Positions 1-64,000 of a stretch of DNA of 64,000 bases are shown here, piece after piece. The first letter of the stretch is position 1; each line of letters opens with the position of its first letter. Under the pieces are notes generated by a model that saw nothing but the letters and a program-made list of their open reading frames with translations, was not told where the DNA came from and did not search any database. Location: NCBI RefSeq assembly GCF_000196895.1, contig NC_014297.1:1432119-1496118 (forward strand), written 5' to 3'. The DNA is from Halalkalicoccus jeotgali B3 (GTDB lineage: Archaea > Halobacteriota > Halobacteria > Halobacteriales > Halalkalicoccaceae). The position numbers and the translations under genes are program-made.

Positions 1-2
1 CC

Positions 3-578
3 CAGGCGGCGTGGATGTCCTACATGGCAACGAACTACTTCGCGAGCGGCGAGGTCCCCGGAAAGATGGGCAGCGCCCATCCCACCATCGTTCCCTATCA
101 GGCGTTCGAGACCCTCGACGGCCACGTCGTGGTCGCGGCGGCCTCCGAGAAACTCTGGCGGGCGTTCTGTCTGGCGATCGACCGCGAGGAGCTCACCGAG
201 GACGACCGCTTCGCCAAAAACGCCGATCGGGTCGAGAACCGCGAGACGCTGGTCCCGATCCTCGCCGACGAGATCGAGGGCTACGCCACCGACGAGGCCC
301 TCTCCCGGTTGGCCGACCACGACGTGCCCGCGCGGGCGGTCAACGACATGGCCGACGTCTTCAGTCACCCACAGATCGAAGCCCGTGGGATGGCCCGCGA
401 GGTCGAGGGCCCTTCGGGGTCCGTCGAGATGCCCGGTAGCCCGATGTTCCTTTCGGAAACGCCGACGGCGATCCGACGCCATCCGCCCGAACTCGGCGAA
501 CACACGGAGGGGGTCCTCCGGGAGAGCGGCTACACCGACGGGGAGATCGATCAGTTTCGCTCCGAGGGCGTGATCTGA
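3..578 (+). CDS. CaiB/BaiF family CoA-transferase (family III), C-terminal part
   Basis: The frame is open from the first bases of the window, so the gene starts upstream; about 192 C-terminal residues are present. The sequence resembles the C-terminal part of family III CoA-transferases (formyl-CoA transferase, alpha-methylacyl-CoA racemase): a stretch around 'YQAFETLDGHVVVAAASEKLW' type residues, then 'DDRFAKNADRVENRETL' and 'VPARAVNDMADVFSHPQIEARGM', which are typical of this family. Such enzymes move CoA between organic acids in the cytoplasm. The substrate cannot be told because the N-terminal half, with the catalytic Asp, is outside the window. No co-transcribed partner is visible; an AT-rich gap of 301 bases follows. 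Confidence 0.85.
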   Translation, partial: QAAWMSYMATNYFASGEVPGKMGSAHPTIVPYQAFETLDGHVVVAAASEKLWRAFCLAIDREELTEDDRFAKNADRVENRETLVPILADEIEGYATDEALSRLADHDVPARAVNDMADVFSHPQIEARGMAREVEGPSGSVEMPGSPMFLSETPTAIRRHPPELGEHTEGVLRESGYTDGEIDQFRSEGVI

Positions 579-879
579 TCGCCCGCAGCGTCCGGGATCG
601 CCCGCCGGTAGTTCGATTAATACGGATTTAGTCTATCATAATACAATATCTGAAACAATAAGATTGTAGTAAATATCGTAGAACAGTACTGTAGAGTCGG
701 TTGTCGTATCACGGTAGGGACTGGTTGGATTCGAACCTATCCACCGGTTTCACGACAGATAATCGCGGTTTTCGTCGTCTACTTTCTCAATTCTAGTTAC
801 CATTTTTTATAAAATTCAGTTACTATACTGAAAATTTAGTTCGGTGGATTTATTCTTCAGTACCTGACGGGGATGGGAT
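579..879. other. AT-rich intergenic region, no gene seen
   Basis: This gap of 301 bases is much richer in A and T than its surroundings, most strongly at about 610-700 and 780-860. No start-stop pair with haloarchaeal codon use was found. A 10-base palindrome, ACAGTACTGT, lies at 683-692. The last 60 bases should hold the promoter of the exported beta-helix gene that follows. Low GC may reflect old foreign DNA or simply a regulatory region. Confidence 0.5.
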
Positions 880-2199
880 ATGCGACGGAGCACCGACAGA
901 GATCTCGCGGGTGTCGATCGACGAACGCTGTTGCGGACCGTAGGGGGTGCGGCGCTCTCGACCGGGTTGCTCGGAACGGCGGCGGCCGACGACGGGGAGT
1001 ACGGAACCGTCGTCGACATCGCCGAGGCCGGGGCCGACCCCACTGGGGCCGAACCGATCGACGACGTCTTCGAGGAACACGCCGACGACGATACCTTGCT
1101 TCGGTTCCCCGAGGGGCGCTACCGGGCGAACGACCTCAGCCTCTATGCGCTTTCGAACTTCGCCATGGTCGGTGAGGGCGACGTCACCCTCGTTCCGGGC
1201 GAGGAGTACGACGAGGCCCTCTGGCTCGGCGGGGCCGAGACCCGCGACCTCCGCATTGAGAACTTCACCATCGACGCGACCCGCGAGGGTGTCGCCCCCG
1301 AGGTCGTCGTCAGCGCCTACGACGGGCTCGTCGTTCGCGATCTCCGAAAGGAGGGCTTTCACGACGGCGATACGTCCATGGGCTTTCGTACCCTCGAGGA
1401 GGACGGCCACAGCCTGATCGAGAACCTGCGGGCGACCGATGGCGGTTCGGGGACGGGCGTCTACGTCAACACGACCGGTTCGATCGCGTTTCGGAACTGC
1501 GAGGTCGCGGGCTTCGCTGACAACGGGCTGTACGCCTCTCACTCCTCGGGACCGGTCACCGTCGAGGGCGGCCGGTACGCCAACAGCAACGTCACGCAGA
1601 TCCGTCTGGGAAGCGCCGGCAGTTCCGTCGAGGACTGCGAGGTCGTCGTCGACGAACAGCCCGACGGGTTCGGCAACATGCGCGGGATCCGGATCGCGGA
1701 CGGTCCCGGCCCGGTAACGATCGAAGACTGCGAGATCAGTGTCGAGGACAGTCAGGGAACGGGCGCCGTCGTCGGTGCGTACTCCGGTGGCTCCTTCGAA
1801 CTGCGCGATACCCGGATCCACGTCGGCGAGGGATACACTACCCGGCGTTCGGGCGGGTCACGCACGAGCTACGCGGTCTACGTCGACGACGCCACGGCAG
1901 TCGACCCTGGCACACGAACGATCGAGAACGTCTCGGTCACCGGAAGCGGGACGTATCGGGGCGCGATGCGCTTCTCGCGGGATCACAACACGGTCGAGAA
2001 CGTCTGTATCGACCAGTCGGGGCGGCGCCGGAACGGGATCGTCTTCGAGGACTCGGCGGACAACGAGGTCTCGAACGCCACGATCGACGTGACCGGCGAG
2101 GCGGTCGTCCTGAACGGCGGCTCCGCGGCCGATCGAAGCGAAATCGCTACCTCCGGGGGCTGTCCGGTCCCCGATATCGGTGCCGACAGCTCAGACTGA
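880..2199 (+). CDS. Tat-exported right-handed parallel beta-helix protein
   Basis: A 439-residue protein with an N-terminal twin-arginine signal (DRRTLLR, arginines 14-15), a hydrophobic stretch and an AAA cleavage area near residue 36, so it is probably folded in the cytoplasm and exported. The mature part opens with 'DIAEAGADPTGAEPIDDVFEEH', typical of pectate-lyase-like proteins. It continues as repeated short strands (IENFTID, FRNCEVAGF, VEDCEVVVDE, IEDCEISVED, IENVSVTG), which is the pattern of a beta-helix (PbH1 repeats). Family members are polysaccharide lyases, epimerases or surface proteins; no catalytic site could be assigned. An alternative ATG seven bases upstream is in another frame. 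It converges with the SDR gene, leaving 14 bases. Confidence 0.8.
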   Translation: MRRSTDRDLAGVDRRTLLRTVGGAALSTGLLGTAAADDGEYGTVVDIAEAGADPTGAEPIDDVFEEHADDDTLLRFPEGRYRANDLSLYALSNFAMVGEGDVTLVPGEEYDEALWLGGAETRDLRIENFTIDATREGVAPEVVVSAYDGLVVRDLRKEGFHDGDTSMGFRTLEEDGHSLIENLRATDGGSGTGVYVNTTGSIAFRNCEVAGFADNGLYASHSSGPVTVEGGRYANSNVTQIRLGSAGSSVEDCEVVVDEQPDGFGNMRGIRIADGPGPVTIEDCEISVEDSQGTGAVVGAYSGGSFELRDTRIHVGEGYTTRRSGGSRTSYAVYVDDATAVDPGTRTIENVSVTGSGTYRGAMRFSRDHNTVENVCIDQSGRRRNGIVFEDSADNEVSNATIDVTGEAVVLNGGSAADRSEIATSGGCPVPDIGADSSD

Positions 2200-2213
2200 A
2201 CTGTCGTGGGGGT

Positions 2214-2954
2214 TCAAAAGCCGCTGAACTTGTTGCGCCGGTAGAGATCGAGTTCGCTCACCGTCGAGTTCTGCTGGCCGGCGGCGAAGACGACCGCGTC
2301 GGCGACCTCCTCGGGTTCTGTGACCTCGCCCTCCTGGAAGCGCTCGGCAAAGGACTCGCCCGAGGCGCTCCCGAACTCCGTCCGTACTTCCGAGGGATTG
2401 ATCACGGTGACGGCGACGCCCTCCTCGCCGACGCTGGCCTGGACGCTGCTTGCAAAGCCGCGGGTCCACCACTTGGTCGCCGCGTAGACGGGGTTCGAGG
2501 GGCGGGGGAAGTGTCCGGCGAAGCTCCCGATAAAGATCAGATTGCCCTGGGACTCCTTCAGGTGGGGCAGGGCCGCCCGCGTCGTGAAGAACATCCCGTC
2601 GACGTTGGTGTCCTGCATGAGCCGATAGTCCTCCGTCGAGAGCGACTCGACGTCACCCCCGCGGCCCAGTCCCGCGTTGTTCAGGAGGATATCGAGCCCA
2701 CCAAAGCGCTCGACCGTTCCTTCGACCATCGACTCGACGCTCTCCTCGTCGCGGACGTCAGCCGATATCGTGAGCGTCTCGACGTCGTGTTCGGACTCGA
2801 CCGCGTCCGCGATCTCGTCGAGGCGGTCTTCGCGGCGCGCGGCGAGCGCGAGGTCGACCCCTTCGCCGGCGAGCGCGTGCGCCGAAGCGGTTCCGATACC
2901 CGAACTCGCGCCGGTGATCAGTACGGTTCGTCCGTCGAGCGAGAGCGTCTCCAT
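2214..2954 (-). CDS. SDR family oxidoreductase (classical short-chain dehydrogenase)
   Basis: 246 residues, the usual length of a classical SDR. The NAD(P)-binding motif TGASSGIG is at 14-21, NNAG at 92-95, and the catalytic triad is Ser144, Tyr157 and Lys161 (YAATK). The presence of RR after the second strand (residues 40-41) favours NADP(H), by family knowledge. The substrate is unknown. The frame stays open upstream to 3194, but the first Met that gives the normal SDR N-terminus (METLSLDGRTVLITG) is at 2954. It diverges from a membrane-anchored winged-helix gene 92 bases away, which may control it (inference). Confidence 0.88.
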   Translation of the reverse strand: METLSLDGRTVLITGASSGIGTASAHALAGEGVDLALAARREDRLDEIADAVESEHDVETLTISADVRDEESVESMVEGTVERFGGLDILLNNAGLGRGGDVESLSTEDYRLMQDTNVDGMFFTTRAALPHLKESQGNLIFIGSFAGHFPRPSNPVYAATKWWTRGFASSVQASVGEEGVAVTVINPSEVRTEFGSASGESFAERFQEGEVTEPEEVADAVVFAAGQQNSTVSELDLYRRNKFSGF

Positions 2955-3013
2955 ACGTCCCGATATCTCCGGCCCCTGTTGACTGTTCGGTTGTGATCCG
3001 TGACGGTCATAAG

Positions 3014-3024
3014 ATTTTTTATAT
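3014..3024 (+). promoter_or_regulatory. TATA box of the membrane-anchored winged-helix gene
   Basis: TTTTTTATATT lies 23-33 bases before the ATG at 3047, the normal haloarchaeal spacing for a leaderless transcript. This supports the 3047 start over an out-of-frame ATG at 3037. Confidence 0.55.
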
Positions 3025-3046
3025 TCGAGAAATAATATGATCGAGA

Positions 3047-3499
3047 ATGTACTGGGTGAGCAGTCCGTTCGGGGGACTCTCGTCGGTCGTCGGGCTCCAG
3101 ACGCCGCCGACCGGCACCGCGGCGCTCCTCGTCGGTCTCTGTGTCGTTCTGGCGGCAAGCGGTGCGATCGCGTGGCGACGGCGGGCCTCGACACGGACGC
3201 CGGAGCCCGAACCCGAGACGACGACGGCGATCGAGGACGACCCCGGTCCGACCGACGAACCGGCGGCTCTGACCGACGAGGAGCGAATCCACCGGTTGCT
3301 CGAATCGAACCAGGGCCGGATGCGCCAGCGACGCATCGTCGAGGAGACGGACTGGTCGAAATCGAAGGTGAGTACGCTCCTTTCGAGCATGGAGTCGGAA
3401 GGGACGATCACCAAACTCCGGATCGGGCGCGAGAACCTCATTAGCCACCCCGGGTTCGAACCCGACGCGACCCGCTCCCCGCTCGAATCGAAGACGTGA
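3047..3499 (+). CDS. Membrane-anchored winged-helix (MarR/IclR-like) regulator
   Basis: 150 residues. One strong transmembrane segment lies at about 24-43, followed by RRR (positive-inside), a Pro/Glu/Thr-rich acidic linker (50-75), then a compact winged helix (about 76-140: 'EERIHRLLESNQGRMRQRRIVEETDWSKSKVSTLLSSMESEGTITKL'), with the recognition helix around WSKSKVSTLL. Haloarchaea have many such membrane-tethered HTH proteins of unknown signal. The gene is divergent from the SDR at 2954. Nothing shows whether the DNA-binding part is released by proteolysis. The function is inferred from architecture only. Confidence 0.75.
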   Translation: MYWVSSPFGGLSSVVGLQTPPTGTAALLVGLCVVLAASGAIAWRRRASTRTPEPEPETTTAIEDDPGPTDEPAALTDEERIHRLLESNQGRMRQRRIVEETDWSKSKVSTLLSSMESEGTITKLRIGRENLISHPGFEPDATRSPLESKT

Positions 3500-3585
3500 G
3501 CACACGATAGCGCCCGCCACACCTGCGATAAAACGCAACTGTTAAACGACTCTCTCGGTTAGCGAAGAGTGCAGAGGCGACACGG

Positions 3586-3660
3586 GCTCCGTTGGTGTAG
3601 TCCGGCCAATCATCTTGCCCTCTCACGGCAAGGACCAGGGTTCGAATCCCTGACGGAGCA
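3586..3660 (+). tRNA. tRNA-Glu (anticodon CTC)
   Basis: 75 bases fold as a complete cloverleaf. The 7-bp acceptor is GCTCCGT/ACGGAGC with discriminator A3660, and CCA is not encoded. The D arm contains GTGTAGTCCGGCCAATCAT. The anticodon stem TTGCC/GGCAA carries loop CTCTCAC, so the anticodon is CTC (Glu, codon GAG). The T arm is CAGGGTTCGAATCCCTG. No intron is present. It stands alone between a regulator and a dehydrogenase gene. Confidence 0.97.
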
Positions 3661-3730
3661 CTTCCTTTTCTCATACGATCCTGCCGTCTGCAATAGCTAT
3701 TTACGAGCGTTGCTCCCAGTATGCCACGAT

Positions 3731-4633
3731 ATGACGGACAAGACAGTCGGTTTCGTCGGACTAGGAATCATGGGTCTGCCGATGGCAAAGAACCTCCTCG
3801 ACGCGGGCTATCAGGTCGTCGGTTACAACCGCTCCGAGGCCCCGGTCGAGGAACTCGTTGAGGACGGCGGCGAGGACGGTGGATCGCCCGCGGGCGTCGC
3901 CGAACGGAGCGACGTCGTCCTCCTGTGTCTCCCCGATTCGCCGGACGTCGAGAACGTCGTCCTCGGCGAGAGCGAGGAAGCCGAGCCCGTGATCGACGGG
4001 TTGAGCAAGGGGATGACCCTGGTGGATCATTCGACCATCTCGCCGACGGTCACCGAGGGGATCGCGGAGCGACTCGAGGAGGCGGGCGTCGCCATGCTCG
4101 ACGCGCCGATCTCGGGCGGCGAGGAGGGGGCCATCGAGGGGACGCTCTCGATCATGGTCGGCGGGCGCGAGGCGGTGCTCGACGAACAGATGGACGTCCT
4201 CGAGGTGCTCGGCGGGACGGTCACCCACTGCGGGCCGAGCGGCGCCGGCCAGACGACCAAAGCGTGCAACCAGATCGTCGTCGCCGCCCAGATGGTCGGC
4301 GTGAGCGAGGCGCTGGTGTTCGCCCAGCAGGCGGGCGCGGACGTCGAGGCAGTGGTCGAGGCGATCAGCGGCGGCGCGGCGGGCTGTTGGACGCTCGATA
4401 ACCGTGCGCCGGCCATGGCCGACGGCGATTTCGACCCCGGGTTCTTCGCCGAGTACCAGTACAAGGACCTGCGGATCGCGACCGACGCCGGCGAGGCCTT
4501 CGGCGCGCCGATGCCCCAGACCGCGCTCGCTCACGAACTCTACAAGACGATGGTACAAAACGGGATGGGGCGGGACGACAACTCCGGGGTGATGCAGGTC
4601 ATCCGGATGATGGCCGGCGATCGGGAGGACTGA
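3731..4633 (+). CDS. Beta-hydroxyacid dehydrogenase (tartronate semialdehyde reductase / 3-hydroxyisobutyrate dehydrogenase family)
   Basis: 300 residues, full length for the family. The nucleotide-binding motif GLGIMG is at 10-15, the substrate-binding motif DAPISGG at 124-130, and the catalytic Lys177 sits in GQTTKACNQ. These enzymes reduce 2-hydroxy-3-oxopropionate or oxidise 3-hydroxyisobutyrate with NAD(P)H. The motifs do not separate these activities, so the precise substrate is open. The open frame runs upstream through the tRNA-Glu, but the Met at 3731 gives the canonical N-terminus (MTDKTVGFVGLG). It stands alone and converges with the next small membrane protein. Confidence 0.88.
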   Translation: MTDKTVGFVGLGIMGLPMAKNLLDAGYQVVGYNRSEAPVEELVEDGGEDGGSPAGVAERSDVVLLCLPDSPDVENVVLGESEEAEPVIDGLSKGMTLVDHSTISPTVTEGIAERLEEAGVAMLDAPISGGEEGAIEGTLSIMVGGREAVLDEQMDVLEVLGGTVTHCGPSGAGQTTKACNQIVVAAQMVGVSEALVFAQQAGADVEAVVEAISGGAAGCWTLDNRAPAMADGDFDPGFFAEYQYKDLRIATDAGEAFGAPMPQTALAHELYKTMVQNGMGRDDNSGVMQVIRMMAGDRED

Positions 4634-4656
4634 ACCGGTCGGATCCGGTCCGTGGC

Positions 4657-4956
4657 TCAGCCGCCCCCGTCGGACGCGTTCGGTTCGTCACCGAAGACCG
4701 GCTCGGACGGCTCGCCGCTCGCGGTCAGGGCGTTTTCGGTATCGTCGGTGCTCCCGTTTCCGGCGTCGTCGGCGCTCTGGCTGGGATCGACCGGCTCCGA
4801 AAAGGTCGGAAATCCGTGGAGCACGCCGCCGATGCCGATGATCACCGTCGCGATGACCAGCATCATGGCCGCGAACGTCGCGAACGTCCGGGCATCGGGC
4901 GGGTCCGGTTTCCCCTCGCTGCGCGGTTTGGGTGGACCCCGGAGGCGTGTCGACAT
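4657..4956 (-). CDS. Small single-pass membrane protein, hypothetical
   Basis: 99 residues with a basic, Pro-rich N-terminus, one transmembrane helix at about 27-49 (TFATFAAMMLVIATVIIGIGGVL) and an acidic Ser/Asp/Glu-rich C-terminal tail typical of an extracellular haloarchaeal segment. I recognise no domain. It lies downstream of the zinc-ribbon microprotein gene on the same strand (gap 45 bases), so the two may be co-transcribed. The function is unknown. Confidence 0.6.
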   Translation of the reverse strand: MSTRLRGPPKPRSEGKPDPPDARTFATFAAMMLVIATVIIGIGGVLHGFPTFSEPVDPSQSADDAGNGSTDDTENALTASGEPSEPVFGDEPNASDGGG

Positions 4957-5001
4957 CGCTCACGTCTTATGAGCGTCGGTACTTGTACGTGACGAACGGC
5001 C

Positions 5002-5142
5002 CTACCGGCGGGCCGGCGCACCGTTGATGATTGCGGTCATATCGGTGCAGGCCGGACAGCCGTAGACTTCGCCGTCGTTTCCGGCGAACACCCGCTGGAA
5101 CCGTCCAGTCACGTGTTCCCCGCATGTGGCACAGGTTGGCAT
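5002..5142 (-). CDS. 46-residue zinc-ribbon microprotein (DUF7563-like)
   Basis: Read on the minus strand, the gene encodes a 46-residue protein starting MPTCATCGEHVTGRF and ending GAPARR. It has two knuckles, C4-x2-C7 and a later C-x2-C (GCPACTD), which should bind one zinc. Its short size and pattern match a small haloarchaeal zinc-ribbon family; the DUF number is from memory. An in-frame ATG two codons upstream (5148) is an alternative start. Zinc ribbons of this size often bind nucleic acid or another protein, but no partner is evident. It runs in the same direction as the membrane protein gene at 4657-4956. Confidence 0.65.
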   Translation of the reverse strand: MPTCATCGEHVTGRFQRVFAGNDGEVYGCPACTDMTAIINGAPARR

Positions 5143-5268
5143 GTGCATCCCCACGTCCACCTACTACCGACCCCGTTATCAATTTGTCCTGTCTATCAGG
5201 TATCAGTAACGGGCGGCTCTGCCGCTACCCGTCGCCTTTTGCGAGTTCCGGCCGAAAGGCGGGCGTCG

Positions 5269-5643
5269 ATGAACGACGACACTCCGTCGCTGCTCGGCCG
5301 GCTCCTGTTCGGCGGGAGCCTCGCCGCGCTAGCCTACGGCAACTTCCAAGAACTCGAAGCGATGATCGGCTACGCCGACTCGAAGGACGTCCCAGAGGCC
5401 GACCGTCTGGTGCCTTTCGCCAGCGGGATGCTCGCCTTCGGCAGCCTCGCGGTGATCCTCTGGCGGGTCCCGCGACTCGCCGCCGGCGCGATCGCCGGCT
5501 TCCTCGTCGGAGTCACGCCGCTGATGCACGACTTCTGGAACGCGGAAGGACAGGAGCGCGATACCGAACAGACGAACTTCCTACAGAACGTCGCGCTGCT
5601 CGGTGCGGCGCTCGTCTTCCTCGGGCGAGCCGACGACGACTGA
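5269..5643 (+). CDS. DoxX-like small membrane protein
   Basis: 124 residues with four predicted membrane segments (about 8-25, 44-62, 66-85 and 103-118). The N-terminal pattern 'GRLLFGGSLAALAYGNFQELEAMIGYADSKDVPEADRLVPFASGML' resembles DoxX/DUF4267-type proteins, in which the first helix is followed by a short loop with GYAxxKGVP. The DoxX family is linked to terminal oxidase subunits and thiosulfate:quinone oxidoreductase, but most members are uncharacterised. The Met at 5269 was chosen because upstream residues are shadow-like. It converges with the Gfo/Idh/MocA gene, 5 bases apart. Confidence 0.75.
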   Translation: MNDDTPSLLGRLLFGGSLAALAYGNFQELEAMIGYADSKDVPEADRLVPFASGMLAFGSLAVILWRVPRLAAGAIAGFLVGVTPLMHDFWNAEGQERDTEQTNFLQNVALLGAALVFLGRADDD

Positions 5644-5648
5644 ATCGG

Positions 5649-6713
5649 CTACTCGATCCGAACCGACGTTCCTTCTTCCGCGGAGCGATAGACCGCGTCG
5701 ATGACTCGCTGGACGGTCAGCGCCTGCTCGACCGTGTTCAGTTCGGGCGCCTCGCCGCGGGCGACGCTCTCGGCGAACAATTTGTCGCTTGCGGCCCACC
5801 CCGTCTCGGGTAGACTGCCCTCCAGTTCCGAGCGCACGAAGTGATCCGTCCCCTGATGGCCGGTTTCGAACAGTTCCAGTTCGTCCTCGCCGAGGCTGAG
5901 CCGGGCACCCGCCTCGGTGCCGCGCACGGTGAACTCGTTGGTCGGCTCCTGTGAGGCCGCCCACGAGACCTCGAGCGAGACGGTCTGGCCGGTCTCACAC
6001 CGGATCAACGCCGTAACGGAGTCTTCGACGTCGAACTCGCCCTCGCCGGTTCCCCAGTCCTCGGGGTCGGCGTAGTCTTCTCGCCCGGCGACGTTCGACC
6101 GGCTGATCCCCATGACCTCCTCGACGGCCGGGAAATCCAGCAGATAGAGCGCGAAGTCGATGGCGTGAACCCCGATGTCGACCAACGCGCCCCCACCAGC
6201 AAGCTCCTTCGAGGTGAACCACGTTCCCAGTCCAGGCACGCCACGCCAGCGGACGTAGTTACCCCGCACGTGGGTCAACTCACCGAACTTCCCCTCCTGG
6301 TCGTAGCCCTTGAGCATCTCGGCGGCCGCTGACAGACGGTTGTGGAAGTTCACCGCGCAGAACCCCTCTGAATCGCGGGCGGTCGCGGCGATTCGTTCGG
6401 CGCTCTCTAAGGTGTGGGCCAGGGGCTTCTCACAGAGCACGTCGACGCCGCGTTCGAGCGCGGCGACGACCGCCGGCTCGTGGAACTTGTTGGGCACCGA
6501 GACCGCGACCGCATCGAGGTCCTCGGCGTCGTACATCTCGTCGTAGTCCTCGTAGGTCGACGCCCCGAACCGGGAGCCGAAGGTCTCCCTGGCGTCGGCG
6601 TCGAGGTCGACGCCGGCGACGACGTCGTGGCCGAACTCCGCCGTGTTCTCGGCGTGGACCGTCCCCATGAACCCGAGGCCGACGACCCCGAGGCGAATCG
6701 ATTGTTCCGTCAT
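5649..6713 (-). CDS. Gfo/Idh/MocA family NAD(P)-dependent oxidoreductase
   Basis: 354 residues. The N-terminal Rossmann fold has GLGFMG near residues 12-17, followed by the family motif CEKPLA (GVDVLCEKPLAHT), whose Lys is catalytic in the family, and 'DIGVHAIDFALYLLD', which carries the conserved Asp and His. Members act on sugars, inositols or bile pigments; the substrate is not deducible. The Met at 6713 gives the standard start (MTEQSIRLGVVGLGFMG). It diverges from the glutaredoxin-like gene; the promoters share a window of about 100 bases. Confidence 0.9.
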   Translation of the reverse strand: MTEQSIRLGVVGLGFMGTVHAENTAEFGHDVVAGVDLDADARETFGSRFGASTYEDYDEMYDAEDLDAVAVSVPNKFHEPAVVAALERGVDVLCEKPLAHTLESAERIAATARDSEGFCAVNFHNRLSAAAEMLKGYDQEGKFGELTHVRGNYVRWRGVPGLGTWFTSKELAGGGALVDIGVHAIDFALYLLDFPAVEEVMGISRSNVAGREDYADPEDWGTGEGEFDVEDSVTALIRCETGQTVSLEVSWAASQEPTNEFTVRGTEAGARLSLGEDELELFETGHQGTDHFVRSELEGSLPETGWAASDKLFAESVARGEAPELNTVEQALTVQRVIDAVYRSAEEGTSVRIE

Positions 6714-6810
6714 GTCTCGACTCACTCGAGTACGGGTGAATATTCTGTCGGTTGTGAACCACCCGGCCGCGAACCGAAACGGCCCTGTCGGTCCCGCACG
6801 AGCGACGAGT

Positions 6811-7059
6811 GTGAGCGAGCCAACCGTCATCACCGTCTACACCCGCGAGAACTGCCACCTCTGCTCGGAGGCGATTCGGACGATCGAGGACGTGGCGAGC
6901 GGGGTCGACCGGTCGGTCGAGATCGAGTCCATCGACGTCGACGAGGCGGGCCTCGCCGAGGAGTACGGCGAGCGCGTTCCGTACGTGCTCGTCGACGACA
7001 GGCCGGCGTTCAAGTATCGCGTCGATCCCGACGAGCTCCGCGCCGAGCTACTCCCATAG
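6811..7059 (+). CDS. Glutaredoxin-like thiol protein
   Basis: 82 residues starting at GTG. It has a thioredoxin fold with a CxxC site, Cys15-His-Leu-Cys18 (TRENCHLCSEAI), and a conserved cis-Pro in ERVPYVLVDD. This resembles the small glutaredoxin family (DUF836) used for disulfide exchange in the cytoplasm; haloarchaea use gamma-glutamylcysteine rather than glutathione. The GTG at 6811 was chosen because it gives the usual short N-terminus before the first strand (TVITVYTRENC). It overlaps the convergent AIR-synthase-like gene by 12 bases at the 3' end. Confidence 0.82.
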   Translation: MSEPTVITVYTRENCHLCSEAIRTIEDVASGVDRSVEIESIDVDEAGLAEEYGERVPYVLVDDRPAFKYRVDPDELRAELLP

Positions 7060-7998
7060 CCCGTAGAGGTCGTCGCGAACCGGCTCGGTGATCCGCTCGC
7101 CGTCGAGCGCGAGGGCGGGCTCGCCTTCCGTAACTCTACCGACGGCCGCAGCCTCGATCCCTGCCGCCGCGAGCGCGTCGAGCGCTTCCGTGACTCGCTC
7201 TTCGGGTATCGTCGCGAGCAGCGCCCCCGAGCCGAATATCTTCAGCGGGTCGACGCCCATCGCCCCACAGAGTTTCTCGGTACTGTCACGAACCGGCACC
7301 CGGTCGCGCTCGATCTCGACGCAGGCGTCCGAAGCGACCGCGAGTTCGAGCGCGCCGTCGATCAGTCCGCCCTCGGTCGGGTCGTGCATCGCGGTCGCGT
7401 CCTCGCGCAGCAGTCGGGCCTCGGGGAGGACGCTCAACTCGGCAAAGAGCGCCTCGCCGCGGTCGAGAAGGGGTTCGGGGAGGTCGAGTTCGTCCCGGAA
7501 GTCCGTCGCCAGAATGGCCGTCCCCTCGATGCCCGCGCCCTTTGTGAGGAGCACGCTGTCGCCCGGTTTCGCGCCACCGGTCGGCACGTACTCGTCGGCG
7601 AGGCCCAGACAGGTAAGGGTAAGAAGCGGCCGGTCGCGTTCGGGGGCGTACTCCGTGTGACCGCCGACGATCGCCACGCCAGCCCCCCGGGCGGCCGTAT
7701 CGAGCTGCTCTATGACGGGATCGAGCAGCGACTCGTCGGGCAGGAAGACCGCGGCGGTCAGCCAGCGCGGTTCCCCGCCCGAGGCGGCGACGTCGTTGCA
7801 GGCGACGTGGACGCCGATCTCGCCGATGCGTTCTGCGGCTAGCGAGACGGGATCGGTGTTGACCACGAGCAACTGTTCGCCGATCCGGATCGCAGCGGTG
7901 TCCTCGCCGTAGGCCGGGCCGACCAGCACGTTGTCGTCGGGCGCGCCGGTCTGCGAGAAGACGCCTTCGAGGCGGTCGGGGTCGACTTTCCCGATCAT
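7048..7998 (-). CDS. AIR synthase-related protein (HypE/ThiL/SelD superfamily)
   Basis: 316 residues with the two-domain AIR synthase layout. The N-terminal ATP-binding half has GEDTAA (conserved Asp) and 'TDPVSLAAERIGEIGVHVACNDVAASGGEPRW'. The C-terminal half has GAGIEGTAILA, 'DPTEGGLIDGALELA' and 'KIFGSGALLATI'. Superfamily members use ATP to activate a substrate (AIR, thiamine phosphate, HypE carbamoyl, selenide). This stand-alone haloarchaeal subgroup has no assigned reaction, and no hyp, thi or pur neighbours lie nearby. The Met at 7998 gives the expected N-terminus. Confidence 0.82.
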   Translation of the reverse strand: MIGKVDPDRLEGVFSQTGAPDDNVLVGPAYGEDTAAIRIGEQLLVVNTDPVSLAAERIGEIGVHVACNDVAASGGEPRWLTAAVFLPDESLLDPVIEQLDTAARGAGVAIVGGHTEYAPERDRPLLTLTCLGLADEYVPTGGAKPGDSVLLTKGAGIEGTAILATDFRDELDLPEPLLDRGEALFAELSVLPEARLLREDATAMHDPTEGGLIDGALELAVASDACVEIERDRVPVRDSTEKLCGAMGVDPLKIFGSGALLATIPEERVTEALDALAAAGIEAAAVGRVTEGEPALALDGERITEPVRDDLYGLWE

Positions 7999-8190
7999 AC
8001 CTCGGACGGAGCCACCCGAGAACCGTATACTGTCGGGTATCGACCCGCCGGACCGCGCCCCCGACCGAGGATCGCGCCTGGCGGGCGCTCGGATCGGGTG
8101 TGATTCAACCGCCAGTTTCGTTGAATGAAACACGAATGTCTGACGGATAGCTGACTGAGTTTCAAGAGGGTGCCACAAGAGGGTAGGGGT

Positions 8191-8532
8191 ATGGACTCGC
8201 TTGCAGACCATACCTCCCGTCGAACCACCGGACGGCACGGGCCCGATCCGGAATCCGGCGGGGCAACTGCCGCGATCAACAGGGTCCTCTTGTTGGCCGG
8301 GGCGTTACTGTTCATCAATGGCATCAGCGTGACACTCATTGCTGCACTCATCCCGGTCGCCATCAGTAGCGCCATCGTCATCACGTTCGTCACCGCCCTC
8401 ACCGTTGCGAGTGCCCTCTGGTATCTCGTGCGGCGCAACCCCGCGAGGACGCGGGCGGCCATCGAGGCCACCCGCCCGCTGATCGAGAGCCTGACCGAGC
8501 GCGACCGCGCTCGCCGACAGGGCGGCCTGTAG
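8191..8532 (+). CDS. Small two-helix membrane protein, hypothetical
   Basis: 113 residues. After a polar N-terminus of about 28 residues come two close hydrophobic segments (about 31-52 and 55-78), then a basic cytoplasmic tail rich in Arg and Thr. No known domain was recognised. A GTG seven codons upstream (8170) is an alternative start; the ATG at 8191 was preferred. It is followed after 47 bases by the crcB pair on the same strand, but a TATA-like box separates them, so they may not be one operon. Confidence 0.6.
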   Translation: MDSLADHTSRRTTGRHGPDPESGGATAAINRVLLLAGALLFINGISVTLIAALIPVAISSAIVITFVTALTVASALWYLVRRNPARTRAAIEATRPLIESLTERDRARRQGGL

Positions 8533-8548
8533 CGTCGAAACCGTTCCA

Positions 8549-8554
8549 TTTTAT
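8549..8554 (+). promoter_or_regulatory. TATA-like box of the crcB pair
   Basis: TTTTAT lies 26-31 bases before the crcB ATG at 8580, fitting leaderless transcription. No fluoride riboswitch consensus is seen in the 47 bases upstream, so fluoride control, if present, works differently. Confidence 0.4.
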
Positions 8555-8579
8555 TGGTGACCTCACGGATCGAGTAGCG

Positions 8580-8942
8580 ATGGCTTCCCGACCGGCCACC
8601 CTCGCGCTCGTCGCGACCGGCGGTTTCCTCGGCGCGATGGCCCGATACGGTGTGGCGCTACTCGGGCCGGGGCTGGCGGGGACGTTCCTCGCCAACGTCA
8701 CCGGCTGTCTCGCCCTCGGGTACGTCTTTTACACCGCGGCCGCCACCGAGCGGATCTCACCGGAGACGCGACTGTTCGTCGCGACCGGGTTTCTCTCCTC
8801 GTACACCACCTACAGCACGTTCGCCCTTCAGACGACCGAGGCCTCGCCCGCGTGGGGGGTTCTCAACGTGCTCGGGAACTACGCCTGTGGCTTTGTCGCC
8901 GTCGTCCTCGGCCGGCGACTCGCCCTGGGTGAGTGGCGATGA
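8580..8942 (+). CDS. crcB1: Fluoride exporter CrcB/Fluc, first subunit
   Basis: 120 residues with four transmembrane helices, the size of one Fluc subunit. Family features are seen: GGFLGAMARYG (conserved Gly/Arg in helix 1), FLANVTGCLALG (the pore Asn in helix 2) and GFLSSYTTYSTFALQT (helix 3 break with the central sodium site and Phe/Ser/Thr pore residues). Fluc channels export fluoride passively as antiparallel dimers. This gene overlaps a second crcB by ATGA, so an obligate heterodimer of opposite topologies is likely, as known for paired crcB genes. Confidence 0.93.
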   Translation: MASRPATLALVATGGFLGAMARYGVALLGPGLAGTFLANVTGCLALGYVFYTAAATERISPETRLFVATGFLSSYTTYSTFALQTTEASPAWGVLNVLGNYACGFVAVVLGRRLALGEWR

Positions 8943-9289
8943 TCGACGCGCTGCTGGTCGGTATGGGTGGGGCGACCGGGGCGGTGTTACGATACCTCGT
9001 CGGACTCGTCGTCGGTCCTCGCAGCGAGTTCCCCCTCGAAACGCTCACTGTCAACGTCTTAGGGAGCTTCGCCCTCGGCTGGGTGACGTTCGCCGGGGTC
9101 GGTGAGAGGCCCGCCCTACTCGTCGGCGTGGGTGCTTGCGGGGCGTTCACAACCTTCTCGTCGTTCTCGGTTGATACGGTCCGACTCGTGGAGGACGAAC
9201 GGGAGGCTCTGGCCGGGGTGTACGCGCTCTCGAACCTGCTCCTCTCCGTGGGTGCGGTTCTCGTTGGCGCGCTCGTCGCAACAGTATAG
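8939..9289 (+). CDS. crcB2: Fluoride exporter CrcB/Fluc, second subunit
   Basis: 116 residues, four helices. Motifs match the first subunit: GGATGAVLRYLVG in helix 1, NVLGSFALGW in helix 2 and GACGAFTTFSSFSVDT in helix 3. The ATG at 8939 overlaps the stop of the first gene (ATGA), implying translational coupling; a GTG two codons upstream (8933) is an alternative. The two subunits probably insert in opposite orientations and form one channel. Confidence 0.93.
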   Translation: MIDALLVGMGGATGAVLRYLVGLVVGPRSEFPLETLTVNVLGSFALGWVTFAGVGERPALLVGVGACGAFTTFSSFSVDTVRLVEDEREALAGVYALSNLLLSVGAVLVGALVATV

Positions 9290-9292
9290 GTT

Positions 9293-9300
9293 TTACATAG
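9293..9300 (+). promoter_or_regulatory. TATA-like box of the winged-helix gene at 9321
   Basis: TTTTACAT is 21-28 bases before the ATG. A GA-rich sequence, GAGGAGGT, lies directly before the start and could act as a ribosome binding site on a longer transcript. Confidence 0.4.
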
Positions 9301-9320
9301 TCGCTACCCTCAGAGGAGGT

Positions 9321-9611
9321 ATGGCAACCGAGGAGATCCCCGCAAAGTTGACCGCACTCGCCGAGAAGATGGCGACGGAGTACCGAGAGTCGGAGTACGA
9401 TATCGCGGTAGCGCTCGCGAACGCCGGAGAACCCCTCTCGACGGCGGAACTGGCCGAGGAGACGGGCTACACCGAACGAACGGTCAAAAAGCGCGTCGGC
9501 ACCCTTGAGGAAGCGCTGGACGGCGAACCGCTGCTCCGGCGGGACGAGGAGGACCGACCGGTGTTAGCCGCACCGCTCGCGACGGCGGTCCGCGAACAGG
9601 CGGGCGAATAA
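9321..9611 (+). CDS. Small winged-helix DNA-binding protein
   Basis: 96 residues. The central part is a helix-turn-helix with a wing: 'AVALANAGEPLSTAELAEETGYTERTVKKRVGTLEEAL', with recognition helix TERTVKKRVGTL, then a beta hairpin 'LLRRDEEDRPVLAAPLA'. No ligand domain is present. Its target is unknown. It ends just before the structured region at 9653-9821, which lies on the same strand and could be its 3' untranslated region or a separate RNA. Confidence 0.75.
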   Translation: MATEEIPAKLTALAEKMATEYRESEYDIAVALANAGEPLSTAELAEETGYTERTVKKRVGTLEEALDGEPLLRRDEEDRPVLAAPLATAVREQAGE

Positions 9612-9652
9612 CCCGCGGCGTCGTCGCTGTATCGTAGCTTGTTCCAAAACGG

Positions 9653-9821
9653 TGTACGCGACCGCCGACCGGCTTCCGGTCGGCGCGGTGATCCGGGGTG
9701 GGGGGGAAAGCGGATCACCCGCGTACAGATGATGGCGTCGAATCGCCATCGAGAGTGCGATGGGGAGGGGGGGGGTGGCCTCTGACAGGCACAACGGCCG
9801 TCTCCTTGACGGCGATTTTTT
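9653..9821 (+). ncRNA. Candidate structured RNA: three-way junction, two more hairpins, T6 end
   Basis: Seen directly: an outer stem pairs 9653-9660 with 9720-9727 (8 bp). It encloses hairpin 9664-9672/9676-9684 (9 bp, 3-base loop) and stem 9687-9695/9711-9719 (9 bp, 15-base G-rich loop), with only 3, 2 and 0 unpaired bases between them, which is a compact three-way junction. Two further perfect hairpins follow: 9731-9737/9744-9750 and 9797-9802/9808-9813, the last running into T6 (9816-9821), as in a terminator. G-rich unpaired tracts lie at 9696-9706 and 9762-9775. All the listed stems are fully Watson-Crick. The strand is inferred from the T run; the RNA could instead be the 3' end of the preceding mRNA, or be read from the minus strand, where the loops become C-rich. 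It does not match SRP RNA or RNase P RNA as far as I can see. Confidence 0.4.
9797..9821 (+). terminator. Hairpin plus T6, terminator-like
   Basis: GCCGTC (9797-9802), loop TCCTT and GACGGC (9808-9813) form a 6-bp hairpin. Two bases later comes TTTTTT (9816-9821). Archaeal termination mainly needs the U run. It would end transcripts coming from 9321. Confidence 0.5.
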
Positions 9822-9878
9822 CGAGGAGGTCTACGAATAAATACTTTGTGTATTATGTAAATCATAGTGGATAATATA

Positions 9879-9895
9879 GGTGTCTAGTTGACACC
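9879..9895 (-). terminator. Hairpin after the minus-strand membrane protein gene
   Basis: GGTGTC-TAGTT-GACACC is a perfect 6-bp stem with a 5-base loop. Read on the minus strand it lies 33 bases past the stop of the gene at 9928-10602 and is followed by an AT-rich stretch, so it may mark its transcript end. Confidence 0.35.
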
Positions 9896-9927
9896 AACTG
9901 TTGCAGGACGGATCGCGAGGGACCCGG

Positions 9928-10602
9928 TCAGCGGTCGATTCCGAGCCCGAGAGCCATGAAGAGGCCACCAAACAGGAGCATCGTCACCGACCCGATCCCG
10001 AGCCCTGTGAGAAATCGCGCCTCCATTGTGGGTGCGCTCAGGCCGCGCGCGAGAAACGACCACCCCAGCGCGAGCCCGACGACCGCGAATATACTACCGA
10101 CGACGACCGCGAGCGCTCGCGCGAAGGGACCGGACGGCCCGGCGGGGAGTGTCGTTTCGGGGGCTGACCGCCCGCCGGACTCGCGTCGCCCGCGGGCGGG
10201 TGCCGGATCGAGCGTCCACATCGCGACGAGGCCCGCGAGCAGCGCGAGCAGCGACACGGGCGGCGATACCGAGACGAGCACGAACTGACCGAGCGCGCCG
10301 AGGACGAACGCGAGCCCTGCGATTCGCCGATCCAGTCGTTCCGCGAGCGAAACCAACTGGAGAAGCGGGATGGCGTGCAACTCGTCGCTCGCCGGGCGCT
10401 GATCCGAGTTCCGGACCACCAGCCACAGGGCGAGCCCCGGGCCAGCCAGCAGCGCGACGCCGAGGAGCGCCGAGACGGGCGAAAGCGCCTCCATCGCGAA
10501 CAGGACGAACCCCACGAGGAGCACCGTCACGAACCCGCCGACGGCGCCGAGCGCAACGTACAGCGTCGCCTGCCGGGAACGCGCGTCGAACCGGTCACCC
10601 AT
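9928..10602 (-). CDS. Polytopic membrane protein, hypothetical
   Basis: 224 residues with about six hydrophobic segments (near 13-37, 43-62, 92-110, 112-128, 163-186 and 197-219) and polar loops containing GRRESGGRSAPET. No conserved catalytic or transport motif was recognised. The N-terminus (MGDRFDARSRQATLYVALG) supports the start at 10602. It is probably a conserved haloarchaeal membrane protein; the function is unknown. Confidence 0.65.
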   Translation of the reverse strand: MGDRFDARSRQATLYVALGAVGGFVTVLLVGFVLFAMEALSPVSALLGVALLAGPGLALWLVVRNSDQRPASDELHAIPLLQLVSLAERLDRRIAGLAFVLGALGQFVLVSVSPPVSLLALLAGLVAMWTLDPAPARGRRESGGRSAPETTLPAGPSGPFARALAVVVGSIFAVVGLALGWSFLARGLSAPTMEARFLTGLGIGSVTMLLFGGLFMALGLGIDR

Positions 10603-10719
10603 ACCTCAGCATCCGATCACTGCTGAATAGTCCTGTCGGGCGACGGTTTTTGGTCCGTCCCGACGACCATCGGGTATGAGGCGTCCCTCGCCCGACCGAC
10701 CCGCCCGAGGTGGCGAGCA

Positions 10720-11529
10720 GTGATCGGAACCCCCCTCCGTCGTGGTCGGTGGGCCAACCACCCCTACGTCGCCGTCGGCGACGGCCCGCGAACCCTGCTC
10801 GTGATTCCGGGCCTCAACGACCCACTCTGTCGGGTCACCGACCGGTGGTGGTTCAGCCTGTTGGTCGCGACCTACTGCGAGCGCTATACGGGTCGGCACA
10901 CGGTGGCGATGGTGAGCCGTCCCGCCGGCCTCCCCGACAACGCCTCGACGCGCGATCTGGCGGCGGGGTATTCGAACGTCCTCGAGGAGGTCGGCCCCGC
11001 GGACGTGCTGGGCCTGTCGATGGGCGGGTTTCTCGTCGAGCACCTCGCGGCCGACTGCCCCGACCTCCTCGAGCACGCGATCCTCGGGTTGGCCGCGGCC
11101 CGACTGAGCGAACACGGACGCACGGTCGTCGAGCGCTGGCACGCACATGCCGACCGCGGGGAGTTCCGGCCGATCTACGAGGAGGCCGCGGGCGCGGTCG
11201 CGGTCGGCCTCCGGGGGCCGGTCGTCCGGGGGGCGGCCCGCCTCTACGGCCGTCTCGGCTCGCCCCCGCCCGTCGACCGCCGGGATTTCCTCGTCTCGGC
11301 CGACGCCTGTCTCGCCCACGACGCGACCGACCGTCTCGTCGATATCGAGGTCCCGACGCTCGTGATCGGCGGGACCGAGGACCCCTTCTTCACCAGGGAG
11401 CACTACCGCGAAACCGTCCGGAGGATTCCCGGGGCCGCGTTCGTCGAGATCGAGGAGGCCGGCCACGAGGCGGTCCTCGACCGTCGAGGCGAGTTCGACG
11501 GCGGGATCCGCGAGTTCCTCTACGAGTGA
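10720..11529 (+). CDS. Alpha/beta hydrolase
   Basis: 269 residues starting at GTG. The nucleophile elbow is GLSMGG (Ser of G-x-S-x-G), the acid is in GGTEDPF, and the catalytic His is in EEAGHEAVLD near the end: the complete triad in the expected order. The oxyanion region is VIPGLNDP. The family covers esterases, lipases and C-C hydrolases; the substrate is not deducible. It overlaps the convergent enoyl-CoA hydratase gene by 10 bases. An upstream ATG (10676) is out of frame. Confidence 0.85.
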   Translation: MIGTPLRRGRWANHPYVAVGDGPRTLLVIPGLNDPLCRVTDRWWFSLLVATYCERYTGRHTVAMVSRPAGLPDNASTRDLAAGYSNVLEEVGPADVLGLSMGGFLVEHLAADCPDLLEHAILGLAAARLSEHGRTVVERWHAHADRGEFRPIYEEAAGAVAVGLRGPVVRGAARLYGRLGSPPPVDRRDFLVSADACLAHDATDRLVDIEVPTLVIGGTEDPFFTREHYRETVRRIPGAAFVEIEEAGHEAVLDRRGEFDGGIREFLYE

Positions 11530-12287
11530 AACTCGGGGTCGCGATCCGCGAGGAACGCATCGACGCCCTCGCCGTGTTCTTGCGTGCCGTAGGCCTGTGA
11601 CTGGACGACGTTCTCGTAGTCGAGCGCCTCCTCGAACCCGCGTCCGAGGTTCGCGTGGATCGTCCGCTTGGCGAGCCCGATGGTTCTCGTCGGGCGCTCC
11701 CGGAGGGTGTCGAGCAGGTCGTCGATCCGGTCGTCCAGTTGGTCCTCCCCGACGACCCCGTTGACTAGGCCGAGGTCGGCCGCCTCCCCGGCATCGAAAA
11801 ACCGGCCCGTAAAGGCCAGGTCCTTCGCCGCTCGCAGGCCGACGAGCCGGGGCAACAGAAAGGTCCCGCCGGTGTCGGGGATCAGCCCCACGCGGACGAA
11901 CGCGGCGCTGAAGCGAGCCGACTCGACGGCGTAGGCGAAGTCGGTGAGCGCGACGATGGCCATACCGGCTCCGACGGCGTCGCCGTTGACCTGAGCGACG
12001 ATCGGCACCCGACAGGAGAGTGCCTCCTCAGCCAGCCGACCGAACGTCTCGTCGATGCGCTCGTAGGCCTCCTCGGGAGTTTCCTCGCGGGTGGCCATCG
12101 ATTCGACGTCGCCGCCGGCGCTGAACGCCCGGCCCGCGCCCGTGAGTACGATCGCGTCGAACTCGGTGGGGTCGGCGCCGGACAGGACGTCGGCGAGTTC
12201 GGCCGCGGCGTCGGTTGTAAAGGCGTTCAGGGCGTCGGGGCGGTCGAAGGTGATCCGTTGAATCCCCGCGTCGTCAGTGACCTGCAT
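11520..12287 (-). CDS. Enoyl-CoA hydratase/isomerase family protein
   Basis: 255 residues, a full crotonase fold. Oxyanion-hole segments are GAGRAFSAGGDVESM and NGDAVGAGMAI, and the glutamate expected at the hydratase position falls in 'RVGLIPDTGGTFLLPRLVG', where the usual Glu is replaced by 'PDTGGT', as in many isomerase-like members. It acts on enoyl-CoA thioesters in fatty- or aromatic-acid breakdown. No beta-oxidation partners are adjacent. The Met at 12287 was chosen because it gives the short native N-terminus; the frame runs on upstream. Confidence 0.88.
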   Translation of the reverse strand: MQVTDDAGIQRITFDRPDALNAFTTDAAAELADVLSGADPTEFDAIVLTGAGRAFSAGGDVESMATREETPEEAYERIDETFGRLAEEALSCRVPIVAQVNGDAVGAGMAIVALTDFAYAVESARFSAAFVRVGLIPDTGGTFLLPRLVGLRAAKDLAFTGRFFDAGEAADLGLVNGVVGEDQLDDRIDDLLDTLRERPTRTIGLAKRTIHANLGRGFEEALDYENVVQSQAYGTQEHGEGVDAFLADRDPEFHS

Positions 12288-12325
12288 GTCCGAGCGGATT
12301 CGGCCCACCGAGGTAAGTCCTCGCC

Positions 12326-13810
12326 TCAGACCGAAAGCGGGTCGGCGCTCTCGCGGACGAGTTCCCGCGCGGTCGGCGAGAGGGTGTAGATCCCGTCCGA
12401 GCGTCGCTCGACACAGGAACACTCGCGAAGCTCCATCAGCAGGGTCCAGACGTGCTGGAACGGCGCCGACACCGCCCGACCGACCTCCGTGGCCGTCGCC
12501 CCATCGCGCTCGGCCAGCGCCTCGATGACGGCCCACGTCTGGGCCTCGCTACAGAGCGACCGGCGGCTCGCGGCCTCGATCTCGGCGGCGATCCCCGCGG
12601 CCTCGGTATCGTCGTCCGCGTCCTCGACGCTACCCGACGACTGCCCTGGTTCCGCCTCGGGGCTCGGATCGGCCAGCCGCCCGTGTAGCTCCTCGATCTC
12701 GGCCTCCAGCGCGGTGTTCTCCGAGCGCAGTCGCTCGAGTTCCTCGTCCATTGTGGCCTCGGAGAGGGTCGCCTGTGCCGGCGGCATCGACCCGGAGCCC
12801 GACAGCGCGTCCGCCATCCGACTGGCCGCCTCGCTCACGTCGCGGGCGGACTCCAGTTCGCGTTCGAGCTGGTCGATCCGCCGGTCCCGTTGGGCGAGCT
12901 CGCGCTCCAGTTCGGCGACGCGCTCTTGCTCGCGCTGTTGGTCCGCGGTGATCGACGCGAGGTCCCCAACCAACCCGTCGCTGACCGACTTGAGTTCGGG
13001 TCGTTCGAAATCGTCGAGGCCGGGGGTCGCCCCCGCGTCGAACGTGCGTTTCCGTTTGAACCGCACCCGCCGGACGTCCCCGTCGGTCCAGTCGGTCTGG
13101 AGGAAGGCCTCGCCGGCGTCGAGTTCCGCGACGCGCTCGCCGTACTCGCCGCCGACGATCCGACCCACCACTTTTGTGTCGTTGTCCCACGTCAAACGGT
13201 GCCAGACCAGCCAGTTCGCCTGCGTGATGAAGTCCTTTTTCACGTCGGCGGGGCGCTGGCTGATCCCGACGATGCCCAGGCCGTGTTTGCGCCCGCGCTT
13301 GCCGATCTTGATGAGCATTCGGCCCGTCTCGTCCATGCCGCCCCCTTCGGGGATGTACTCGTGGACCTCCTCGACGACCAGCAGGAAGGGTTTCTTGAGC
13401 TTTTTCTCCTTGGCGAAGAGGTGGCGGGCGGTTTCGCGCAGCAGGTCGTTCGCAGCCGCCTCATCGAGATAGCCCGAGACGTCGAGGATGGTGGGGACGT
13501 TCTGCTCCAAGGCGAGTTCGGCGACTTTTTCGGCGTGTTCGGGGCCGACCTGGATGTCACACTCCTCGTCGGCGCCGGCGTGCAGCAGTTCGTACTCCTC
13601 TTTGAGTCCGTAGTACTCCCCGTCAGTATCGACGATGAGGACGGGATAGCCCGCTTCGAGCAGCTCCTCGACGACGACGCTCGCGGTGTTCGACTTCCCG
13701 CTCCCGCTCTTGCCGGTGATAAATCCCCGGCCCGTCAGGAGCTGGACGACCGGCATCTCGACGCGCTCGCCGTCGCCCTCGGTCCCGACCCGCACCTGTT
13801 CGTCGCTCAT
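12326..13810 (-). CDS. HerA-like DUF87 ATPase with coiled coil and C-terminal winged helix
   Basis: 494 residues in three parts. The ATPase of the FtsK/HerA superfamily (about 15-270) has Walker A GKSGSGKS at 33-40, Walker B FLLVVEE at 142-148 and a sensor strand GIVGISQRP at 179-187. A coiled coil rich in E, R and Q (about 285-385) contains heptad-like 'ELERELAQRDRRIDQLERELES'. A C-terminal domain (about 420-490) resembles a winged helix ('AVIEALAERDGATATEVGRAVSAPFQHVWTLLMELRECSCV'). HerA itself pumps DNA with NurA in end resection; no nurA is adjacent, and the extra coiled coil and wHTH are not part of classical HerA. A role as a DNA translocase or tether is inference. Confidence 0.8.
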   Translation of the reverse strand: MSDEQVRVGTEGDGERVEMPVVQLLTGRGFITGKSGSGKSNTASVVVEELLEAGYPVLIVDTDGEYYGLKEEYELLHAGADEECDIQVGPEHAEKVAELALEQNVPTILDVSGYLDEAAANDLLRETARHLFAKEKKLKKPFLLVVEEVHEYIPEGGGMDETGRMLIKIGKRGRKHGLGIVGISQRPADVKKDFITQANWLVWHRLTWDNDTKVVGRIVGGEYGERVAELDAGEAFLQTDWTDGDVRRVRFKRKRTFDAGATPGLDDFERPELKSVSDGLVGDLASITADQQREQERVAELERELAQRDRRIDQLERELESARDVSEAASRMADALSGSGSMPPAQATLSEATMDEELERLRSENTALEAEIEELHGRLADPSPEAEPGQSSGSVEDADDDTEAAGIAAEIEAASRRSLCSEAQTWAVIEALAERDGATATEVGRAVSAPFQHVWTLLMELRECSCVERRSDGIYTLSPTARELVRESADPLSV

Positions 13811-14059
13811 GGGTCGCCTCGCGCGGTCATTGTCGGAACGTATCGGCTATATTACTTAAACCCATCCGCTCGTCGGGGGGCGATGAGGGGGCGTGCCATC
13901 CGAGCCCGAGCCCACGGGACGGCCTGCTCTCCCGAACGCGAGTCAGACGACCTACGCGTCGCGGCCAGGAATGGTCACTGTGAGGTCTTCCATGGCGGGC
14001 GGTCACACCGCCGGACGGGAAGTCGGAGGGGTTTACCCGATCGGCCGAGTAGCGGCCCC
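13811..14059. other. Divergent intergenic region between the HerA-like gene and nop5
   Basis: 249 bases without a supported gene. TTTAAGTAATATA on the minus strand (about 13848-13860) is a plausible TATA region for the HerA-like gene with a short leader. GGTTTACC near 14030-14037 is a TATA-like element about 25 bases before the nop5 ATG. No box C/D motif pair was found. Confidence 0.4.
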
Positions 14060-14890
14060 ATGAGCGAGGGATGGTTCGCCGATATCGACCCTGACGACCC
14101 CGAGGGAGCCGTCCGCGCCATCCGCGATGGGAGCGCCGACGCTCCCGACGAGTGGCCGACGATTGCCGTCGAGAGCGGGTTTGCAACCGACACGGAGGAG
14201 TACTACGAGCGCCTTCGGGAGGTGACGATCGACGCCGCCAGCGAAGCGGTCCGCGAGCGCGAACGGGCCGACGACGCTCAGCTCGTTCACGCCGTGCGGG
14301 CGATGGACGACGCCGACCGGATCGCAAACGAGCTGGCTGAGCGGGTCGCCGAGTGGGGCGGGAGCCTCTTTTCGGAGTCGGGATCGGGCGTCGAGTACGC
14401 CCGCCGGCTGGCCGACCGCGAGCCCCGTGGACCGGCCGAGGAGCGCGCGATCGCCCTCGCCGTCCGGACGGTGGAGGTGGCCGACGAGGCCGAGGCGCTG
14501 CGGGTGTTCATCGAGCGAGCCACGCCGACGGCCGCGCCGAACCTCGCGGCCCTCGCCGGCCCCGTACTGGCGGCCCGACTGATCGCGCTGGCGGGCGGAC
14601 TCGGCGAACTCGCCAAAAAGCCAAGCGGCACGCTGCAGGTGCTCGGCGCCGAGGACGCGCTGTTCGCCCATCTCCGGGGTCATGCCCCCTCGCCGAAACA
14701 CGGGGTCATCTACACCCACGAGTACGTCCGGGGCACTCGCCACGCGGATCGGGGCTCTGCGGCCCGGGCGCTTGCGGGCAAACTCACCATCGCCGCGCGG
14801 GTCGACCACTACGCCGGGGATCGTCGGCCCGAACTCGAGGAGGAACTCGACGAGCGCATCGCGACCATCCAGGCACGGGGGGAATCATGA
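14060..14890 (+). CDS. nop5: C/D box sRNP core protein Nop5 (Nop56/58-like)
   Basis: 276 residues. The C-terminal NOP domain is clear: '[45 protein letters not shown]' then '[14 protein letters not shown]', which in the family contacts the L7Ae-kink-turn RNA. The N-terminal fibrillarin-binding part is short compared with non-halophilic Nop5 (about 370), as usual in haloarchaea. With fibrillarin and L7Ae it forms the RNP that 2'-O-methylates rRNA and tRNA. The fibrillarin gene overlaps directly (ATGA). The Met at 14060 is the first that gives this N-terminus; the upstream frame is a shadow of the minus-strand gene. Confidence 0.93.
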
Positions 14891-15519
14891 ACCTCACCGA
14901 GGGCGTCGAGGAGCGGGAGTTCGACGGCCGGCAACGCCTCGCGACCTGTGGCGAGGCGGTCTACGGCGAGCCGGTCGAGGACGGGTGGCGGGCATGGGAT
15001 CCCCATCGCTCGAAGGTGGGTGCAATGATCGAGAAAGGCATGGACCTCGGGCTTCCCGACGAGCCTACGGTGCTCTATCTCGGGGCGGCGAGTGGCACGA
15101 CCGTGAGCCACGTCGCGGACTTTTCGGGTCCCACCTACGCCGTCGAGTTCGCACCCCGCCCCGTTCGGGACCTCGTGGGAGTCGCCGAGGATCGAAGGAA
15201 CCTCTTTCCCCTGCTGAAGGACGCTCGAAAGCCAGAAACCTACGCCCACGTCGTCGAGCGCGACGTCGACGCCGTGATTCAGGACGTGGCGACCCGCGGA
15301 CAGGCCGACGTGGCGCTCGGGAATCGGGAGTTCCTCGCGGACGATGGGCGACTCCTCGCGGCGGTCAAGGCCCGAAGCGAGGACGTGACCCGCGATCCCG
15401 GCGACGTGTTCTCGGACGTTCTGGATCGGCTCTCCGAGGGCTACGAGGTCCTCGAAACCGAGCGTCTCGAACCGTATCACGAGGATCACCTCGCCGTGGT
15501 CGCCCGGCCGCGGATATAA
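14887..15519 (+). CDS. flpA: Fibrillarin-like rRNA/tRNA 2'-O-methyltransferase
   Basis: 210 residues. SAM-binding motif: [17 protein letters not shown] (the fibrillarin form of motif I, G-A-A-S-G-T). Further motifs are [13 protein letters not shown], a conserved Asp in [21 protein letters not shown] and KARSEDVT. Guided by C/D box sRNAs and held by Nop5, it adds 2'-O-methyl groups to ribose. In most species the fourth block reads DVAQP; here it is [10 protein letters not shown], a small variation. The ATG at 14887 overlaps the nop5 stop (ATGA), so translation is coupled. Confidence 0.95.
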
Positions 15520-15526
15520 CAGGGGG

Positions 15527-15534
15527 TATTTATT
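15527..15534 (+). promoter_or_regulatory. TATA box of gshA
   Basis: TATTTATT is 24-31 bases before the ATG at 15558, so gshA probably has its own leaderless promoter separate from nop5-flpA. Confidence 0.5.
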
Positions 15535-15557
15535 CGCGGGGGCCGAACCCGGTTCCG

Positions 15558-16682
15558 ATGGAGACGGGTTCGGCCGAGAACTTCGAGCGGATGGGCACCC
15601 TCGGGATCGAAGAGGAGTTTTTCGTCGTCGACGAATCGGGTCGGCCCGTCTCGGGGACCGACGAACTGGTCTACGCGAACGACCCTCCCGGAGTTCTCGC
15701 CGACCGTCTGGATCACGAGCTGTTCAAGTGCGTGATCGAGACCCAGACGCCGATCATCGGATCGCTCCCCGAAGCCGGCGACGCGCTCCGGGAGGTCCGG
15801 GACACGCTCGTTTCGTATGCCGCAGCACACGGCTACCGGATCGCCGCCGCGGGCCTTCACCCTGCCGCGAAGTGGCGCGAACTCGACCACGCCGAGAAAC
15901 CCCGCTATCGCTCCCAGCTCGACCGGATCCAGTACCCTCAGCACCGAAACACCACCGCGGGTCTGCACGTCCACGTCGGGGTCGACGACGCCGACAAGGC
16001 GGTCTGGGTCGCAAACGAGATCCGCTGGTTCCTCCCGATCATGCTCGCACTCTCGGCCAATTCGCCCTACTGGAACGGGTTCGACACCGGCCTGGCCTCG
16101 GCGCGGGCGAAGGTCTTCGAAGGGCTACCCAACACCGGGATGCCCACGTCGTTCGAGAGCTTCGAGGAGTTCGCCACGTTCGAGCGCCTGCTGGTCGAGC
16201 GGGGCTCGATCAACGATCGCGGGGAGCTGTGGTACGACGTGCGGCCCCACTCGGAACACGGCACCGTCGAGGTACGGACCCCCGACGGACAGGCCGACCC
16301 CGAGTACGTGCTGGCGTTCGTCGAGTACGTCCACGCGCTGGTGACCGATCTGGCCGAACGCTACGAGGACCGCGCGGACCCGTGGGCCGCGTATCGGTCG
16401 AGCGGACACGGTCCGCGGGACGGCGAGGCCGGCTACGATCACCGCCGGGAACTCCTCGATGAGAACAAGTGGCGTGCGATGCGCTACGGCCACGCGGCCT
16501 CGTTTATCGACCGGGACCACTCGGGTGTCATCTCGCTCTCGGAGGTCGTCGACCGGGAGTGTGATCGGCTCGACGTTTCGGGGATCGGTCGGCTCTACGA
16601 CGCCGAGAGCGGTGCGAGCCGCCAGCGACGGATCCGCCGCGAATCGGGCCCCGAAGCGCTCTACGAGTCGCTCGTCCTGTAG
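15558..16682 (+). CDS. gshA: Glutamate-cysteine ligase, haloarchaeal type
   Basis: 374 residues, the length of the YbdK/GCS2-type ligase found in haloarchaea. It opens with [12 protein letters not shown] (conserved Glu-Glu metal and glutamate site). It continues with [26 protein letters not shown] (His-x-His), '[34 protein letters not shown]' and [19 protein letters not shown], all family signatures. It makes gamma-glutamylcysteine from Glu, Cys and ATP, the main low-molecular-weight thiol of haloarchaea. The Met at 15558 fits the TATA box and the family N-terminus. Confidence 0.94.
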
Positions 16683-16727
16683 ACAAGACTTTTTACCGGG
16701 GCTGGCTTTCGTCCTTCCAGAGAGGAC

Positions 16728-17267
16728 ATGTCCGAAAACGACCCAGACGACGGCGAGGAGATCCCGGTGACGATCGACACGGAGGAGGGAACGGACGCCC
16801 GCACGCGAATCGGGGAGGGCGCCGACCGCGCGGTCGAGGAGTTCGATAAGGGGATCGTCGACCTGCTGGCGTGGGTGCTCGACACCGAAACGCGCGCGCG
16901 GATCTACGTCTACCTCCGGCAGTACCCCGGCTCGACCAGCGAGGAGATTGCCGGGGGGACGGGTCTGTATCCGAGCACCGTCCGCGAGGCGCTTGCGGAA
17001 CTCAACGAGGAGGGCAACGTCTCCCGCGAAAAGCGAGAGAGCGAGGGCGCGGGCAACAACCCCTACGAGTACACCGCGATCGCGCCAAGCGAACTCGTCG
17101 GCGGGATCGTTCATCAGGTTCAGGACGAACTCAACACCGTCTTCAACCTCGACCAGTACCTCACGGAGGATGGAAGCGAGGCGAGTCGGCCGATCACCAT
17201 CACCGTCGACGACACCGACGATGAGGGTGAGGACGACGGCGACGACGCGGAGGAAGTCGAGAAGTAG
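16728..17267 (+). CDS. Winged-helix transcriptional regulator, acidic (ArsR-like fold)
   Basis: 179 residues. An acidic N-terminus is followed by a winged helix at about 45-105 ('VLDTETRARIYVYLRQYPGSTSEEIAGGTGLYPSTVREALAELNEEGNV', recognition helix STVREALAELNEEG), a wing with SEGAGNNPYEYTAIAPS, a helix (GGIVHQVQDELNTVF) that could dimerise, and a very acidic C-terminal tail (DDTDDEGEDDGDDAEE). The target genes are unknown. It is followed after 42 bases by coaD. The role is inferred from the fold. Confidence 0.82.
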   Translation: MSENDPDDGEEIPVTIDTEEGTDARTRIGEGADRAVEEFDKGIVDLLAWVLDTETRARIYVYLRQYPGSTSEEIAGGTGLYPSTVREALAELNEEGNVSREKRESEGAGNNPYEYTAIAPSELVGGIVHQVQDELNTVFNLDQYLTEDGSEASRPITITVDDTDDEGEDDGDDAEEVEK

Positions 17268-17309
17268 CCCTTCCGAAGCCACTAAGCCACCGGCTCACAT
17301 CGCCCCGGT

Positions 17310-17798
17310 ATGCAGGTTGCGCTGGGCGGGACGTTCGACCCCGTACACGACGGTCATCGCGCGCTATTCGAGCGCGCGTTCGAACTCGGTGACGTCACCG
17401 TCGGCCTGACGAGTGACAAACTCGCACCGGAGACCCGCCGAGAGGACCGCTACGTCCGGCCGTTCGAGGAGCGAAGGGCCGATCTCGAAACCGAACTCGC
17501 GGCGCTCGCCGAGGACCGTGGCCGCGAGTACGAGGTCCTGGAACTCGAAGAGCCGACGGGTATCGCCACCCGGCCCCGCTTCGACGCGCTGATCGTCTCT
17601 CCCGAGACCGAGGCCGGCGGCGAGCGCATCAACGACCTCCGGCGCGAGCGGGGCCACGACTCCCTCGAACTCGTCGTCGTCGATCACCTCCGCGCCGAGG
17701 ACGGCGACATCATCTCGAGTACGCGCATCGTCGACGGCGAGATCGACGAACACGGCCGGCTAACGCCCGACCGCGACGGGCGCGGTCGCGAACGCTGA
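17310..17798 (+). CDS. coaD: Phosphopantetheine adenylyltransferase, archaeal type
   Basis: 162 residues. A nucleotidyltransferase fold with GGTFDPVHDGH (HxGH motif at 13-16) and the late motif IISSTRI. The spacing matches archaeal PPAT (COG1019) rather than bacterial CoaD. It transfers AMP from ATP to 4'-phosphopantetheine to give dephospho-CoA, the penultimate step of CoA synthesis. The C-terminus is a short polar Arg/Asp-rich tail. It converges with the 44-residue microprotein gene. Confidence 0.94.
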   Translation: MQVALGGTFDPVHDGHRALFERAFELGDVTVGLTSDKLAPETRREDRYVRPFEERRADLETELAALAEDRGREYEVLELEEPTGIATRPRFDALIVSPETEAGGERINDLRRERGHDSLELVVVDHLRAEDGDIISSTRIVDGEIDEHGRLTPDRDGRGRER

Positions 17799-17818
17799 GC
17801 CGATCGAAAACACTCCGC

Positions 17819-17953
17819 CTACGCGGTGACGCCCAGCCGTTCGAGGTCCTCGCTCGAATACTCGCCTCGCAGTTCCTCGATGGAGTGTTCTTCGCGCACC
17901 TCGGTGCGCTCTCGCTCGCTCATCCCCTCGACGGAGCCAAAGCAGTGACACAT
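17819..17953 (-). CDS. 44-residue conserved-type microprotein with CHC motif
   Basis: The minus strand encodes 44 residues: MCHCFGSVEGMSERERTEVR at the start, then a strongly helical, charged body ending ERLGVTA. The N-terminal C2-H-C4 could bind a metal or be redox-active; the rest looks like two short amphipathic helices. I believe similar short proteins occur in other haloarchaea, but this is from memory. It lies 53 bases downstream of the TFB-like gene on the same strand and may share its transcript. The function is unknown. Confidence 0.6.
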   Translation of the reverse strand: MCHCFGSVEGMSERERTEVREEHSIEELRGEYSSEDLERLGVTA

Positions 17954-18006
17954 GCTACCTCGTTTGGCACACTCGGACAAAACTCTACCGGCAGTCCCGG
18001 TCGGCG

Positions 18007-18315
18007 TCACCACGTCGGGGGTTCCAGTCCTGCCGTTTCGAGCAGCGGTTTCCAGCGCTTTTGGACGGTCAGTCGGGTCACGCCGACCGCCTCGGCGACC
18101 GCTCCCTGCGAGCGTCTGTCGCCCGCGATCAACCCGCCGGCATAGAGGCTCGCGGCGATGGCAGCGGGTTTCGAGCGTTCGGCGTCGGGGGCCGTCGAGA
18201 GAAAGAGGTCCTCCGCGGTCGAGCGCGCGTCGCTCCCCATATCGAGGTCGTCGGCCGCCCGTCCGAGAGCGGCAAGCCAGCGTTCGTTCCGTACCCTGTC
18301 GCTCGCGCGATACAC
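18007..18315 (-). CDS. TFB-like protein with a single cyclin repeat
   Basis: 102 residues starting at GTG. The segment 48-93 ('RSKPAAIAASLYAGGLIAGDRRSQGAVAEAVGVTRLTVQKRWKPLLE') matches the second cyclin fold of transcription factor B, including the small-residue helix AAIAASLYAGGL and the HTH that in TFB reads the BRE. The N-terminal zinc ribbon and B-finger are absent, so it cannot recruit RNA polymerase in the normal way. It may modulate TFB or bind DNA alone (inference). It reads away from tRNA-Leu, and a 44-residue microprotein gene follows it. The start is uncertain because upstream candidates are in other frames. Confidence 0.7.
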   Translation of the reverse strand: MYRASDRVRNERWLAALGRAADDLDMGSDARSTAEDLFLSTAPDAERSKPAAIAASLYAGGLIAGDRRSQGAVAEAVGVTRLTVQKRWKPLLETAGLEPPTW

Positions 18316-18406
18316 ACCTCCGATTGGGCGCCATCGGAGTTAAACTCCCGGACCGACGGACCGACAGCGACGGGTTTTTACTGTGTTCTCGGGAAGTGCG
18401 TTGTGC

Positions 18407-18491
18407 GCGCGGGTTGCCGAGCCAGGCCAAAGGCGCAGCGCTTAGGACGCTGTCCCGTAGGGGTCCGCCGGTTCGAATCCGGTCCCGCGCA
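18407..18491 (+). tRNA. tRNA-Leu (anticodon TAG)
   Basis: 85 bases with a long variable arm, as expected for class II tRNA. The acceptor is GCGCGGG/CCCGCGC with discriminator A18491, and CCA is not encoded. The anticodon stem CAGCG/CGCTG carries loop CTTAGGA, so the anticodon is TAG (Leu, CTA). The variable arm is GTCCCGTAGGGGTCC. The T arm is CCGGTTCGAATCCGG. No intron is present. Confidence 0.97.
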
Positions 18492-18517
18492 TGAAAAACG
18501 AGCGGCGTCGGTCGCCG

Positions 18518-18667
18518 TCAGTTCGACGACTTCGACCCGCCCAACGCCTTCTTGACGAACCGGTAGCCCCACAGGGCGAGGACGACCGAGACGAGCGCGC
18601 CGGGGATCCCGTATTTCTTGTAGCCGAACGTCGCCGCCTTCTTGATAATCGCGAGTAGGGCAACCAT
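18518..18667 (-). CDS. 49-residue single-helix membrane protein
   Basis: The minus strand encodes 49 residues: an N-terminal amphipathic part with two Lys pairs (IIKKAATFGYKKYG), one transmembrane helix (about 21-36, IPGALVSVVLALWGYRF) and a polar end GGSKSSN. The frame is open upstream, but the Met at 18667 gives the cleanest protein. It is divergent from dacZ across 119 bases that contain two inverted repeats. No domain was recognised. Confidence 0.55.
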   Translation of the reverse strand: MVALLAIIKKAATFGYKKYGIPGALVSVVLALWGYRFVKKALGGSKSSN

Positions 18668-18699
18668 CGTATCGGACGGTTTCGCGGAGACGCACAAAA

Positions 18700-18716
18700 G
18701 CGTTCGGCAGGAACGC
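18700..18716. promoter_or_regulatory. Inverted repeat in the dacZ upstream region (left)
   Basis: GCGTTC-GGCAG-GAACGC is a perfect 6-bp inverted repeat with a 5-base spacer. It lies between the divergent genes at 18667 and 18787, so it may be an operator for one or both; an RNA hairpin is possible if the dacZ transcript starts upstream. Confidence 0.4.
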
Positions 18717-18730
18717 GTCAGCCACCCGTC

Positions 18731-18749
18731 GGACGGCCCGAGACCGTCC
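18731..18749. promoter_or_regulatory. Inverted repeat in the dacZ upstream region (right)
   Basis: GGACGG-CCCGAGA-CCGTCC is a perfect 6-bp inverted repeat directly upstream of the T-rich element CTTTTT (about 18756-18761) that is the best TATA candidate for dacZ. The half-site TCGGACGG also occurs at about 18672-18679. Confidence 0.4.
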
Positions 18750-18786
18750 ACAACGCTTTTTCGCGCGCGCTGAGTGTCTTTGAACA

Positions 18787-19602
18787 ATGGACACAGTCTC
18801 CGAGCTCCTCTCCGACATCGTCGAGAACGCGGACGCGGTCGCGCTCTTCTCGCCCACGGGATCCTTATACGAGCGGTTCGTCGAGGCGGACCTCGACGTC
18901 GACGTGATCGTCGTCGGAACCGAGAACGCCGTCGGCGCCGACGCGTTCGTCGATATCCCGCTCGACTTTACGGACATCGACGACCTCGTTGAGTTCGGGG
19001 TCGGCGCGGCCGTCGGGGACGGCTATATCGAAGAAGGTGACGTCGTCGTCTGTGCGATGGGCGTCTTCGGCGAGGAGATCGATACCGTCTCGCGGGTGCG
19101 CGCCGAGGAGTCGGTCCACTCTGATCTCTACGACCTGTTCGTCAACTCGCGGGCCGAACCCACCGTCATCCGGAGCGTGCTGGAGGTCGCGATCGATCTG
19201 GGCAAGAAGGGCCAGAAGGGCAAACCCGTCGGCGCGCTCTTCGTCGTGGGGGACGCGGGCAACGTGATGAACAAGTCCCGGCCCCTCTCGTACAACCCCT
19301 TCGAGAAGTCCCACGTCCACGTCGGCGACCCCATCGTCAACGTCATGCTCAAGGAGTTCTCCCGGCTCGACGGCGCCTTCGTCATCAGCGACTCGGGCAA
19401 GATCGTCTCGGCCTACCGGTATCTCGAACCCGACGCGAAGGGCATCGACATCCCGAAGGGGCTGGGCGCTAGGCACATGGCCGGCGGCGCGATCACCCGG
19501 GACACGAACGCTACCTCGATCGTGCTCTCGGAATCCGACGGCCTGGTACGGGCGTTCAAGGGCGGAAAACTCGTCCTCGAGATCGATCCGGAGGAGTATT
19601 GA
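18787..19602 (+). CDS. dacZ: Archaeal diadenylate cyclase DacZ
   Basis: 271 residues. The C-terminal DAC domain carries LDGAFVISDSG (the DGA metal/ATP motif) and GARHMAGGAITRDTNAT (the RHxxA-type motif), followed by 'SIVLSESDGLVRAFKGGKLVLEI'. The N-terminal half is the archaeal-specific domain. It joins two ATP molecules into c-di-AMP. In haloarchaea the level of c-di-AMP is tied to salt and osmotic control. The stop codon overlaps the start of a mechanosensitive channel gene (TGATG), which fits an osmotic role. Two inverted repeats precede the gene. Confidence 0.93.
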   Translation: MDTVSELLSDIVENADAVALFSPTGSLYERFVEADLDVDVIVVGTENAVGADAFVDIPLDFTDIDDLVEFGVGAAVGDGYIEEGDVVVCAMGVFGEEIDTVSRVRAEESVHSDLYDLFVNSRAEPTVIRSVLEVAIDLGKKGQKGKPVGALFVVGDAGNVMNKSRPLSYNPFEKSHVHVGDPIVNVMLKEFSRLDGAFVISDSGKIVSAYRYLEPDAKGIDIPKGLGARHMAGGAITRDTNATSIVLSESDGLVRAFKGGKLVLEIDPEEY

Positions 19603-20360
19603 TGCAAGTATCGCTCCTGCGCGAACCGCTGGTGCTCGCACTCGTCGTGTTCGTCGCGGTCGTCGTGCTCGGATACGTCCTTGGCCAGCTACTGAAACAG
19701 GTGCTGACCGCCATCGGCGTCGGCGACGCCGTCGAGGGGACGGCCTTCGAACGCACCGCCCAGGGGCTCGGGAGTTCGACCGTCTCGGTCGTCTCGCGTC
19801 TGAGTTCGTGGTTCGTCTACGGCGTCGGGTTGGTGCTCGCGCTCTACGTCGCGGGCATCCTCGACGTGAGTCTCTTCTTCGCCGAGCTCACGTGGTTGCT
19901 CCCCCGGGCGTTCATCGCGCTGTTCGTGGTCATCGTCGGGATCATCGCCGGCGACAAGGTCGAGGTCCTGATCAACGAGCGCCTGCGAAGCGTCAAGTTC
20001 CCCGAGGTCGGCCTCGTCGGGACCGTCGCGAAGTACAGCGTCATCTACGTCGCGGTCCTCATCGCGTGTGGCCAACTGGGGGTCGCCACCACTGCCCTGT
20101 TGATTCTGCTCACGGTGTACGTCTTCGGGCTGGTCTTTCTCGTCGGGATCGCGGGCCGGGACCTGCTGGCCTCGGGCGCGGCGGGACTGTACCTCTTCTT
20201 GAACCAGCCCTACGGGATCGGCGATCGGGTACGGATCGGCGAGCGGGAGGGTGTCATCCAGGAGGTCGAACTGTTCATCACCCGCATCGAGGACGACGGC
20301 ACCGAGTACATCGTTCCCAACAGAACGGTCTTCGAGGAGGGTGCGAGCAAACGCCGGTAG
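19602..20360 (+). CDS. mscS: MscS-family mechanosensitive channel
   Basis: 252 residues. Five hydrophobic segments are predicted at about 8-28, 60-80, 97-120, 142-165 and 166-190. After the pore-lining helix comes the MscS beta domain, 'LNQPYGIGDRVRIGEREGVIQEVELFITRIEDDGTEYIVPNRTVFEEG', which is the family signature (usually F..GD.V.I....G.V..I..R.T...). It stops soon after the beta domain, so the cytoplasmic cage is short. It opens on membrane tension to release solutes at osmotic downshift. It is translationally coupled to dacZ. Confidence 0.9.
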   Translation: MQVSLLREPLVLALVVFVAVVVLGYVLGQLLKQVLTAIGVGDAVEGTAFERTAQGLGSSTVSVVSRLSSWFVYGVGLVLALYVAGILDVSLFFAELTWLLPRAFIALFVVIVGIIAGDKVEVLINERLRSVKFPEVGLVGTVAKYSVIYVAVLIACGQLGVATTALLILLTVYVFGLVFLVGIAGRDLLASGAAGLYLFLNQPYGIGDRVRIGEREGVIQEVELFITRIEDDGTEYIVPNRTVFEEGASKRR

Positions 20361-20373
20361 CGGGACGGGGCCA

Positions 20374-20883
20374 TTACTCGCTCGGCTCCCGAACCTCGGC
20401 GGGAACGCCGACGGCGGTCGCACCCGGGGGCACGTCCTCGACGACCAGCGAGTTCGCCGCGACGCTCGCGCTCGCACCGATCTCCACGCCCGGCAGCACG
20501 ACCGCGCCCGCGCCGATCATGGCGCGCTCGCCGACCCGGACGGGGCCGGTGCGATACTCCTCCTGGAGGAACTCGTGACAGAGCAGGGTGGCGTCGTAGC
20601 CGATGATCGCGCCGTCCTCGACGGTCACGAGATCGGGCCAGAAGACGTCGGGGGTCGATTCGAGCCCCCACGAGACACCCGCGCCGACGGTGACGCCGAT
20701 CCGTCTGAGCAGCCAGTTTTTCACCCGGAGGCTCGGCGAATGCCGGGCGAGGACGATCGCGAGGTAGTTGATGACGATCCGGAGGGGGTGGCGGGCGTCG
20801 GGCCAGTGCCACAGCGAGTTCGCACGACCCGGTGTCGGGTGGCGGGTCACGCGGTCGTGGCGGGGCGTAGTCTCGTCGCTCAC
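20374..20883 (-). CDS. Hexapeptide-repeat acyltransferase (LbH)
   Basis: 169 residues starting at GTG. The C-terminal two-thirds has left-handed beta-helix hexads ([LIV]-G-x4), e.g. 'VTVEDGAIIGYDATLLCHEF', 'VRVGERAMIGAGAVVLPGVEIGASASVAANSLVVEDVPPGATAVGVPA', closing with the G-V-P-A end of this family. Members O- or N-acetylate sugars or small molecules; the acceptor is unknown. The N-terminal helix (RIVINYLAIVLARHSPSLRVKNWLLRRIG) is like the one in maltose/galactoside acetyltransferase relatives. It converges with mscS, 13 bases apart. Confidence 0.85.
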   Translation of the reverse strand: MSDETTPRHDRVTRHPTPGRANSLWHWPDARHPLRIVINYLAIVLARHSPSLRVKNWLLRRIGVTVGAGVSWGLESTPDVFWPDLVTVEDGAIIGYDATLLCHEFLQEEYRTGPVRVGERAMIGAGAVVLPGVEIGASASVAANSLVVEDVPPGATAVGVPAEVREPSE

Positions 20884-20965
20884 GGCCCCCCGTACGCCCG
20901 AGCGCCCCTTGAACTAGCGTGATCGCTCGGAGTCGATCCCGTCTCGGCCGTGGGGGACGTCCCAG

Positions 20966-22489
20966 TCACTTCTCCCGTGCCGTTCGGCGCGGAAGGTCCT
21001 CGATCGCCGGCCCGTCGAGCACCCGTCCCTCGGGGGTAAAGCGCGAGCCGTGACACGGACAGTCCCAACTGGCCTCGCCGTCGTTCCAGCGAAGCACACA
21101 CTTCATGTGCGGGCAGACCGCCGAGACGGCGTGCAGGTCGCCCGATTCGGATCGCGAGACGCCGACCGGCCCGTCGTCGGTCTTTATCACGGTCCCCTCG
21201 CCCGCGCGCAGCGTCGCCTCCTCGCCGGCCAAAAGCGAGCGTGCCCAGTCGGCGGTGAAGTTCGCGCCGACCGCGGCGTTGTGGGTCAGAAACGACGCCG
21301 CCGACTTCTCGGTGATCCGCGCGGGCGAGAACACGTCCTGCTGGGGATGCTCGCCCTCGTCGATCAGTCCCGCGATGATCCGGCCGGCCGCGACGCCGCC
21401 GGTCATCCCCCAGCCACCGAAGCCGGTCGCGACGTAGGCGTTCTCGCCCACTGGTCCGAGCCGACCGATGTAGGGCACCCCGTCGAACGGTTTGTAGTCC
21501 TGGGTCGACCAACGATAGGCGATTTCCCGAACGTCGAAGTGCTCGCGGGCGAACTCCGCGAGGCGTTCGTAGCGCTCTTTCGTCGACCCTCCCCGTCCCG
21601 TCTCGTGGTTCTCGCCGCCCACGAGGACGAGCGGTTCGCCGTCCAACCGGTGAACGCGGATCGAGCGGTAGGGATCGCCCGCCTTGTAGTACATCCCCTT
21701 TGGGGGGTCACCCGCGACCCGCACCCCGATGACGTGCGAGCGTTTCGTCTCCATTCGCGCGAAGTAACCGCCGCGGTCGAACACGGGAAAGTGCGTCGCA
21801 CAGACGACGGCGTCGGCGGCGACGACCCCGCTTTGGGTCGTGACCTCGCAGGGCTCACCGACCTCGAGGTCGGTCGCCCGCGTTTCCTCGAAGACGGTGC
21901 CGCCCGCCGCCTCGACGCCTTCAGCCAGCCCGAGGACGTACTTCCGGGGGTGGAACTGCCCCTGCTCGGAAAACCGGACCGCGCCAGCAGTGTCGTAGGG
22001 GAGATCGAGCTCGTTAGGTTCGACGAACTCGGCGGGCAGTCCCAACCCGCCTGCCGCCCGTGCCTCCTCGCGGACCTGCTCGCGTCCCGCCGAGTCCTCG
22101 GCGTAGAGGTAAGCGTCCCGTCGCTCGAACTCGGCGTCGAATTCCTCGCTTCGCTCGGCGACCTCCGCGAGGGCGGCCTCGTTGGCCTCGGCGTACTGGC
22201 GGGCCCGTTCCTCGCCGACGGTTTCGAGCAGGTGGTCGTACTTCAGGCCGTGCTGGGAGGTGACCTTCGCGGTGGTGTGGCCCGTCACCGCCGCGCCGAC
22301 CCGGTCGCGCTCGATCACCGCGACGTCCGTTCCGCTTTCGGCGAGGTGGACGGCAGTCGAGAGTCCCGCAATACCCCCTCCGATCACCACCACATCGACC
22401 GTCCGGTCGCCCGAAAGCGCCGAGAATCGCGGGCCGTCGGTCGTCGCGAGCCACGGCGATTCGTCGCGGGTTCGTCCGTGATCGTCCAT
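20966..22489 (-). CDS. FAD-dependent oxidoreductase with C-terminal Rieske domain
   Basis: 507 residues. The N-terminal FAD-binding motif GGGIAGLSTA (GxGxxG) is followed by a DAO-type fold (HTTAKVTSQHGL; SQGQFHPRKY-like; ATGFGGWGMTGGVAAGRII). The C-terminal Rieske domain binds a 2Fe-2S cluster through Cys459/His461 and Cys477/His480, with the disulfide pair Cys464/Cys479. This domain order is known in a family of soluble FAD-Rieske proteins of unknown substrate. It was started at ATG 22489; a GTG five codons upstream is possible. It is followed by the acetyltransferase on the same strand, 82 bases on. Confidence 0.9.
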   Translation of the reverse strand: MDDHGRTRDESPWLATTDGPRFSALSGDRTVDVVVIGGGIAGLSTAVHLAESGTDVAVIERDRVGAAVTGHTTAKVTSQHGLKYDHLLETVGEERARQYAEANEAALAEVAERSEEFDAEFERRDAYLYAEDSAGREQVREEARAAGGLGLPAEFVEPNELDLPYDTAGAVRFSEQGQFHPRKYVLGLAEGVEAAGGTVFEETRATDLEVGEPCEVTTQSGVVAADAVVCATHFPVFDRGGYFARMETKRSHVIGVRVAGDPPKGMYYKAGDPYRSIRVHRLDGEPLVLVGGENHETGRGGSTKERYERLAEFAREHFDVREIAYRWSTQDYKPFDGVPYIGRLGPVGENAYVATGFGGWGMTGGVAAGRIIAGLIDEGEHPQQDVFSPARITEKSAASFLTHNAAVGANFTADWARSLLAGEEATLRAGEGTVIKTDDGPVGVSRSESGDLHAVSAVCPHMKCVLRWNDGEASWDCPCHGSRFTPEGRVLDGPAIEDLPRRTAREK

Positions 22490-22541
22490 GCGACGTGTCA
22501 CCACGGGGAGGTCCCTCGTCGTTGTCCCTGCGTACGCCGGG

Positions 22542-23864
22542 CTACTCGCCGCGCAGTTCGGCCGCGTGGTCGATGCGAGATTGCACTAGCTCCTCGGTGC
22601 CGATGTCGTGGCGGATCCGAACGCCCTCGTCAGCGTTCGAGAGGGCGCGCTCGGCGATCCCCTCGGCCTCGGAGATGGTTTCTGCGATCCCCACGACCGC
22701 GAACGCCCGCGAGGTGGTGGTGTAGACCCCGTCGTCCCTGCTGTCCACGCTGGCGTAAAACAGCCGGGCGTCGCCGTTCGTTTCCACCGTGGCGCTCGCT
22801 GCCTGTGCCACGGTCTCCTCGTCGACCTCGATCGGGGTACCTCCCTGCGGGTCGTCGGGGTAGCCCTCGGGGACGGCGTACTTACAGACCGTCGCGCGCG
22901 GGGCGAACGAGAGTTGGGGCAGGTCCTCGCCCTCGCGGGCGGCGACCAGTACGTCGAGGAAATCCGTGTTCATCACGGGCAGGGTATTCATCGCCTCGGG
23001 ATCGCCAAAGCGGGCGTTGTACTCGATGACCTTCACCCCGTCGGCGGTCAGCATGAACTGCCCGTAGAGCACCCCCGTATAATCGCCGAGCGCCGCGACC
23101 GTCTCGTCGAGGATCCCGACGGCGTCTCGGTACTCGTCTTCGGTCAGGAACGGGAGTTCGAGGCCCGCGTCGCTGTAGGACCCCATCCCGCCGGTGTTTG
23201 GCCCCTCGTCGCCCTCGTAGGCGCGCTTGTGATCCTGGACCGCCGGGGTCACTCTGAGAGAACCGTTCGCGACGAGTCCTTGAACGGTGAACTCCTCGCC
23301 GACGAAGCGTTCCTCTAAGACGACTCGGTCGTAGGTCTCCTCGCGGAGGTACGCCTTCGCGCCCTCCTTGTCGACCTGATCGCCGATGACCTTCACGCCC
23401 TTCCCTCCGGTGAGGCCGGCGGGTTTCACCGCGAGGTCGGCTTCGGAGGAATCGATGTACGCACAGGCGTCCTCCGTACTCTCGAAGGTCTCGAACTCGG
23501 GACAACCCGGAATGTCGTGTTCGCGCATGAACCGGCGCTGGTAGGCCTTGTCCGTCTCGATTTTGGCCCCCTCGGCGCTCGGGCCGAACGGGAAGACCCC
23601 CGCGTCCGAGAGCGCGTCGGCCACGCCCGCCTGCAGGGGTGCCTCGGGGCCGATCACGGCGAGGGTCGCACCGACCTCCTCGGCGTAGGTCGTCACGGCA
23701 CTCGTGTTCGTCGTATCGAACGTCTCGAATCCCGCTGCGATCCGGTCGATTCCCGGGTTGCGGTTGCCGGCACAGGCATAGAGTTCACAGTCGCTGCCCT
23801 CGAGCGCCCGCGCGATGGCGTGTTCGCGCCCACCCCCGCCGACCAGCAACACCGTCTCTGACAT
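22542..23864 (-). CDS. purD: Phosphoribosylamine-glycine ligase
   Basis: 440 residues. The N-terminal GGGGREHA motif, ATP-grasp core with 'DLAVKPAGLTGGKGVKVI' and 'GVLYGQFMLTADGVKVIEYNARFGDPE' are characteristic of GAR synthetase. It couples glycine to phosphoribosylamine with ATP, the second step of purine synthesis. It is a single-function protein, without fused PurM or PurN. It diverges from the enolase-superfamily dehydratase gene. Its stop is 52 bases from the start of the FAD-Rieske gene on the same strand; a functional link is not apparent. Confidence 0.96.
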   Translation of the reverse strand: MSETVLLVGGGGREHAIARALEGSDCELYACAGNRNPGIDRIAAGFETFDTTNTSAVTTYAEEVGATLAVIGPEAPLQAGVADALSDAGVFPFGPSAEGAKIETDKAYQRRFMREHDIPGCPEFETFESTEDACAYIDSSEADLAVKPAGLTGGKGVKVIGDQVDKEGAKAYLREETYDRVVLEERFVGEEFTVQGLVANGSLRVTPAVQDHKRAYEGDEGPNTGGMGSYSDAGLELPFLTEDEYRDAVGILDETVAALGDYTGVLYGQFMLTADGVKVIEYNARFGDPEAMNTLPVMNTDFLDVLVAAREGEDLPQLSFAPRATVCKYAVPEGYPDDPQGGTPIEVDEETVAQAASATVETNGDARLFYASVDSRDDGVYTTTSRAFAVVGIAETISEAEGIAERALSNADEGVRIRHDIGTEELVQSRIDHAAELRGE

Positions 23865-23941
23865 GGCTGAGTGAGGCGCGGGCCACGGGGTAAAGGTTGC
23901 CCTTCCGCGGAGCCCGCCGGTCGCAGGGCCAGGCGGCGTCG

Positions 23942-23954
23942 GTAGTATTACTAC
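23942..23954. promoter_or_regulatory. Palindrome over the TATA area of the dehydratase gene
   Basis: GTAGTA-T-TACTAC is a 13-base inverted repeat located 27-39 bases before the ATG at 23981, where TATA/BRE should lie. It may be the TATA region itself and an operator. Confidence 0.35.
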
Positions 23955-23980
23955 TCCCGAATCGAGTGGCCCAATCGAGC

Positions 23981-25156
23981 ATGGAGGACGTAACGATCAC
24001 GGACGTCGAGACGTACATCGTCGCGAACCCCTGGAAACCGTGGGTGTTCGTCGAACTCGAAACCGACGCGGGCGTCACCGGCCTCGCCGAGGCCACCACC
24101 CACGACAAGCCCCGTACCGTCGCCGCCGCCATCGAGGAGATGTCGAACTTCTTCGTCGGCAAAGACCCCTTCGACACCGAGGCGATCTGGCTGGAGATGT
24201 ACCGCGACGAGTGGTTCTCGAAGAACGTCATCAACACCACCGTCTGTTCGGCCGTCGACATGGCCTGCTGGGACATCAAAGGCAAGTTGCTGGAGACGCC
24301 GGTCTACGACCTGCTTGGCGGGCAGGTCCACGGCGACGAGCTCCGTGCGTACGCCAACGGCTGGTACACCGACACGCAGGGCGAGCCCGACGGGTTCGCC
24401 GAGGCCGCAGAGCGCGTCGTCGCCGATGGGTATGACGCGATGAAGTTCGATCCCTTCGGAACGGCGTGGCAGCACATGTCGAAAAAGGACGTCAATCACT
24501 CCGTCGACATCGTTCGGGCAGTCAGGGAAGCCGTCGGCCCGGACATCGACCTCCTGATCGAGTGTCACGGGCGCTTTTCGGCCGCTCAAGCGATCGACAT
24601 TGCGCGCAAGCTCGACGAGTTCGATCCCACCTGGTACGAAGAGCCCTGTCCGCCGGACTCGATCAACAGCCTCGCCGAGGTGGCCGACAAATCCCCGATT
24701 CCGGTCGCGACCGGCGAACGCCACATGACCAAACACGACTTCTTCGAACTCGTCACCCGCACGGACGTCGACGTCTTCCAGCCCGACCTGATGAACACCG
24801 GTGGTATTACCGAGGGCAAGAAGATCGCGGGCCTCGCGGAGGCCGACCACGTCAGCGTCGCCCCGCACAACCCACAGGGCCCGGTCGCGGGCGCGATCTA
24901 CTCGCATTTCTGTACTGCGACGCCGAACTTCCTGATCCAGGAGATGTTCCAGACCTACGACGTCGAGTGGGTCGACGACCTCCTGACCGAGCCCCTCGAA
25001 GTCGAGGACGGCTACGTGCAGGTACCGGAGGGTCCCGGCTTCGGCATCGACCTCGACCACGAGGTCGTCGAGGAACACGCCTACACTGAGGCAGGCGTCC
25101 ACACGATCAACCTCTTCGAGAAGGACTGGGAGAAGCGCGAAGTCGACATGCGATAA
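23981..25156 (+). CDS. Enolase-superfamily sugar-acid dehydratase (mandelate racemase type)
   Basis: 391 residues. It has a mandelate racemase/muconate lactonising fold: capping domain (1-120), then the barrel with 'DAMKFDPFGTAW' (Lys-x-Asp area), metal ligands in DLLIECHGRFS, YEEPCPP and ATGERHM, and a late His in SVAPHNPQGP. This pattern is that of galactonate/gluconate/xylonate dehydratases, which make 2-keto-3-deoxy sugar acids. The nearby gluconate-type permease fits gluconate or a related acid as substrate (inference). It starts at ATG 23981 under the palindrome. The precise sugar acid cannot be set from motifs. Confidence 0.87.
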   Translation: MEDVTITDVETYIVANPWKPWVFVELETDAGVTGLAEATTHDKPRTVAAAIEEMSNFFVGKDPFDTEAIWLEMYRDEWFSKNVINTTVCSAVDMACWDIKGKLLETPVYDLLGGQVHGDELRAYANGWYTDTQGEPDGFAEAAERVVADGYDAMKFDPFGTAWQHMSKKDVNHSVDIVRAVREAVGPDIDLLIECHGRFSAAQAIDIARKLDEFDPTWYEEPCPPDSINSLAEVADKSPIPVATGERHMTKHDFFELVTRTDVDVFQPDLMNTGGITEGKKIAGLAEADHVSVAPHNPQGPVAGAIYSHFCTATPNFLIQEMFQTYDVEWVDDLLTEPLEVEDGYVQVPEGPGFGIDLDHEVVEEHAYTEAGVHTINLFEKDWEKREVDMR

Positions 25157-25203
25157 CGCAGCGATCGCTCCGTTGACTTCCTGTTTTTCAGATACTAGCC
25201 CGA

Positions 25204-25217
25204 ATCGACCGGTCGAT
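25204..25217. repeat. 14-base perfect palindrome
   Basis: ATCGACCGGTCGAT equals its own reverse complement. It lies between the 3' ends of two convergent genes (25156 and 25290), so a promoter-operator role is unlikely; terminator or chance are possible. Confidence 0.3.
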
Positions 25218-25289
25218 AGCGAGGTTACGGTGGGCGTGGGTCGCTTGAAACCCGTTCGTGGGTGCAGAAGACGGCCCTCAGTGGGATTC

Positions 25290-25595
25290 CTACCGGCCCC
25301 CAACAATGAGATCGGGTGCGAAGACGACGATTGCCAGCATGGACAACAACACGAGAACCGCTATGACACGCAGTAGACCGGCCGCTCGCCATCGGCCCGC
25401 CAGAAGGGACTCGGCAATACCCGACAGAACGGTCCCAACGACCATGAACAACAACCAACTGGCCGATGAGAACCCACCGGCCGCCCCGTTATAGACGTAG
25501 AGGATCGAAAAGAAGAGCGCGCTCGTGAACATCACTGCTGCATGGCGGCGGCCCGATGGCTCACTCACTATCGCTTCGCGGACTGTGGAGGACAT
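25290..25595 (-). CDS. Three-helix membrane protein, hypothetical
   Basis: 101 residues. A short polar N-terminus (MSSTVREAIVSEPSGRRHAA) is followed by hydrophobic segments at about 21-42, 45-65 and 76-98. No motif was recognised. An upstream in-frame ATG (25622) would add nine residues, but the Met at 25595 gives the better start. It sits between the sugar-acid dehydratase and the permease; a functional link is only by position. Confidence 0.55.
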   Translation of the reverse strand: MSSTVREAIVSEPSGRRHAAVMFTSALFFSILYVYNGAAGGFSSASWLLFMVVGTVLSGIAESLLAGRWRAAGLLRVIAVLVLLSMLAIVVFAPDLIVGGR

Positions 25596-25893
25596 TGAAC
25601 GAATACTCCTTTCAGAGAACAAGTAGATTATGGCTATCAGATCTTTTCTACTCTGTTGGGCACCCCAGCCGCTACAAAAGAATCAGGAACTAGAGTCAAA
25701 GAAGCGAGTATTCGCACTGACCCCTGTTTTAGAAAGAATAGTCAATAAATTTATATTATCATTACAATCGCTTAGGCGCGGTTCGTTCACTTCGTACGAA
25801 TTCTCGACTATTTTCTCAGAGGAGTGTCGGACAATCGGGATCACAACCGAGCCGAAGAATCGTAAAGCCGCTTATAGGCGAATTTCGACCTAC
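25596..25893. other. AT-rich region with an atypical open frame (possible gene remnant)
   Basis: About 298 bases with much lower GC than the surroundings. On the plus strand, from ATG 25630, the frame is open and reads as a plausible helical, basic peptide (includes LTPVLERIVNKFILSLQSL and FSTIFSEECRTIGI), then runs into the antisense of the permease gene, where it loses sense. Codon use is AT-rich at third positions, unlike the neighbours. It may be the 5' part of a foreign gene cut short, or non-coding DNA. Confidence 0.3.
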
Positions 25894-27294
25894 TTAGGCA
25901 AGCGGCAGCACCGTCGAGATGACCAGCGTCGCCAGCAGACCGACGACCCCGATCAGGATCGTCGCCACCGTCCACGTTTTAAGGGTTTCCGCCTGCGTGA
26001 GCCCCCCGATCTCCTTGACGATCCAGAAGCCCGAATCGTTGTACCACGAGCAGAAGGTAGCGCCCGCGCCGATCACCATGACGAGATAGGCCGTGTTGAC
26101 CGTCAGTTGGCCGGTAAAGGGTGCGACGATGCCGGCCGTAGTGACGATCGCGACCGTCGCCGACCCCTGGACGAGGCGCACGCCGGCGGCGATCACCCAC
26201 GCGGTCACGAGCAGCCCGAACCCGATGTTCTCTAGCCCGCTCGCGATGTACTCGCCCGCGCCCGCCGCAGCCAGCATCGCCCCGAATGCACCACCGGCGG
26301 CGGTGATCGCGGCGATGTTTCCACCGCTTTTGAGCGCCTCCGTGAGTTCGTCAGAGAAGGTCTCCTCGGTGAGGTCGCTCATCCGGTAGAACGTAAACGC
26401 CGCCGCCAGCGCGGCGATCGTCAGCGAGAAGTTCGGATCGCCGAAAAAGCCCGTGATACTTGCGGCCCCGCTCTCCTCACCGAGGTACGTCTCGACGCCC
26501 GTATTCGCGGCCACGAGCAGGACCGCGAGCAGGATCGGAAGCAGCGACTCGAACAGCCCCGGAAGGGCGCTGGTCGGCCTGCTGACCTTCTCTTCGAGTT
26601 CCTCGACGTCGGTCCCCATCGCATCGCGCAGCGGGATGTCGAGCCGGCGATTGATGAAGTGCCCGTAGCCGAGCCCGGCGACGAGCGCGGTCGGGAGCCC
26701 GACCAGAATCCCGACGAGGATCGTCGTCCCGAGGTTGGCACCGACCTCGGCGGCCGCCAGCAGCGGGCCGGGCGTCGGCGGAACGAACCCGTGGGTGGTC
26801 GCACCGGCCACGCCCATGGCGACGATAAACAGCGTGTAGTCCCCGCCCGTCCGGGAACGGGCAGCCCGCGCCAGCGGCGCGAGCAGGTAAAAGACGTTGT
26901 CGAAAAACACCGGGATCGCGATCACGAAACTGCTCCCGAACAGCGAGATTTCGGATCGGCCCTCCCCGAACAATGAATTGAACCCGCGGACGATGCGATC
27001 AGCGGCCCCGCTTTCGATCATCGACTTGCCGATGACCGCCGCCATCAGGATCGGGATCCCGATCCCGGCCATGTTGTTCCCGAACGCTGTGGCGAACTCG
27101 GCGGGCACCTCGCCGAAGACGATCTGTGGTGTGACGATTCCGACGACCAGCCCCGAGACGACCAGCGCGATAAACGGGGGCAAGTCGAAGACGATCAACA
27201 TGATGATGATCGCTACGATTCCTGCCAGGAGCGAAACGAGGGGCCCCTGCCCACCTAACTGCAGTACGGTAGCGTCGAACATTCCGTTTGCCAT
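25894..27294 (-). CDS. GntP-family gluconate/sugar-acid permease
   Basis: 466 residues with about 12-13 hydrophobic segments. Family motifs of the gluconate:H+ symporters are present: 'PPFIALVVSGLVVGIVT', 'GIGIPILMAAVIGKSMIESGAADRIV', FVIAIPVFFDNVFYLLAPLA, GVAGATTHGFVPPTPGPL and 'VRLVQGSATVAIVTTAGIVAP'. It imports gluconate or related acids. The Met at 27294 was chosen because a TATA box lies the right distance upstream; an in-frame start 26 codons earlier would add a hydrophobic stretch. The dehydratase at 23981 could process the imported acid. Confidence 0.9.
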   Translation of the reverse strand: MANGMFDATVLQLGGQGPLVSLLAGIVAIIIMLIVFDLPPFIALVVSGLVVGIVTPQIVFGEVPAEFATAFGNNMAGIGIPILMAAVIGKSMIESGAADRIVRGFNSLFGEGRSEISLFGSSFVIAIPVFFDNVFYLLAPLARAARSRTGGDYTLFIVAMGVAGATTHGFVPPTPGPLLAAAEVGANLGTTILVGILVGLPTALVAGLGYGHFINRRLDIPLRDAMGTDVEELEEKVSRPTSALPGLFESLLPILLAVLLVAANTGVETYLGEESGAASITGFFGDPNFSLTIAALAAAFTFYRMSDLTEETFSDELTEALKSGGNIAAITAAGGAFGAMLAAAGAGEYIASGLENIGFGLLVTAWVIAAGVRLVQGSATVAIVTTAGIVAPFTGQLTVNTAYLVMVIGAGATFCSWYNDSGFWIVKEIGGLTQAETLKTWTVATILIGVVGLLATLVISTVLPLA

Positions 27295-27304
27295 CACGGA
27301 TAAG

Positions 27305-27318
27305 GGGTATTTAATAAT
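27305..27318 (-). promoter_or_regulatory. TATA region of the permease gene
   Basis: On the minus strand AATTATTAAATACC lies about 12-25 bases before the ATG at 27294. The A/T core is centred near 22 upstream, compatible with a very short or absent leader. Confidence 0.4.
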
Positions 27319-27361
27319 TATCAATATCCAGCTGGCCGATGTATCGGCCGCCGTCAGTAGG

Positions 27362-27368
27362 TTTATAG
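27362..27368 (+). promoter_or_regulatory. TATA box of the FAD-dependent protein gene
   Basis: TTTATAG is 24-30 bases before the ATG at 27392, giving a leaderless mRNA. Confidence 0.5.
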
Positions 27369-27391
27369 TCAAACTCCCCGTTCGCTATCAC

Positions 27392-27982
27392 ATGACGGAC
27401 GTAGCGATCGTCGGCGGCGGTCCGGCCGGACTGAGCGCGGCCCTGTTCACCGCGAAAAACGGGCTCGATACCGTCGTCTTCGACACTGACGGGACGTGGA
27501 TGCACAAGGCCCACCTGTTCAACTACCTCGGGATCGGCTCGGTCGACGGCAGCGCGTTCATGGCGACCGCCCGCCAGCAGGTCGACGATTTCGGGGTCGA
27601 CCGCAAGCAAGGCGAGGAAGTCACAGGCGTCGAGGCCGCCGACGGCGGGTTCTCGATCACGACCGACGACGGGGAGTACGAGGCCGAGTACGTGATCCTC
27701 GCGACCGGCGCGAACCGCGACCTCGCCGAGGACCTCGACTGTGAGTTCACCGACGAGGGCGTCGTCGACGTGGACGTCTCGATGGAAACGAGCGTCGAGG
27801 ACGCCTACGCGACGGGCGCGATGGGGCGGACGGAGGAGTGGCAGGCGGTCATCTCGGCGGGCGATGGCGCGGCCGCCGCACTCGACATCCTCTCCAAGGA
27901 GAAGGGCGAACACTACCACGACTTCGACGTCCCCGCCGACGCCGAGGAGACCTTCGGCGCGATGGTCGACGCGAGCGAGTAA
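27392..27982 (+). CDS. Short FAD/NAD(P)-binding protein, thioredoxin-reductase-like
   Basis: 196 residues. It has the N-terminal FAD motif GGGPAGLSAALFTAKNG and the later ATGA motif (YVILATGANRD), with a C-terminal 'EDAYATGAMGRTEEWQAVISAGDGAAAALDIL', as in thioredoxin reductases. It is much shorter than thioredoxin reductase (about 320) because the NADPH domain with its CxxC is missing. Such minimal flavoproteins are common in haloarchaea, with unknown partner. The end is adjacent to the convergent membrane protein gene, with no gap. Confidence 0.85.
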   Translation: MTDVAIVGGGPAGLSAALFTAKNGLDTVVFDTDGTWMHKAHLFNYLGIGSVDGSAFMATARQQVDDFGVDRKQGEEVTGVEAADGGFSITTDDGEYEAEYVILATGANRDLAEDLDCEFTDEGVVDVDVSMETSVEDAYATGAMGRTEEWQAVISAGDGAAAALDILSKEKGEHYHDFDVPADAEETFGAMVDASE

Positions 27983-28342
27983 TCAGACCCCCGGGATTCC
28001 GACCGCCGAGGCCGAAACCAGCCCCCCGATCGCGAGCGCGTAGAGCACGGCCCCGGCGACGAGCCACGCGACGACCCCGATCAGAGCCGCCGTGCCCCAC
28101 CCGCCCGAGTGTCTGAGGTTGATGACGCCGACCCACGCCAGAAGCGCCAACAGCGCGCCCACCAGCGGGAGCCATCCGAGAAAGAAACTCACGAGACCCC
28201 ACGCGAGCGCGCCGGCCAGCGCGGTCAACGTCGCTCCCCCGAAGCCGATCGCCTCGTTCGTCGCGAGACTGACCCCGACGTAGATCCCTAGACTCCCGAC
28301 CAGCAAACTGATCAGGAACACGATCACGGTATCGAGTACCAT
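27983..28342 (-). CDS. Four-helix membrane protein, hypothetical
   Basis: 119 residues with hydrophobic segments at about 4-25, 35-58, 60-74 and 83-107. There are few polar residues and no recognised motif. Its stop begins directly after the stop of the convergent flavoprotein gene. It resembles the small Gly/Ala/Leu-rich membrane proteins common in haloarchaea. The function is unknown. Confidence 0.6.
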   Translation of the reverse strand: MVLDTVIVFLISLLVGSLGIYVGVSLATNEAIGFGGATLTALAGALAWGLVSFFLGWLPLVGALLALLAWVGVINLRHSGGWGTAALIGVVAWLVAGAVLYALAIGGLVSASAVGIPGV

Positions 28343-28396
28343 ACCCGTACTCCGATCGGCTCGTTGATAAGAACGCTGCCTGCTGTCTCCGACCGC

Positions 28397-29134
28397 TTAG
28401 GTGTCGATGGGTTCGTAAGCCGTCTCGCAGGGCGGGCCGTCGGCGAACCGGTACTCGGTAGTGCCGTCCGCGTTCACGCGGATCAGCGACGAGGAGCGCG
28501 TGCCGTACTCGTCGGCGTGAACACAGAAGGTGTACTCGTGGTCTTGCAGCACAGCAACCGCCCGCTCGTGCCACTCGCGGGGGCGCTCGCCGGGGTCGGG
28601 CCGGAGCACCTCGCGTGCCCGCCGGGCGCTTTCTGCCTGTCGTTCCGCGAACTCGGCCCGTTCAGCGGGGATTTCGAAGTCGCCGTCGGCGCCGACGTTG
28701 ACGACGACGTGAACGCCGGGATCGAAGTTCCTGACGCGAAGCCCGCCGTTCCACTCCAGCAAGATCGCGGCGTTCGCGTCGATCAGCGCGAGGTTGAACC
28801 CGTCGTACTCGAACTCTCTCACTGAATGCTCGACGAACCGGGCGGCGTCCTCCGCCGATTCTCGTTCGAGCGCCTCGCCGACCAGCAGGCCACGGGAGCG
28901 CTCGGCGGCCAGTTCGGTATCCAGCCACCGGTTCGTAACGACGGCGGCCACCCCGTGTTCGTTGGAGCCGATCCACGTCCCGCCGGCCTCCTCGTCCCAC
29001 GGGGCGACGATTCGTGGGGTTTCGCTGTACAGACCCGGTGGGTGGGAGGGCCGGCCGAGCGCTTCGTCCCTGTTCGCCGCGATCAGTACGGGGGCGTCCT
29101 CGAAGACCTGCCACGCGAAGATGAGCGTACACAC
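28397..29134 (-). CDS. NRDE (TANGO2-like) family protein
   Basis: 245 residues starting at GTG. The N-terminal Cys2 (MCTLIFAW) and the motif AANRDEAL, which names the family, are both present, together with APWDEEAGGTWIGSNEHGVAAVVTNR. The fold is that of an Ntn-type hydrolase with Cys2 as candidate nucleophile. TANGO2 proteins are linked to haem handling and lipid metabolism in eukaryotes; the archaeal role is open. It lies 3 bases downstream of the aIF1-like gene on the same strand, so the two are probably co-transcribed. Confidence 0.88.
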   Translation of the reverse strand: MCTLIFAWQVFEDAPVLIAANRDEALGRPSHPPGLYSETPRIVAPWDEEAGGTWIGSNEHGVAAVVTNRWLDTELAAERSRGLLVGEALERESAEDAARFVEHSVREFEYDGFNLALIDANAAILLEWNGGLRVRNFDPGVHVVVNVGADGDFEIPAERAEFAERQAESARRAREVLRPDPGERPREWHERAVAVLQDHEYTFCVHADEYGTRSSSLIRVNADGTTEYRFADGPPCETAYEPIDT

Positions 29135-29137
29135 GCG

Positions 29138-29446
29138 TTAGGCCACCTCGAACCCGCGCTCGCGCAGCAGGTCGGGAACGCGTTTCGCGTGCTCGCCCTG
29201 TAGTTCGATCCGGTCGTCCTCGACGGTTCCCCCGACGGCGAGCGCGCGCTTGAGCTGGGAGGCGAGTTCCGTCAGATCGACCGCTTTCGGATCCAATCCC
29301 TCGACGAGCGTCATCGGCTTGCCGTAGCGCCGGGACTCGACACGGACCGTCGCGCGCTGATCGGCCCGCGCCAGATCGTCGTCGATCCCCAGTTCGTCCG
29401 GGAGCCCCGAGACCGAGCCCAGTCCGTCGTCGTTGTCGTCGGCCAT
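29138..29446 (-). CDS. SUI1/eIF1-family translation factor (aIF1)
   Basis: 102 residues. An acidic N-terminus (ADDNDDGLGSVSGLPDELGID) precedes the SUI1 fold: 'VRVESRRYGKPMTLVEGLD', 'LTELASQLKRALAVGGTVEDDRIELQGEHAKRVPDLLRERGF', including the conserved K-x-x-A-x-G-G-x motif. It binds the small ribosomal subunit and helps select the start codon. It is first in a probable two-gene transcript with the NRDE gene. Confidence 0.92.
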   Translation of the reverse strand: MADDNDDGLGSVSGLPDELGIDDDLARADQRATVRVESRRYGKPMTLVEGLDPKAVDLTELASQLKRALAVGGTVEDDRIELQGEHAKRVPDLLRERGFEVA

Positions 29447-29517
29447 AGCTCCGATAGGGACTCGGGAGGCATAGCCCTGTGGCCACGTTTACCCGTCGTG
29501 ACCTCCTACGCCGAGCC

Positions 29518-31647
29518 ATGAACACAGACCGGAACCGGCTCGACGAGGAGGCGAGCCCGTATCTCCGACAGCACGCCGACAACCCGGTGAACTGGCAGCC
29601 CTGGGACGACGCGGCCCTCGCGGAGGCCGAGGAGCGCGACGTGCCGATCTTCCTCTCGGTGGGGTACTCGGCGTGTCACTGGTGTCACGTCATGGAAGAG
29701 GAGAGCTTCGAGGACGAAGACATAGCGAAGCAGCTCAACGAGAACTTCGTCCCGATCAAAGTCGATCGGGAAGAACGGCCGGATCTCGACAGCATCTACC
29801 AGACGATCTGCCAGCTGGTCACCCGCAGGGGAGGGTGGCCTCTCTCCGTATGGCTCACCCCCGACGGCCGGCCCTTCTACGTCGGGACGTACTTCCCACG
29901 GGAATCGCGCCGTGGGACGCCGGGCTTTGGCGACCTCCTCGGAAACCTCGCCGAGAGCTGGGAGGGGGACCGCGAGGAAATCGAGAACCGCGCCGATCAA
30001 TGGACCCGGGCGATCACGGACCAACTGGAGGAGGTTCCTGAGGCGGGCGAGCGCCCCGAAGGGGTCCTGATCGAGGCCGCGGACGCCGCCCTCCGGGGTG
30101 CGGATCGCGAACACGGTGGGTTCGGCCAAAACGGCCCGAAGTTCCCCCAGACCGCCCGATTGGAAGTACTCCTCCGAGCGTACGACCGCACGGGGCGCGG
30201 GCCGTACGACGAGGTCGTTCGCGAGACACTCGACGCGATGGGTAGTAGAGGAATGTACGACCAGCTCGGCGGCGGCTTTCACCGGTATGCGACCGACCGC
30301 GAGTGGGTCGTCCCGCACTTCGAGAAGATGCTCTACGACAACGCCGAGCTTCCCCGGAGCTACCTCGCGGGCTACCGGGTCACCGGCCAGGAGCGGTACG
30401 CACGGATCGTCCGCGAGACGCTCGCGTTCGTCGAGCGCGAACTCGGGCATCCTGACGGCGGGTTTTACAGCACGCTCGACGCCCAGAGCGAGGACCCCGA
30501 AACGGGCGAGCGCGAGGAGGGTGCGTTCTACGTCTGGACGCCCGCGGCGGTCGAGGAAGTCCTCGACGAGGAGCGCGCGGCGCTGTTCTGCGAGCGGTAC
30601 GGCGTCGACAAGCGGGGGAACTTCGAGGGGAAAACGGTGCTGACGCTCGCCCGGAGCGTGGGGTCGCTGGCCGAGGAGTACGGGCTCGATGAGGACGAGG
30701 TCGAAGACCGGCTGGTCGAGGCCGAGCGGAGGCTGTTCGAGGCCCGCGAGGAACGCCCGCGACCGCGCCGCGACGAGAAGGTGCTCGCGGGCTGGAACGG
30801 CCTGATGATCTCGTCGTTCGCGGAGGCCGGGCTAACACTGGACGGCTCATACGCGAAGCGAGCCGCCGAGGCGCTCGAATTCGTTCGCGAACAGCTCTGG
30901 GACACGGAGGGAAAGCGGCTCTCGCGGCGTTTCAAGGACCGAGAGGTGAAGATCGACGGCTATCTCGAGGACTACGCATTCCTCGCACGCGGCGCGTTCG
31001 ATACGTACCAGGCCACCGGCGACGTCGAACACCTGAAGTTCGCCCTCGATCTGGCGCGGGCGATCGAGCGGGAGTTCTGGGACGAGGAGCGCGAAACGCT
31101 GTACTTCACGCCCGAGGCGGGCGAGGAGCTCGTCGCCCGGCCCCAGGAGTTGAACGACCAGTCGACGCCGTCGAGTCTGGGCGTCGCCTGTGACGTGTTG
31201 CTGTCGCTGTCGCAGTTCGCCGACGCCGATTTCGAGGGGATCGTCGAGCGGGTGCTCGCCAGACACGGCGACCGGATCCGAGGGAACCCGCTCGAACACG
31301 CGACGCTCGCGCTGGTCGCCGACCGCTTCGAGAACGGCTCGCTCGAGGTGACGGTCGCCGCTGATGTGCTTCCGACGGAGTGGCGCGAACGGCTGGGCGA
31401 AGCGTACCTCCCGGGGCGGGTCCTCGCGCGACGGCCGCCGACCGAGGAGGGCTTGGAAGGGTGGCTCGACGAACTCGGGCTGGAAGAAGCGCCACCGATC
31501 TGGGCGGATCGCGAGGCCCGCGAGGGCGAGGCGACCGCCTACGTCTGTCGCTCGTTTACCTGCTCGCCGCCGGTCACGGATATCGAGGAGGCCCTGGAGT
31601 GGGCCGACGAGCTCGATCCGGCGACCCCAACAGCGGAGTCGAGTTAG
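29518..31647 (+). CDS. DUF255 thioredoxin-like protein with six-hairpin glycosidase-like domain (YyaL/SPATA20 family)
   Basis: 709 residues, full length. The N-terminal thioredoxin-like domain has CHWCH at 53-57 and the family block 'NPVNWQPWDDAALAEAEERDVPIFLSVGYSACHWCH'. The rest is an alpha/alpha toroid ('PHFEKMLYDNAEL', 'WNGLMISSFAEAGL', 'LARPQELNDQSTPS'-like block). The family is widespread but the reaction is unproven. ATG 29518 was chosen as the first residue of the conserved start (MNTDRNRL). The stop overlaps that of the convergent thioredoxin gene by 4 bases (TTAG). Confidence 0.92.
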   Translation: MNTDRNRLDEEASPYLRQHADNPVNWQPWDDAALAEAEERDVPIFLSVGYSACHWCHVMEEESFEDEDIAKQLNENFVPIKVDREERPDLDSIYQTICQLVTRRGGWPLSVWLTPDGRPFYVGTYFPRESRRGTPGFGDLLGNLAESWEGDREEIENRADQWTRAITDQLEEVPEAGERPEGVLIEAADAALRGADREHGGFGQNGPKFPQTARLEVLLRAYDRTGRGPYDEVVRETLDAMGSRGMYDQLGGGFHRYATDREWVVPHFEKMLYDNAELPRSYLAGYRVTGQERYARIVRETLAFVERELGHPDGGFYSTLDAQSEDPETGEREEGAFYVWTPAAVEEVLDEERAALFCERYGVDKRGNFEGKTVLTLARSVGSLAEEYGLDEDEVEDRLVEAERRLFEAREERPRPRRDEKVLAGWNGLMISSFAEAGLTLDGSYAKRAAEALEFVREQLWDTEGKRLSRRFKDREVKIDGYLEDYAFLARGAFDTYQATGDVEHLKFALDLARAIEREFWDEERETLYFTPEAGEELVARPQELNDQSTPSSLGVACDVLLSLSQFADADFEGIVERVLARHGDRIRGNPLEHATLALVADRFENGSLEVTVAADVLPTEWRERLGEAYLPGRVLARRPPTEEGLEGWLDELGLEEAPPIWADREAREGEATAYVCRSFTCSPPVTDIEEALEWADELDPATPTAESS

Positions 31648-32033
31648 GCCGAGGCTTCGAGCTCGCGGAGCTGTTCTGCGAGATACGAGATGGCGGGGAT
31701 CGGCTCGCTCTCGACGAACCGGGCGACCTCCTCGCCCTCGCGCTCGACGATCACCGTCGGGATGAGTTCGATCCCGTACGCTTCGACCAGTTCGCCCTCC
31801 TTCGAGCCGTCGTCGAGCTTCTCGACGGGGTACTCGTGGATCTGCTCGTCGGGAATACCGGCGGCATCGATGGCGGCACCCAGATCGGGCAGGACGGCCC
31901 GGCAGTCGCCACACCAGTCCCCGCCCCAGACGCGGACGGTGAGATCGTCGGCGTGTCGTTCGAAGGGGGCGAGTTCGCGTTCGTGCGCATTGGGATCCCA
32001 CGCGGGGTTCGGGCGCATCGTTTCGAGGCTCAT
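31644..32033 (-). CDS. Thioredoxin-family protein
   Basis: 129 residues. The redox site is Cys41-Gly-Asp-Cys44 (GGDWCGDCRAVLPDL), with cis-Pro in ELIPTVIVER. A short helical N-terminus precedes the fold (ERELAPFERHADD). The CGDC site is close to that of thioredoxins that act as general disulfide reductases. The convergent DUF255 gene shares the overlapping stop, which is notable because both are thioredoxin-like, but the opposed direction means they are not one operon. Confidence 0.87.
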   Translation of the reverse strand: MSLETMRPNPAWDPNAHERELAPFERHADDLTVRVWGGDWCGDCRAVLPDLGAAIDAAGIPDEQIHEYPVEKLDDGSKEGELVEAYGIELIPTVIVEREGEEVARFVESEPIPAISYLAEQLRELEASA

Positions 32034-32071
32034 GGCCGGGCGTTCGGGGTCGAGTATCTTAACGGGTGGGT

Positions 32072-33355
32072 TCAGTCGTCGGGGACGAGCGCCGTCAACA
32101 CGATCCCCGCCGCCGAGAGGACCGCGAGCCCGAGAAAGGCGCCGTCGAAGTAGTTCAGATCCGCGACCGCACCGACGACGAGCGGCCCCGTCGCCCCGAG
32201 TGCGATGTGACCGGTCCTGAGCAGGCCGAGCCCGCTGCCTTTCATGTCCTCTGGCAGCGCGTTGACGAGGAACGTCTGGGTCAGCGGCGTTACTCCCAAG
32301 AGAGCGCTCGCAACGACCGTGACGACGACGAGGCCTACAAAGCCCTCGACGAAGGGGAGGGTGCCGAGTGCGAGCGTCGTGATGGCGATGACGACGTACA
32401 GCGTCGGGCGGGTGCCGAAACGGTCGCCGCTCGCGCCTGCAATTGGCTGGACCGCGACGCCGCTCGCGAAAAACAGGCCGAACAGCCCGGCGGCGAGGCC
32501 CGGCGAGAGGCCCTTCATCTCGACGAGGTACGTGGGATAAAAGCCCGTAAAACCCTGATAGACGAAAAAGAGGAAGACGTGGACGCCGGTGACGATCAGG
32601 ATCGAGCGTTCCGCGATCCCGCTTGCGACGTACTTCAACGTCCCGACCGAGAGGCTATCGACCGCGCTGCCCTCCGAGAGTTTCCCCGGAACGACCCGAT
32701 AGAGGACGATCGCCATCAGGAAAAAGAGCGGCACTGTCACGCCGAAGCCGAGTCGCCACGAGGCGACCGCGGCGAGCACGCCGGCGACGACGGGTAGGAT
32801 GGCGTTGCCCGCCTCCCCGACCGCGAGCGTCAGGCCGATGGCGGTGCCGTCGCGCTCGTCGTAGATCGTAGAGAGGATCGTAAAGCGGGCGGGGCCAAAC
32901 AGCGCCGTCGAGAAGCCAAAGAGCGCGGTCGCGAGAAAGAGGACGAGGGCCGTGTTCGCGACCGCGACGACCGCGATGGTCGTCCCCGAGACGAGGGTGC
33001 TGACCACCAGCGCGTTGCCCTCACCGAGGCGATCCCCGATGATCCCGCCGGGGAACTGTCCGAGCGCGTAGGCGACCCACAGGACGGTGATCAGCAGGCC
33101 CGCGGTGGTCAGCCCGAGCGAGAAGGCCTCCCGTATATACGGGAGGAGCGCGGGAAAGACGAGGCGGACGCCGAGCGAGAGGAACCAGCCGCCGGCGACG
33201 CCGAGCAGGATCCATCCCCGGCCGTCGCTCCAGAGATCACGCACAAGGGTTCGGAGGGCTGGGGTGCCGACTGACTGCACGGTCAGTCTCACGCCAAGCG
33301 GTAGCATTCGCCTGTCGATCCCGGCAGGATCGTCGGGGTTCGTTCCGCCGTCCAT
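32072..33355 (-). CDS. MFS transporter
   Basis: 427 residues with 12 predicted membrane segments. The MFS loop motif lies between helices 2 and 3 (GIIGDRLGEGNAL, G-x3-D-R-x-G), with a second copy after helix 8 (GASGDRFGTRPTL). Transport specificity cannot be told; 'PARFTILSTIYDERDGTAIGLTLAVGEAGN' resembles the nitrate/sugar-phosphate-type antiporter branch. The N-terminus is long and polar, so a start inside (MLPLGVRL) is possible. It is divergent from the cysteine synthase gene, 35 bases away. Confidence 0.87.
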   Translation of the reverse strand: MDGGTNPDDPAGIDRRMLPLGVRLTVQSVGTPALRTLVRDLWSDGRGWILLGVAGGWFLSLGVRLVFPALLPYIREAFSLGLTTAGLLITVLWVAYALGQFPGGIIGDRLGEGNALVVSTLVSGTTIAVVAVANTALVLFLATALFGFSTALFGPARFTILSTIYDERDGTAIGLTLAVGEAGNAILPVVAGVLAAVASWRLGFGVTVPLFFLMAIVLYRVVPGKLSEGSAVDSLSVGTLKYVASGIAERSILIVTGVHVFLFFVYQGFTGFYPTYLVEMKGLSPGLAAGLFGLFFASGVAVQPIAGASGDRFGTRPTLYVVIAITTLALGTLPFVEGFVGLVVVTVVASALLGVTPLTQTFLVNALPEDMKGSGLGLLRTGHIALGATGPLVVGAVADLNYFDGAFLGLAVLSAAGIVLTALVPDD

Positions 33356-33361
33356 CAGGGG

Positions 33362-33367
33362 TTTATA
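33362..33367 (+). promoter_or_regulatory. TATA box of the cysteine synthase gene
   Basis: TTTATA is 24-29 bases before the ATG at 33391, and almost all of the 35-base gap to the MFS gene is occupied by this promoter. Confidence 0.5.
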
Positions 33368-33390
33368 CCTGTGTTCCCTACTCGTCGGGT

Positions 33391-34359
33391 ATGCACGGGA
33401 GCATTCTGGACGCGATCGGGACGCCGCTGGTCCAGGTCGACTCCCCGGAGGGCGCCACCGTGGCGGCGAAACTGGAGTCGTTCAATCCGGGGGGGTCGGC
33501 GAAGGACCGACCCGCGATCGCGATGATCGAGGCCGCCGAACGCGAGGGGGTCCTCGAACCCGGCGACTCGATCGTCGAGCCCACGAGCGGGAACACGGGG
33601 ATCGGTATCGCGGTCGCCTCCGCCGCGAAGGGCTACGACCTGACGATCGTCCTGCCCGATACGATGTCCGAGGAGCGCCGGCGTCTCCTTCGGGCCTACG
33701 GCGCCGACATCGAACTCGTTCCCGGCGAGATGACCGACGCCCGGGAGCGCGCCGACGAGATCGTCGAAGAGACCGGCGCCGTCCAGTTGGGCCAGTTCGT
33801 GAACCCCGCGAACGCCGAGGCCCACTACCGGACGACCGCCCCCGAGATCATCGAGGCCGTCGGGGATCGAGAGGTCGACGCGCTGGTCGCGGGCGTCGGT
33901 ACTGGTGGCACTATCACTGGCACGGGCCGGCGGCTCAAAGAGGCGTACCCCGAGATGGAGGTGATCGCGGTCGAACCCGTCGAGAACGCGGTACTCTCGA
34001 CGGGTGAACCCGGCAAGGACGAGTTCCAGGGGATGGGACCGGGGTTCGTCAGTGAACTGCTCGACGTCGAGTTGCTCGACTCGATCGAGACGGTCGCGCT
34101 CGCGGACGCCGAACGCGAGTGTCGCCGTCTGGCCCGTCGGGAGGGGATCCTCGTCGGCCAGTCCAGCGGCGCGGCTTCCATCGCCGCGCGCCGAGTGGCC
34201 GAGCGTCTCGCGCGGCCCGACCTGAACTGCCCCGAGGTGCCCGACGTCACCGCCTTTAGCGACGGCGGGGCCGAGGCCGGCTACGACGACTGCCCGCTCG
34301 TGGTGACGATCTTCCCCGACAGCGGCGAGCGCTACCTCTCTACTGGGCTGTTCGACTAG
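33391..34359 (+). CDS. cysK: Cysteine synthase (O-acetylserine sulfhydrylase family)
   Basis: 322 residues. The PLP-binding Lys38 sits in GGSAKDRPA, the substrate loop is PTSGNTGIG, the phosphate-binding loop is GVGTGGTITG, and GQSSGAA lies near the C-terminus. It makes cysteine from O-acetyl- or O-phosphoserine and sulfide; the choice of donor cannot be fixed here, and cystathionine beta-synthase-like activity is possible. Its stop overlaps that of the convergent DUF5804 gene by CTAG. Confidence 0.9.
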   Translation: MHGSILDAIGTPLVQVDSPEGATVAAKLESFNPGGSAKDRPAIAMIEAAEREGVLEPGDSIVEPTSGNTGIGIAVASAAKGYDLTIVLPDTMSEERRRLLRAYGADIELVPGEMTDARERADEIVEETGAVQLGQFVNPANAEAHYRTTAPEIIEAVGDREVDALVAGVGTGGTITGTGRRLKEAYPEMEVIAVEPVENAVLSTGEPGKDEFQGMGPGFVSELLDVELLDSIETVALADAERECRRLARREGILVGQSSGAASIAARRVAERLARPDLNCPEVPDVTAFSDGGAEAGYDDCPLVVTIFPDSGERYLSTGLFD

Positions 34360-34808
34360 GCGCCGAACTCCTCGGCGGCGACCCGCACGACGACTGTCCC
34401 CTCGACGTCGCGCAGGTCGTATTCGGGAACCGACCCGTCCCGTCTGGTGACGTACATTGGCTCGACCAGTTGGCCCTCCGAAACGCCGTAGATCGCGAGC
34501 GACTCGTCCGTCTCCGCTGCGCGGATCTCGTTGTCGCGAACCCGCTCGGCGAGCGTCCGCGAGAGCCACTCTTCGGTGCTGATCGAGGGGTCCTTGACGA
34601 ACGCCGCCTCGGCGAACCGGACCAGATACCAGTTCAGATCGTTCAGCAGCGAGACCGCCCCACCGAGACTGACCGTCTCGACGGTGATGGAGTTCGCCCA
34701 CGGCTCCGAGAGGTCGTAGGTCGCGAGTGCCCCGCGAGCGGTTTCGCGGCTCAGCAGCTCGAAGCGCAGATCCACGTCCTCCTTCCCGACGATACAGACG
34801 GTCGTCAC
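34356..34808 (-). CDS. DUF5804 family protein
   Basis: 150 residues starting at GTG. Characteristic features are 'FELLSRETARGALATYDLSEPWANSITVETVSLGGAVSLLNDLNWYLVRF', which I recall from haloarchaeal DUF5804 proteins; this assignment is from memory. No catalytic motif is visible. It is the last of a minus-strand run after CYTH, MAT and ThiI (gap 49 bases from ThiI), so a link with tRNA thiolation or SAM is only positional. Confidence 0.65.
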   Translation of the reverse strand: MTTVCIVGKEDVDLRFELLSRETARGALATYDLSEPWANSITVETVSLGGAVSLLNDLNWYLVRFAEAAFVKDPSISTEEWLSRTLAERVRDNEIRAAETDESLAIYGVSEGQLVEPMYVTRRDGSVPEYDLRDVEGTVVVRVAAEEFGA

Positions 34809-34857
34809 GGCCGGAGAATGTCGGGTCCGCGAAAAAGCGGTTTTGGTTGTCGCCTCA

Positions 34858-36024
34858 CTAGAGGCCGACCCGATCGATCCCCGCGAACGACTCCTCGACG
34901 AGCGCGTCGAGGTCGGGTTCGGCGGCCTCGACGGCCTCCAACGAGGCGTTCGTCTCGGGATACTCGGGCGCGATCCGGTTACAGCCCGCCTCGACGGTCG
35001 AGTCCTCGTAGGTCCCGATCTCCCGGGCGCGCGCGATGATCTCCTGTTTGTCCCGGGTCAGCAGCGGGCGGTGGACCGGTAGTTCCGCGACCGCGTCGGT
35101 CACCGCGAGGTTCGCGCTCGTCTGGCTGGATTTCTGGCCGATCGCCTCGCCGGTGACGATCCCGACCGCGCCCGTCTCACGGGCGAGTCGTTCCCCCACC
35201 CGAAGCATGAACCGGCGCAGCGAGAGCATCCGGGTCGGGCCGATCCCCTCGACGAACCGGGCGGCCGCCGCGCCCGCGGGCGCGATCCGCAGGTCGCGCG
35301 TGTGGTTGGGTGCGTAGCCGGCGAGGGTGCGGGCGGACTCGACGGCGCGGGCGACGTGATCCACGCCGCCGTAGGCCTCGAAGTCGAAGTACAGCGGGAT
35401 CACGGGCGCGCCGCGTTTCATGAGTTCCCACGCCGCGACCGGCGAGTCGATCCCGCCCGAGAGCAGCGCCACCAGCGGACGCTGGCTCCCCAACGGAAGG
35501 CCGCCGGGCCCTGTGCGCTTCTCGACGAAGACGAACGCTTCATCGGAGCGACACTCGACGTAGAACGTCCGCGAGGGGTCGTCGAGGTCCACCGCGGGGT
35601 CGGAAAGGGCGTCCCAGATGGCCTGCCCGCCCTCGCGCTCGATGTCCTCGCTCGTAAACGGGTGGGCCTCGCGCTCGCCGGCACGGCGGGCCGAGACGGC
35701 GAAGGGCCCCTCGACCCCGAGCGCACCGGCGGTCTCCGACAGCGCTCTACAGATGGCGGCCATCGTCGGTTCGACCGAGACCGCCGGACTCGCGGAGACG
35801 ATCCCGAACGTATCGCAGGCGACGGCCGCCGCGGCGTCGACCTCGGCGGTCCGGATCCGCGGTCGGGACCACCGCCAGTCGATCTCGCTCGGAACGGCCC
35901 GCGAATCGAGCATCGCCCGCAGGTTCGTCTCCAGGGAGTCCTCCATATCCCGCTGGACCTTCGTGCTCTTGACGCCGATGTCGCCGTAGCGCACGAGGAC
36001 GGTGTCGGCTCCGGGCGGGATCAT
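34858..36024 (-). CDS. thiI: tRNA uracil 4-sulfurtransferase
   Basis: 388 residues. The N-terminal ferredoxin-like and THUMP domain (about 60-170) is followed by the PP-loop ATP pyrophosphatase motif SGGIDSPVA and 'GIVTGEAIGQKSSQTSANL', typical of ThiI. It adenylates U8 of tRNA and replaces its oxygen with sulfur to give s4U; bacterial forms also supply sulfur to thiamine. There is no rhodanese extension, as in other archaea. It lies between MAT and DUF5804 genes on one strand. Confidence 0.93.
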   Translation of the reverse strand: MIPPGADTVLVRYGDIGVKSTKVQRDMEDSLETNLRAMLDSRAVPSEIDWRWSRPRIRTAEVDAAAAVACDTFGIVSASPAVSVEPTMAAICRALSETAGALGVEGPFAVSARRAGEREAHPFTSEDIEREGGQAIWDALSDPAVDLDDPSRTFYVECRSDEAFVFVEKRTGPGGLPLGSQRPLVALLSGGIDSPVAAWELMKRGAPVIPLYFDFEAYGGVDHVARAVESARTLAGYAPNHTRDLRIAPAGAAAARFVEGIGPTRMLSLRRFMLRVGERLARETGAVGIVTGEAIGQKSSQTSANLAVTDAVAELPVHRPLLTRDKQEIIARAREIGTYEDSTVEAGCNRIAPEYPETNASLEAVEAAEPDLDALVEESFAGIDRVGL

Positions 36025-36061
36025 AATCGGGCTATACCGTGGGGGAATAAACGAGCTTCAT

Positions 36062-37267
36062 CTAGAACGTCGAGAGCTCGCCGTCGATCGTGCGGCGGGT
36101 GATCTCGGCGACGTCCGCGAGTTCGCGGTCGACGATCTCGATCACGTCGGCCTCGATATCGCTCAGTTCGACCCCTGCCTCGGCGACGACGTGGGCGTCG
36201 GCGACGTGCGGTTCGTCGATCGGCCGGCCGATCTGGGACAGGAGGCGGACCCGGAGGTCGCGAATCCCATCCACTTCCTCGACGACCGCGTGGGCGATCT
36301 CCGTCGAGAGTAGGTTGTAGATCTTCCCGATGTGGTTGACCGGGTTCTTCCCGCTGGTTGCTTCCATCGACATCGAGCGGTTCGGCGTGATCAGGCCGTT
36401 CGCGCGGTTCCCCCGACCCACGGACCCGTCGTCGCCCTGCTCGGCGCTCGTCCCTGTCGTCGTGAGGTAGATCGAACCCTGCTCGTAGTCGTCGGCGGTG
36501 TTGACGTGGACTGAAACGTCCCTGTCGGTGTATTCGCCGGCCAGCTCCGCGACGTGTTTCCTGACGCCGACGACGGCCTCGTCGTACTCGTCGAGGTCGG
36601 CGACGTACTCGTCGATCATCGCGGCGGCGACGGTGATGTCGATGTGCTCGCCCTCACGCTTGCCCATGATCTTCACGTCGGGGCCGACCTCGGGGTTCGC
36701 GTCGCTGTACTCGCCGTTGAGGCTGTATTCGGCCTCCAGAACGATGCGCTCGGTCTCGGTCAGGGGGGCGTGGCCCACTCCGAAGGAGGTGTCGTTAGCC
36801 ATCGGGACGGTCGCGCCCTCCTCGCCGAACACTTCTTGGAGGTCGCCACTCCCCTCGCCGAGTTTCACGTCGACGATCACGTCGGTGCCGAACTCCAGTT
36901 CGGGGAGGTGCTCGTCGAGGTACTCGCGGGCGGCCTCCAGTGCGATCTTGCCCGTCGGGATCCGCGTCCCCTCGTACTCTTTCGTGGCGCGGCCGACGAT
37001 CAGTAGGTAAATCGGGTCGATCATCTCGCCGCCGCCGAACGCGGGGGCGGCGTTGCCCGCGACCAACTGGGTCTCGTCGGTGTTGTAGTGTAGCACCTTG
37101 CCGACCCGATCGAGGTAGGCCTGCGAGAGCGCACGCGAGACGCTTTCGGCGACGCCGTCGCAGATCGAGTCGGGGTGGCCGATCCCCTTTCGCTCGACGA
37201 TCTCGACTTCCTGGTCCTCGACGGCCCGGCGGTCGATCGGCTCGACTCGGATGTTCCGCTCGGTCAT
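36062..37267 (-). CDS. mat: Methionine adenosyltransferase, archaeal type
   Basis: 401 residues, the size of archaeal MAT. Family blocks are [15 protein letters not shown], '[25 protein letters not shown]' and [14 protein letters not shown]-like '[14 protein letters not shown]'. It makes S-adenosylmethionine from methionine and ATP. It is distinct in sequence from bacterial MetK. A TATA-like GGTATAGCA lies on the minus strand about 23-31 bases before the ATG at 37267. Neighbours ThiI and CYTH are on the same strand with short gaps. Confidence 0.96.
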
Positions 37268-37329
37268 TGACGAGCCTACACGTCCGGGTATGCTATACCT
37301 TGCGATAACTACTCGGCTCGGAAATATGC

Positions 37330-37872
37330 TTACTGCGCATCATCGAGCAGCAGCTCGAGATACGAGGTCTGAATCTCCGCCGCGGGATCGAGTCCGAGCG
37401 ACTCGACCGTCCGGGCGACGCCATCGCGTGCGCTGTCGATCTCGGCCTCGGGGACCTCGGTTTCGACCTCGACGAACTCGCCCAGGCCGGCGATCGAATC
37501 GAGCGTGACGACGTACTCCCCGAGCGAGAAGTGCTCGCGGTCCTTCTCGACGGTCTCGACGGGGACGAACCCCAACGAATCGAGGATCGATCCCACGATT
37601 TCGCCGTCCTCGACACCCGTCTCGTGTTCCTCACGTGTCTTCGAGTTCTCGCCGACCAACGGCCCCTTGTACGTGAGCACCGCTCGTTCGGTATCCTTCC
37701 GTGTCTCGCGGCGGATACGAAGCGCTTCGTCGGTTTCGGCGAAACTCCGCGTCGGCGCGTCGTAGTACGTGTCCCGCTGTGTGACCGCATCGCGGGCGGT
37801 CGCACCCCGATCGTTCAAGGCGGCCCGCACCCGTTCGTGATCGGCCCGGACCTTCATCTCGACTTCGTACAC
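37330..37872 (-). CDS. CYTH-domain protein (class IV adenylate cyclase-like)
   Basis: 180 residues starting at GTG. The N-terminal E-x-E-x-K signature (Glu3, Glu5, Lys7; YEVEMKVRA) and the later 'AVLTYKGP' and '[16 protein letters not shown]' belong to the CYTH fold, which binds triphosphate compounds with two metal ions. Bacterial CyaB makes cAMP; other members hydrolyse thiamine or inorganic triphosphate, and the archaeal activity is not fixed. The GTG at 37872 was preferred over an upstream ATG because it places ExExK near residue 3 as in the family. It is first in the MAT-ThiI run. Confidence 0.85.
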
Positions 37873-38081
37873 GCCCCCTCCAACGACCGGGGGCTCGAAA
37901 AACGCCCCGCTCCCGATCGGCTCGTCTCGGCCGACTCCATCCGGTCGTCCACTACCCGTGGCGGTCGCATTCCCGGTTAGCATCCCGCTAGAACCGTTCG
38001 ATGGCCCGGCATCGGTCGGGTTCGCGCTGGATGGGAAACCGGCCTGAGAACTGGATCGTTATCGGTTCCCTAGAACTGATT

Positions 38082-38094
38082 TTATCATAGATAA
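38082..38094 (+). promoter_or_regulatory. AT-rich inverted repeat in the lipoprotein promoter
   Basis: TTATC-ATA-GATAA is a perfect 5-bp inverted repeat located 31-43 bases before the ATG at 38125, overlapping the BRE/TATA position. It may be a regulator site. Confidence 0.35.
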
Positions 38095-38124
38095 GTAAGT
38101 ATCATCGAATCTACTATTCAGGCG

Positions 38125-38817
38125 ATGCGCGACATAAACCGTCGACGTATGATTCAGCTGTCCGGTGGCATAGCCCTCGCGAGCATGGCCGGCTGTCTCG
38201 GGAGCGACGACGATCCGAAAGACACCGACGACCCGAAGGACGACTCCGGTAAGAACGACGACTCCTCCGGGAATAACGGGAAGAAAGACGACAAACCGAA
38301 AAGCGGGGACGACGCGCCGAAAGTCGACGTCGAGACCTCTGATGGAAAGACGATCACCGTCGAGGCCAAGGACAAACCGACCATCGTGATGTTCGCCGAC
38401 GTCGAAAGCGAGGAGTGTAAGTCCTACTCCGAGACGCTGGCCGACCTCCACGAGAAGTACGGCGACCGTGCGTACCTGCTCACGGTCAACACCAACATGG
38501 ACGTCTCGAAGACGGAGCTGAAGGAGTTCCACGAGCAGTACGGGGGCGACTGGGACCACGCGATGGGTCGCCCCGAAGTCCTCGAGAAGTACGGTATCGA
38601 GGCTACGGTGACGGTCTGTGTCATCGACGAGAACGGAAAGATCGCCTTCCGCACCGACGGCGAGGTCGACCACGAGACGGTCGAGAAGGCCCTCGACGCG
38701 TACGCTGCCGGCGATCTCGACGAGGAGGACATCGAGAAAGCCCTCGACGCCTACAGGAAGGGAGATGTCGACGAGAAAGACATCGAAGAGGCGATCGAGG
38801 CCTACGCCGACGATTGA
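38125..38817 (+). CDS. Tat lipoprotein with thioredoxin-like domain and C-terminal repeats
   Basis: 230 residues. A twin-arginine signal (NRRRMIQLSGG) leads to a lipobox ending at Cys24 (SMAGCLG). A charged Asp/Lys/Gly linker (26-66) is followed by a thioredoxin-like domain (about 67-180, 'TIVMFADVESEECKSYSETLADLHEKYGDRAYLLTVN'). The usual CxxC is Ser95-Glu-Glu-Cys98, so only the second Cys remains. The tail (187-230) has two exact-length 17-residue repeats and a partial third (EKALDAY...). It is anchored outside the cell membrane. Monothiol redox or a non-redox role is inference. Confidence 0.78.
   Translation: MRDINRRRMIQLSGGIALASMAGCLGSDDDPKDTDDPKDDSGKNDDSSGNNGKKDDKPKSGDDAPKVDVETSDGKTITVEAKDKPTIVMFADVESEECKSYSETLADLHEKYGDRAYLLTVNTNMDVSKTELKEFHEQYGGDWDHAMGRPEVLEKYGIEATVTVCVIDENGKIAFRTDGEVDHETVEKALDAYAAGDLDEEDIEKALDAYRKGDVDEKDIEEAIEAYADD
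38683..38814 (+). repeat. Tandem 51-bp coding repeat in the lipoprotein tail
   Basis: Residues 187-203, 204-220 and 221-230 are three copies (17, 17, 10 residues) of EKALDAYxxGDxDExDI. The DNA copies are similar but diverged, so the array is not a recent slip. Confidence 0.7.
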
Positions 38818-38892
38818 AGCCCCGCTGATCGCCCGTGTCCGCGACGGACACGAAACGTTGTTCTTAAGGCACGAACGCCTGTCGTCTGTGGT

Positions 38893-39888
38893 ATGAGTGA
38901 TGAAGAAGAGCCAGACGTAGCCGACGAATCCGAGACCGACGCTGACGCCGACGTGGAGGCCGAGTCGGAAACCGACGAGGAACAGGTCGAGGGGCTCTCC
39001 GACGGCGACTTCGTTCGCCTCGCCTACACGGCACGCACCGTCGAGGGCGACCAGCTCGTCGACACCACGGATCGGGAGCTCGCCGAGGAGGAGGGCGTCG
39101 ACGTCGAGGAACGAAACATCGAACCGCGCGTGATCACGCTCGGCGCGGGCCACCTCTTCGAGACGGTTGAGGCCGACATCGAGGGCAAGGAGGCCGGCGA
39201 CTCGGGAACCGTCGTCGTTCCCGCCGAAGAAGCGTTCGGCGAGTACGACGAGGGTGAGGTCCGCACCATCAGCGCCGAGAAGCTCCCCGAAGACGACCGC
39301 TACCCCGGCGCTCACGTGGACATCGACAACCAGCACGGCCACGTCGAGACCGTCATCGGCGGCCGAGCGCGTGTCGACTTCAACCACCCGCTCGCTGGCG
39401 AGGACGTCGAGTACGAGTACGAGATCGTCGAGGAGGTCGAGGACCGCGTCGACCGCGCGAAGGGGATGCTCTCGATGTTCGTCGACGCCGACCTCGAGAT
39501 GTGGATCGAGACCGACGAGGTCGAAGAGGAGACCGTCGTCGAACCCGACGAGGACGCGGACGAGGACGCAGAGCCCGAGACGGAGGTCGAGACCGTCGAG
39601 AAGGAGACGCTGTACATCGAGGCGACCCCACAGCTGACGATGAACCAGCAGTGGATGTTCCAGAAACAGCAGATCGCCCAGGACCTGATGGATCGACTGG
39701 AGCTCGATCGGGTCATCATCCAGGAGACCATCGAGGGCGGCGGCATGATGGGTGGTCTCGGCGGTATGATGGGCGGCATGGGCGGCGGTGGCGGCGACAT
39801 CGAAGAGGCACTCGAGGACGCCGACGTCGACGCCGACGAGATCGTCGAGGAACTCGAAGGCGACATCGACATCGACGCCGAAGAGTAA
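38893..39888 (+). CDS. FKBP-type prolyl isomerase, SlyD-like, with long acidic extension
   Basis: 331 residues. An acidic N-terminal stretch (1-33) precedes the FKBP domain with SlyD insert-in-flap (about 36-200: 'FVRLAYTARTVEGDQLVDTT', 'VITLGAGHLFETVEADIEGKEAGDSGTVVVPAEEAFGEYDEGEVRTI', 'DFNHPLAGEDVEYEYEI'). The extension (200-280) contains a second conserved haloarchaeal domain (LYIEATPQLTMNQQWMFQKQQIAQDLMDRL). Residues 282-301 are only Gly, Met and one Leu, then come acidic repeats. It catalyses prolyl cis-trans isomerisation and probably works as a chaperone in the cytoplasm. A TTCTTAAG element is 25-32 bases before the start. Confidence 0.88.
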   Translation: MSDEEEPDVADESETDADADVEAESETDEEQVEGLSDGDFVRLAYTARTVEGDQLVDTTDRELAEEEGVDVEERNIEPRVITLGAGHLFETVEADIEGKEAGDSGTVVVPAEEAFGEYDEGEVRTISAEKLPEDDRYPGAHVDIDNQHGHVETVIGGRARVDFNHPLAGEDVEYEYEIVEEVEDRVDRAKGMLSMFVDADLEMWIETDEVEEETVVEPDEDADEDAEPETEVETVEKETLYIEATPQLTMNQQWMFQKQQIAQDLMDRLELDRVIIQETIEGGGMMGGLGGMMGGMGGGGGDIEEALEDADVDADEIVEELEGDIDIDAEE

Positions 39889-39901
39889 CGCTTCCGACCG
39901 G

Positions 39902-40528
39902 CTATGCGATATCGCGGCTCGTATCGACGCGGACACGATCACCGAGTTCGAGCTTGATCGTCTCGGAGAGCGCCCGACCGCCGCGGAACTTCGGTACCGC
40001 GAGCCTGTTTTCGATCGACTCGCCGGCCACCCGCGTCTCCAGCGAGAAGACCACGTCGGCCATGTACTCCGTGCGGTCGCGACCCGACGGCGTCGAACAC
40101 CCCGAGAGACAGTGGAGTACGGCGACGCTTCCGGTGTTTACCATCGCGGTCTGGAGCGCGTTCATGAAGCGACGGTACCGGGCGGGCTCGCACCGTTCGA
40201 GCGGGTCGACCGGATCGACGATCAGCGTTGACTTCCGCGGGAGCGTCTCGACGAGCCGGCCCGCCCCATCTAGGGGTGCCTCGCCCGTCACCTGTTCGAT
40301 GTCGGGTGTGCCGGCGGGGGCGTCGGTTCGCTCGAACGCGTCCCGGACCGCCTCTGCGGATCGCTCGGTCGTCAGGTACAGCGTCTCCCGAGGCACAGTG
40401 AGTTCGTACAACAGGAGTTCGGACTGGCTCGCGGGTGCAGCGACGAGGGCGACGATGCTGCCCGCGGGGATCCCGCCGCTCAGCGTCCGGTCGAGCACGT
40501 CGATCCCCGTCGGTAGCCGTTCGTTCAC
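39902..40528 (-). CDS. RecA/KaiC-like ATPase-fold protein with degenerate P-loop
   Basis: 208 residues starting at GTG. 'LPTGIDVLDRTLSGGIPAGSIVALVAAPASQSELLLYEL' is the start of a RadA/KaiC fold, but the Walker A core that should read GxxxxGK[ST] is VAAPASQSE at about 29-37, with no Lys. The Walker B-like strand is TLIVDPVDPLE, with an Asp. 'VPKFRGG' is as in KaiC-like RAD55 proteins. It probably binds no ATP, or binds it in another way, and may have a regulatory or structural role (inference). The TATA box is well placed upstream. It converges with the FKBP gene. Confidence 0.75.
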   Translation of the reverse strand: MNERLPTGIDVLDRTLSGGIPAGSIVALVAAPASQSELLLYELTVPRETLYLTTERSAEAVRDAFERTDAPAGTPDIEQVTGEAPLDGAGRLVETLPRKSTLIVDPVDPLERCEPARYRRFMNALQTAMVNTGSVAVLHCLSGCSTPSGRDRTEYMADVVFSLETRVAGESIENRLAVPKFRGGRALSETIKLELGDRVRVDTSRDIA

Positions 40529-40535
40529 CGCACTA

Positions 40536-40547
40536 CTTATATGTAGT
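40536..40547 (-). promoter_or_regulatory. TATA box of the degenerate RecA-like gene
   Basis: On the minus strand, CTACATATAAGT ends about 8 bases before the GTG at 40528; the ATATAA core is roughly 10-18 bases upstream. This is short for a leaderless start, so the true start may lie a little further into the gene. Confidence 0.3.
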
Positions 40548-40569
40548 CCAACAGAAATAAACGTTCGCC

Positions 40570-40626
40570 CTAGAACTCGCCGGCGAGGAGTTCCTCGGCC
40601 GAGAGGGTATAACCTAACTTAACCAT
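40570..40626 (-). pseudogene. 18-codon fragment resembling the start of an F420-dependent LLM oxidoreductase
   Basis: The minus strand from ATG 40626 encodes only MVKLGYTLSAEELLAGEF before a stop. The first dozen residues are like the N-terminus of luciferase-like F420 oxidoreductases (…LGYTLSxEE…). It may be a leftover of such a gene, a leader peptide, or chance. It begins immediately after the hairpin at 40628-40646. Confidence 0.2.
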
Positions 40627-40627
40627 G

Positions 40628-40646
40628 GCGGCGGTTCAGCCGCCGC
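40628..40646. repeat. GC hairpin, 7-bp stem
   Basis: GCGGCGG-TTCAG-CCGCCGC is a perfect inverted repeat with a 5-base loop in the divergent gap between the RecA-like gene and pyrB, 71 bases before the pyrB ATG. Loops of this kind (TTCAGCC) are seen at IS200/IS605-type ends, but no tnpA or tnpB is near; regulation of pyrB is another option. Confidence 0.45.
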
Positions 40647-40716
40647 GCAAGAAATCCCACACCGATACTGGCACCGACCGCGGGATTGAAGGCCCCCTGT
40701 CTCCCCTGTCAGCCTG

Positions 40717-41613
40717 ATGCGGCACGATCACGTGCTGACCGCAAAACAGTTCTCGCGGGCGGACATCGAGACGATACTCGACCGCGCGGGCGACTTCGAC
40801 GGCCCGACGGGCGATACGCGTCATACCGACTCGTTACTCGGGTTGCTGTTTTTCGAACCCAGCACGCGCACCAAGATGAGCTTCGAGACGGCGATCAAAC
40901 GCCTCGGCGGGGACACCATCGACATGGGATCGGTCGATAGCTCCTCCGTGACCAAAGGCGAGAGCCTCGCCGACACGGTCCGGGTGATCGAGGGGTATGC
41001 CGACGCGATCGTGTTGCGCCACCCCAAACAGGGCGCAGCGAAGATGGCGAGCGAGTTCGTCGACGTTCCCGTGGTCAACGCGGGCGACGGCGCGGGCCAC
41101 CACCCGACCCAGACGCTGTTGGATCTCTACACCATCCGCGAGAACGCCGGGTTGGACGATCTCACGATCGGGATCATGGGCGACCTGAAGTACGGTCGGA
41201 CGGTCCACTCGCTGGCCCAGGCGCTGACGAACTTCGAGACGACCCAGCACTTCGTCAGCCCCGAGAGTCTGGCGTTGCCACCGGAGGTGCGCTACGACCT
41301 CGACGAGGCCGGTGCGGCGGTCGCCGAACACACCGAACTGGAGGGCGTTCTCCCGGACCTCGACGTGCTGTATGTCACCCGCATCCAACGGGAGCGGTTC
41401 CCCGACGAAAACGAGTACCGCGCGGTGGCAAGCGAGTACGGGATCGACCTTCGGACCCTCGAGGACGCAACGGACGACCTCTCGATCATGCACCCGCTCC
41501 CGCGGGTCGACGAGATCGACCCCGCGATCGACGAGACGCCCCACGCGACGTACTTCGAACAGGCGCACAACGGCGTCCCCGTGCGGATGGCGCTGCTCGA
41601 TTCACTGCTATGA
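40717..41613 (+). CDS. pyrB: Aspartate carbamoyltransferase catalytic subunit
   Basis: 298 residues. The carbamoyl phosphate site [13 protein letters not shown] (STRT at 49-52), the HPTQTLLDL motif and '[15 protein letters not shown]', 'PLPRVDEI' are all present. It makes carbamoyl aspartate, the committed step of pyrimidine synthesis. Overlap with pyrI (ATGA) gives equal production of the two subunits, which assemble as a c6r6 enzyme. No TATA box is obvious; a hairpin lies upstream. Confidence 0.97.
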
Positions 41614-42074
41614 CTGACGACCACCAACTCCGCGTCGGCAAGATCCGAAACGGAACCGTCATCGACCACGTCACCGGCGGCCAAGCGCTGACCGTGCTAG
41701 CGATCCTCGATATCGACGGCTCGGGCGGCGAGGAGATCTCCGTCGGGATGAACGTCCCCTCCGACCGGATCGGACGCAAGGACATCCTCAAGATCGAGGG
41801 CCGCGAGCTAAGTCAAGAGGAAGTCGATGTCCTCTCGCTTGTCGCGCCCGACGCGACGATCAACATCGTCCGTGAGTACGACGTAGCGGAGAAACACCGC
41901 GTCGAACGCCCCGAGGAGGTCGTCGGCGTGCTCTCGTGTCCGAACGCCAACTGCATCACGACCGAGCGCGAGCCCGTCGAATCGCGGTTTGCGGTCCTCG
42001 CCGACGGCGTGCGGTGTGCCTACTGTGGGACGCTGATCCGCGAGGCGTTCGCCGACCGCATCGAGGTCGAATAG
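41610..42074 (+). CDS. pyrI: Aspartate carbamoyltransferase regulatory subunit
   Basis: 154 residues. The N-terminal allosteric domain '[27 protein letters not shown]' (nucleotide-binding) is followed by the C-terminal zinc domain with Cys110, Cys115, Cys136 and Cys139 (CPNANC and CAYC). CTP, ATP and UTP act on it to tune PyrB activity. It is translationally coupled to pyrB. Confidence 0.97.
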
Positions 42075-42122
42075 CCGACCGAACCACGGTCCCGGCGAGG
42101 GCGCTGTCCGGTTCGATCGTCG

Positions 42123-42530
42123 TCAACGAACGATCGTCACCGGAACCGGCGAGCGCCGCGCGACCGCCTCGGCGACGCTGCCGAGCAGGACCCGCGTCGC
42201 GCCCGTCCGGCCGTGACTGCCGATGACGACCGCGTCGAACCCTCCTTTGCCAGCGAAATCGACGATCTCACGGGCGGGGTTCCCGGTCGTGATCCGAGTG
42301 TCGATCCCCGAATCGATCCGGCCTCGGGCCTCCTCGAACAGTTCCTCGGCGTGGTCGCGGGCCTGCTCGTAGCCGGGCATGACCTCCGGATCGTCGGCGA
42401 ACGCCGCCCAGTAGCCCTCGACGGGGATGACGTGTATCGCCGTGATCTCGGCGTCGGGAAACGTGACGTCGGCGTACTTGATCGCCGCGCGTGACTGATC
42501 GGAGTCGTCGATCGGAACGAGGATGTTCAT
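42123..42530 (-). CDS. UspA-family universal stress protein
   Basis: 135 residues, a single Usp domain. The N-terminus MNILVPIDDSDQSRAAIKYA and the ATP-loop motif VIGSHGRTGATRVLLGSVAEAVARRSPVPVTIV (G-x2-G-x9-G-S) suggest that it can bind ATP. Haloarchaeal Usps respond to stress of several kinds. It converges with pyrI (gap 48 bases). No partner is evident. Confidence 0.9.
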   Translation of the reverse strand: MNILVPIDDSDQSRAAIKYADVTFPDAEITAIHVIPVEGYWAAFADDPEVMPGYEQARDHAEELFEEARGRIDSGIDTRITTGNPAREIVDFAGKGGFDAVVIGSHGRTGATRVLLGSVAEAVARRSPVPVTIVR

Positions 42531-42626
42531 GGTGATCTCCCGGTGAACGTTCGCCGGAGAGCGATATAGCCGGTTCGCGTATTCTCGATCGCTGGGAACG
42601 ACCCGTTGGTACCCGAGACCCGGGGA

Positions 42627-42642
42627 CCGCCGCCGGCGGCGG
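42627..42642. repeat. 16-base perfect GC palindrome
   Basis: CCGCCGCCGGCGGCGG equals its own reverse complement. It lies in the gap between the UspA gene start (42530) and the end of the small membrane protein gene (42700), both on the minus strand, so it could act in transcript termination or in the uspA promoter. Confidence 0.35.
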
Positions 42643-42699
42643 ACGGTGCTGGCGCGGTCGGTCGGAGGCCGGTTCGATCAGGGAGTACTGGGGGCGGTC

Positions 42700-42927
42700 C
42701 TACTCGATCAGCGGCAGGACGATCGCGAAGACGAGCGGCGAACAGAGCGCGAGGCCGATCCCGGAAAACTCCATGACGGTAAACAGCGTCACCTCCCACG
42801 CGGGGAGCGCGCCCAGCAACGCCGGACCGACGGCGTGACCGAGGATCCCGACGAGGAACACCGCCACGCCGAGGGCGAACCCGCCGCGGGCGTACTGGGA
42901 GTACGACAGTCGTTGGTGCTGTCCCAT
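42700..42927 (-). CDS. Small two-helix membrane protein (DUF7860-like)
   Basis: 75 residues. A short polar start (MGQHQRLSYSQYARGG) is followed by two membrane helices (about 17-40 and 49-72) joined by 'LPAWEVTLF'. I recall a haloarchaeal family of this size and pattern (DUF7860), but from memory only. The Met at 42927 was preferred over 42939 because MGxxxxLSYxxYxRxGF fits the family start. It is divergent from the gene at 43010. Confidence 0.6.
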   Translation of the reverse strand: MGQHQRLSYSQYARGGFALGVAVFLVGILGHAVGPALLGALPAWEVTLFTVMEFSGIGLALCSPLVFAIVLPLIE

Positions 42928-43009
42928 GGTTTTGAACACGAACAGCGCCGATCAAAACGTTGTCGGCCGACGTAGCAACGCACTTACGCGCCGCGGCGAT
43001 AGGACCACC

Positions 43010-43843
43010 ATGTTCGGGGTCGTCACGCGCAACCGGGAGGAGTGTACCTGGCCCGAGTTCGATCTCGCCTTCTACGAGTCGAAGGACGTCAGCGGACGCT
43101 CGACGGAGCCGGTCCCCGAGGCCGTCACCATGATTTCCTGTTTCGGCGACAACGCCGCCGCCGAGAGCTCTCCGGAACTCGTCCCGCGGAACCGGGAGGG
43201 CGAACTCGCGACCCGCGAACGGCCCTACTTCGACTGGGCGTACATCTGCCCGACCCACGAGGGCTACCGGGAGGGACTCCTCGAAATGGTGGGCGAAGCC
43301 ACAGACGTCACCGAGAACGTCCGCCTCGACGACGTGGGCTTTCCCCGTCGGGAGTACTGTTTCTGCGAGCGCTGTACCCGACTGTTCGAGGAAAGCGAGT
43401 TCGAGGACCGCCTCGCGTGGCGCGCGTCGGTCATCACCGAGTTCGTCGCCGACGCCGCAGAGCGGATCCCCGGGAAGACCTACCTGACGCTGTATCCCGA
43501 CCCGTATCCGGGCCACCTCTACGAGCGCGCCGGACTCGACATTGAGGCGATCGAACCCCACGTCGACGAGTTCGTGATCCCGCTGTACGACATGGCCTAC
43601 ACCACCACCTACTGGCTCGAAACCATCGCAAGCGGTTTCGAGAGCCTGCTCGATACCCCCTTTAGCGTCGAACTGTACGCGGTCGACGTCGAGATCGATA
43701 ACCTGATCCACGCCGCGGAAGTCGCAGACGCCTACGGCGAGGACGTCTTCTTCGGCTACGACGCCGCAAACGCCCAGGCCGCACTGCGGCGGATGCGTGC
43801 GGATACCCGCGAGGGCAAGAGTTACGGACCGGACTCGACGTAG
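43010..43843 (+). CDS. Uncharacterised protein, possible TIM-barrel glycosidase-like, with Cys motif
   Basis: 277 residues. I do not recognise a named family. Visible features: a Cys-rich short stretch CFCERC at about 118-123, which could bind a metal; 'YLTLYPDPYPGHLYERAGLDIEAIEPHVDEFVIPLYDMAYTTTYW', which alternates strands and helices like a TIM barrel; 'VELYAVDVEIDNLIHAAEVADAYGEDVFFGYDAANAQAALRRM'; and early 'CTWPEFDLAFYESKDVSG'. Acidic residues at strand ends (DPYP, DMAY, DAAN) could be catalytic. No signal peptide, so it is cytoplasmic. A GTCGGCCGAC palindrome (42962-42971) lies upstream. Function not assigned. Confidence 0.6.
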   Translation: MFGVVTRNREECTWPEFDLAFYESKDVSGRSTEPVPEAVTMISCFGDNAAAESSPELVPRNREGELATRERPYFDWAYICPTHEGYREGLLEMVGEATDVTENVRLDDVGFPRREYCFCERCTRLFEESEFEDRLAWRASVITEFVADAAERIPGKTYLTLYPDPYPGHLYERAGLDIEAIEPHVDEFVIPLYDMAYTTTYWLETIASGFESLLDTPFSVELYAVDVEIDNLIHAAEVADAYGEDVFFGYDAANAQAALRRMRADTREGKSYGPDST

Positions 43844-43844
43844 C

Positions 43845-44408
43845 TCACGGTTCGAGTTCGCGCTCTCGCCACGCCAGCAAGTCCTCGCGATCGCGGGTGT
43901 CCTCCGGGAGATCACCGAACCACCGCGCCGCGGAGATCTCGTCGTCGGGGTCGGCGATGTGTGTCTCGGTCGTGAGCGCACGGGCGGCAAAGACCGGGAT
44001 CACGCCCCACGTCTCGTACTCCCCGGAGGTGATCCGAACCCGGGTGAGAACACCAAGCCCCTCGTAGTCGGCGTCGACGCCGGCTTCCTCTGCGAGCTCT
44101 CGGACCGCGGCGCGCTCGAAGTCCTCCTCGGGGGCAACCTCGCCGCCCGGCAACACCCACAGATCGACGCCCTCGTGGCGGACGAGCAGGAGCTGGCCGG
44201 AGGGTCGGTAGACGATGGTGTGGGCCCCGTAGGGCGCGCCCGTCCGCTCGACGCGCTCGGTCAGGGTGCGAAAGCGTCCCCGAGAAACCCGCCGGTGGCG
44301 CTCGCGTTCGAGGACCGCGTCGTGGCGCTCTCGCAGGCGATGGTACGCCTGTTCGGCCCGCTGGCTCGCCTCGTTCGCGCGAAACCACAGACTGTCGATC
44401 GTCGTCAC
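43845..44408 (-). CDS. Nudix hydrolase
   Basis: 187 residues starting at GTG. A helical N-terminal region (1-55, ANEASQRAEQAYHRLRERHDAV) precedes the Nudix domain, with the Nudix box at 89-111 (G-x5-E-x7-R-E-x2-E-E-x-G-V, all key residues present). Members hydrolyse nucleoside diphosphates linked to another group; the substrate is not indicated. A TTG at 44459 would extend it, but the GTG at 44408 was preferred because it gives a family-like start. It ends one base from the convergent gene at 43010. Confidence 0.87.
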   Translation of the reverse strand: MTTIDSLWFRANEASQRAEQAYHRLRERHDAVLERERHRRVSRGRFRTLTERVERTGAPYGAHTIVYRPSGQLLLVRHEGVDLWVLPGGEVAPEEDFERAAVRELAEEAGVDADYEGLGVLTRVRITSGEYETWGVIPVFAARALTTETHIADPDDEISAARWFGDLPEDTRDREDLLAWRERELEP

Positions 44409-44533
44409 CGGCCACCCCCCGGAAGCGATAGGAACGCGGCGATGTACATACCGGGCCAACGGTACGGATCGGGAATAACGCTTCGGCGGGATGAATCACG
44501 CTACTTTTATCGAACCGGGGGCTATCCGTGGGT

Positions 44534-44731
44534 ATGAGCTTCGACGAGGACGACCGCGTCGTGCTGTCGGACGACCACAGCGAGTTCGACGGCCAGGAGG
44601 GACGGATCACGCAGGTGATGGACACGATGTTCGGCGACGCCACCTACACCGTGAGCTTCGAGGACGGCCAGGAGACCGGCATCCCCGAATCCGACCTCTC
44701 GGCGGCCGACGACACCGAGACAGAGGAGTAA
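44534..44731 (+). CDS. Small acidic SH3-like protein, hypothetical
   Basis: 65 residues. The body 'DDRVVLSDDHSEFDGQEGRITQVMDTMFGDATYTVSFEDGQETGIPESDL' looks like a small five-strand barrel of KOW/SH3 type (D-G-x-G-x-[VI]-x-x-V near the start, then Y-x-V-x-F-x-D-G). It is very acidic. The gene is separated by 6 bases from the RNA-binding exosome-type gene, so they probably form an operon; this supports an RNA-related or translation role only weakly. TTTTATCG at 44503-44510 is a good TATA box. Confidence 0.65.
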   Translation: MSFDEDDRVVLSDDHSEFDGQEGRITQVMDTMFGDATYTVSFEDGQETGIPESDLSAADDTETEE

Positions 44732-44737
44732 CGCCCG

Positions 44738-45154
44738 ATGGCCGCCGTCCCGCTTCACTACGTCGACCTCCGAACCTTCTGTTATGCAACCGAGGACGAA
44801 AAGCGGGTCGAGGAGGCCCTGCGGACCTACTTGCCCGAGGGCTTCGAAATAGAACGTGCCGAGACCGAGGGCTATCACGGCGACCGCATCCTCGTCCTCT
44901 CGGCGCGCGTCGAGAACGCCGACGGCATCCGCCACGTCCTCGAGCAGTTGCGCGGGTCGGCGGACTTAGAACAGGTGCGTGGACAACTCGACGACCGGGT
45001 GACCGAGAACTGCGAGCTGTTCCTCTATCTCGACAAGCAGGCCGCCTTCGGCGGCGAGGCCCGACTCGGCGAGGGGATCACCCTGCGCGCGAAGGTCGAG
45101 GCCTACCCAGCGAAAAAGGACACGGCGATCGAGAACGTCCGCGAGGTCCTGTAG
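44738..45154 (+). CDS. RNA-binding protein, COG1325/exosome-associated family
   Basis: 138 residues. It has the layout of COG1325, an archaeal family with predicted RNA-binding fold: 'VPLHYVDLRTFCYATEDEKRVEEALRTYLP', 'YHGDRILVLSARVENADGIRHVLEQLRG', 'ENCELFLYLDKQAAFGGEARLGEGITLRAKVEAYPAKK'. These proteins are often annotated as exosome subunit, but this rests on context and genome neighbourhood. It is the second gene of a probable two-gene transcript. Confidence 0.8.
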   Translation: MAAVPLHYVDLRTFCYATEDEKRVEEALRTYLPEGFEIERAETEGYHGDRILVLSARVENADGIRHVLEQLRGSADLEQVRGQLDDRVTENCELFLYLDKQAAFGGEARLGEGITLRAKVEAYPAKKDTAIENVREVL

Positions 45155-45212
45155 ACCTCGGCTGGTTGCCGCCGACGGAACGTATTTGTTCCCATGTCGT
45201 GAGGGGCCGTGT

Positions 45213-46589
45213 ATGTCAGAGGCAGACACGACCGAGCGCGGGCTGACGAAGGCCCTCTCCCAACGGGATCTACTCGTGCTCGCGTTCGGCGCGATGATCG
45301 GCTGGGGATGGATCGTCCTCTCGGGCCAGTGGATCGACGAGGGTGGACCGATCGGCGCGATCTCTGCGTTCGTTATCGGGGGAACGTTAGTGATTTTCGT
45401 CGCCGTGATCTACGGCGAGCTCGCCTCGGCGATGCCCTTCGTCGGCGGGGAACACGTCTACAGCCACCGGGCGCTGGGGGCGCTCGGCTCCTTCGTCTGT
45501 ACCTGGGCGATCGCCTTCGGCTACGTCAGCGTCGCCGCCTTCGAGGCCGTCGCCCTGCCATCGGCGCTCGCGTTCGTGATCCCGGGGTTCAACGCGATCG
45601 AACTCTGGTCGATCGCCGGCGATCCCGTCTACGGGACGTGGGTGCTCGTCGGTGCGGGCGGCGCGGCCGTCATGACCGGCGTCAACTACGTCGGGATCCG
45701 CCCGGCCGCCCAGTTCCAGGCGATCGTCACGCTCGTCATCGCGCTCGCGGGTGTGGTGCTCGTGATCGGCGCGATCACCGGCGGCCAACCCTCTCCCGAC
45801 CCGCCCGTGATCGGTGGAGCGGCGGGGATCTTCGGGGTCGTGCTCGCGACGCCCTTCATGTTCGTCGGCTTCGACGTGATCCCTCAAGCCGCCGAAGAGG
45901 CTGACGTTCCCACCCGGTCGCTTGGGACGATCATCGTCGCGGCGGTGCTGATGGCGACCCTCTTTTATATCGCCGTTCTCTGGGGCTCCAGTCGGGCCCT
46001 GCCGGGCGCGCAGCTCGTCGAGAGCCCGCTGCCGGCCGCGGCGGCCATGGAGACGCTGTACGACAGCGTGACCGTCGGTCAGCTGATGGCGCTTGCGGGG
46101 ATCGCCGGCATCCTCACGAGCTGGAACGCCTTCGTCATCGGCGGGAGCCGCGCGATCTTCGCGATGGCCGAGTCGGGAATGTTGCCCGCCTTCCTCGCGA
46201 AGACACACCCCGAGTACAACACGCCCCACAACGCCATCGTTCTGATCGGCGTGTCGTCGGTACTCGCCCCGCTGTTCGGCGAGGGAATGCTCGGGTGGAT
46301 CGTCAACGCCGGCGGGCTCGGGATCGTCCTCGCGTGGCTGTTCGTCTGCGTCTCGTTTCTCGTCCTCCGGCGCCGGGAACCCGGGATGGAACGGCCCTTC
46401 AAAGTTCCCGCCGGCTACGCGATGGGCGGGGTTGCGCTGGTGCTGTCGGCGTTTTTCGTCGTCCTCTACCTTCCCGGCGGCCCCTCGGCGCTGGTCTGGC
46501 CCTACGAATGGCTGATGGTCCTTCTGTGGGCGCTTTTGGGTGTCGGGCTGTTCGCGCTCTCGCCGCGCGGGCGCGCATTCGTCGGTTAA
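45213..46589 (+). CDS. APC-superfamily amino acid permease
   Basis: 458 residues, about 12 membrane segments. Helix 1 has GAMIGWGWIVLSGQWI (the substrate-binding G-x-G region of the APC fold); 'GELASAMPFVGGEHVYSHRALG' and 'FMFVGFDVIPQAAEEADVPTRSLG' (the helix 6 region) also match the family. It is a secondary transporter for amino acids or amines, coupled to Na+ or H+. The Met at 45213 gives the best start. The stop overlaps that of the convergent ANL gene by TTAA. Confidence 0.9.
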   Translation: MSEADTTERGLTKALSQRDLLVLAFGAMIGWGWIVLSGQWIDEGGPIGAISAFVIGGTLVIFVAVIYGELASAMPFVGGEHVYSHRALGALGSFVCTWAIAFGYVSVAAFEAVALPSALAFVIPGFNAIELWSIAGDPVYGTWVLVGAGGAAVMTGVNYVGIRPAAQFQAIVTLVIALAGVVLVIGAITGGQPSPDPPVIGGAAGIFGVVLATPFMFVGFDVIPQAAEEADVPTRSLGTIIVAAVLMATLFYIAVLWGSSRALPGAQLVESPLPAAAAMETLYDSVTVGQLMALAGIAGILTSWNAFVIGGSRAIFAMAESGMLPAFLAKTHPEYNTPHNAIVLIGVSSVLAPLFGEGMLGWIVNAGGLGIVLAWLFVCVSFLVLRRREPGMERPFKVPAGYAMGGVALVLSAFFVVLYLPGGPSALVWPYEWLMVLLWALLGVGLFALSPRGRAFVG

Positions 46590-47674
46590 TCCGCCTCGAT
46601 CCAGTAATCGCCGTCGTCGTCGCGCCTCGCGCGCAGCCCCGTCTCGATCCACCCCTCGAATCGCTCCTCGAGGGTCCCCTCGGCGACGACGGGGCCGCGC
46701 GCCTCCAGTCGATCCTCGGAGAGTCGGACCTCGCAGTCGAGGACCGGCCTGCCGACGCTGTCGCCCTTCTCGAGGGCGTCCTCGCGCTCGGGCAAAAACG
46801 TGAGCAGGTGGGGCGCGGCGGCCGTTCCGAACAACCGACCGACGGGGTGGTCCGCGAGCAGGTAGGCGTCGTGACACTCGGCGGGCAACGGGGCACTCGA
46901 GTAGAAGGCCTCGACGCTCGCGAAGTTCGCGGTTTCGAACCCGTCGGCGTCGGTCAGCCGATCGAACTCCAGCGGCGTGGCGTAGACGTGGGTCGCGTCG
47001 TGGCGCTCGATGAGTTCGAGGGCGGGATCCGGGCGAAACGCCCGGTGGAGGAGGACGGTGCCGCCGACGTACAGCGCCGGGAGGACTCCGACCAGCAGTC
47101 CGTCGGCGCGGAAAAAGGAGGTGAGGTTCGCCACCCACGGGCGGCCGAACCCCCACGTCGTGATCCCGGCGATGCAGTTTCGCTCGACGCTTTCAGTCGA
47201 GTACGCGTGGACGGTCGAATCGGCCTCGTCGGGCGACTGAAACAGCAACCACGGCTCGGGCGGCGAGTCGGCGCGCTCGTAGTCGGCTCCCTCGCCCTGT
47301 GAGAGTTCGGCGAAACTCGTCGTCGAGGGGACCTTTCGCAGTCGGTCGGATTCGGCCTCTTCGTGGAGGACCGTCTCGGGATCGACTCGATCCACGAGGT
47401 CCGAGATGGCGGATTTCGATCGGTACGGCGAGACGAACGCCAGCGCGCACCCCACCCGTCGGACGGCGAAGGCGATCGCGAGGACCTCGATCCGGTTGCG
47501 CGAGAGCAACGCGACCCGGTCGCCGGGACCGACGCCCAGCCCCGCGAGTTTGCCGGCTAGTTGGTCCGCGAGCGCGTCGAGGTCGGCGTAGCTGTAGCGT
47601 CGGTTCTCGTTGGTATCGATCACGGCGGTCCGGTCGCCCCAGAGGGTCGCCCGCCGGGAGAGCGAGACGGTCAT
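46586..47674 (-). CDS. Truncated, degenerate ANL-type AMP-binding protein
   Basis: 362 residues, far shorter than a complete acyl-CoA synthetase (about 520). The N-terminal domain is recognisable ('RRYSYADLDALADQLAGKLAGLGVGPGDRVALLSRNRIEVLAIAFAVRRVGCALAFVSPYRS'). The P-loop-like adenylation motif (normally [ST]-G-[ST]-T-G-x-P-K-G) is replaced by 'HAYSTESVERN', and the protein ends soon after the WI-E-TG segment, so the C-terminal lid domain with catalytic Lys is missing. It may be a binding subunit or a decaying gene. It is coupled by ATGA to the upstream TPP-enzyme gene. Confidence 0.75.
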   Translation of the reverse strand: MTVSLSRRATLWGDRTAVIDTNENRRYSYADLDALADQLAGKLAGLGVGPGDRVALLSRNRIEVLAIAFAVRRVGCALAFVSPYRSKSAISDLVDRVDPETVLHEEAESDRLRKVPSTTSFAELSQGEGADYERADSPPEPWLLFQSPDEADSTVHAYSTESVERNCIAGITTWGFGRPWVANLTSFFRADGLLVGVLPALYVGGTVLLHRAFRPDPALELIERHDATHVYATPLEFDRLTDADGFETANFASVEAFYSSAPLPAECHDAYLLADHPVGRLFGTAAAPHLLTFLPEREDALEKGDSVGRPVLDCEVRLSEDRLEARGPVVAEGTLEERFEGWIETGLRARRDDDGDYWIEAD

Positions 47675-49278
47675 TCGACCGGGACCTCGACGAGCGTCAT
47701 CTCCTCGGAGGGGACCACTTCCTCGAGGACGCCCTCGAGGCCGTCCCACGTCTCGGGGCGATACCCCTCGATCCCGAAGCTCTCGGCGAAGGTCACGAAG
47801 TCCGGGTTCGAGAGTTCGGTGCCGAACTGCTCGCCGGTGTGATCGCGCTGTTTCTCGCTGATCAACCCGTAGTCGTTGTCGTTAAAGAGGAGGATCGTGT
47901 ACCCGAGCCCGAGCCGTTTCGCCGTCTCGATCTCGGCACCGTTCATCAGGAAGCCGCCGTCACCGGTCGCGGCGACGACGTTCGACCCGCAGGCGAGATC
48001 CGCCGCGAGTCCCCCGGGGACGGAGATGCCCATGCTCGCGAGCCCGTTCGAGATGATGCAGGTGTTCGGCTCGTAGGTCGGAAACGACTGGGCGATCGTC
48101 ATCTTGTGGCTGCCCACGTCCGAGAGCAGGACGTCCTCGTCGGCCATCACCGCCCGCAGGATCGGCAGGGTACGGCGCACGCTGAAGGGCTCGTCGGGGT
48201 CGGGTCGGCGGGTAACGTCCTCCAGAATTCGGTCGTGAACGTCGGTACACCACGCCGTTCCCGAGCCCGGATCCGTCGCCTCCGTGAGCGCCCGCAGGCT
48301 CGCGGGGATGTCCGCGACGATCTCGATTTCGGGGTTGTAGTGACGGTACACCTCTGCGGGCTCGTGATCTACATGGATCACGGTCGTTTCGCGGTCGGGG
48401 TTCCAGCCCGCCGGGTCGTGCTCGGCGATGTCGTAGCCGACCGCGAGCACGCAGTCGGCGTCCTCGATGGCCGCCGCGGCCTCGCCGTCGGGGCCCGAAT
48501 CCAGTGTCAACAGTGAGTGAGGTTGGCGATCCGAGATCGCGCCCTTGCCCATGTAGGTCGCGACGACGGGCAGGTCCGCCCGCTCGACGAGGTCGCGAAG
48601 CCGGTTTGCACTCTCGGAATCGCGCTCGGCCCCGCGCGCCCGCGTCCGGACCGCGCCGTTTCCGGCCAACACGATCGGGCGCTCGGCCCGTTCGAGGAGG
48701 TTGCCTGCCCGCTCGATCGAGCCGGGATCGGGGTCGGGCCGACGCACCCGCTCGCGGGTGGGCAGGGGCGTGTCGGTCGTCTCCTCGCCTGCGACGTCCT
48801 CGGGGAACTCCAGGTGAGTCGCACCGGGTTTCTCGTGTTCGGCGAGTTTGAACGCCTTTCGGACCGACTCGGCGACGATCTCGGGTTCGCCGATCTGGGT
48901 GTTCCACTTGACGACCGGTTCGAACGTATCGACGATGTCCAGGGCCTGATGGCTCTCCTTGTGGAGCCGTTCGCGTCCGCCCTGCCCGGTGATCGCCACG
49001 AGCGGGGACTTATCGAGGTGGGCGTCGGCGACCCCAGTCAGCAGGTTCGTCGCACCCGGTCCCAGGGTACTGAGACAGACGCCGGCCTCGCCGGTCAGTC
49101 GGCCGTGGACGTCCGCCATGAACGACGCGCCCTGCTCGTGGCGCGTCGGGACGAACCGGATCCCGGAATCCCGGATCGAAAAGAGCAGGTCCTCGAGTTC
49201 CTCGCCCGGCACGCCGAAGACGTACTCGACACCCTCGTCCTCGAGACACTCGACGAGCACGTCGGAGGTCTTGACCAT
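47671..49278 (-). CDS. Thiamine diphosphate enzyme, acetolactate synthase-like
   Basis: 535 residues. The three-domain layout of the acetolactate synthase/oxo-acid decarboxylase family is present: 'VFGVPGEELEDLLFSIRDSGIRFVPTRHEQGASFMADVHGRLTG' with the catalytic Glu48, the middle domain, and the TPP/Mg motif GDGGFLMN...NDND. The regulatory small subunit is not adjacent, and the partner gene is an ANL-type protein, so the reaction may not be valine/isoleucine synthesis. ATG 49278 was chosen (MVKTSDVLVECLEDEGV); an ATG nine codons earlier is possible. Confidence 0.85.
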   Translation of the reverse strand: MVKTSDVLVECLEDEGVEYVFGVPGEELEDLLFSIRDSGIRFVPTRHEQGASFMADVHGRLTGEAGVCLSTLGPGATNLLTGVADAHLDKSPLVAITGQGGRERLHKESHQALDIVDTFEPVVKWNTQIGEPEIVAESVRKAFKLAEHEKPGATHLEFPEDVAGEETTDTPLPTRERVRRPDPDPGSIERAGNLLERAERPIVLAGNGAVRTRARGAERDSESANRLRDLVERADLPVVATYMGKGAISDRQPHSLLTLDSGPDGEAAAAIEDADCVLAVGYDIAEHDPAGWNPDRETTVIHVDHEPAEVYRHYNPEIEIVADIPASLRALTEATDPGSGTAWCTDVHDRILEDVTRRPDPDEPFSVRRTLPILRAVMADEDVLLSDVGSHKMTIAQSFPTYEPNTCIISNGLASMGISVPGGLAADLACGSNVVAATGDGGFLMNGAEIETAKRLGLGYTILLFNDNDYGLISEKQRDHTGEQFGTELSNPDFVTFAESFGIEGYRPETWDGLEGVLEEVVPSEEMTLVEVPVE

Positions 49279-49399
49279 GACGGGGAGTGGGAGAGCCAGC
49301 GCCATTACTGCACCGCCGTCGCCGCGGGGGCGTCGAGACGGTCCCGGCGGGAGTCGGCGAACTCGCTCGACTGCAGGCGGCGGACTGGGCCCCCAGTAA

Positions 49400-49440
49400 G
49401 GTCCCCGAGACGGGCGCGTAGTTAGAAGTGTCCGGGGACC
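49400..49440. promoter_or_regulatory. Inverted repeat flanking the uspA TATA region
   Basis: GGTCCCCG (49400-49407) and CGGGGACC (49433-49440) are a perfect 8-bp inverted repeat separated by 25 bases. Between them lies GTAGTTAG (about 49419-49426), 27-34 bases before the ATG at 49453, a plausible TATA-like element. A dimeric regulator could clamp the promoter, or the RNA could fold a hairpin if transcription starts upstream. Confidence 0.4.
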
Positions 49441-49452
49441 GAACGCCCGGCC

Positions 49453-49878
49453 ATGTACGACAGCGTCCTGATCCCGACCGACGGCAGCGAGATGGTCGAC
49501 ACCACCCTCGAACACGGCCTGCGGATCGCGCGCGATCACGACGCGACGGTCCACGCGCTGTACGTCGTCGACTCCCGTGTGGCTCGCGCCGCCGAGGACG
49601 CCCGCGAGGACGTCGAGGCCTCGCTACACGCGGAGGGCGAGAAGGCGACCGAACACGTCCGCGCGCGCGCCGAGGACGCCGGAGTTGAAACGGTCTGTGA
49701 GATCCGGACCGGCACCCCACAAAAGGAGATCGTCGAGTACACCGAGGAGGCGGGGATCGACTTGATCGCGATCGGTACCCACGGCAAAAGCCCCCGCGAG
49801 AAGCTGCTGTCGATGGGTAGCGTCACCGAGCGGGTCGTCGACAGCGCGCCCGTCCCGGTGTTGGTCGTGCGCGACTAG
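49453..49878 (+). CDS. UspA-family universal stress protein
   Basis: 141 residues, one Usp domain. It has MYDSVLIPTDGSEMVDTTLEHGLRIA at the start and IGTHGKSPREKLLSMGSVTERVVDSAPVPVLVV at the end, with the GxxG and GS parts of the nucleotide loop partly kept (THGKSP). It is divergent from the TPP-enzyme gene, with the inverted repeat between. The stop overlaps that of the convergent lipoprotein gene by CTAG. A second, distant copy lies at 42123. Confidence 0.9.
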   Translation: MYDSVLIPTDGSEMVDTTLEHGLRIARDHDATVHALYVVDSRVARAAEDAREDVEASLHAEGEKATEHVRARAEDAGVETVCEIRTGTPQKEIVEYTEEAGIDLIAIGTHGKSPREKLLSMGSVTERVVDSAPVPVLVVRD

Positions 49879-50267
49879 CCGTAGCCCCGTTCGAGAACGA
49901 TCTCGGTCTCGACGTCAGATCCGTCGACCGTCACCGGCTCCTCGACGTTGGTGTACTCCTGGCTCTCGACGACGATCACGTACTCGCCGTTGCTGAGTTC
50001 AAAGGAGACAATTCCGTCGGGACCGGGTACCTTCGCGTCGGCCTGCGGGACGAGCTGGGCCGTCTGGATCGAGACCGAGGCTTCGGGGGCCGGCTCGCCG
50101 CCGTCCTCGACGAGCGCGACCGTCAGCGTGTAGGTCGCCGACTCGCCGCCGTCCTCCAGCGGTGCCTGATTCGAGTTCGACCCCGAACAGCCCGCGGCCG
50201 CCGTCGCCAGCCCGAGCGCTCCGACACGAAGCAACCGCCGCCTGCCGAGACCGCGCCCGTCAGCCAT
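49875..50267 (-). CDS. Tat lipoprotein with a beta-sandwich domain
   Basis: 130 residues. The twin-arginine motif RRRLLRVGALG (Arg9-11) and lipobox AAGC with Cys27 show an exported, lipid-anchored protein. The body 'TYTLTVALVEDGGEPAPEASVSIQTAQL...DGIVSFELSNGEYVIVVESQEYTNVEEPVTVDG' is the layout of carboxypeptidase-regulatory-like/CnaB domains (a small beta sandwich binding surfaces or sugars). The function on the cell surface is unknown. It converges with the uspA gene. Confidence 0.8.
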   Translation of the reverse strand: MADGRGLGRRRLLRVGALGLATAAAGCSGSNSNQAPLEDGGESATYTLTVALVEDGGEPAPEASVSIQTAQLVPQADAKVPGPDGIVSFELSNGEYVIVVESQEYTNVEEPVTVDGSDVETEIVLERGYG

Positions 50268-50293
50268 TGGGGCCTGTTGCGTGCCCGCCCTCT

Positions 50294-51688
50294 TTACTCC
50301 GTCGCGACGTCGTCGGCGCCGCCGGGCGACTGGACCCAGACTGTCTTCTCGTTGACGAACTCGTGGATTCCCTTCTGGGCGAGTTCCCGGCCGTACCCGG
50401 AGTTCTTCACCCCGCCGAAGGGGATTCTGGGGTCCGATTTGACGAGTTCGTTGACGAACACACAGCCCGCCTCGATCCGGCGCGCGAGGCGATCGCCCCG
50501 CTCTAAGTCATCGGTCCAGATCGATGCCCCGAGCCCGAAGTCGGTGTCGTTTGCCAGTTCGATTGCCTCCTCCTCGCTCTCGACGCGGAAGACGGCGGCC
50601 GCGGGGCCGAAGACCTCCTCGGTGGCCGCAGCGGCGTCCTGGGGCACCTCGGTCAGCACCGTCGGCGGGTAGAAGTTGCCCTCCTCGTCGGGCCGTTCAC
50701 CGCCCGTGCGCAGGGTCGCGCCCGCCTCGACGCTGCGTTCGACCTGGTCGTGGACGTCCTCGACGAGGTCCTCGCGGGCCTGCGGGCCGACGTCGGTACC
50801 CTCATCCATCGGGTCACCCATCGAGAGCGACTCCATCTCCTCGGTAAAGCGCTCGACGAACTCCTCGTAGACCGCCTCGTGGACGATAAAGCGCTTGGCG
50901 GCGATACAGGACTGGCCCGAGTTGATGGTGCGGGCTTGTGCGCCCGTCTCGGCTGCGGCCTCGATGTCGGCGTCGTCGAGCACGACGAACGGGTCGCTCC
51001 CGCCGAGTTCCAGAACGGTCTTTTTGATCTCGCTGCCCGCGGTTTCCGCGACCGCCCGACCGGCCCCCTCGCTTCCCGTCAGCGTCACCGCCGCCAGTCG
51101 GTCGTCGCGGATCACGTCCTCGATGGCGTCCGAACCGACGAGCAGGCTACTGAAGACGTCCTCGGGGTAGCCCGCCTCCTCGAAGACCTCCTCGATGGCC
51201 TTCGCACAACCCGGGACGTTCGAGGCGTGTTTCAGCAGGCCGACGTTGCCCGCGGTGAGGTGCGGGGCGGCGAAACGAAACACCTGCCAGAACGGGAAGT
51301 TCCAGGGCATCACCGCGAGCACGGGACCGAGCGGTTCGTACGAGACGAGCGAGCGCGAGTCGGGTTCGCTACCCAGCACCTCGTCTGCGAGGAACTCGTC
51401 GGCGCGCTCGGCATAGAAATCACAGACCCACGCGCACTTCTCGACCTCGGCGCGCGCCCCGGTGATGGGTTTGCCCATCTCCTCGGTCATCAACTGGGCG
51501 TACTCCTCCTCGTTCTCCCGGAGCACGTCCGCGGCGTTGGAGAGCAACACCTGTCGCTCTGAGATAGGTCGCTCGCGCCACTCATCGAAGGCCTCCGTGG
51601 CGTTGTCGAGTGCGCGGTCGACGTCGGCCTCGGTGTGGTCGTCGTACGTTTCGAGGGTCTCGCCGGTCGCTGGGTTGACGCTTTCCAT
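50294..51688 (-). CDS. gabD: NAD(P)-dependent semialdehyde dehydrogenase (succinate-semialdehyde type)
   Basis: 464 residues. The aldehyde dehydrogenase core is complete: 'MPWNFPFWQVFRFAAPHLTAGN', catalytic Glu in LELGGSDPF, catalytic Cys in NSGQSCIAAKRF, and the late EVFGPAAAVFRV. The MESVNPATGETL start and overall length resemble succinate-semialdehyde dehydrogenases. These make succinate from succinate semialdehyde in GABA breakdown; other aldehydes are possible. No transaminase is adjacent. Confidence 0.87.
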   Translation of the reverse strand: MESVNPATGETLETYDDHTEADVDRALDNATEAFDEWRERPISERQVLLSNAADVLRENEEEYAQLMTEEMGKPITGARAEVEKCAWVCDFYAERADEFLADEVLGSEPDSRSLVSYEPLGPVLAVMPWNFPFWQVFRFAAPHLTAGNVGLLKHASNVPGCAKAIEEVFEEAGYPEDVFSSLLVGSDAIEDVIRDDRLAAVTLTGSEGAGRAVAETAGSEIKKTVLELGGSDPFVVLDDADIEAAAETGAQARTINSGQSCIAAKRFIVHEAVYEEFVERFTEEMESLSMGDPMDEGTDVGPQAREDLVEDVHDQVERSVEAGATLRTGGERPDEEGNFYPPTVLTEVPQDAAAATEEVFGPAAAVFRVESEEEAIELANDTDFGLGASIWTDDLERGDRLARRIEAGCVFVNELVKSDPRIPFGGVKNSGYGRELAQKGIHEFVNEKTVWVQSPGGADDVATE

Positions 51689-51790
51689 GGTGGTCCTCCG
51701 GTCTACCGCGAGACCAGATGTCCCGGGCTACGACCGACACGCCCATAGGGGTTGGCCCTGCGCCATGCACACCGCCCGCGCCGGACGGGA

Positions 51791-51919
51791 TCAGCGGCGT
51801 CGATAGCGCCCCAGAACCCGCCCGCAGTCCGGACAGTGAACGACCAACAGCGGGCCGTTCTCGTGGCGCGTCAGCTCCTCGGCGGCGAACTCGCCCCCAC
51901 AGCGTCCGCAGGTCGGCAT
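51791..51919 (-). CDS. 42-residue zinc-ribbon microprotein
   Basis: The minus strand encodes MPTCGRCGGEFAAEELTRHE at the start and ends in GRYRRR. Two knuckles, Cys4-x2-Cys7 and a later CPDCG, should bind one zinc ion; a basic tail (GRVLGRYRRR) could contact nucleic acid. It is similar in layout to the microprotein at 5002-5142 but only weakly in sequence. It lies between gabD and hsp20 on the minus strand. Confidence 0.6.
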   Translation of the reverse strand: MPTCGRCGGEFAAEELTRHENGPLLVVHCPDCGRVLGRYRRR

Positions 51920-52014
51920 GGGAAGAAGTGGTCGCCCAAGAGCATGGCTGTGGCGACGGATCGGGTGTTGACCGCCGGTGGGAGGCTCCGCCCCGACCGA
52001 CGGCCTCGAACGCG

Positions 52015-52452
52015 CTACTCGATGTCGATCGACTTGCCGCCGGTCTCGGGCTCGCGTTTGGGGAGCGTGATCGTCAGCACGCCGTTCTTGTAGGTCGCGG
52101 AGACACCCTCCTCCTCGACGGGTTCGGGGAGCTGAAGCGTCCGCCGGAGCGACTCGCTGTGGCGCTCGCTTCGCAGGTAGGTCTCCTCTTCCTCCTCGGT
52201 GTGTTCCTCGCGTTCGGCCTCGATGGTGAGTCGGCGCCCGGTGACGCGGACGTCGATCTCCTCCTTCGAGAAGCCCGGAGCGTCGGCGGTGACGACGAAC
52301 TCCGCGTCCCGGTCAGCCAGGTCGACGCTCATGCGGTTGGCCCCGCCCATACCGAAGACGTCCTGGTCGAATCCGGGCTGGTTTTCGAACTGGCGACTGA
52401 AACGCTCGAAGAACTCTTCGAGGTCATCGAAGGGATTTCTACGTCGGGACAT
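52015..52452 (-). CDS. Hsp20/alpha-crystallin small heat shock protein
   Basis: 145 residues. A Phe-rich N-terminal region (FDDLEEFFERFSRQFE) precedes the alpha-crystallin domain (about 40-132: 'DRDAEFVVTADAPGFSKEEIDVRVTGRRLTIEAER', 'RTLQLPEPVEEEGVSATYKNGVLTITLPK'), ending with a short I-x-I-like tail (SIDIE). It holds unfolding proteins in large oligomers. On the minus strand GTTAACAT lies 27-34 bases before the ATG, a TATA candidate. It is divergent from rnp3. Confidence 0.9.
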   Translation of the reverse strand: MSRRRNPFDDLEEFFERFSRQFENQPGFDQDVFGMGGANRMSVDLADRDAEFVVTADAPGFSKEEIDVRVTGRRLTIEAEREEHTEEEEETYLRSERHSESLRRTLQLPEPVEEEGVSATYKNGVLTITLPKREPETGGKSIDIE

Positions 52453-52532
52453 ACGGGTGGGGGTACGCCATCAAGGATGTTAACCCTAACCCGAACCGCC
52501 ACGGGTATGGCGACCCTCCTTGAAGGAGGGGT

Positions 52533-53234
52533 ATGTACGAGGCGGTCTACGCCACCCCCGAGGGCCGTTCGACGGTCGCGCGGTTCGCGCACACCGCGAG
52601 CGAGTACGGCTTCTCGGGTCTCGTCGTGCGCAGCGGCGCGGCCTGCGGGGCGGACGATGCCGAGGCGATCGCCGAGAGTACCGGGATCGACGTCGTTCAC
52701 GGCACCGAGATCCGCGCCGAGGGCCCGCAGAAAGCGAGCGGCTATCTGGGCGACCGCCGCGAGGAGTACACCGTCCTCGCGCTCCGAGGCGGGACGAACG
52801 AACTCAATCGCTTTGCGGTCGAACAGGAACGCCTCGACGTCCTCACGAAGCCGATGGCTGGCGAGGGCGACTTCAACCACGTGCTCGCGAAGGCCGCCGC
52901 GCGAAACGGGGTTCGCGTCGAGTTCGACCTCTCGACGGTCCTCCGGCTGGAGGGCGGCCCGCGGGTGCAGGCGCTCTCGGACATGCGCAAACTCCGCGAG
53001 CTCGTCGGCCAGTACGACGCCCCCTACGTCGTGAGCGGGGCTCCCGAAAGCCACCTCCAGCTGCGCGGGCCCCGCGAACTGGTCGCGGTCGGCGAGCGGG
53101 TCGGCTTCTCCGCCGAGGAAATCGAACACGGGCTCCGCGAGTGGGGTCGGCTCACCGACCGGAACCGGGAGGTCGTCTCCGAGTCGTTCATAGAGCCGGG
53201 CGTGCGTAGGGGTCGGTATGAAGAAAACGGTTGA
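52533..53234 (+). CDS. rnp3: RNase P protein component 3 (Rpp30)
   Basis: 233 residues, a TIM-barrel-like PHP-fold subunit of archaeal RNase P. Blocks include 'MYEAVYATPEGRSTVARFAHTASEYGFSGLVVRS', 'LALRGGTNELNRFAVEQERLDVLTKP', 'NHVLAKAAARNGVRVEFDLS' and 'YVVSGAPESHLQLRGPRELVAVGERVG', matching Rpp30. With Pop5 and others it helps the RNA cleave tRNA 5' leaders. A purine-rich GAAGGAGGGG precedes the ATG. It overlaps the methyltransferase gene by 17 bases; no pop5 gene lies in this window. Confidence 0.93.
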   Translation: MYEAVYATPEGRSTVARFAHTASEYGFSGLVVRSGAACGADDAEAIAESTGIDVVHGTEIRAEGPQKASGYLGDRREEYTVLALRGGTNELNRFAVEQERLDVLTKPMAGEGDFNHVLAKAAARNGVRVEFDLSTVLRLEGGPRVQALSDMRKLRELVGQYDAPYVVSGAPESHLQLRGPRELVAVGERVGFSAEEIEHGLREWGRLTDRNREVVSESFIEPGVRRGRYEENG

Positions 53235-53832
53235 GGAACACGCCGCCCGCTTCGACGACCACGCCGCGGAGTACGACGAGAGCCAGAACAGCGAGGAGTA
53301 CAAGGCCTGTGCGAGCCTCGTGATCGAGCACGCCGATCCCGGCCCCGAGGAGACGGTCCTCGATCTCGGCTGCGGGACCGGCGCGATCGCGCTGGCGCTC
53401 GCGCCCGATGCCGGACGCGTGGTGGGCCGGGACATCAGCGAGGGGATGATGGAGCGCGCGCGGGAGAAAGCAGCCGAACGAGGGCTGAACAACGTCGAGT
53501 TCGGCGAGGGTCGTTTTCGCGCGCCCAACTACGACGGTCCCGTCGATATCGTGACCTCGAACTTCGCGATGCACCACCTCGCGAACGAGGAAAAACGCGA
53601 AGCGATCTCGGTGATCGCCGATCTCGGCCCGCGGAAGATCGTACTCGGTGACGTGATGTTCTTCGGGCAGCCCGATCCGGAAGAACCGTTTTACAGCCCC
53701 GAGGTCGACGATCCCGCAACCGTCGGCACCCTCGTCGAGGCCTTTACCGGGGCGGGCTTTGCGATTACACACGCCCAACGGGTTCACGACCAGGTCGGCG
53801 TCCTCGTCGCCGAACGCCTCGACGGGCGCTGA
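53218..53832 (+). CDS. Class I SAM-dependent methyltransferase
   Basis: 204 residues. Motif I is VLDLGCGTGAIALALAP, with the acidic post-motif region VVGRDISEGMMERAREKAAERGL and DIVTSNFAMHHLANEEKREAIS. The presence of HHL is common to ubiquinone/arsenite-type small-molecule methyltransferases. The substrate is unknown. The 17-base overlap with rnp3 is conserved-looking and suggests coupling; the family is often seen next to RNase P protein genes in haloarchaea, from memory. Confidence 0.85.
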   Translation: MKKTVEEHAARFDDHAAEYDESQNSEEYKACASLVIEHADPGPEETVLDLGCGTGAIALALAPDAGRVVGRDISEGMMERAREKAAERGLNNVEFGEGRFRAPNYDGPVDIVTSNFAMHHLANEEKREAISVIADLGPRKIVLGDVMFFGQPDPEEPFYSPEVDDPATVGTLVEAFTGAGFAITHAQRVHDQVGVLVAERLDGR

Positions 53833-54065
53833 TCGCGCCCCGTCAGATCGGGTCGTCGGGTGGTGGGTCCGGGCCATCCGAGTCGCCTCGGCGGCGTACT
53901 GCTCGCGTAACTCTGCCCCGACCGACCCCGGGGTTCTCGGGGTCGAGAACGACAGGTTCAAACGAGAGGAAGCGCCAGCACTTCGGACGTGGCGTCCCAC
54001 GCGTGGGGCGGCGCTGCTCGCCGAATCGAGCGGGAACCGATCGATCGGTACGATTCCGTTCACTC
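53833..54065. other. Intergenic region before the BCCT gene
   Basis: 233 bases. No well-supported gene was seen; a minus-strand Arg/Pro-rich frame (53843-54067) was judged a shadow. No clear TATA box precedes 54066. Confidence 0.4.
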
Positions 54066-54143
54066 ATGACATCCACTGGGAGCGAGAGACGCGTCTACGA
54101 CGTCGAACAGGGCCACAAACACGACGCGGAGGGCGGACGGTGA
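54066..54143 (+). CDS. 25-residue upstream peptide coupled to the BCCT transporter (candidate)
   Basis: ATG 54066 opens a 25-codon frame (MTSTGSERRVYDVEQGHKHD…) whose TGA overlaps the GTG of the BCCT gene (GTGA). Such overlap is used for translational coupling. The peptide is hydrophilic and has no recognised motif. It could be a real small protein, a uORF that sets transporter synthesis, or the true start reached through a frameshift. Confidence 0.3.
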   Translation: MTSTGSERRVYDVEQGHKHDAEGGR

Positions 54144-55729
54144 GCCTCTGGACCGTCTTCGGACTGGAGGACACCGACCGGGCGACCAAGGGCTTTTTCT
54201 TCGGGACGATCACCGCGCTCGCGGCGCTCGTCCTCGTGGGTCTTCTGTACCCTACCACGCTCGAGAGCGCGCTCAACGGCGCGTTCGACTGGGTGTTGTA
54301 TCGCTTTGGCTGGTGGTTCATGGCGCTGGGCGTCGCGCTGGTGGTCTTTACCTTCTTCATGGCCTTCTCCAGATACGGCCGGATCCGGATCGGCGGCGAG
54401 GACGCCGAGCCCGAGTTCGGGGTGTTCTCGTGGATCGCGATGGTGTTTACCGTCGGGTTCGGGAGTTCGATCGTCGTCTGGGGGGTCGGCGAGCCCATCT
54501 CGATCGTCACCCAGCCGCCACCGTCCTCGCCGGTTCCGGGGGCGTCGATCGAGTCGCTCGCGCTCGCGTTCATGTTCCTTCACGAGTCGTTCCCGGGGAT
54601 GGCGATGTGGTATCTCCCCTTTGCGCTCGGCTTCGGGCTGATGGCCTACACCAGCGGGAGCGGCGACTACCGCATCAGTTCGATGATGGCAGTGGTTCTG
54701 GATCGGGAACGCTACGGCTGGCTGTTCTGGCTCGTCGATCTGGCCGCGCTGATCGCCATCGTCGGTGGGCTCGCCACCACGCTCGGGTTTACCGCCCAGC
54801 AGCTCGCGACGATCCTGAGCGACGTCTTCGGTGCGGAGACGAACCTCATCACCTACGGACTGTTCGCGCTTATCGGGCTCGTCTTCCTCGCGGACGTCTG
54901 GCTCGGGCTCCACGCGGGGATCCGCAACGCCGCACGCATTACGTTCGTGCTCATGTTGCTCACCTCCGGCGTGTTGCTCGTCGTCGGCCCAACCCTCTTC
55001 ATCCTCAACGTCACGCTGGACGCGACGGGGATCTGGCTCAACAACCTCCCGCGGCTCGCACTGTACACCGCCCCGACCGAGGGCGCACAGTGGCCCCAGA
55101 GCTGGACGAGCTTCTGGTGGGCCTGGTGGGCCGCCTGGGGCCTCTTTGTGGGGAGCTTCGTCGCGCGCGTCTCGAAGGGGCGAACGATCCGCGAGACGTT
55201 CGTCGCGCTGGTCGCCGCACCGACGCTACTCACCTGGCTCCAGCACGGCATCATCGGCGGGTGGGTGCTCGCGCCGGGCTACGTCGGTCCGGTTGGCGAG
55301 GCGTTCACCGAGGGAGACATCCCCGCGGCGGTCGCGACCGCGATCACCCTGACGCCCTTTAGCACGGTCCTCGGCGTCCTGCTCGTGCTCATCATGGCGG
55401 GCTACGTGCTCACCACCCTCGATTCCGCCGTGTACATGCTGAGTGCGATCACGCTGGGCGAGGAAGACCCCAACGCCAGAAACCGGGCGTGGTGGGGGGC
55501 GTTGCTCACCGTGCTCGGGATCATGACGCTCAACCTGCCCGCGTTCAGCGCGATGGAGGCGTTCTCTCCGGTGATGGCGCTGCCCTTTACGCTGTTTTTC
55601 GTCGTGTTGATGTACACGAGCTACGTCGCCGCCCGCCGGCACTACCGCGAGGAGTACAAGGAACCGGGCGAACGGCCGTACTTCGCGATCTCGCGGGCGG
55701 GCGAGGGATCCGAGGACGACAGGACCTGA
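54140..55729 (+). CDS. BCCT family betaine/choline/carnitine transporter
   Basis: 529 residues, about 12 membrane segments. Family motifs: '[20 protein letters not shown]', '[23 protein letters not shown]', the glycine betaine signature '[33 protein letters not shown]'-like, and '[16 protein letters not shown]'. It imports betaine or choline, using Na+ or H+ symport, for osmoprotection. The GTG at 54140 ([11 protein letters not shown]) is the best start, fed by the overlapping small frame. It ends with a short acidic tail. Confidence 0.9.
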   Translation: [529 protein letters not shown]

Positions 55730-55779
55730 CGGGGTCGGATCCGAGCGGCTTTGACGGCAGGCACCCTAGCATCGGGCGG

Positions 55780-56256
55780 ATGGAGACGCTGTACGACGTT
55801 CTCGGGGTCGATCCGAACGCCGATGCGGCGGCGATCCGTGCCGCGTACCGCGAGGGGGCGAAACGCCACCACCCCGACGCTGCCGACGGCGACGCGGCGA
55901 CGTTCCGTCGGCTCACGACCGCGCGCGACGTGTTGCTCGACGAACGCCGTCGGGAGCGCTACGATTCACTCGGCCACCGCCGGTACGCCCGGCACCATCT
56001 GGGCGAGGAGCGGCCGGCCGGGGAGTCGACGCGCGGACGGCGTCAACACGCCGAGTTCGACCGGTCGAGCCGTCAGACGAGTCGCCCACGCCGGGGTCGC
56101 CCCGCCCGGCCCGATCGCCGCGAGGGCGCTCGTCGAGGGGGGACGACCGACGGCCGCGTCGCGGTCTCGACGTACTGGCCGGTGATGAGACGTGCGGGTC
56201 TCGTCCTCGGAGCGCTCCTCGTGGTGGCGTTCGTCCTCGCGGCACTGTCGCTTTAA
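55780..56256 (+). CDS. J-domain (DnaJ-like) protein with C-terminal membrane helix
   Basis: 158 residues. The N-terminal J domain (about 1-65) has HPD at 31-33 and the expected helices; then comes a long Arg-rich linker with no Cys repeats, and a hydrophobic C-terminal segment (about 138-157). It should stimulate a DnaK-type ATPase at the membrane face. It is not the complete DnaJ. The Met at 55780 begins METLYDVLGVDPNA, the canonical J-domain start. Its stop overlaps that of surE by TTAA. Confidence 0.87.
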   Translation: METLYDVLGVDPNADAAAIRAAYREGAKRHHPDAADGDAATFRRLTTARDVLLDERRRERYDSLGHRRYARHHLGEERPAGESTRGRRQHAEFDRSSRQTSRPRRGRPARPDRREGARRGGTTDGRVAVSTYWPVMRRAGLVLGALLVVAFVLAALSL

Positions 56257-57023
56257 TACTCCGCCGCGAGCCGGTCGAGCGCCTCGTGGCGTTCGGTGGT
56301 GTGGGGTGCGGTCAGCGGCGAGACGCTGACCTTCCCCTCCATGACCGCGCGCCGGTCGGTGCCCTCCGGGTCGTCGATCGTCCCCTCGCTCATGGCCTCC
56401 CAAGAGAGGTCGTGCAGCGTGATCGAGTCCCCGTCCTGTGTGGCGCCCATCTCGTAGACTGTCGAGGGGCGGGTGATCGCCATCGGTGCGGGGTCGTCCG
56501 CGGGAAGCGGCACGTTGACGTTGAGGTACTCGGCGTGCTCGAAGACCCCTCTCGTGGGTGCGCGCTCGACGAGGTACCGGGCGGCGCGACCGGCCTCGGC
56601 GTACTCCTCGACCGCGGGCGTCCGGGGCCACTCGTCCTGTGGGACGTGCAACGAGACGGCGATCGCGGGGATCCCACAGAAGGCCGCCTCGACGGCGGCG
56701 CTCACGGTACCGGACCGCCCCAGCACGTAGGCCCCGAGGTTCGCGCCGGTGTTACAGCCCGAGACCACGAGGTCGGTCGAGGGGCCAAGCGCCTCGAGGC
56801 CCGCGACCACGCAGTCGGCGGGCGTGCCCGCGATGGCAAAGCCCAGTTCGTGCTCCTCGATGCCGACTTCGCTCGACATCGACCGGCCGACGGCGCTCTG
56901 ATCGCTGGCGGGGGCAACGGCAGTGACGTTGGCTACCGCCGAGAGCGCATCGTAGAGCGCACGGAAACCGGGGCTGTCGATCCCGTCGTCGTTGGTCAGT
57001 AGAACCTCGAGATCCGTCTCCAT
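56253..57023 (-). CDS. surE: 5'/3'-nucleotidase SurE
   Basis: 256 residues. Motifs: LLTNDDGIDSPG (the Asp-Asp metal pair), PASDQSAVGRSMS, VVSGCNTGANLGAYVLGRSGTVSAAVEA (conserved Asn/Ser) and NVNVPLP. SurE removes phosphate from nucleoside monophosphates and survival-related phosphates. The start at 57023 gives METDLEVLLTNDDG. It shares a 4-base overlapping stop with the J-domain gene. Confidence 0.95.
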   Translation of the reverse strand: METDLEVLLTNDDGIDSPGFRALYDALSAVANVTAVAPASDQSAVGRSMSSEVGIEEHELGFAIAGTPADCVVAGLEALGPSTDLVVSGCNTGANLGAYVLGRSGTVSAAVEAAFCGIPAIAVSLHVPQDEWPRTPAVEEYAEAGRAARYLVERAPTRGVFEHAEYLNVNVPLPADDPAPMAITRPSTVYEMGATQDGDSITLHDLSWEAMSEGTIDDPEGTDRRAVMEGKVSVSPLTAPHTTERHEALDRLAAEY

Positions 57024-57057
57024 ACGGTCGAGTCGGGACCGGGCGACAAAAACGCGA

Positions 57058-58521
57058 TTATCCGACCCGGTCGACGATACACTCCTCGTCGATCACGAGG
57101 TTGTACGCGCCCTCGTCGTCGTTCCACAGCACCAGCGCGGATTCGAAGACGAGTACGTCGCCGTAGTCGGCCTCGGAAAGCGCGCGGTTCAGCCCTGTTT
57201 CCCGTGTGAGTACGGCGTAGTGACTCTCCGATTGGCTCCCGTCGCCCAGCAAGAACAGGGGCCTGGACTCCGAGAGCGAGCGACTGAGTTTGACCGCGAT
57301 GCAGTCGATCCGGTCGGTGACGTGGGCCTCGCTGTCGGCGAAGGGGGCAAAGCGCTCGGGATTGGCGGTGGCGTCGATCCGCCGACGGCCGTCCCGTCGG
57401 AGGATCGAGTAGGCGTACTGGACGTCCCGATTGAGGAACTCGCCGGTGGCGGCGTCGCGCTCGCCGCGCTCGCGGTCGGCGCGTTTGCCCTCGTCGAGGC
57501 GGCGCTGGAGTCCCGGGAGGTCCAGATCGGGCTTGCGCTCGAACGACCAGCAGTGGTCGGTCGGCTCGCGGTCGGGCCACAGCCGCAGGGTCGGCGCGAA
57601 GACGGTGTACTCGCTTCCCGCGACGACCTCGTGTTCGACCGCCCGCAGGCCGGTCGCGGTGTTCTTATCGGCCGGCGAGAGCGCGAGGGCCGCTCCACCG
57701 GAAACGAGGTGTGTGAGGTACTTCCGCAGGACCGCCGCGGGTTCGGAGAGTTCGCTCAGCACGTTCGCGAACAGGAGCAGGTCGTACCCGGCGCGGGACC
57801 CGTCCGATTCGCGCTGGCCGTCCGTGTCCAGGGCGAAGACGCCGTCGGGCTCGAAGGCCTCGGCGCTGCGCCGGTGGATCGTCGGGTGGAAGTTTCGGGG
57901 TGTCTCCGCGAGCACCCCCTCCAGGACGTCGGCGGCCGCGCTGGGTTCGATCGCGTGATACTCCACGAGCGCGTCCGTGGCGTACTCCGCGAGTGCCAGC
58001 GCCGGTCCACCGACGCCCGCACCCACGTCGAGTACGCGCAGCCTCGCGGGAAGCAGGCCGCGCGAACCCAGTTCGTCGAGGACGTACCCGGTCGCCGCGT
58101 AGTAATCCGGCAGGTGGTAGATCGCGTATCCCAGCGCCGCCTCCTCGTCGTACTCGACGGGGTGTTGGCGGTAGTAGCGCTCCTTGAGTCGGCGGATCGC
58201 CTCCCTGAGAGCGGCCCCGCTCTCGCCGTCGGGCCAGTCGGGGCCGAAGCGCTCGATCAGGAGGTCCTCGAGGCGGGCGAGATACCGATCGGGAAGCGCG
58301 TACACTCCCTCGGAGGCGGGCGAGAGCGGCCCCTCGCTCGCGGGGACGAAAGTCCCGTCCTCGCGTTCGGTCAGGCCGAGCGAGAGCGCTTCCTCACGCA
58401 GCGTCCGCCGAACGACCGCGGGATGGGCGCCGCCCTCGACGTACTCGCAGACCTCCTCGGGATCGATGGGCCGGACGTTCCGGAGGTACTTCGCGGCGTC
58501 GAGGACTGCCCGCCGGTTCAT
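57058..58521 (-). CDS. Rsm22-family small-ribosomal-subunit methyltransferase-like protein
   Basis: 487 residues. A helical N-terminus is followed by a SAM-dependent methyltransferase core (about 165-300: 'LRVLDVGAGVGGPALALAEYATDALVEYHAIEPSAAADVLEGVLAE', 'AGYDLLLFANVLSELSEPAAVLRKYL') and a C-terminal beta domain. This is the layout of Rsm22/METTL17, which in mitochondria binds the small ribosomal subunit. Only scattered cysteines are present, so the four-cysteine iron-sulfur site of the mitochondrial form is not evident. It is coupled to tyrA by ATGA. Confidence 0.8.
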   Translation of the reverse strand: MNRRAVLDAAKYLRNVRPIDPEEVCEYVEGGAHPAVVRRTLREEALSLGLTEREDGTFVPASEGPLSPASEGVYALPDRYLARLEDLLIERFGPDWPDGESGAALREAIRRLKERYYRQHPVEYDEEAALGYAIYHLPDYYAATGYVLDELGSRGLLPARLRVLDVGAGVGGPALALAEYATDALVEYHAIEPSAAADVLEGVLAETPRNFHPTIHRRSAEAFEPDGVFALDTDGQRESDGSRAGYDLLLFANVLSELSEPAAVLRKYLTHLVSGGAALALSPADKNTATGLRAVEHEVVAGSEYTVFAPTLRLWPDREPTDHCWSFERKPDLDLPGLQRRLDEGKRADRERGERDAATGEFLNRDVQYAYSILRRDGRRRIDATANPERFAPFADSEAHVTDRIDCIAVKLSRSLSESRPLFLLGDGSQSESHYAVLTRETGLNRALSEADYGDVLVFESALVLWNDDEGAYNLVIDEECIVDRVG

Positions 58522-59246
58522 TCGCCCGCCTCGCGGTACAGCGATTCGAACTCCGTCCGGTCGGCTTCCGCGACGTCGATCGCGGCCTCCGCGACGTCGG
58601 CCGACCCGGGGAAGGCCGACTGGATGTCGGCGTACACCCGCGGATTGCCGCCGGTGACGGTGCGGACGAGCCCGTCGAGTTCGCGCGAGACGGGCGTCTC
58701 GAAGCCCTCGGGGACGGCGTCCGCGGCGAGCGCGTACGCCAGTACCGCCGTGTGGGCCTTCGTCTGGACGGTCTCCATCGCCCGGTCGTGCTCCTCGGGC
58801 GTGGTCGCGACGAGGGCGTTGCCGGCCTCCCGAAGACGCTCTTCGATCCACTCGGCGACCGGTCCCCCACCGGCGACGACCGGGACGTTACCGGGGGCGT
58901 TCTCGGGGGCAAAGAGCGGATGCAGGCTGACGTGTTCGCGCTCGGGAGCGACTGCCTCCATCGCCTCGATCGGCGCGCCCATGACGCCGCTGACGTCCGC
59001 GAGCGCCCGGTCCGCGAGCGGAGCGTACAGTTCGATCACACGCTCGACGGCCGGGATCGGCACGGCCAGACAGACGATATCGAAGCGCTCTGCGGTCTCC
59101 TCGGGGATCGCCCGGCCGCCGACCGCGTCCGCGGCCTCCCGGGCAGCCTCGGCCTCGCGGTCGACGAACGCGACCCGTCCCTCCTCGCCGACGACCTCGC
59201 CGAACCACCGACCCATCGCCCCCGCGCCGACGATCAGTACGTCCAT
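58518..59246 (-). CDS. tyrA: Prephenate/arogenate dehydrogenase family protein
   Basis: 242 residues. The Rossmann motif GAGAMGRWF is at the start, then 'DIVCLAVPIPAVERVIELYAPLADRALADVSGVMGAPIEAM', 'HPLFAPENAPGNVPVVAGGGPVAEWIEE' and a helical C-terminal dimer domain. It converts prephenate to 4-hydroxyphenylpyruvate in tyrosine synthesis; it lacks a chorismate mutase fusion. ATG 59246 (MDVLIVGAGAMG) is the start. It is first in the two-gene operon with the Rsm22-like gene. Confidence 0.88.
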   Translation of the reverse strand: MDVLIVGAGAMGRWFGEVVGEEGRVAFVDREAEAAREAADAVGGRAIPEETAERFDIVCLAVPIPAVERVIELYAPLADRALADVSGVMGAPIEAMEAVAPEREHVSLHPLFAPENAPGNVPVVAGGGPVAEWIEERLREAGNALVATTPEEHDRAMETVQTKAHTAVLAYALAADAVPEGFETPVSRELDGLVRTVTGGNPRVYADIQSAFPGSADVAEAAIDVAEADRTEFESLYREAGE

Positions 59247-59332
59247 CGCCCCCACGTTGCGCGCCGGTCGAAAAAGGCGTTGGCATCCGCGCCGCTCGTA
59301 ACCACACCCGAACGTGCAAAAAACGGCGGATG

Positions 59333-59440
59333 CTACGCCGTCGGGGGCGTCGCCTCGCGGGTCCCCACGTAGCCACAGTCGGGACATGTCTCGTAACCCT
59401 GGACGTTCGCCAACCGCACCCCACACTCTGGGCAGTGCAT
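59333..59440 (-). CDS. 35-residue zinc-ribbon microprotein
   Basis: The minus strand encodes 35 residues: MHCPECGVRLANVQGYETCP, then DCGYVGTREATPPTA. Two C-P-x-C-G knuckles should form one zinc ribbon, as in small rubredoxin-like or ribosomal-type fingers. A TATA-like CATATTTATG on the minus strand (about 59464-59473) lies 24-33 bases before the ATG, which supports real expression. Lies upstream of tyrA on the same strand. Confidence 0.65.
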   Translation of the reverse strand: MHCPECGVRLANVQGYETCPDCGYVGTREATPPTA

Positions 59441-59463
59441 CGCACTCGCTATGGGATTCGACG

Positions 59464-59473
59464 GAGCATAAAT
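59464..59473 (-). promoter_or_regulatory. TATA box of the 35-residue microprotein
   Basis: On the minus strand CATATTTATG is spaced 24-33 bases from the ATG at 59440, so the mRNA would be leaderless. Confidence 0.5.
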
Positions 59474-59513
59474 ATGGGTACGACGATCGACGAATACCCT
59501 CGTGTGCCGCGTC

Positions 59514-60668
59514 TCAGAGCACGAGTTCCTCGGGGTAGTCGGTGAGGTTTTCGCACCCGTCTTCTGTGACGGCCACGAGGTCCTCGATGCGAACGCCGCC
59601 GACCTCGGGGTCGTAGAGGCCCGGTTCGACGGTGATGACGTGGCCGGGCTTCAGTTCCGCGCCGCCGGGGGCCAATCGGGGGAGTTCGTGGACGTCGAGG
59701 CCGATCCCGTGGCCCGTCGAGTGGATGAAGCCCGTCTCGGTCGCGGGGTTCTCTCGAAGGGTCGGCAGGCCAGCGTCCTCGTAGACGTCACAGACGGCGT
59801 CGTGGACCTCCTCGCCCGTGACACCGGGTTCGACCGCGGCGAGGGCCGCTTCCTTGGCTTCGGCCGTGAGGTCGTACCACTCGCGGGCGCGCGCCGAGGG
59901 CTCGCCCACCGAGAAGGTCCGGGTCATATCGGCGTGGTAGTTCGTGGCCTTGTTCTTGGGGAAGACGTCGATCACGATCGTTTCGTTCGAGCGGAGCGGC
60001 CCGCTGCCGCCGTCGTGGGGGTCGGCGGCGTCGATCCCACAGGCGACGATCGTCTCGTCGAGGGCGTGGTCCCGTTCGAGGAGCGCGATCTCGATCTCCC
60101 GACGGACGCGCTCGCTGGTCAGTTCCCGACCGTCGTGAATCAGGAGTCCGTCCTCGACGCTCGCCTCCCGCAGGAGCGTCTCGGCGCGCTCCATCGCCCG
60201 CTCGTTGGCGCGCTGGGCGTCCCTGATGGACTCGATCTCCGCGTCGGTCTTCGTCGCGCGGATCCCGGTGAGCACGCCGTCGGTTTCGGCCTCAACGCCG
60301 ATATCGCGCTCGCGCAACCCGTCGGCACTCGCGAGTGGGAAGCGCGCGGGAACCGAAAGGGAGGAGACGCCGTGGTCGACGAGGAAGTCCGCGAGCATTC
60401 GGTCCCGTTCCTCGGGCGAGCCGTACTGGTAGTCGTAGTCCGCATACCGGGAGACCGAGTCGGCGCGACTCTCCTTTTTCGCGCGGCCGTATTCGAGCCC
60501 GGAGACCAGCAGGTGGGTCTCACCAGTGAAAAGGGTGAAAAACGGGTCGTGGGCGTCGAACCCCGAGAGGTAGCGCTGGTCCGAATCCGAGGAATCGGCG
60601 TCGATCAGGTAGCCGTCGTCGCCGGCGTCCGCGAGAAACGAGTCGAGGGCCGAGAGGTCCGGGTCCAT
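59514..60668 (-). CDS. M24 family Xaa-Pro aminopeptidase-like protein
   Basis: 384 residues. A creatinase-like N-terminal domain (1-150) precedes the pita-bread domain with the dinuclear metal set: the Asp in IVIDVFPK, the Asp in HADMTRTF, the His in STGHGIGLDVHELP, the Glu in TVEPGLY and the Glu in VRIEDLV. All five metal ligands are kept. It should remove N-terminal residues before Pro. ATG 60668 (MDPDLSALDSFLAD) was chosen over an upstream frame. It is divergent from the NRAMP-like gene. Confidence 0.9.
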   Translation of the reverse strand: MDPDLSALDSFLADAGDDGYLIDADSSDSDQRYLSGFDAHDPFFTLFTGETHLLVSGLEYGRAKKESRADSVSRYADYDYQYGSPEERDRMLADFLVDHGVSSLSVPARFPLASADGLRERDIGVEAETDGVLTGIRATKTDAEIESIRDAQRANERAMERAETLLREASVEDGLLIHDGRELTSERVRREIEIALLERDHALDETIVACGIDAADPHDGGSGPLRSNETIVIDVFPKNKATNYHADMTRTFSVGEPSARAREWYDLTAEAKEAALAAVEPGVTGEEVHDAVCDVYEDAGLPTLRENPATETGFIHSTGHGIGLDVHELPRLAPGGAELKPGHVITVEPGLYDPEVGGVRIEDLVAVTEDGCENLTDYPEELVL

Positions 60669-60864
60669 GTCCCGTATCGGGGACGAACCGTCAAAACGGT
60701 ACGGATGACCGTCCATCGAGGGGCCGGGATTCAGACCGGCATGCATTGGCGTGGCCAACGTTTACCCGTCCGAAAGGGTCAGTGTCTATCGAATCCGACA
60801 TGTCACACTTGCGTATCGAAGGGACCGGCGATTCGACTCACTCGATCGAACAACCGATAGTTTC

Positions 60865-62145
60865 GTGGTAGAAACCCGAACCGAAGACGGGACGGGACGG
60901 GGAGAACGGCGCGATACGACCAGCGGCTTCTTCCAGCGCTACGGGCTGGCGTTCGTGATGGTCGCGAGCGTCGTCGGGGCCGGCTCGATCTTCGTCGCCA
61001 GCTCGGCGGGGATTCAGTACGGCTACACCCTCATCTGGGCGTTCGTCGGCGTGGCGCTGATCGGGGTCATGGCTCAGGACATGAGCGCCCGACTCGAGAT
61101 CTTCGGCGAGCCGCTGGGAGCGTTCATGCGCCGGAAGTTCGGCGAGCGTCTCGCCGTGGCGATCGGGTTCGTCCTCTCGATCGGGGCGTTCCTGTGGGTG
61201 ATCGAACTGACGGCCGCGACCGCCAAGGGGATCGCCGTCCTCACTGGCGGCGCGATCGGGTGGATGCCACTCGCGATCGCCGTCACGGTCCTCTCGATCC
61301 TCACGGGCGTGTTGAACTACGATGGGCTCGAACGGGTCATGACGGCCATGCTGTTCGTGCTGTTCGGCGCGTACCTCGTCGTGACCGGCGCGAGCGCGCC
61401 CTCGCCCGTCGGTATCGCCTCGGGGCTGGTGCCCGCCTTCCCGGGTCCCGGCGCGCTCGGTCTCACGGCGTCGATCCTCGGCTCGACGGCGATCTGGTCG
61501 AACTTCTTCCTCGAGTCGAACCTCGTCGAGGAGAAAGACTGGACGGGCGCGGAGGACGTCCCCGCGATGCGCCGGGACCTGCTTTTGGGCTACGGCATCG
61601 CGGCGATACTGATCGTGCTGGTGTTGATCGTCTGTGCGGCGGTGTTGCGCCCCGCCGGCTACGACCAGTTGGGGAGCTTCATCACGCCGGGCCTCGCGCT
61701 CGCCGAGACCATCGGCCAGTGGGCGATGGTGCTGTTTCTGGTCGGCGCGGCCGCCGCCGCGTTCAACAGCATCATGCCGGTGGTGTGGTCGGTCGTCTAC
61801 CTCTTCGAGAACGCCCGCGGGAAGGACGTCGACAGCGCCGACCGCTCGTTCAAACTGCTGTATACGGTCGGCGCCGCCTTCGGCGTTCTCGGGCCGGTGA
61901 TTAGCCTGACGACCGGGATGAGCGTCGTCGACATGATCGTCCTGTTCCCGGCCTACAGCGGGATCGTCTCGCTTCCGGTAACCGCCGTACTGCTGTTCTG
62001 GGCGATCAACAGCGAGGCGGTCATGGGCGAACACACCAACGGAACCGTCTCGAACGCCGTCAACGCCGTGCTCGTCGTGCTCGCGTTCGTCCTGGCGGCG
62101 CTGTCGGCTCCGGACCTGCTCAGTTCGCTCGGCGTGCTTCCGTGA
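60865..62145 (+). CDS. NRAMP-related membrane transporter lacking canonical metal motifs
   Basis: 426 residues, about 11 membrane segments. The overall pattern matches NRAMP proteins ('VMVASVVGAGSIFVASSAGIQYGYTLIWAFVGVALIGVMAQDMSARLEIFGEPLGAFMRRKFGE'). In helix 1 the usual DPGN is replaced by GAGSI, and in helix 6 the expected MPH is absent; 'NSIMPVVWSVVYLF' lies later. These residues hold the metal in MntH/DraNramp, so this member may carry Mg, another cation or a different solute. A GTG at 60865 gives a polar tail of about 20 residues; the start is uncertain. Confidence 0.75.
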   Translation: MVETRTEDGTGRGERRDTTSGFFQRYGLAFVMVASVVGAGSIFVASSAGIQYGYTLIWAFVGVALIGVMAQDMSARLEIFGEPLGAFMRRKFGERLAVAIGFVLSIGAFLWVIELTAATAKGIAVLTGGAIGWMPLAIAVTVLSILTGVLNYDGLERVMTAMLFVLFGAYLVVTGASAPSPVGIASGLVPAFPGPGALGLTASILGSTAIWSNFFLESNLVEEKDWTGAEDVPAMRRDLLLGYGIAAILIVLVLIVCAAVLRPAGYDQLGSFITPGLALAETIGQWAMVLFLVGAAAAAFNSIMPVVWSVVYLFENARGKDVDSADRSFKLLYTVGAAFGVLGPVISLTTGMSVVDMIVLFPAYSGIVSLPVTAVLLFWAINSEAVMGEHTNGTVSNAVNAVLVVLAFVLAALSAPDLLSSLGVLP

Positions 62146-62164
62146 GGGCCAACGCCTGCGATCT

Positions 62165-62962
62165 TCACGCGCCGATGTCGGCCCGCGAGAACCGGAACCG
62201 GGCGAGCGCCACCAGCGCGACGACCGCGACCAGCAACGCGGCGGCCCCGACGAGGTCGTAACTCCCCTCGACGAGGATCGCAGTCGGGTCGTAGTAGTGC
62301 GTGGGGCTGGCGTAGCCGAGCCACTCGAAGCCGTCCGTACTCGCCGAGACCGACTCGACGAGAAAGAGCACGAACACGAGCGCGATGGCGATCCGTTTCG
62401 CGACGTCGGCGCGCGAGACCAGCACGGAGAGTACCAGCCCGATCGCCCCGCAGGCGAGCAGATAGGGGATCGACAGGAGGTGGACCATCGCGAGGTCGAC
62501 GAGGTCGATCGACTGGCCGATCGCGAGCACGCCGACGTAGACGGCGACGGCGACGACGGCGTTGAGCGCGAGGACGGGTACTGCAAGCGAGAGGAACTTC
62601 TCGACGAGGACGCGCGACCGGGAAACCGGCAGCGAGAGGGTGAGGTCCATCCGGTCGCGCTCGACGTCGCTCGCGATCAGCCCGGCGGCGCTGTACGCGA
62701 AGTACAGCCCGAGTAAGAGCAGCCAGATGAACTGGTAGATCTCGACGGCGAGAAACCCCTCGACCGTGCTGAGGGTGGCGATCCCGAACGCCTCCTGAAC
62801 GGCGGGCGGGTACGCCGCGAGCATGGCGTCGATGTCGACGTCGGCCGAGTCTAGTGACGGGAAGAAGGCGACGAACACCAGCGCGAGGACGGCAATTCCG
62901 ACGGCGAGCGCGGTAGTCCCGCGCAGTCGCTTTTTCACCTCGTAGCGGGCGATCTCAAGCAT
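62165..62962 (-). CDS. ABC-2 type transporter permease
   Basis: 265 residues with six membrane segments (about 17-36, 70-92, 116-136, 143-165, 176-195 and 240-258). MLEIARYEVKKRLRGT is the usual amphipathic start of ABC-2 permeases, and 'SDVERDRMDLTLSLPVSRSRVLVEKF' is a typical cytoplasmic loop. It forms an exporter with the ATP-binding protein upstream, with which it overlaps by 8 bases. Export of a drug, lipid or peptide is possible; the substrate is unknown. Confidence 0.87.
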   Translation of the reverse strand: MLEIARYEVKKRLRGTTALAVGIAVLALVFVAFFPSLDSADVDIDAMLAAYPPAVQEAFGIATLSTVEGFLAVEIYQFIWLLLLGLYFAYSAAGLIASDVERDRMDLTLSLPVSRSRVLVEKFLSLAVPVLALNAVVAVAVYVGVLAIGQSIDLVDLAMVHLLSIPYLLACGAIGLVLSVLVSRADVAKRIAIALVFVLFLVESVSASTDGFEWLGYASPTHYYDPTAILVEGSYDLVGAAALLVAVVALVALARFRFSRADIGA

Positions 62963-63887
62963 CGAGCGCCTCCGCGTGCGGTGTCGAGGAGTCACGCTCC
63001 GGGACGGTGTCCTCGCCGTAGTAGTGCATGAACACGTCCTCCAACGGCGGTTCCTTGATCTCGACGTCGAGGACGTCGTAGTTCGCGAGGTGGTTCAGGA
63101 GGGCGTTGTACTCGCCGACGTAGGTGAACGTCACGGTGCTGTCGCTCATCCGTCTGTCGAGCATTCCGTCGGTGAGAAACGCCTCGTCGGGGTCGTCCGC
63201 GAGCCGAACGCGGACGCGTTTGCCGCCGCGGTCCAAGAGCGTCTCGACGTCCTCAAGCGCAACGAGTCGCCCCTCCCGAAGGATCGCGATCCGATCGCAG
63301 ATCCGCCGGACGTCGCTCAGGACGTGCGAGGAGAAGAACACTGTCGTCCCGCGCTCGCGCTCGGTTTCGAGGAAGGCGTGAAACGCCTCCTGTTTCAGTG
63401 GGTCGAGGCCCGAGGTCGGCTCGTCCATGATCACGAGATCCGGGTCGTGCATGAACGCTTGGACGATGCCGAGCATCTGTTCGTTGCCCGTCGAATACTC
63501 GCGAATCTCGCGCTCTACGGGCGGCGTAAACAACTCCAAGAGCTCCTCGCGACGCTCGCCGCCTTTGATCGCGGCGTGGTGGTCGAGCACCTGCTCGCCG
63601 GTCATCCCCTCGTCGAACCCCAGGTCGGCGGGGAGATAGCCGATCCGGCGTTTGGCCTCGATCAGCGCCGCCTCATCACGGATGTCCGCCCCGAGGACCT
63701 GCGCGGTGCCCTCCGTGGGCGAGAGCAGTCCCAACAACGTTCGGATGGTCGTCGTTTTGCCCGCCCCGTTGGGGCCCAGAAACCCGAAGACCTCGCCTTC
63801 CTCGACCGAAAAGGAGAGCGAATCGATAGCGACGACCCCGCCGTCGCCGTATCGTTTCGTGAGATCGGTCACTTCGATGGGTGCCAT
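62955..63887 (-). CDS. ABC transporter ATP-binding protein
   Basis: 310 residues. Walker A is GPNGAGKT at 38-45, the Q-loop region is DLGFDEGMTG, and Walker B is DLVIMDEPTSGLDP. The signature, usually LSGGQ, is YSTGNEQ, which retains only Ser and Gly; similar forms are common in haloarchaeal exporters. A C-terminal domain with 'YVGEYNALLNHLANYDVLDVEIKEPPLEDVFMHYY' is the typical DRI-type end. It powers the adjacent permease. ATG 63887 was chosen; a TATA box and palindrome lie upstream. Confidence 0.92.
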   Translation of the reverse strand: MAPIEVTDLTKRYGDGGVVAIDSLSFSVEEGEVFGFLGPNGAGKTTTIRTLLGLLSPTEGTAQVLGADIRDEAALIEAKRRIGYLPADLGFDEGMTGEQVLDHHAAIKGGERREELLELFTPPVEREIREYSTGNEQMLGIVQAFMHDPDLVIMDEPTSGLDPLKQEAFHAFLETERERGTTVFFSSHVLSDVRRICDRIAILREGRLVALEDVETLLDRGGKRVRVRLADDPDEAFLTDGMLDRRMSDSTVTFTYVGEYNALLNHLANYDVLDVEIKEPPLEDVFMHYYGEDTVPERDSSTPHAEALDA

Positions 63888-63908
63888 ACCCCAAGCTACG
63901 CTTTGTGA

Positions 63909-63918
63909 CTGCATATCT
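63909..63918 (-). promoter_or_regulatory. TATA box of the ABC exporter operon
   Basis: On the minus strand AGATATGCAG is 22-31 bases before the ATG at 63887, suitable for leaderless transcription. Confidence 0.45.
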
Positions 63919-63923
63919 ATTCT

Positions 63924-63941
63924 GGTCACGAAGTCATGACC
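63924..63941. promoter_or_regulatory. 18-base imperfect palindrome, candidate operator
   Basis: GGTCACGAAGTCATGACC has perfect 5-bp ends (GGTCA/TGACC) and 14 of 18 bases symmetric. It sits between the divergent promoters of the ABC exporter and the gene starting at 63984, directly beside the exporter TATA box, where a repressor could block it. Confidence 0.5.
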
Positions 63942-63983
63942 GATGAACGAGATAGTTATTCAGTCACAGACCGAAGGGGACGT

Positions 63984-64000
63984 ATGCGAGGGTTCGACGA
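63984..64000 (+). CDS. First codons of a gene divergent from the ABC exporter (possibly a TetR-type regulator)
   Basis: ATG 63984 starts MRGFD and runs off the window. Short starts of this form (MRGF…) are seen in haloarchaeal TetR-family regulators, and the position divergent from an exporter with a palindrome between fits, but five residues cannot prove it. A TATA-like GATAGTTATT is 24-33 bases before the start. Confidence 0.3.

Follow-up and report, generated by a model that had tools for sequence, protein, structure and literature searches.

The gap between two convergent genes in the window analysed here (64,000 nt of Halalkalicoccus jeotgali B3, a haloarchaeon with a genome of 3.70 Mb in 7 contigs) very probably encodes a real, transcribed and structured non-coding RNA. 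Its sequence and those of its homologues point to a stand-alone RNA of about 170 nt, read from its own promoter on the minus strand and specific to the genus Halalkalicoccus. The best overall explanation, and one that we hold to be rather probable, is a genus-specific regulatory small RNA (sRNA) whose C-rich core contacts mRNAs. The sRNA is new to Rfam and belongs with the genus-restricted haloarchaeal intergenic sRNAs, a type already known, among which its invariant core is unusually long. The open-literature titles and abstracts found for Halalkalicoccus and small RNA all deal with other subjects, and the sRNA is not described in them.

Promoter, strand and ends of the transcript

A combined BRE and TATA box (CACAAAGTATTTATT) lies on the minus strand at 9836-9850, with 11 of its 15 columns invariant in the seven genus genomes. 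The distance from its end to the first hairpin is exactly 22 nt in every one of the seven, with only 3 of the 22 spacer columns invariant. This spacing is the geometry of a haloarchaeal promoter, the elements being as described previously (PMC4983044), and it puts the predicted start at about 9813. An own BRE/TATA some 22-30 nt before the 5′ end, as expected of a haloarchaeal intergenic sRNA, is present in 7/7 genomes. Because the BRE/TATA is conserved at a fixed distance, we assign the RNA to the minus strand, a choice that the earlier note had left open, and the internal tracts are therefore C-rich in the RNA.

The proposed transcript covers 9645-9813 (minus strand). While its 5′ end is predicted from the TATA spacing, its 3′ end would lie at or just past a U4 tract (9646-9649, minus strand), a probable termination site; a short U-rich tract follows stem P4 in six of the seven genus genomes (CCGUUUU, CUGUUU, CUUUU, UUCUUU). 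The element is single copy and syntenic and sits between convergent genes; in the six genomes with a readable flank, there is no same-strand gene behind it. Since the downstream neighbour is convergent, the sRNA is not a leader, and a riboswitch or other cis-acting leader is ruled out.

Overlapping the BRE/TATA is an inverted repeat, AATAC-ACAAA-GTATT (9840-9854, minus strand), the sole match of its kind within the window when up to 3 mismatches are allowed. A dyad of at least 4 bp is present at the promoter in five of the seven genomes, being absent in those labelled G003 and G006. In G001 it is one bp shorter, and in G002 both of its sides are changed (AATGC-ACAAA-GCATT). The dyad may be an operator, that is, a repressor site.

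Invariant core and covarying junction

An earlier note had proposed a candidate novel structured RNA with five perfect stems in this gap, and all five are found at the coordinates it gave, with perfect pairing. Three of them, read directly from the sequence, belong on the minus strand to a three-way junction (9653-9727): P4 (8 bp, 9653-9660 TGTACGCG with 9720-9727 CGCGTACA), P6 (9 bp, 9664-9672 with 9676-9684, GCCGACCGG/CCGGTCGGC) and P5 (9 bp, 9687-9695 with 9711-9719, GGTGATCCG/CGGATCACC). The other two, likewise read directly and given here in plus-strand letters, are P3 (7 bp, 9731-9737 with 9744-9750, GATGGCG/CGCCATC) and P1 (6 bp, 9797-9802 with 9808-9813, GCCGTC/GACGGC). In the RNA, P1 is the 5′-terminal hairpin GCCGUC-AAGGA-GACGGC (9797-9813), with an invariant stem and a loop that reads AAGGA, ACGGA or GAAAC. 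P3 is the hairpin GAUGGCG-AUUCGA-CGCCAUC (9731-9750), the arms of which are conserved or invariant, with a loop varying in both sequence and length. The judgement that such stems are unlikely by chance also stands: the minus strand folds with z = -4.7, none of 200 dinucleotide shuffles folding equally well, and the plus strand with z = -2.5. The minus-strand fold beats its shuffles in all seven genus homologues (z -3.1 to -7.2), and the excess over shuffles is larger on the minus than on the plus strand in six of them.

The most constrained part of the RNA, as judged from the aligned genomes, is not the three-way junction but a 46-nt core, which the earlier note had not singled out. The core, GUUGUGCCUGUCAGAGGCCAC-C(n)-UCCCCAUCGCACUCUC (9751-9796, minus strand), lies in the 5′ half of the sRNA, and 40 of its 46 columns are invariant, compared with 4 of 35 upstream, 3 of 22 in the spacer and 0 of 28 downstream; the sample for these counts is a thin one of seven genomes from one genus. 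Within the core, the C run ranges from 4 to 9 nt across genomes (4, 6, 7 or 9 nt). Two alternative folds can be drawn for the core, either a GUGCCU/AGGcCAC hairpin or GUGC/GCAC together with GAGG/CCUC, and its lack of variation gives no choice between them.

The junction half of the RNA (3′) behaves differently, varying in sequence while its stems persist. Covariation was counted in six genomes on a structure-based alignment (A8), which was itself fitted to the structure. In this alignment 96.5% of the cells of the junction stems pair, and five pairs change on both sides (7 cells), against a mean of 2.0 in shuffled controls and 0 in every slid or offset control. Although the alignment was fitted to the structure, the compensatory changes can be read straight from the sequences. 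In P5, G001 and G006 have C-G in place of one U-A pair; four double-change positions lie in P6, including variants in G002 and G006; the outer P4 pairs are constant in all six genomes carrying P4. The claim of a structured RNA is thus borne out by homologues in six other genomes of the genus and by five junction pairs with compensatory changes; absence of such homologues, together with that of a transcript, is what the earlier note had named as refuting it. In the remaining genome, G003, the junction is degenerate, its outer stem and its P6 having been lost or rebuilt, and the core is intact. Constraint is thus strongest on the core, and the junction seems to be a body that can be exchanged. 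A second possible contact site is the apical loop of P5 (CUUUCCCCCCCACCC, 9696-9710, minus strand); it is C-rich, though variable in length, in six of the seven genomes, and in G003 it is GUCGAU, which is not C-rich.

Distribution and known RNA classes

Our searches suggest that the sRNA is restricted to the genus Halalkalicoccus. Among 59 genomes searched with blastn, the element was found in all seven Halalkalicoccus genomes, in one syntenic place, and in none of the 52 genomes outside the genus. A covariance model built on the 5′ half of the sRNA (R1) recovers the same seven genomes at E <= 3e-16. Across 293 genomes of the order, its only matches beyond the genus were two, in L023 and L024, with E 0.002-0.004 per genome; we rejected both as homologues, as their stems are broken and a C tract is lacking, and chance gives such E values over 293 genomes. 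The same model with looser filters found nothing further below E 0.01 in 39 genomes, and a search of 391 genomes of the class for the core pattern, tolerating 3 mismatches at most, gave no further true match. The sRNA is likewise absent from three sister-genus genomes. An exact 18-mer of the core was sought in 84,980 species genomes; it is present in Halalkalicoccus paucihalophilus DSM 24557 and in one Euryarchaeota MAG (our G005), and it also gave four bacterial hits, which were taken as chance; an exact 17-mer had no match in viral contigs.

Four further candidates (L025, L036, L037 and L041) were rejected as homologues, being alike among themselves and unlike the sRNA. They carry a different conserved element (GACGGGATGGTCTCC...GGAGACCATCCC...GTGTCTGTCAYAGGCCACC) that is present in several haloarchaeal genomes. 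This element occurs twice in one genome near contig ends and resembles a mobile-element end.

Among all 4227 Rfam families, none matches the element at the gathering score, and 6C, SRP RNA and RNase P RNA have no match in the window. At E values up to 5, a scan of 301 local bases returned only BcKCsr7, which scores 15.6 bits where the cut-off is 59. Archaeal SRP RNA and RNase P RNA are structured and non-coding like the sRNA, and both are encoded elsewhere in the same genome: its only copies of SRP RNA (RF01857) and RNase P RNA (RF00373), at C1:2080813-2081124 and C1:2737388-2737732, score well above the Rfam cut-offs. The earlier note had been unable to match the region to either of these or to a riboswitch, and both the Rfam scan and the orientation of the neighbouring genes agree. 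A guide for rRNA was rejected as well, the longest perfect complement to the rRNA operon stretch being 10 nt, the commonest value for shuffled sequence. So was a C/D or H/ACA guide: reading alignment A2 revealed no conserved RUGAUGA/CUGA pair, and the ACA past P4 varies between genomes (ACA, ACG, ACU). Elsewhere in the window, ARAGORN places a tRNA-Leu (tag) at 18407-18491 (plus strand), which the Rfam scan at gathering score does not list.

The arms of P5 (GGUGAUCC/GGAUCACC, 9687-9719) are identical to the 16S rRNA 3′ end and to the complement of that end. This likeness is probably a coincidence, and we set the match of GGAUCACC aside because in G001 and G006 the stem has covaried to GAUCGCC.

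The closest known counterparts by type are two Haloferax sRNAs, sRNA132, with its BRE/TATA (PMC6560208), and the regulatory rancRNA s194 (PMC6104027), both restricted to that genus. From the parts of these reports available to us, all three RNAs are intergenic, confined to one haloarchaeal genus each and assigned to no Rfam family here, and sRNA132 further resembles the present sRNA in having its own BRE/TATA promoter and conserved synteny. They differ in genus and sequence, and for the Haloferax RNAs there are RNA and phenotype data and proposed targets, whereas the Halalkalicoccus sRNA is known from its sequence. In those same parts, neither a three-way junction nor a long invariant C-rich core is described for sRNA132 or s194. 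The sRNA thereby extends the Haloferax pattern, in which haloarchaeal sRNAs arise and persist genus by genus. To our knowledge, covariation supports the structure of only a few archaeal sRNAs, and a nearly invariant core is rarer still.

Possible modes of action and competing explanations

An own promoter, a hairpin-capped 5′ end, exposed C-rich stretches, an invariant core and a stable 3′ body are most likely the traits of a trans-acting sRNA. If the sRNA is real, action as a trans-acting antisense regulator through its C-rich core is, by analogy, a serious possibility, though somewhat short of probable. In such a mechanism, the hairpin-capped 5′ end and the three-way-junction body at the 3′ end would protect the RNA and present the C-rich core, usually along with the C-rich loop of P5, to several mRNAs at their G-rich stretches. 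Contact between core and mRNA would then alter translation or stability of the message, as with sRNAs that have C-rich loops. A weaker step of the proposal is that a regulator acting on the dyad that overlaps the TATA box might allow the sRNA to be made only under some condition. In the clade to which the sRNA belongs, most mRNAs are thought to be leaderless.

The nearest analogy is the actinobacterial 6C/B11 family, as in mycobacterial B11/6C, the C-rich loops of which bind G tracts near starts (PMC10470900). Here too, stems present C-rich single-stranded stretches, with contact to G tracts only proposed for the Halalkalicoccus sRNA. The two are not homologous and belong to different domains of life, and one C tract of the sRNA is placed in a long invariant linker instead of a hairpin loop.

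Target searches gave no direct support. With up to 2 mismatches allowed, complements of 15 nt of the core were only modestly commoner than the sites of a reversed-pattern control, and the 15 complementary sites that we inspected all fell within open frames and gave no hint of a common regulatory site; no long conserved mRNA target emerged. Nor were the duplex energies of the sRNA with the neighbouring fluC-HTH mRNAs consistently above a reversed-sequence control. The main rival is therefore a protein-binding role, in which the sRNA would act as a scaffold, a sponge or part of an RNP, its core being the protein site and mRNA pairing secondary; we consider this unlikely, albeit worth weighing. 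The invariant block of 46 nt exceeds the usual length of an antisense seed and would be in keeping with a protein-binding site too, the more so as it keeps potential helices (GUGC/GCAC, GUGCCU/AGGcCAC) along with linkers, and our searches found neither a conserved complementary mRNA target nor an rRNA site. On the other hand, a C run of 4-9 nt fits a rigid protein site less well than slippery pairing with G tracts, and no partner gene is known.

We put forward only tentatively that the sRNA founds a new archaeal RNA family, its invariant C-rich core being either a global regulator that seeks G tracts or the recognition site of an undescribed RNA-binding protein. If true, a core seeking G tracts would be an archaeal parallel of the bacterial sRNAs with C-rich loops. 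Either way, the nearly invariant core shows where the function should be sought. The promoter, strand, ends and domains of the sRNA are clear and it is present in a cultured organism, H. paucihalophilus DSM 24557; a direct search for its partners is therefore feasible.

It is very improbable that the plus strand is the functional one, the stems serving the HTH gene at 9321-9611 as a 3′ UTR or terminator structure. That gene is syntenic and ends 42 nt before the stems, the plus strand folds too, and in this genome a T6 run (about 9817-9822, plus strand) follows the last hairpin. The homologues, however, do not conserve the T6 run, which the earlier note had rightly seen in this genome; the run therefore falls outside the feature and is not the sRNA terminator. 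Moreover, the minus-strand BRE/TATA keeps its exact spacing in all genomes, the fold excess favours the minus strand, and no conserved plus-strand BRE/TATA precedes the stems. A conserved DNA element without an RNA product, be it a protein-binding array or the remnant of a mobile element, is just as improbable. Expression of the sRNA is indeed inferred from sequence alone, but covariation preserves the pairing and not the sequence, the promoter stands at a fixed spacing, and the element is a single syntenic copy. Least probable of all is that the minus strand encodes a small protein: frames open over 76 and 132 codons do span the region, but the C run varies in length by 1, 2, 3 and 5 nt between genomes and so breaks every frame, which means that the sRNA is not coding; the predicted peptides diverge past the C run, with stops in some genomes, and third positions in the core are as invariant as the others.

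The convergent neighbour of the sRNA (9321-9611, plus strand) encodes a small winged-helix HTH protein of 96 aa, matched by HTH_11 at its cut-off, and is not part of the RNA. It adjoins the sRNA in six of the seven genomes, the seventh having a contig break at this point. Going outward from the sRNA, the HTH gene is followed by two tandem CrcB/FluC fluoride-channel genes, and the whole block (8580-9611, plus strand) is syntenic in the genus. Beyond Halalkalicoccus, the sister genus and three further genomes of the order have the HTH gene, and no relative of these fluC genes was detected within the flank examined there. Just past the HTH gene, the sister genus (L060, L061 and L062) has a strongly conserved C-rich stretch, TTTGACAGAAGACTCATTACAGG...GTGCGGGG...CCCCGCA AACGCCCCAACTGCCCTTTCCCTCCCCCTTTT, which is probably structured. 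This stretch occupies the same place as the Halalkalicoccus sRNA, is unlike it in sequence and is absent from Halalkalicoccus. Two different conserved elements, one per genus, thus adjoin the same HTH gene.
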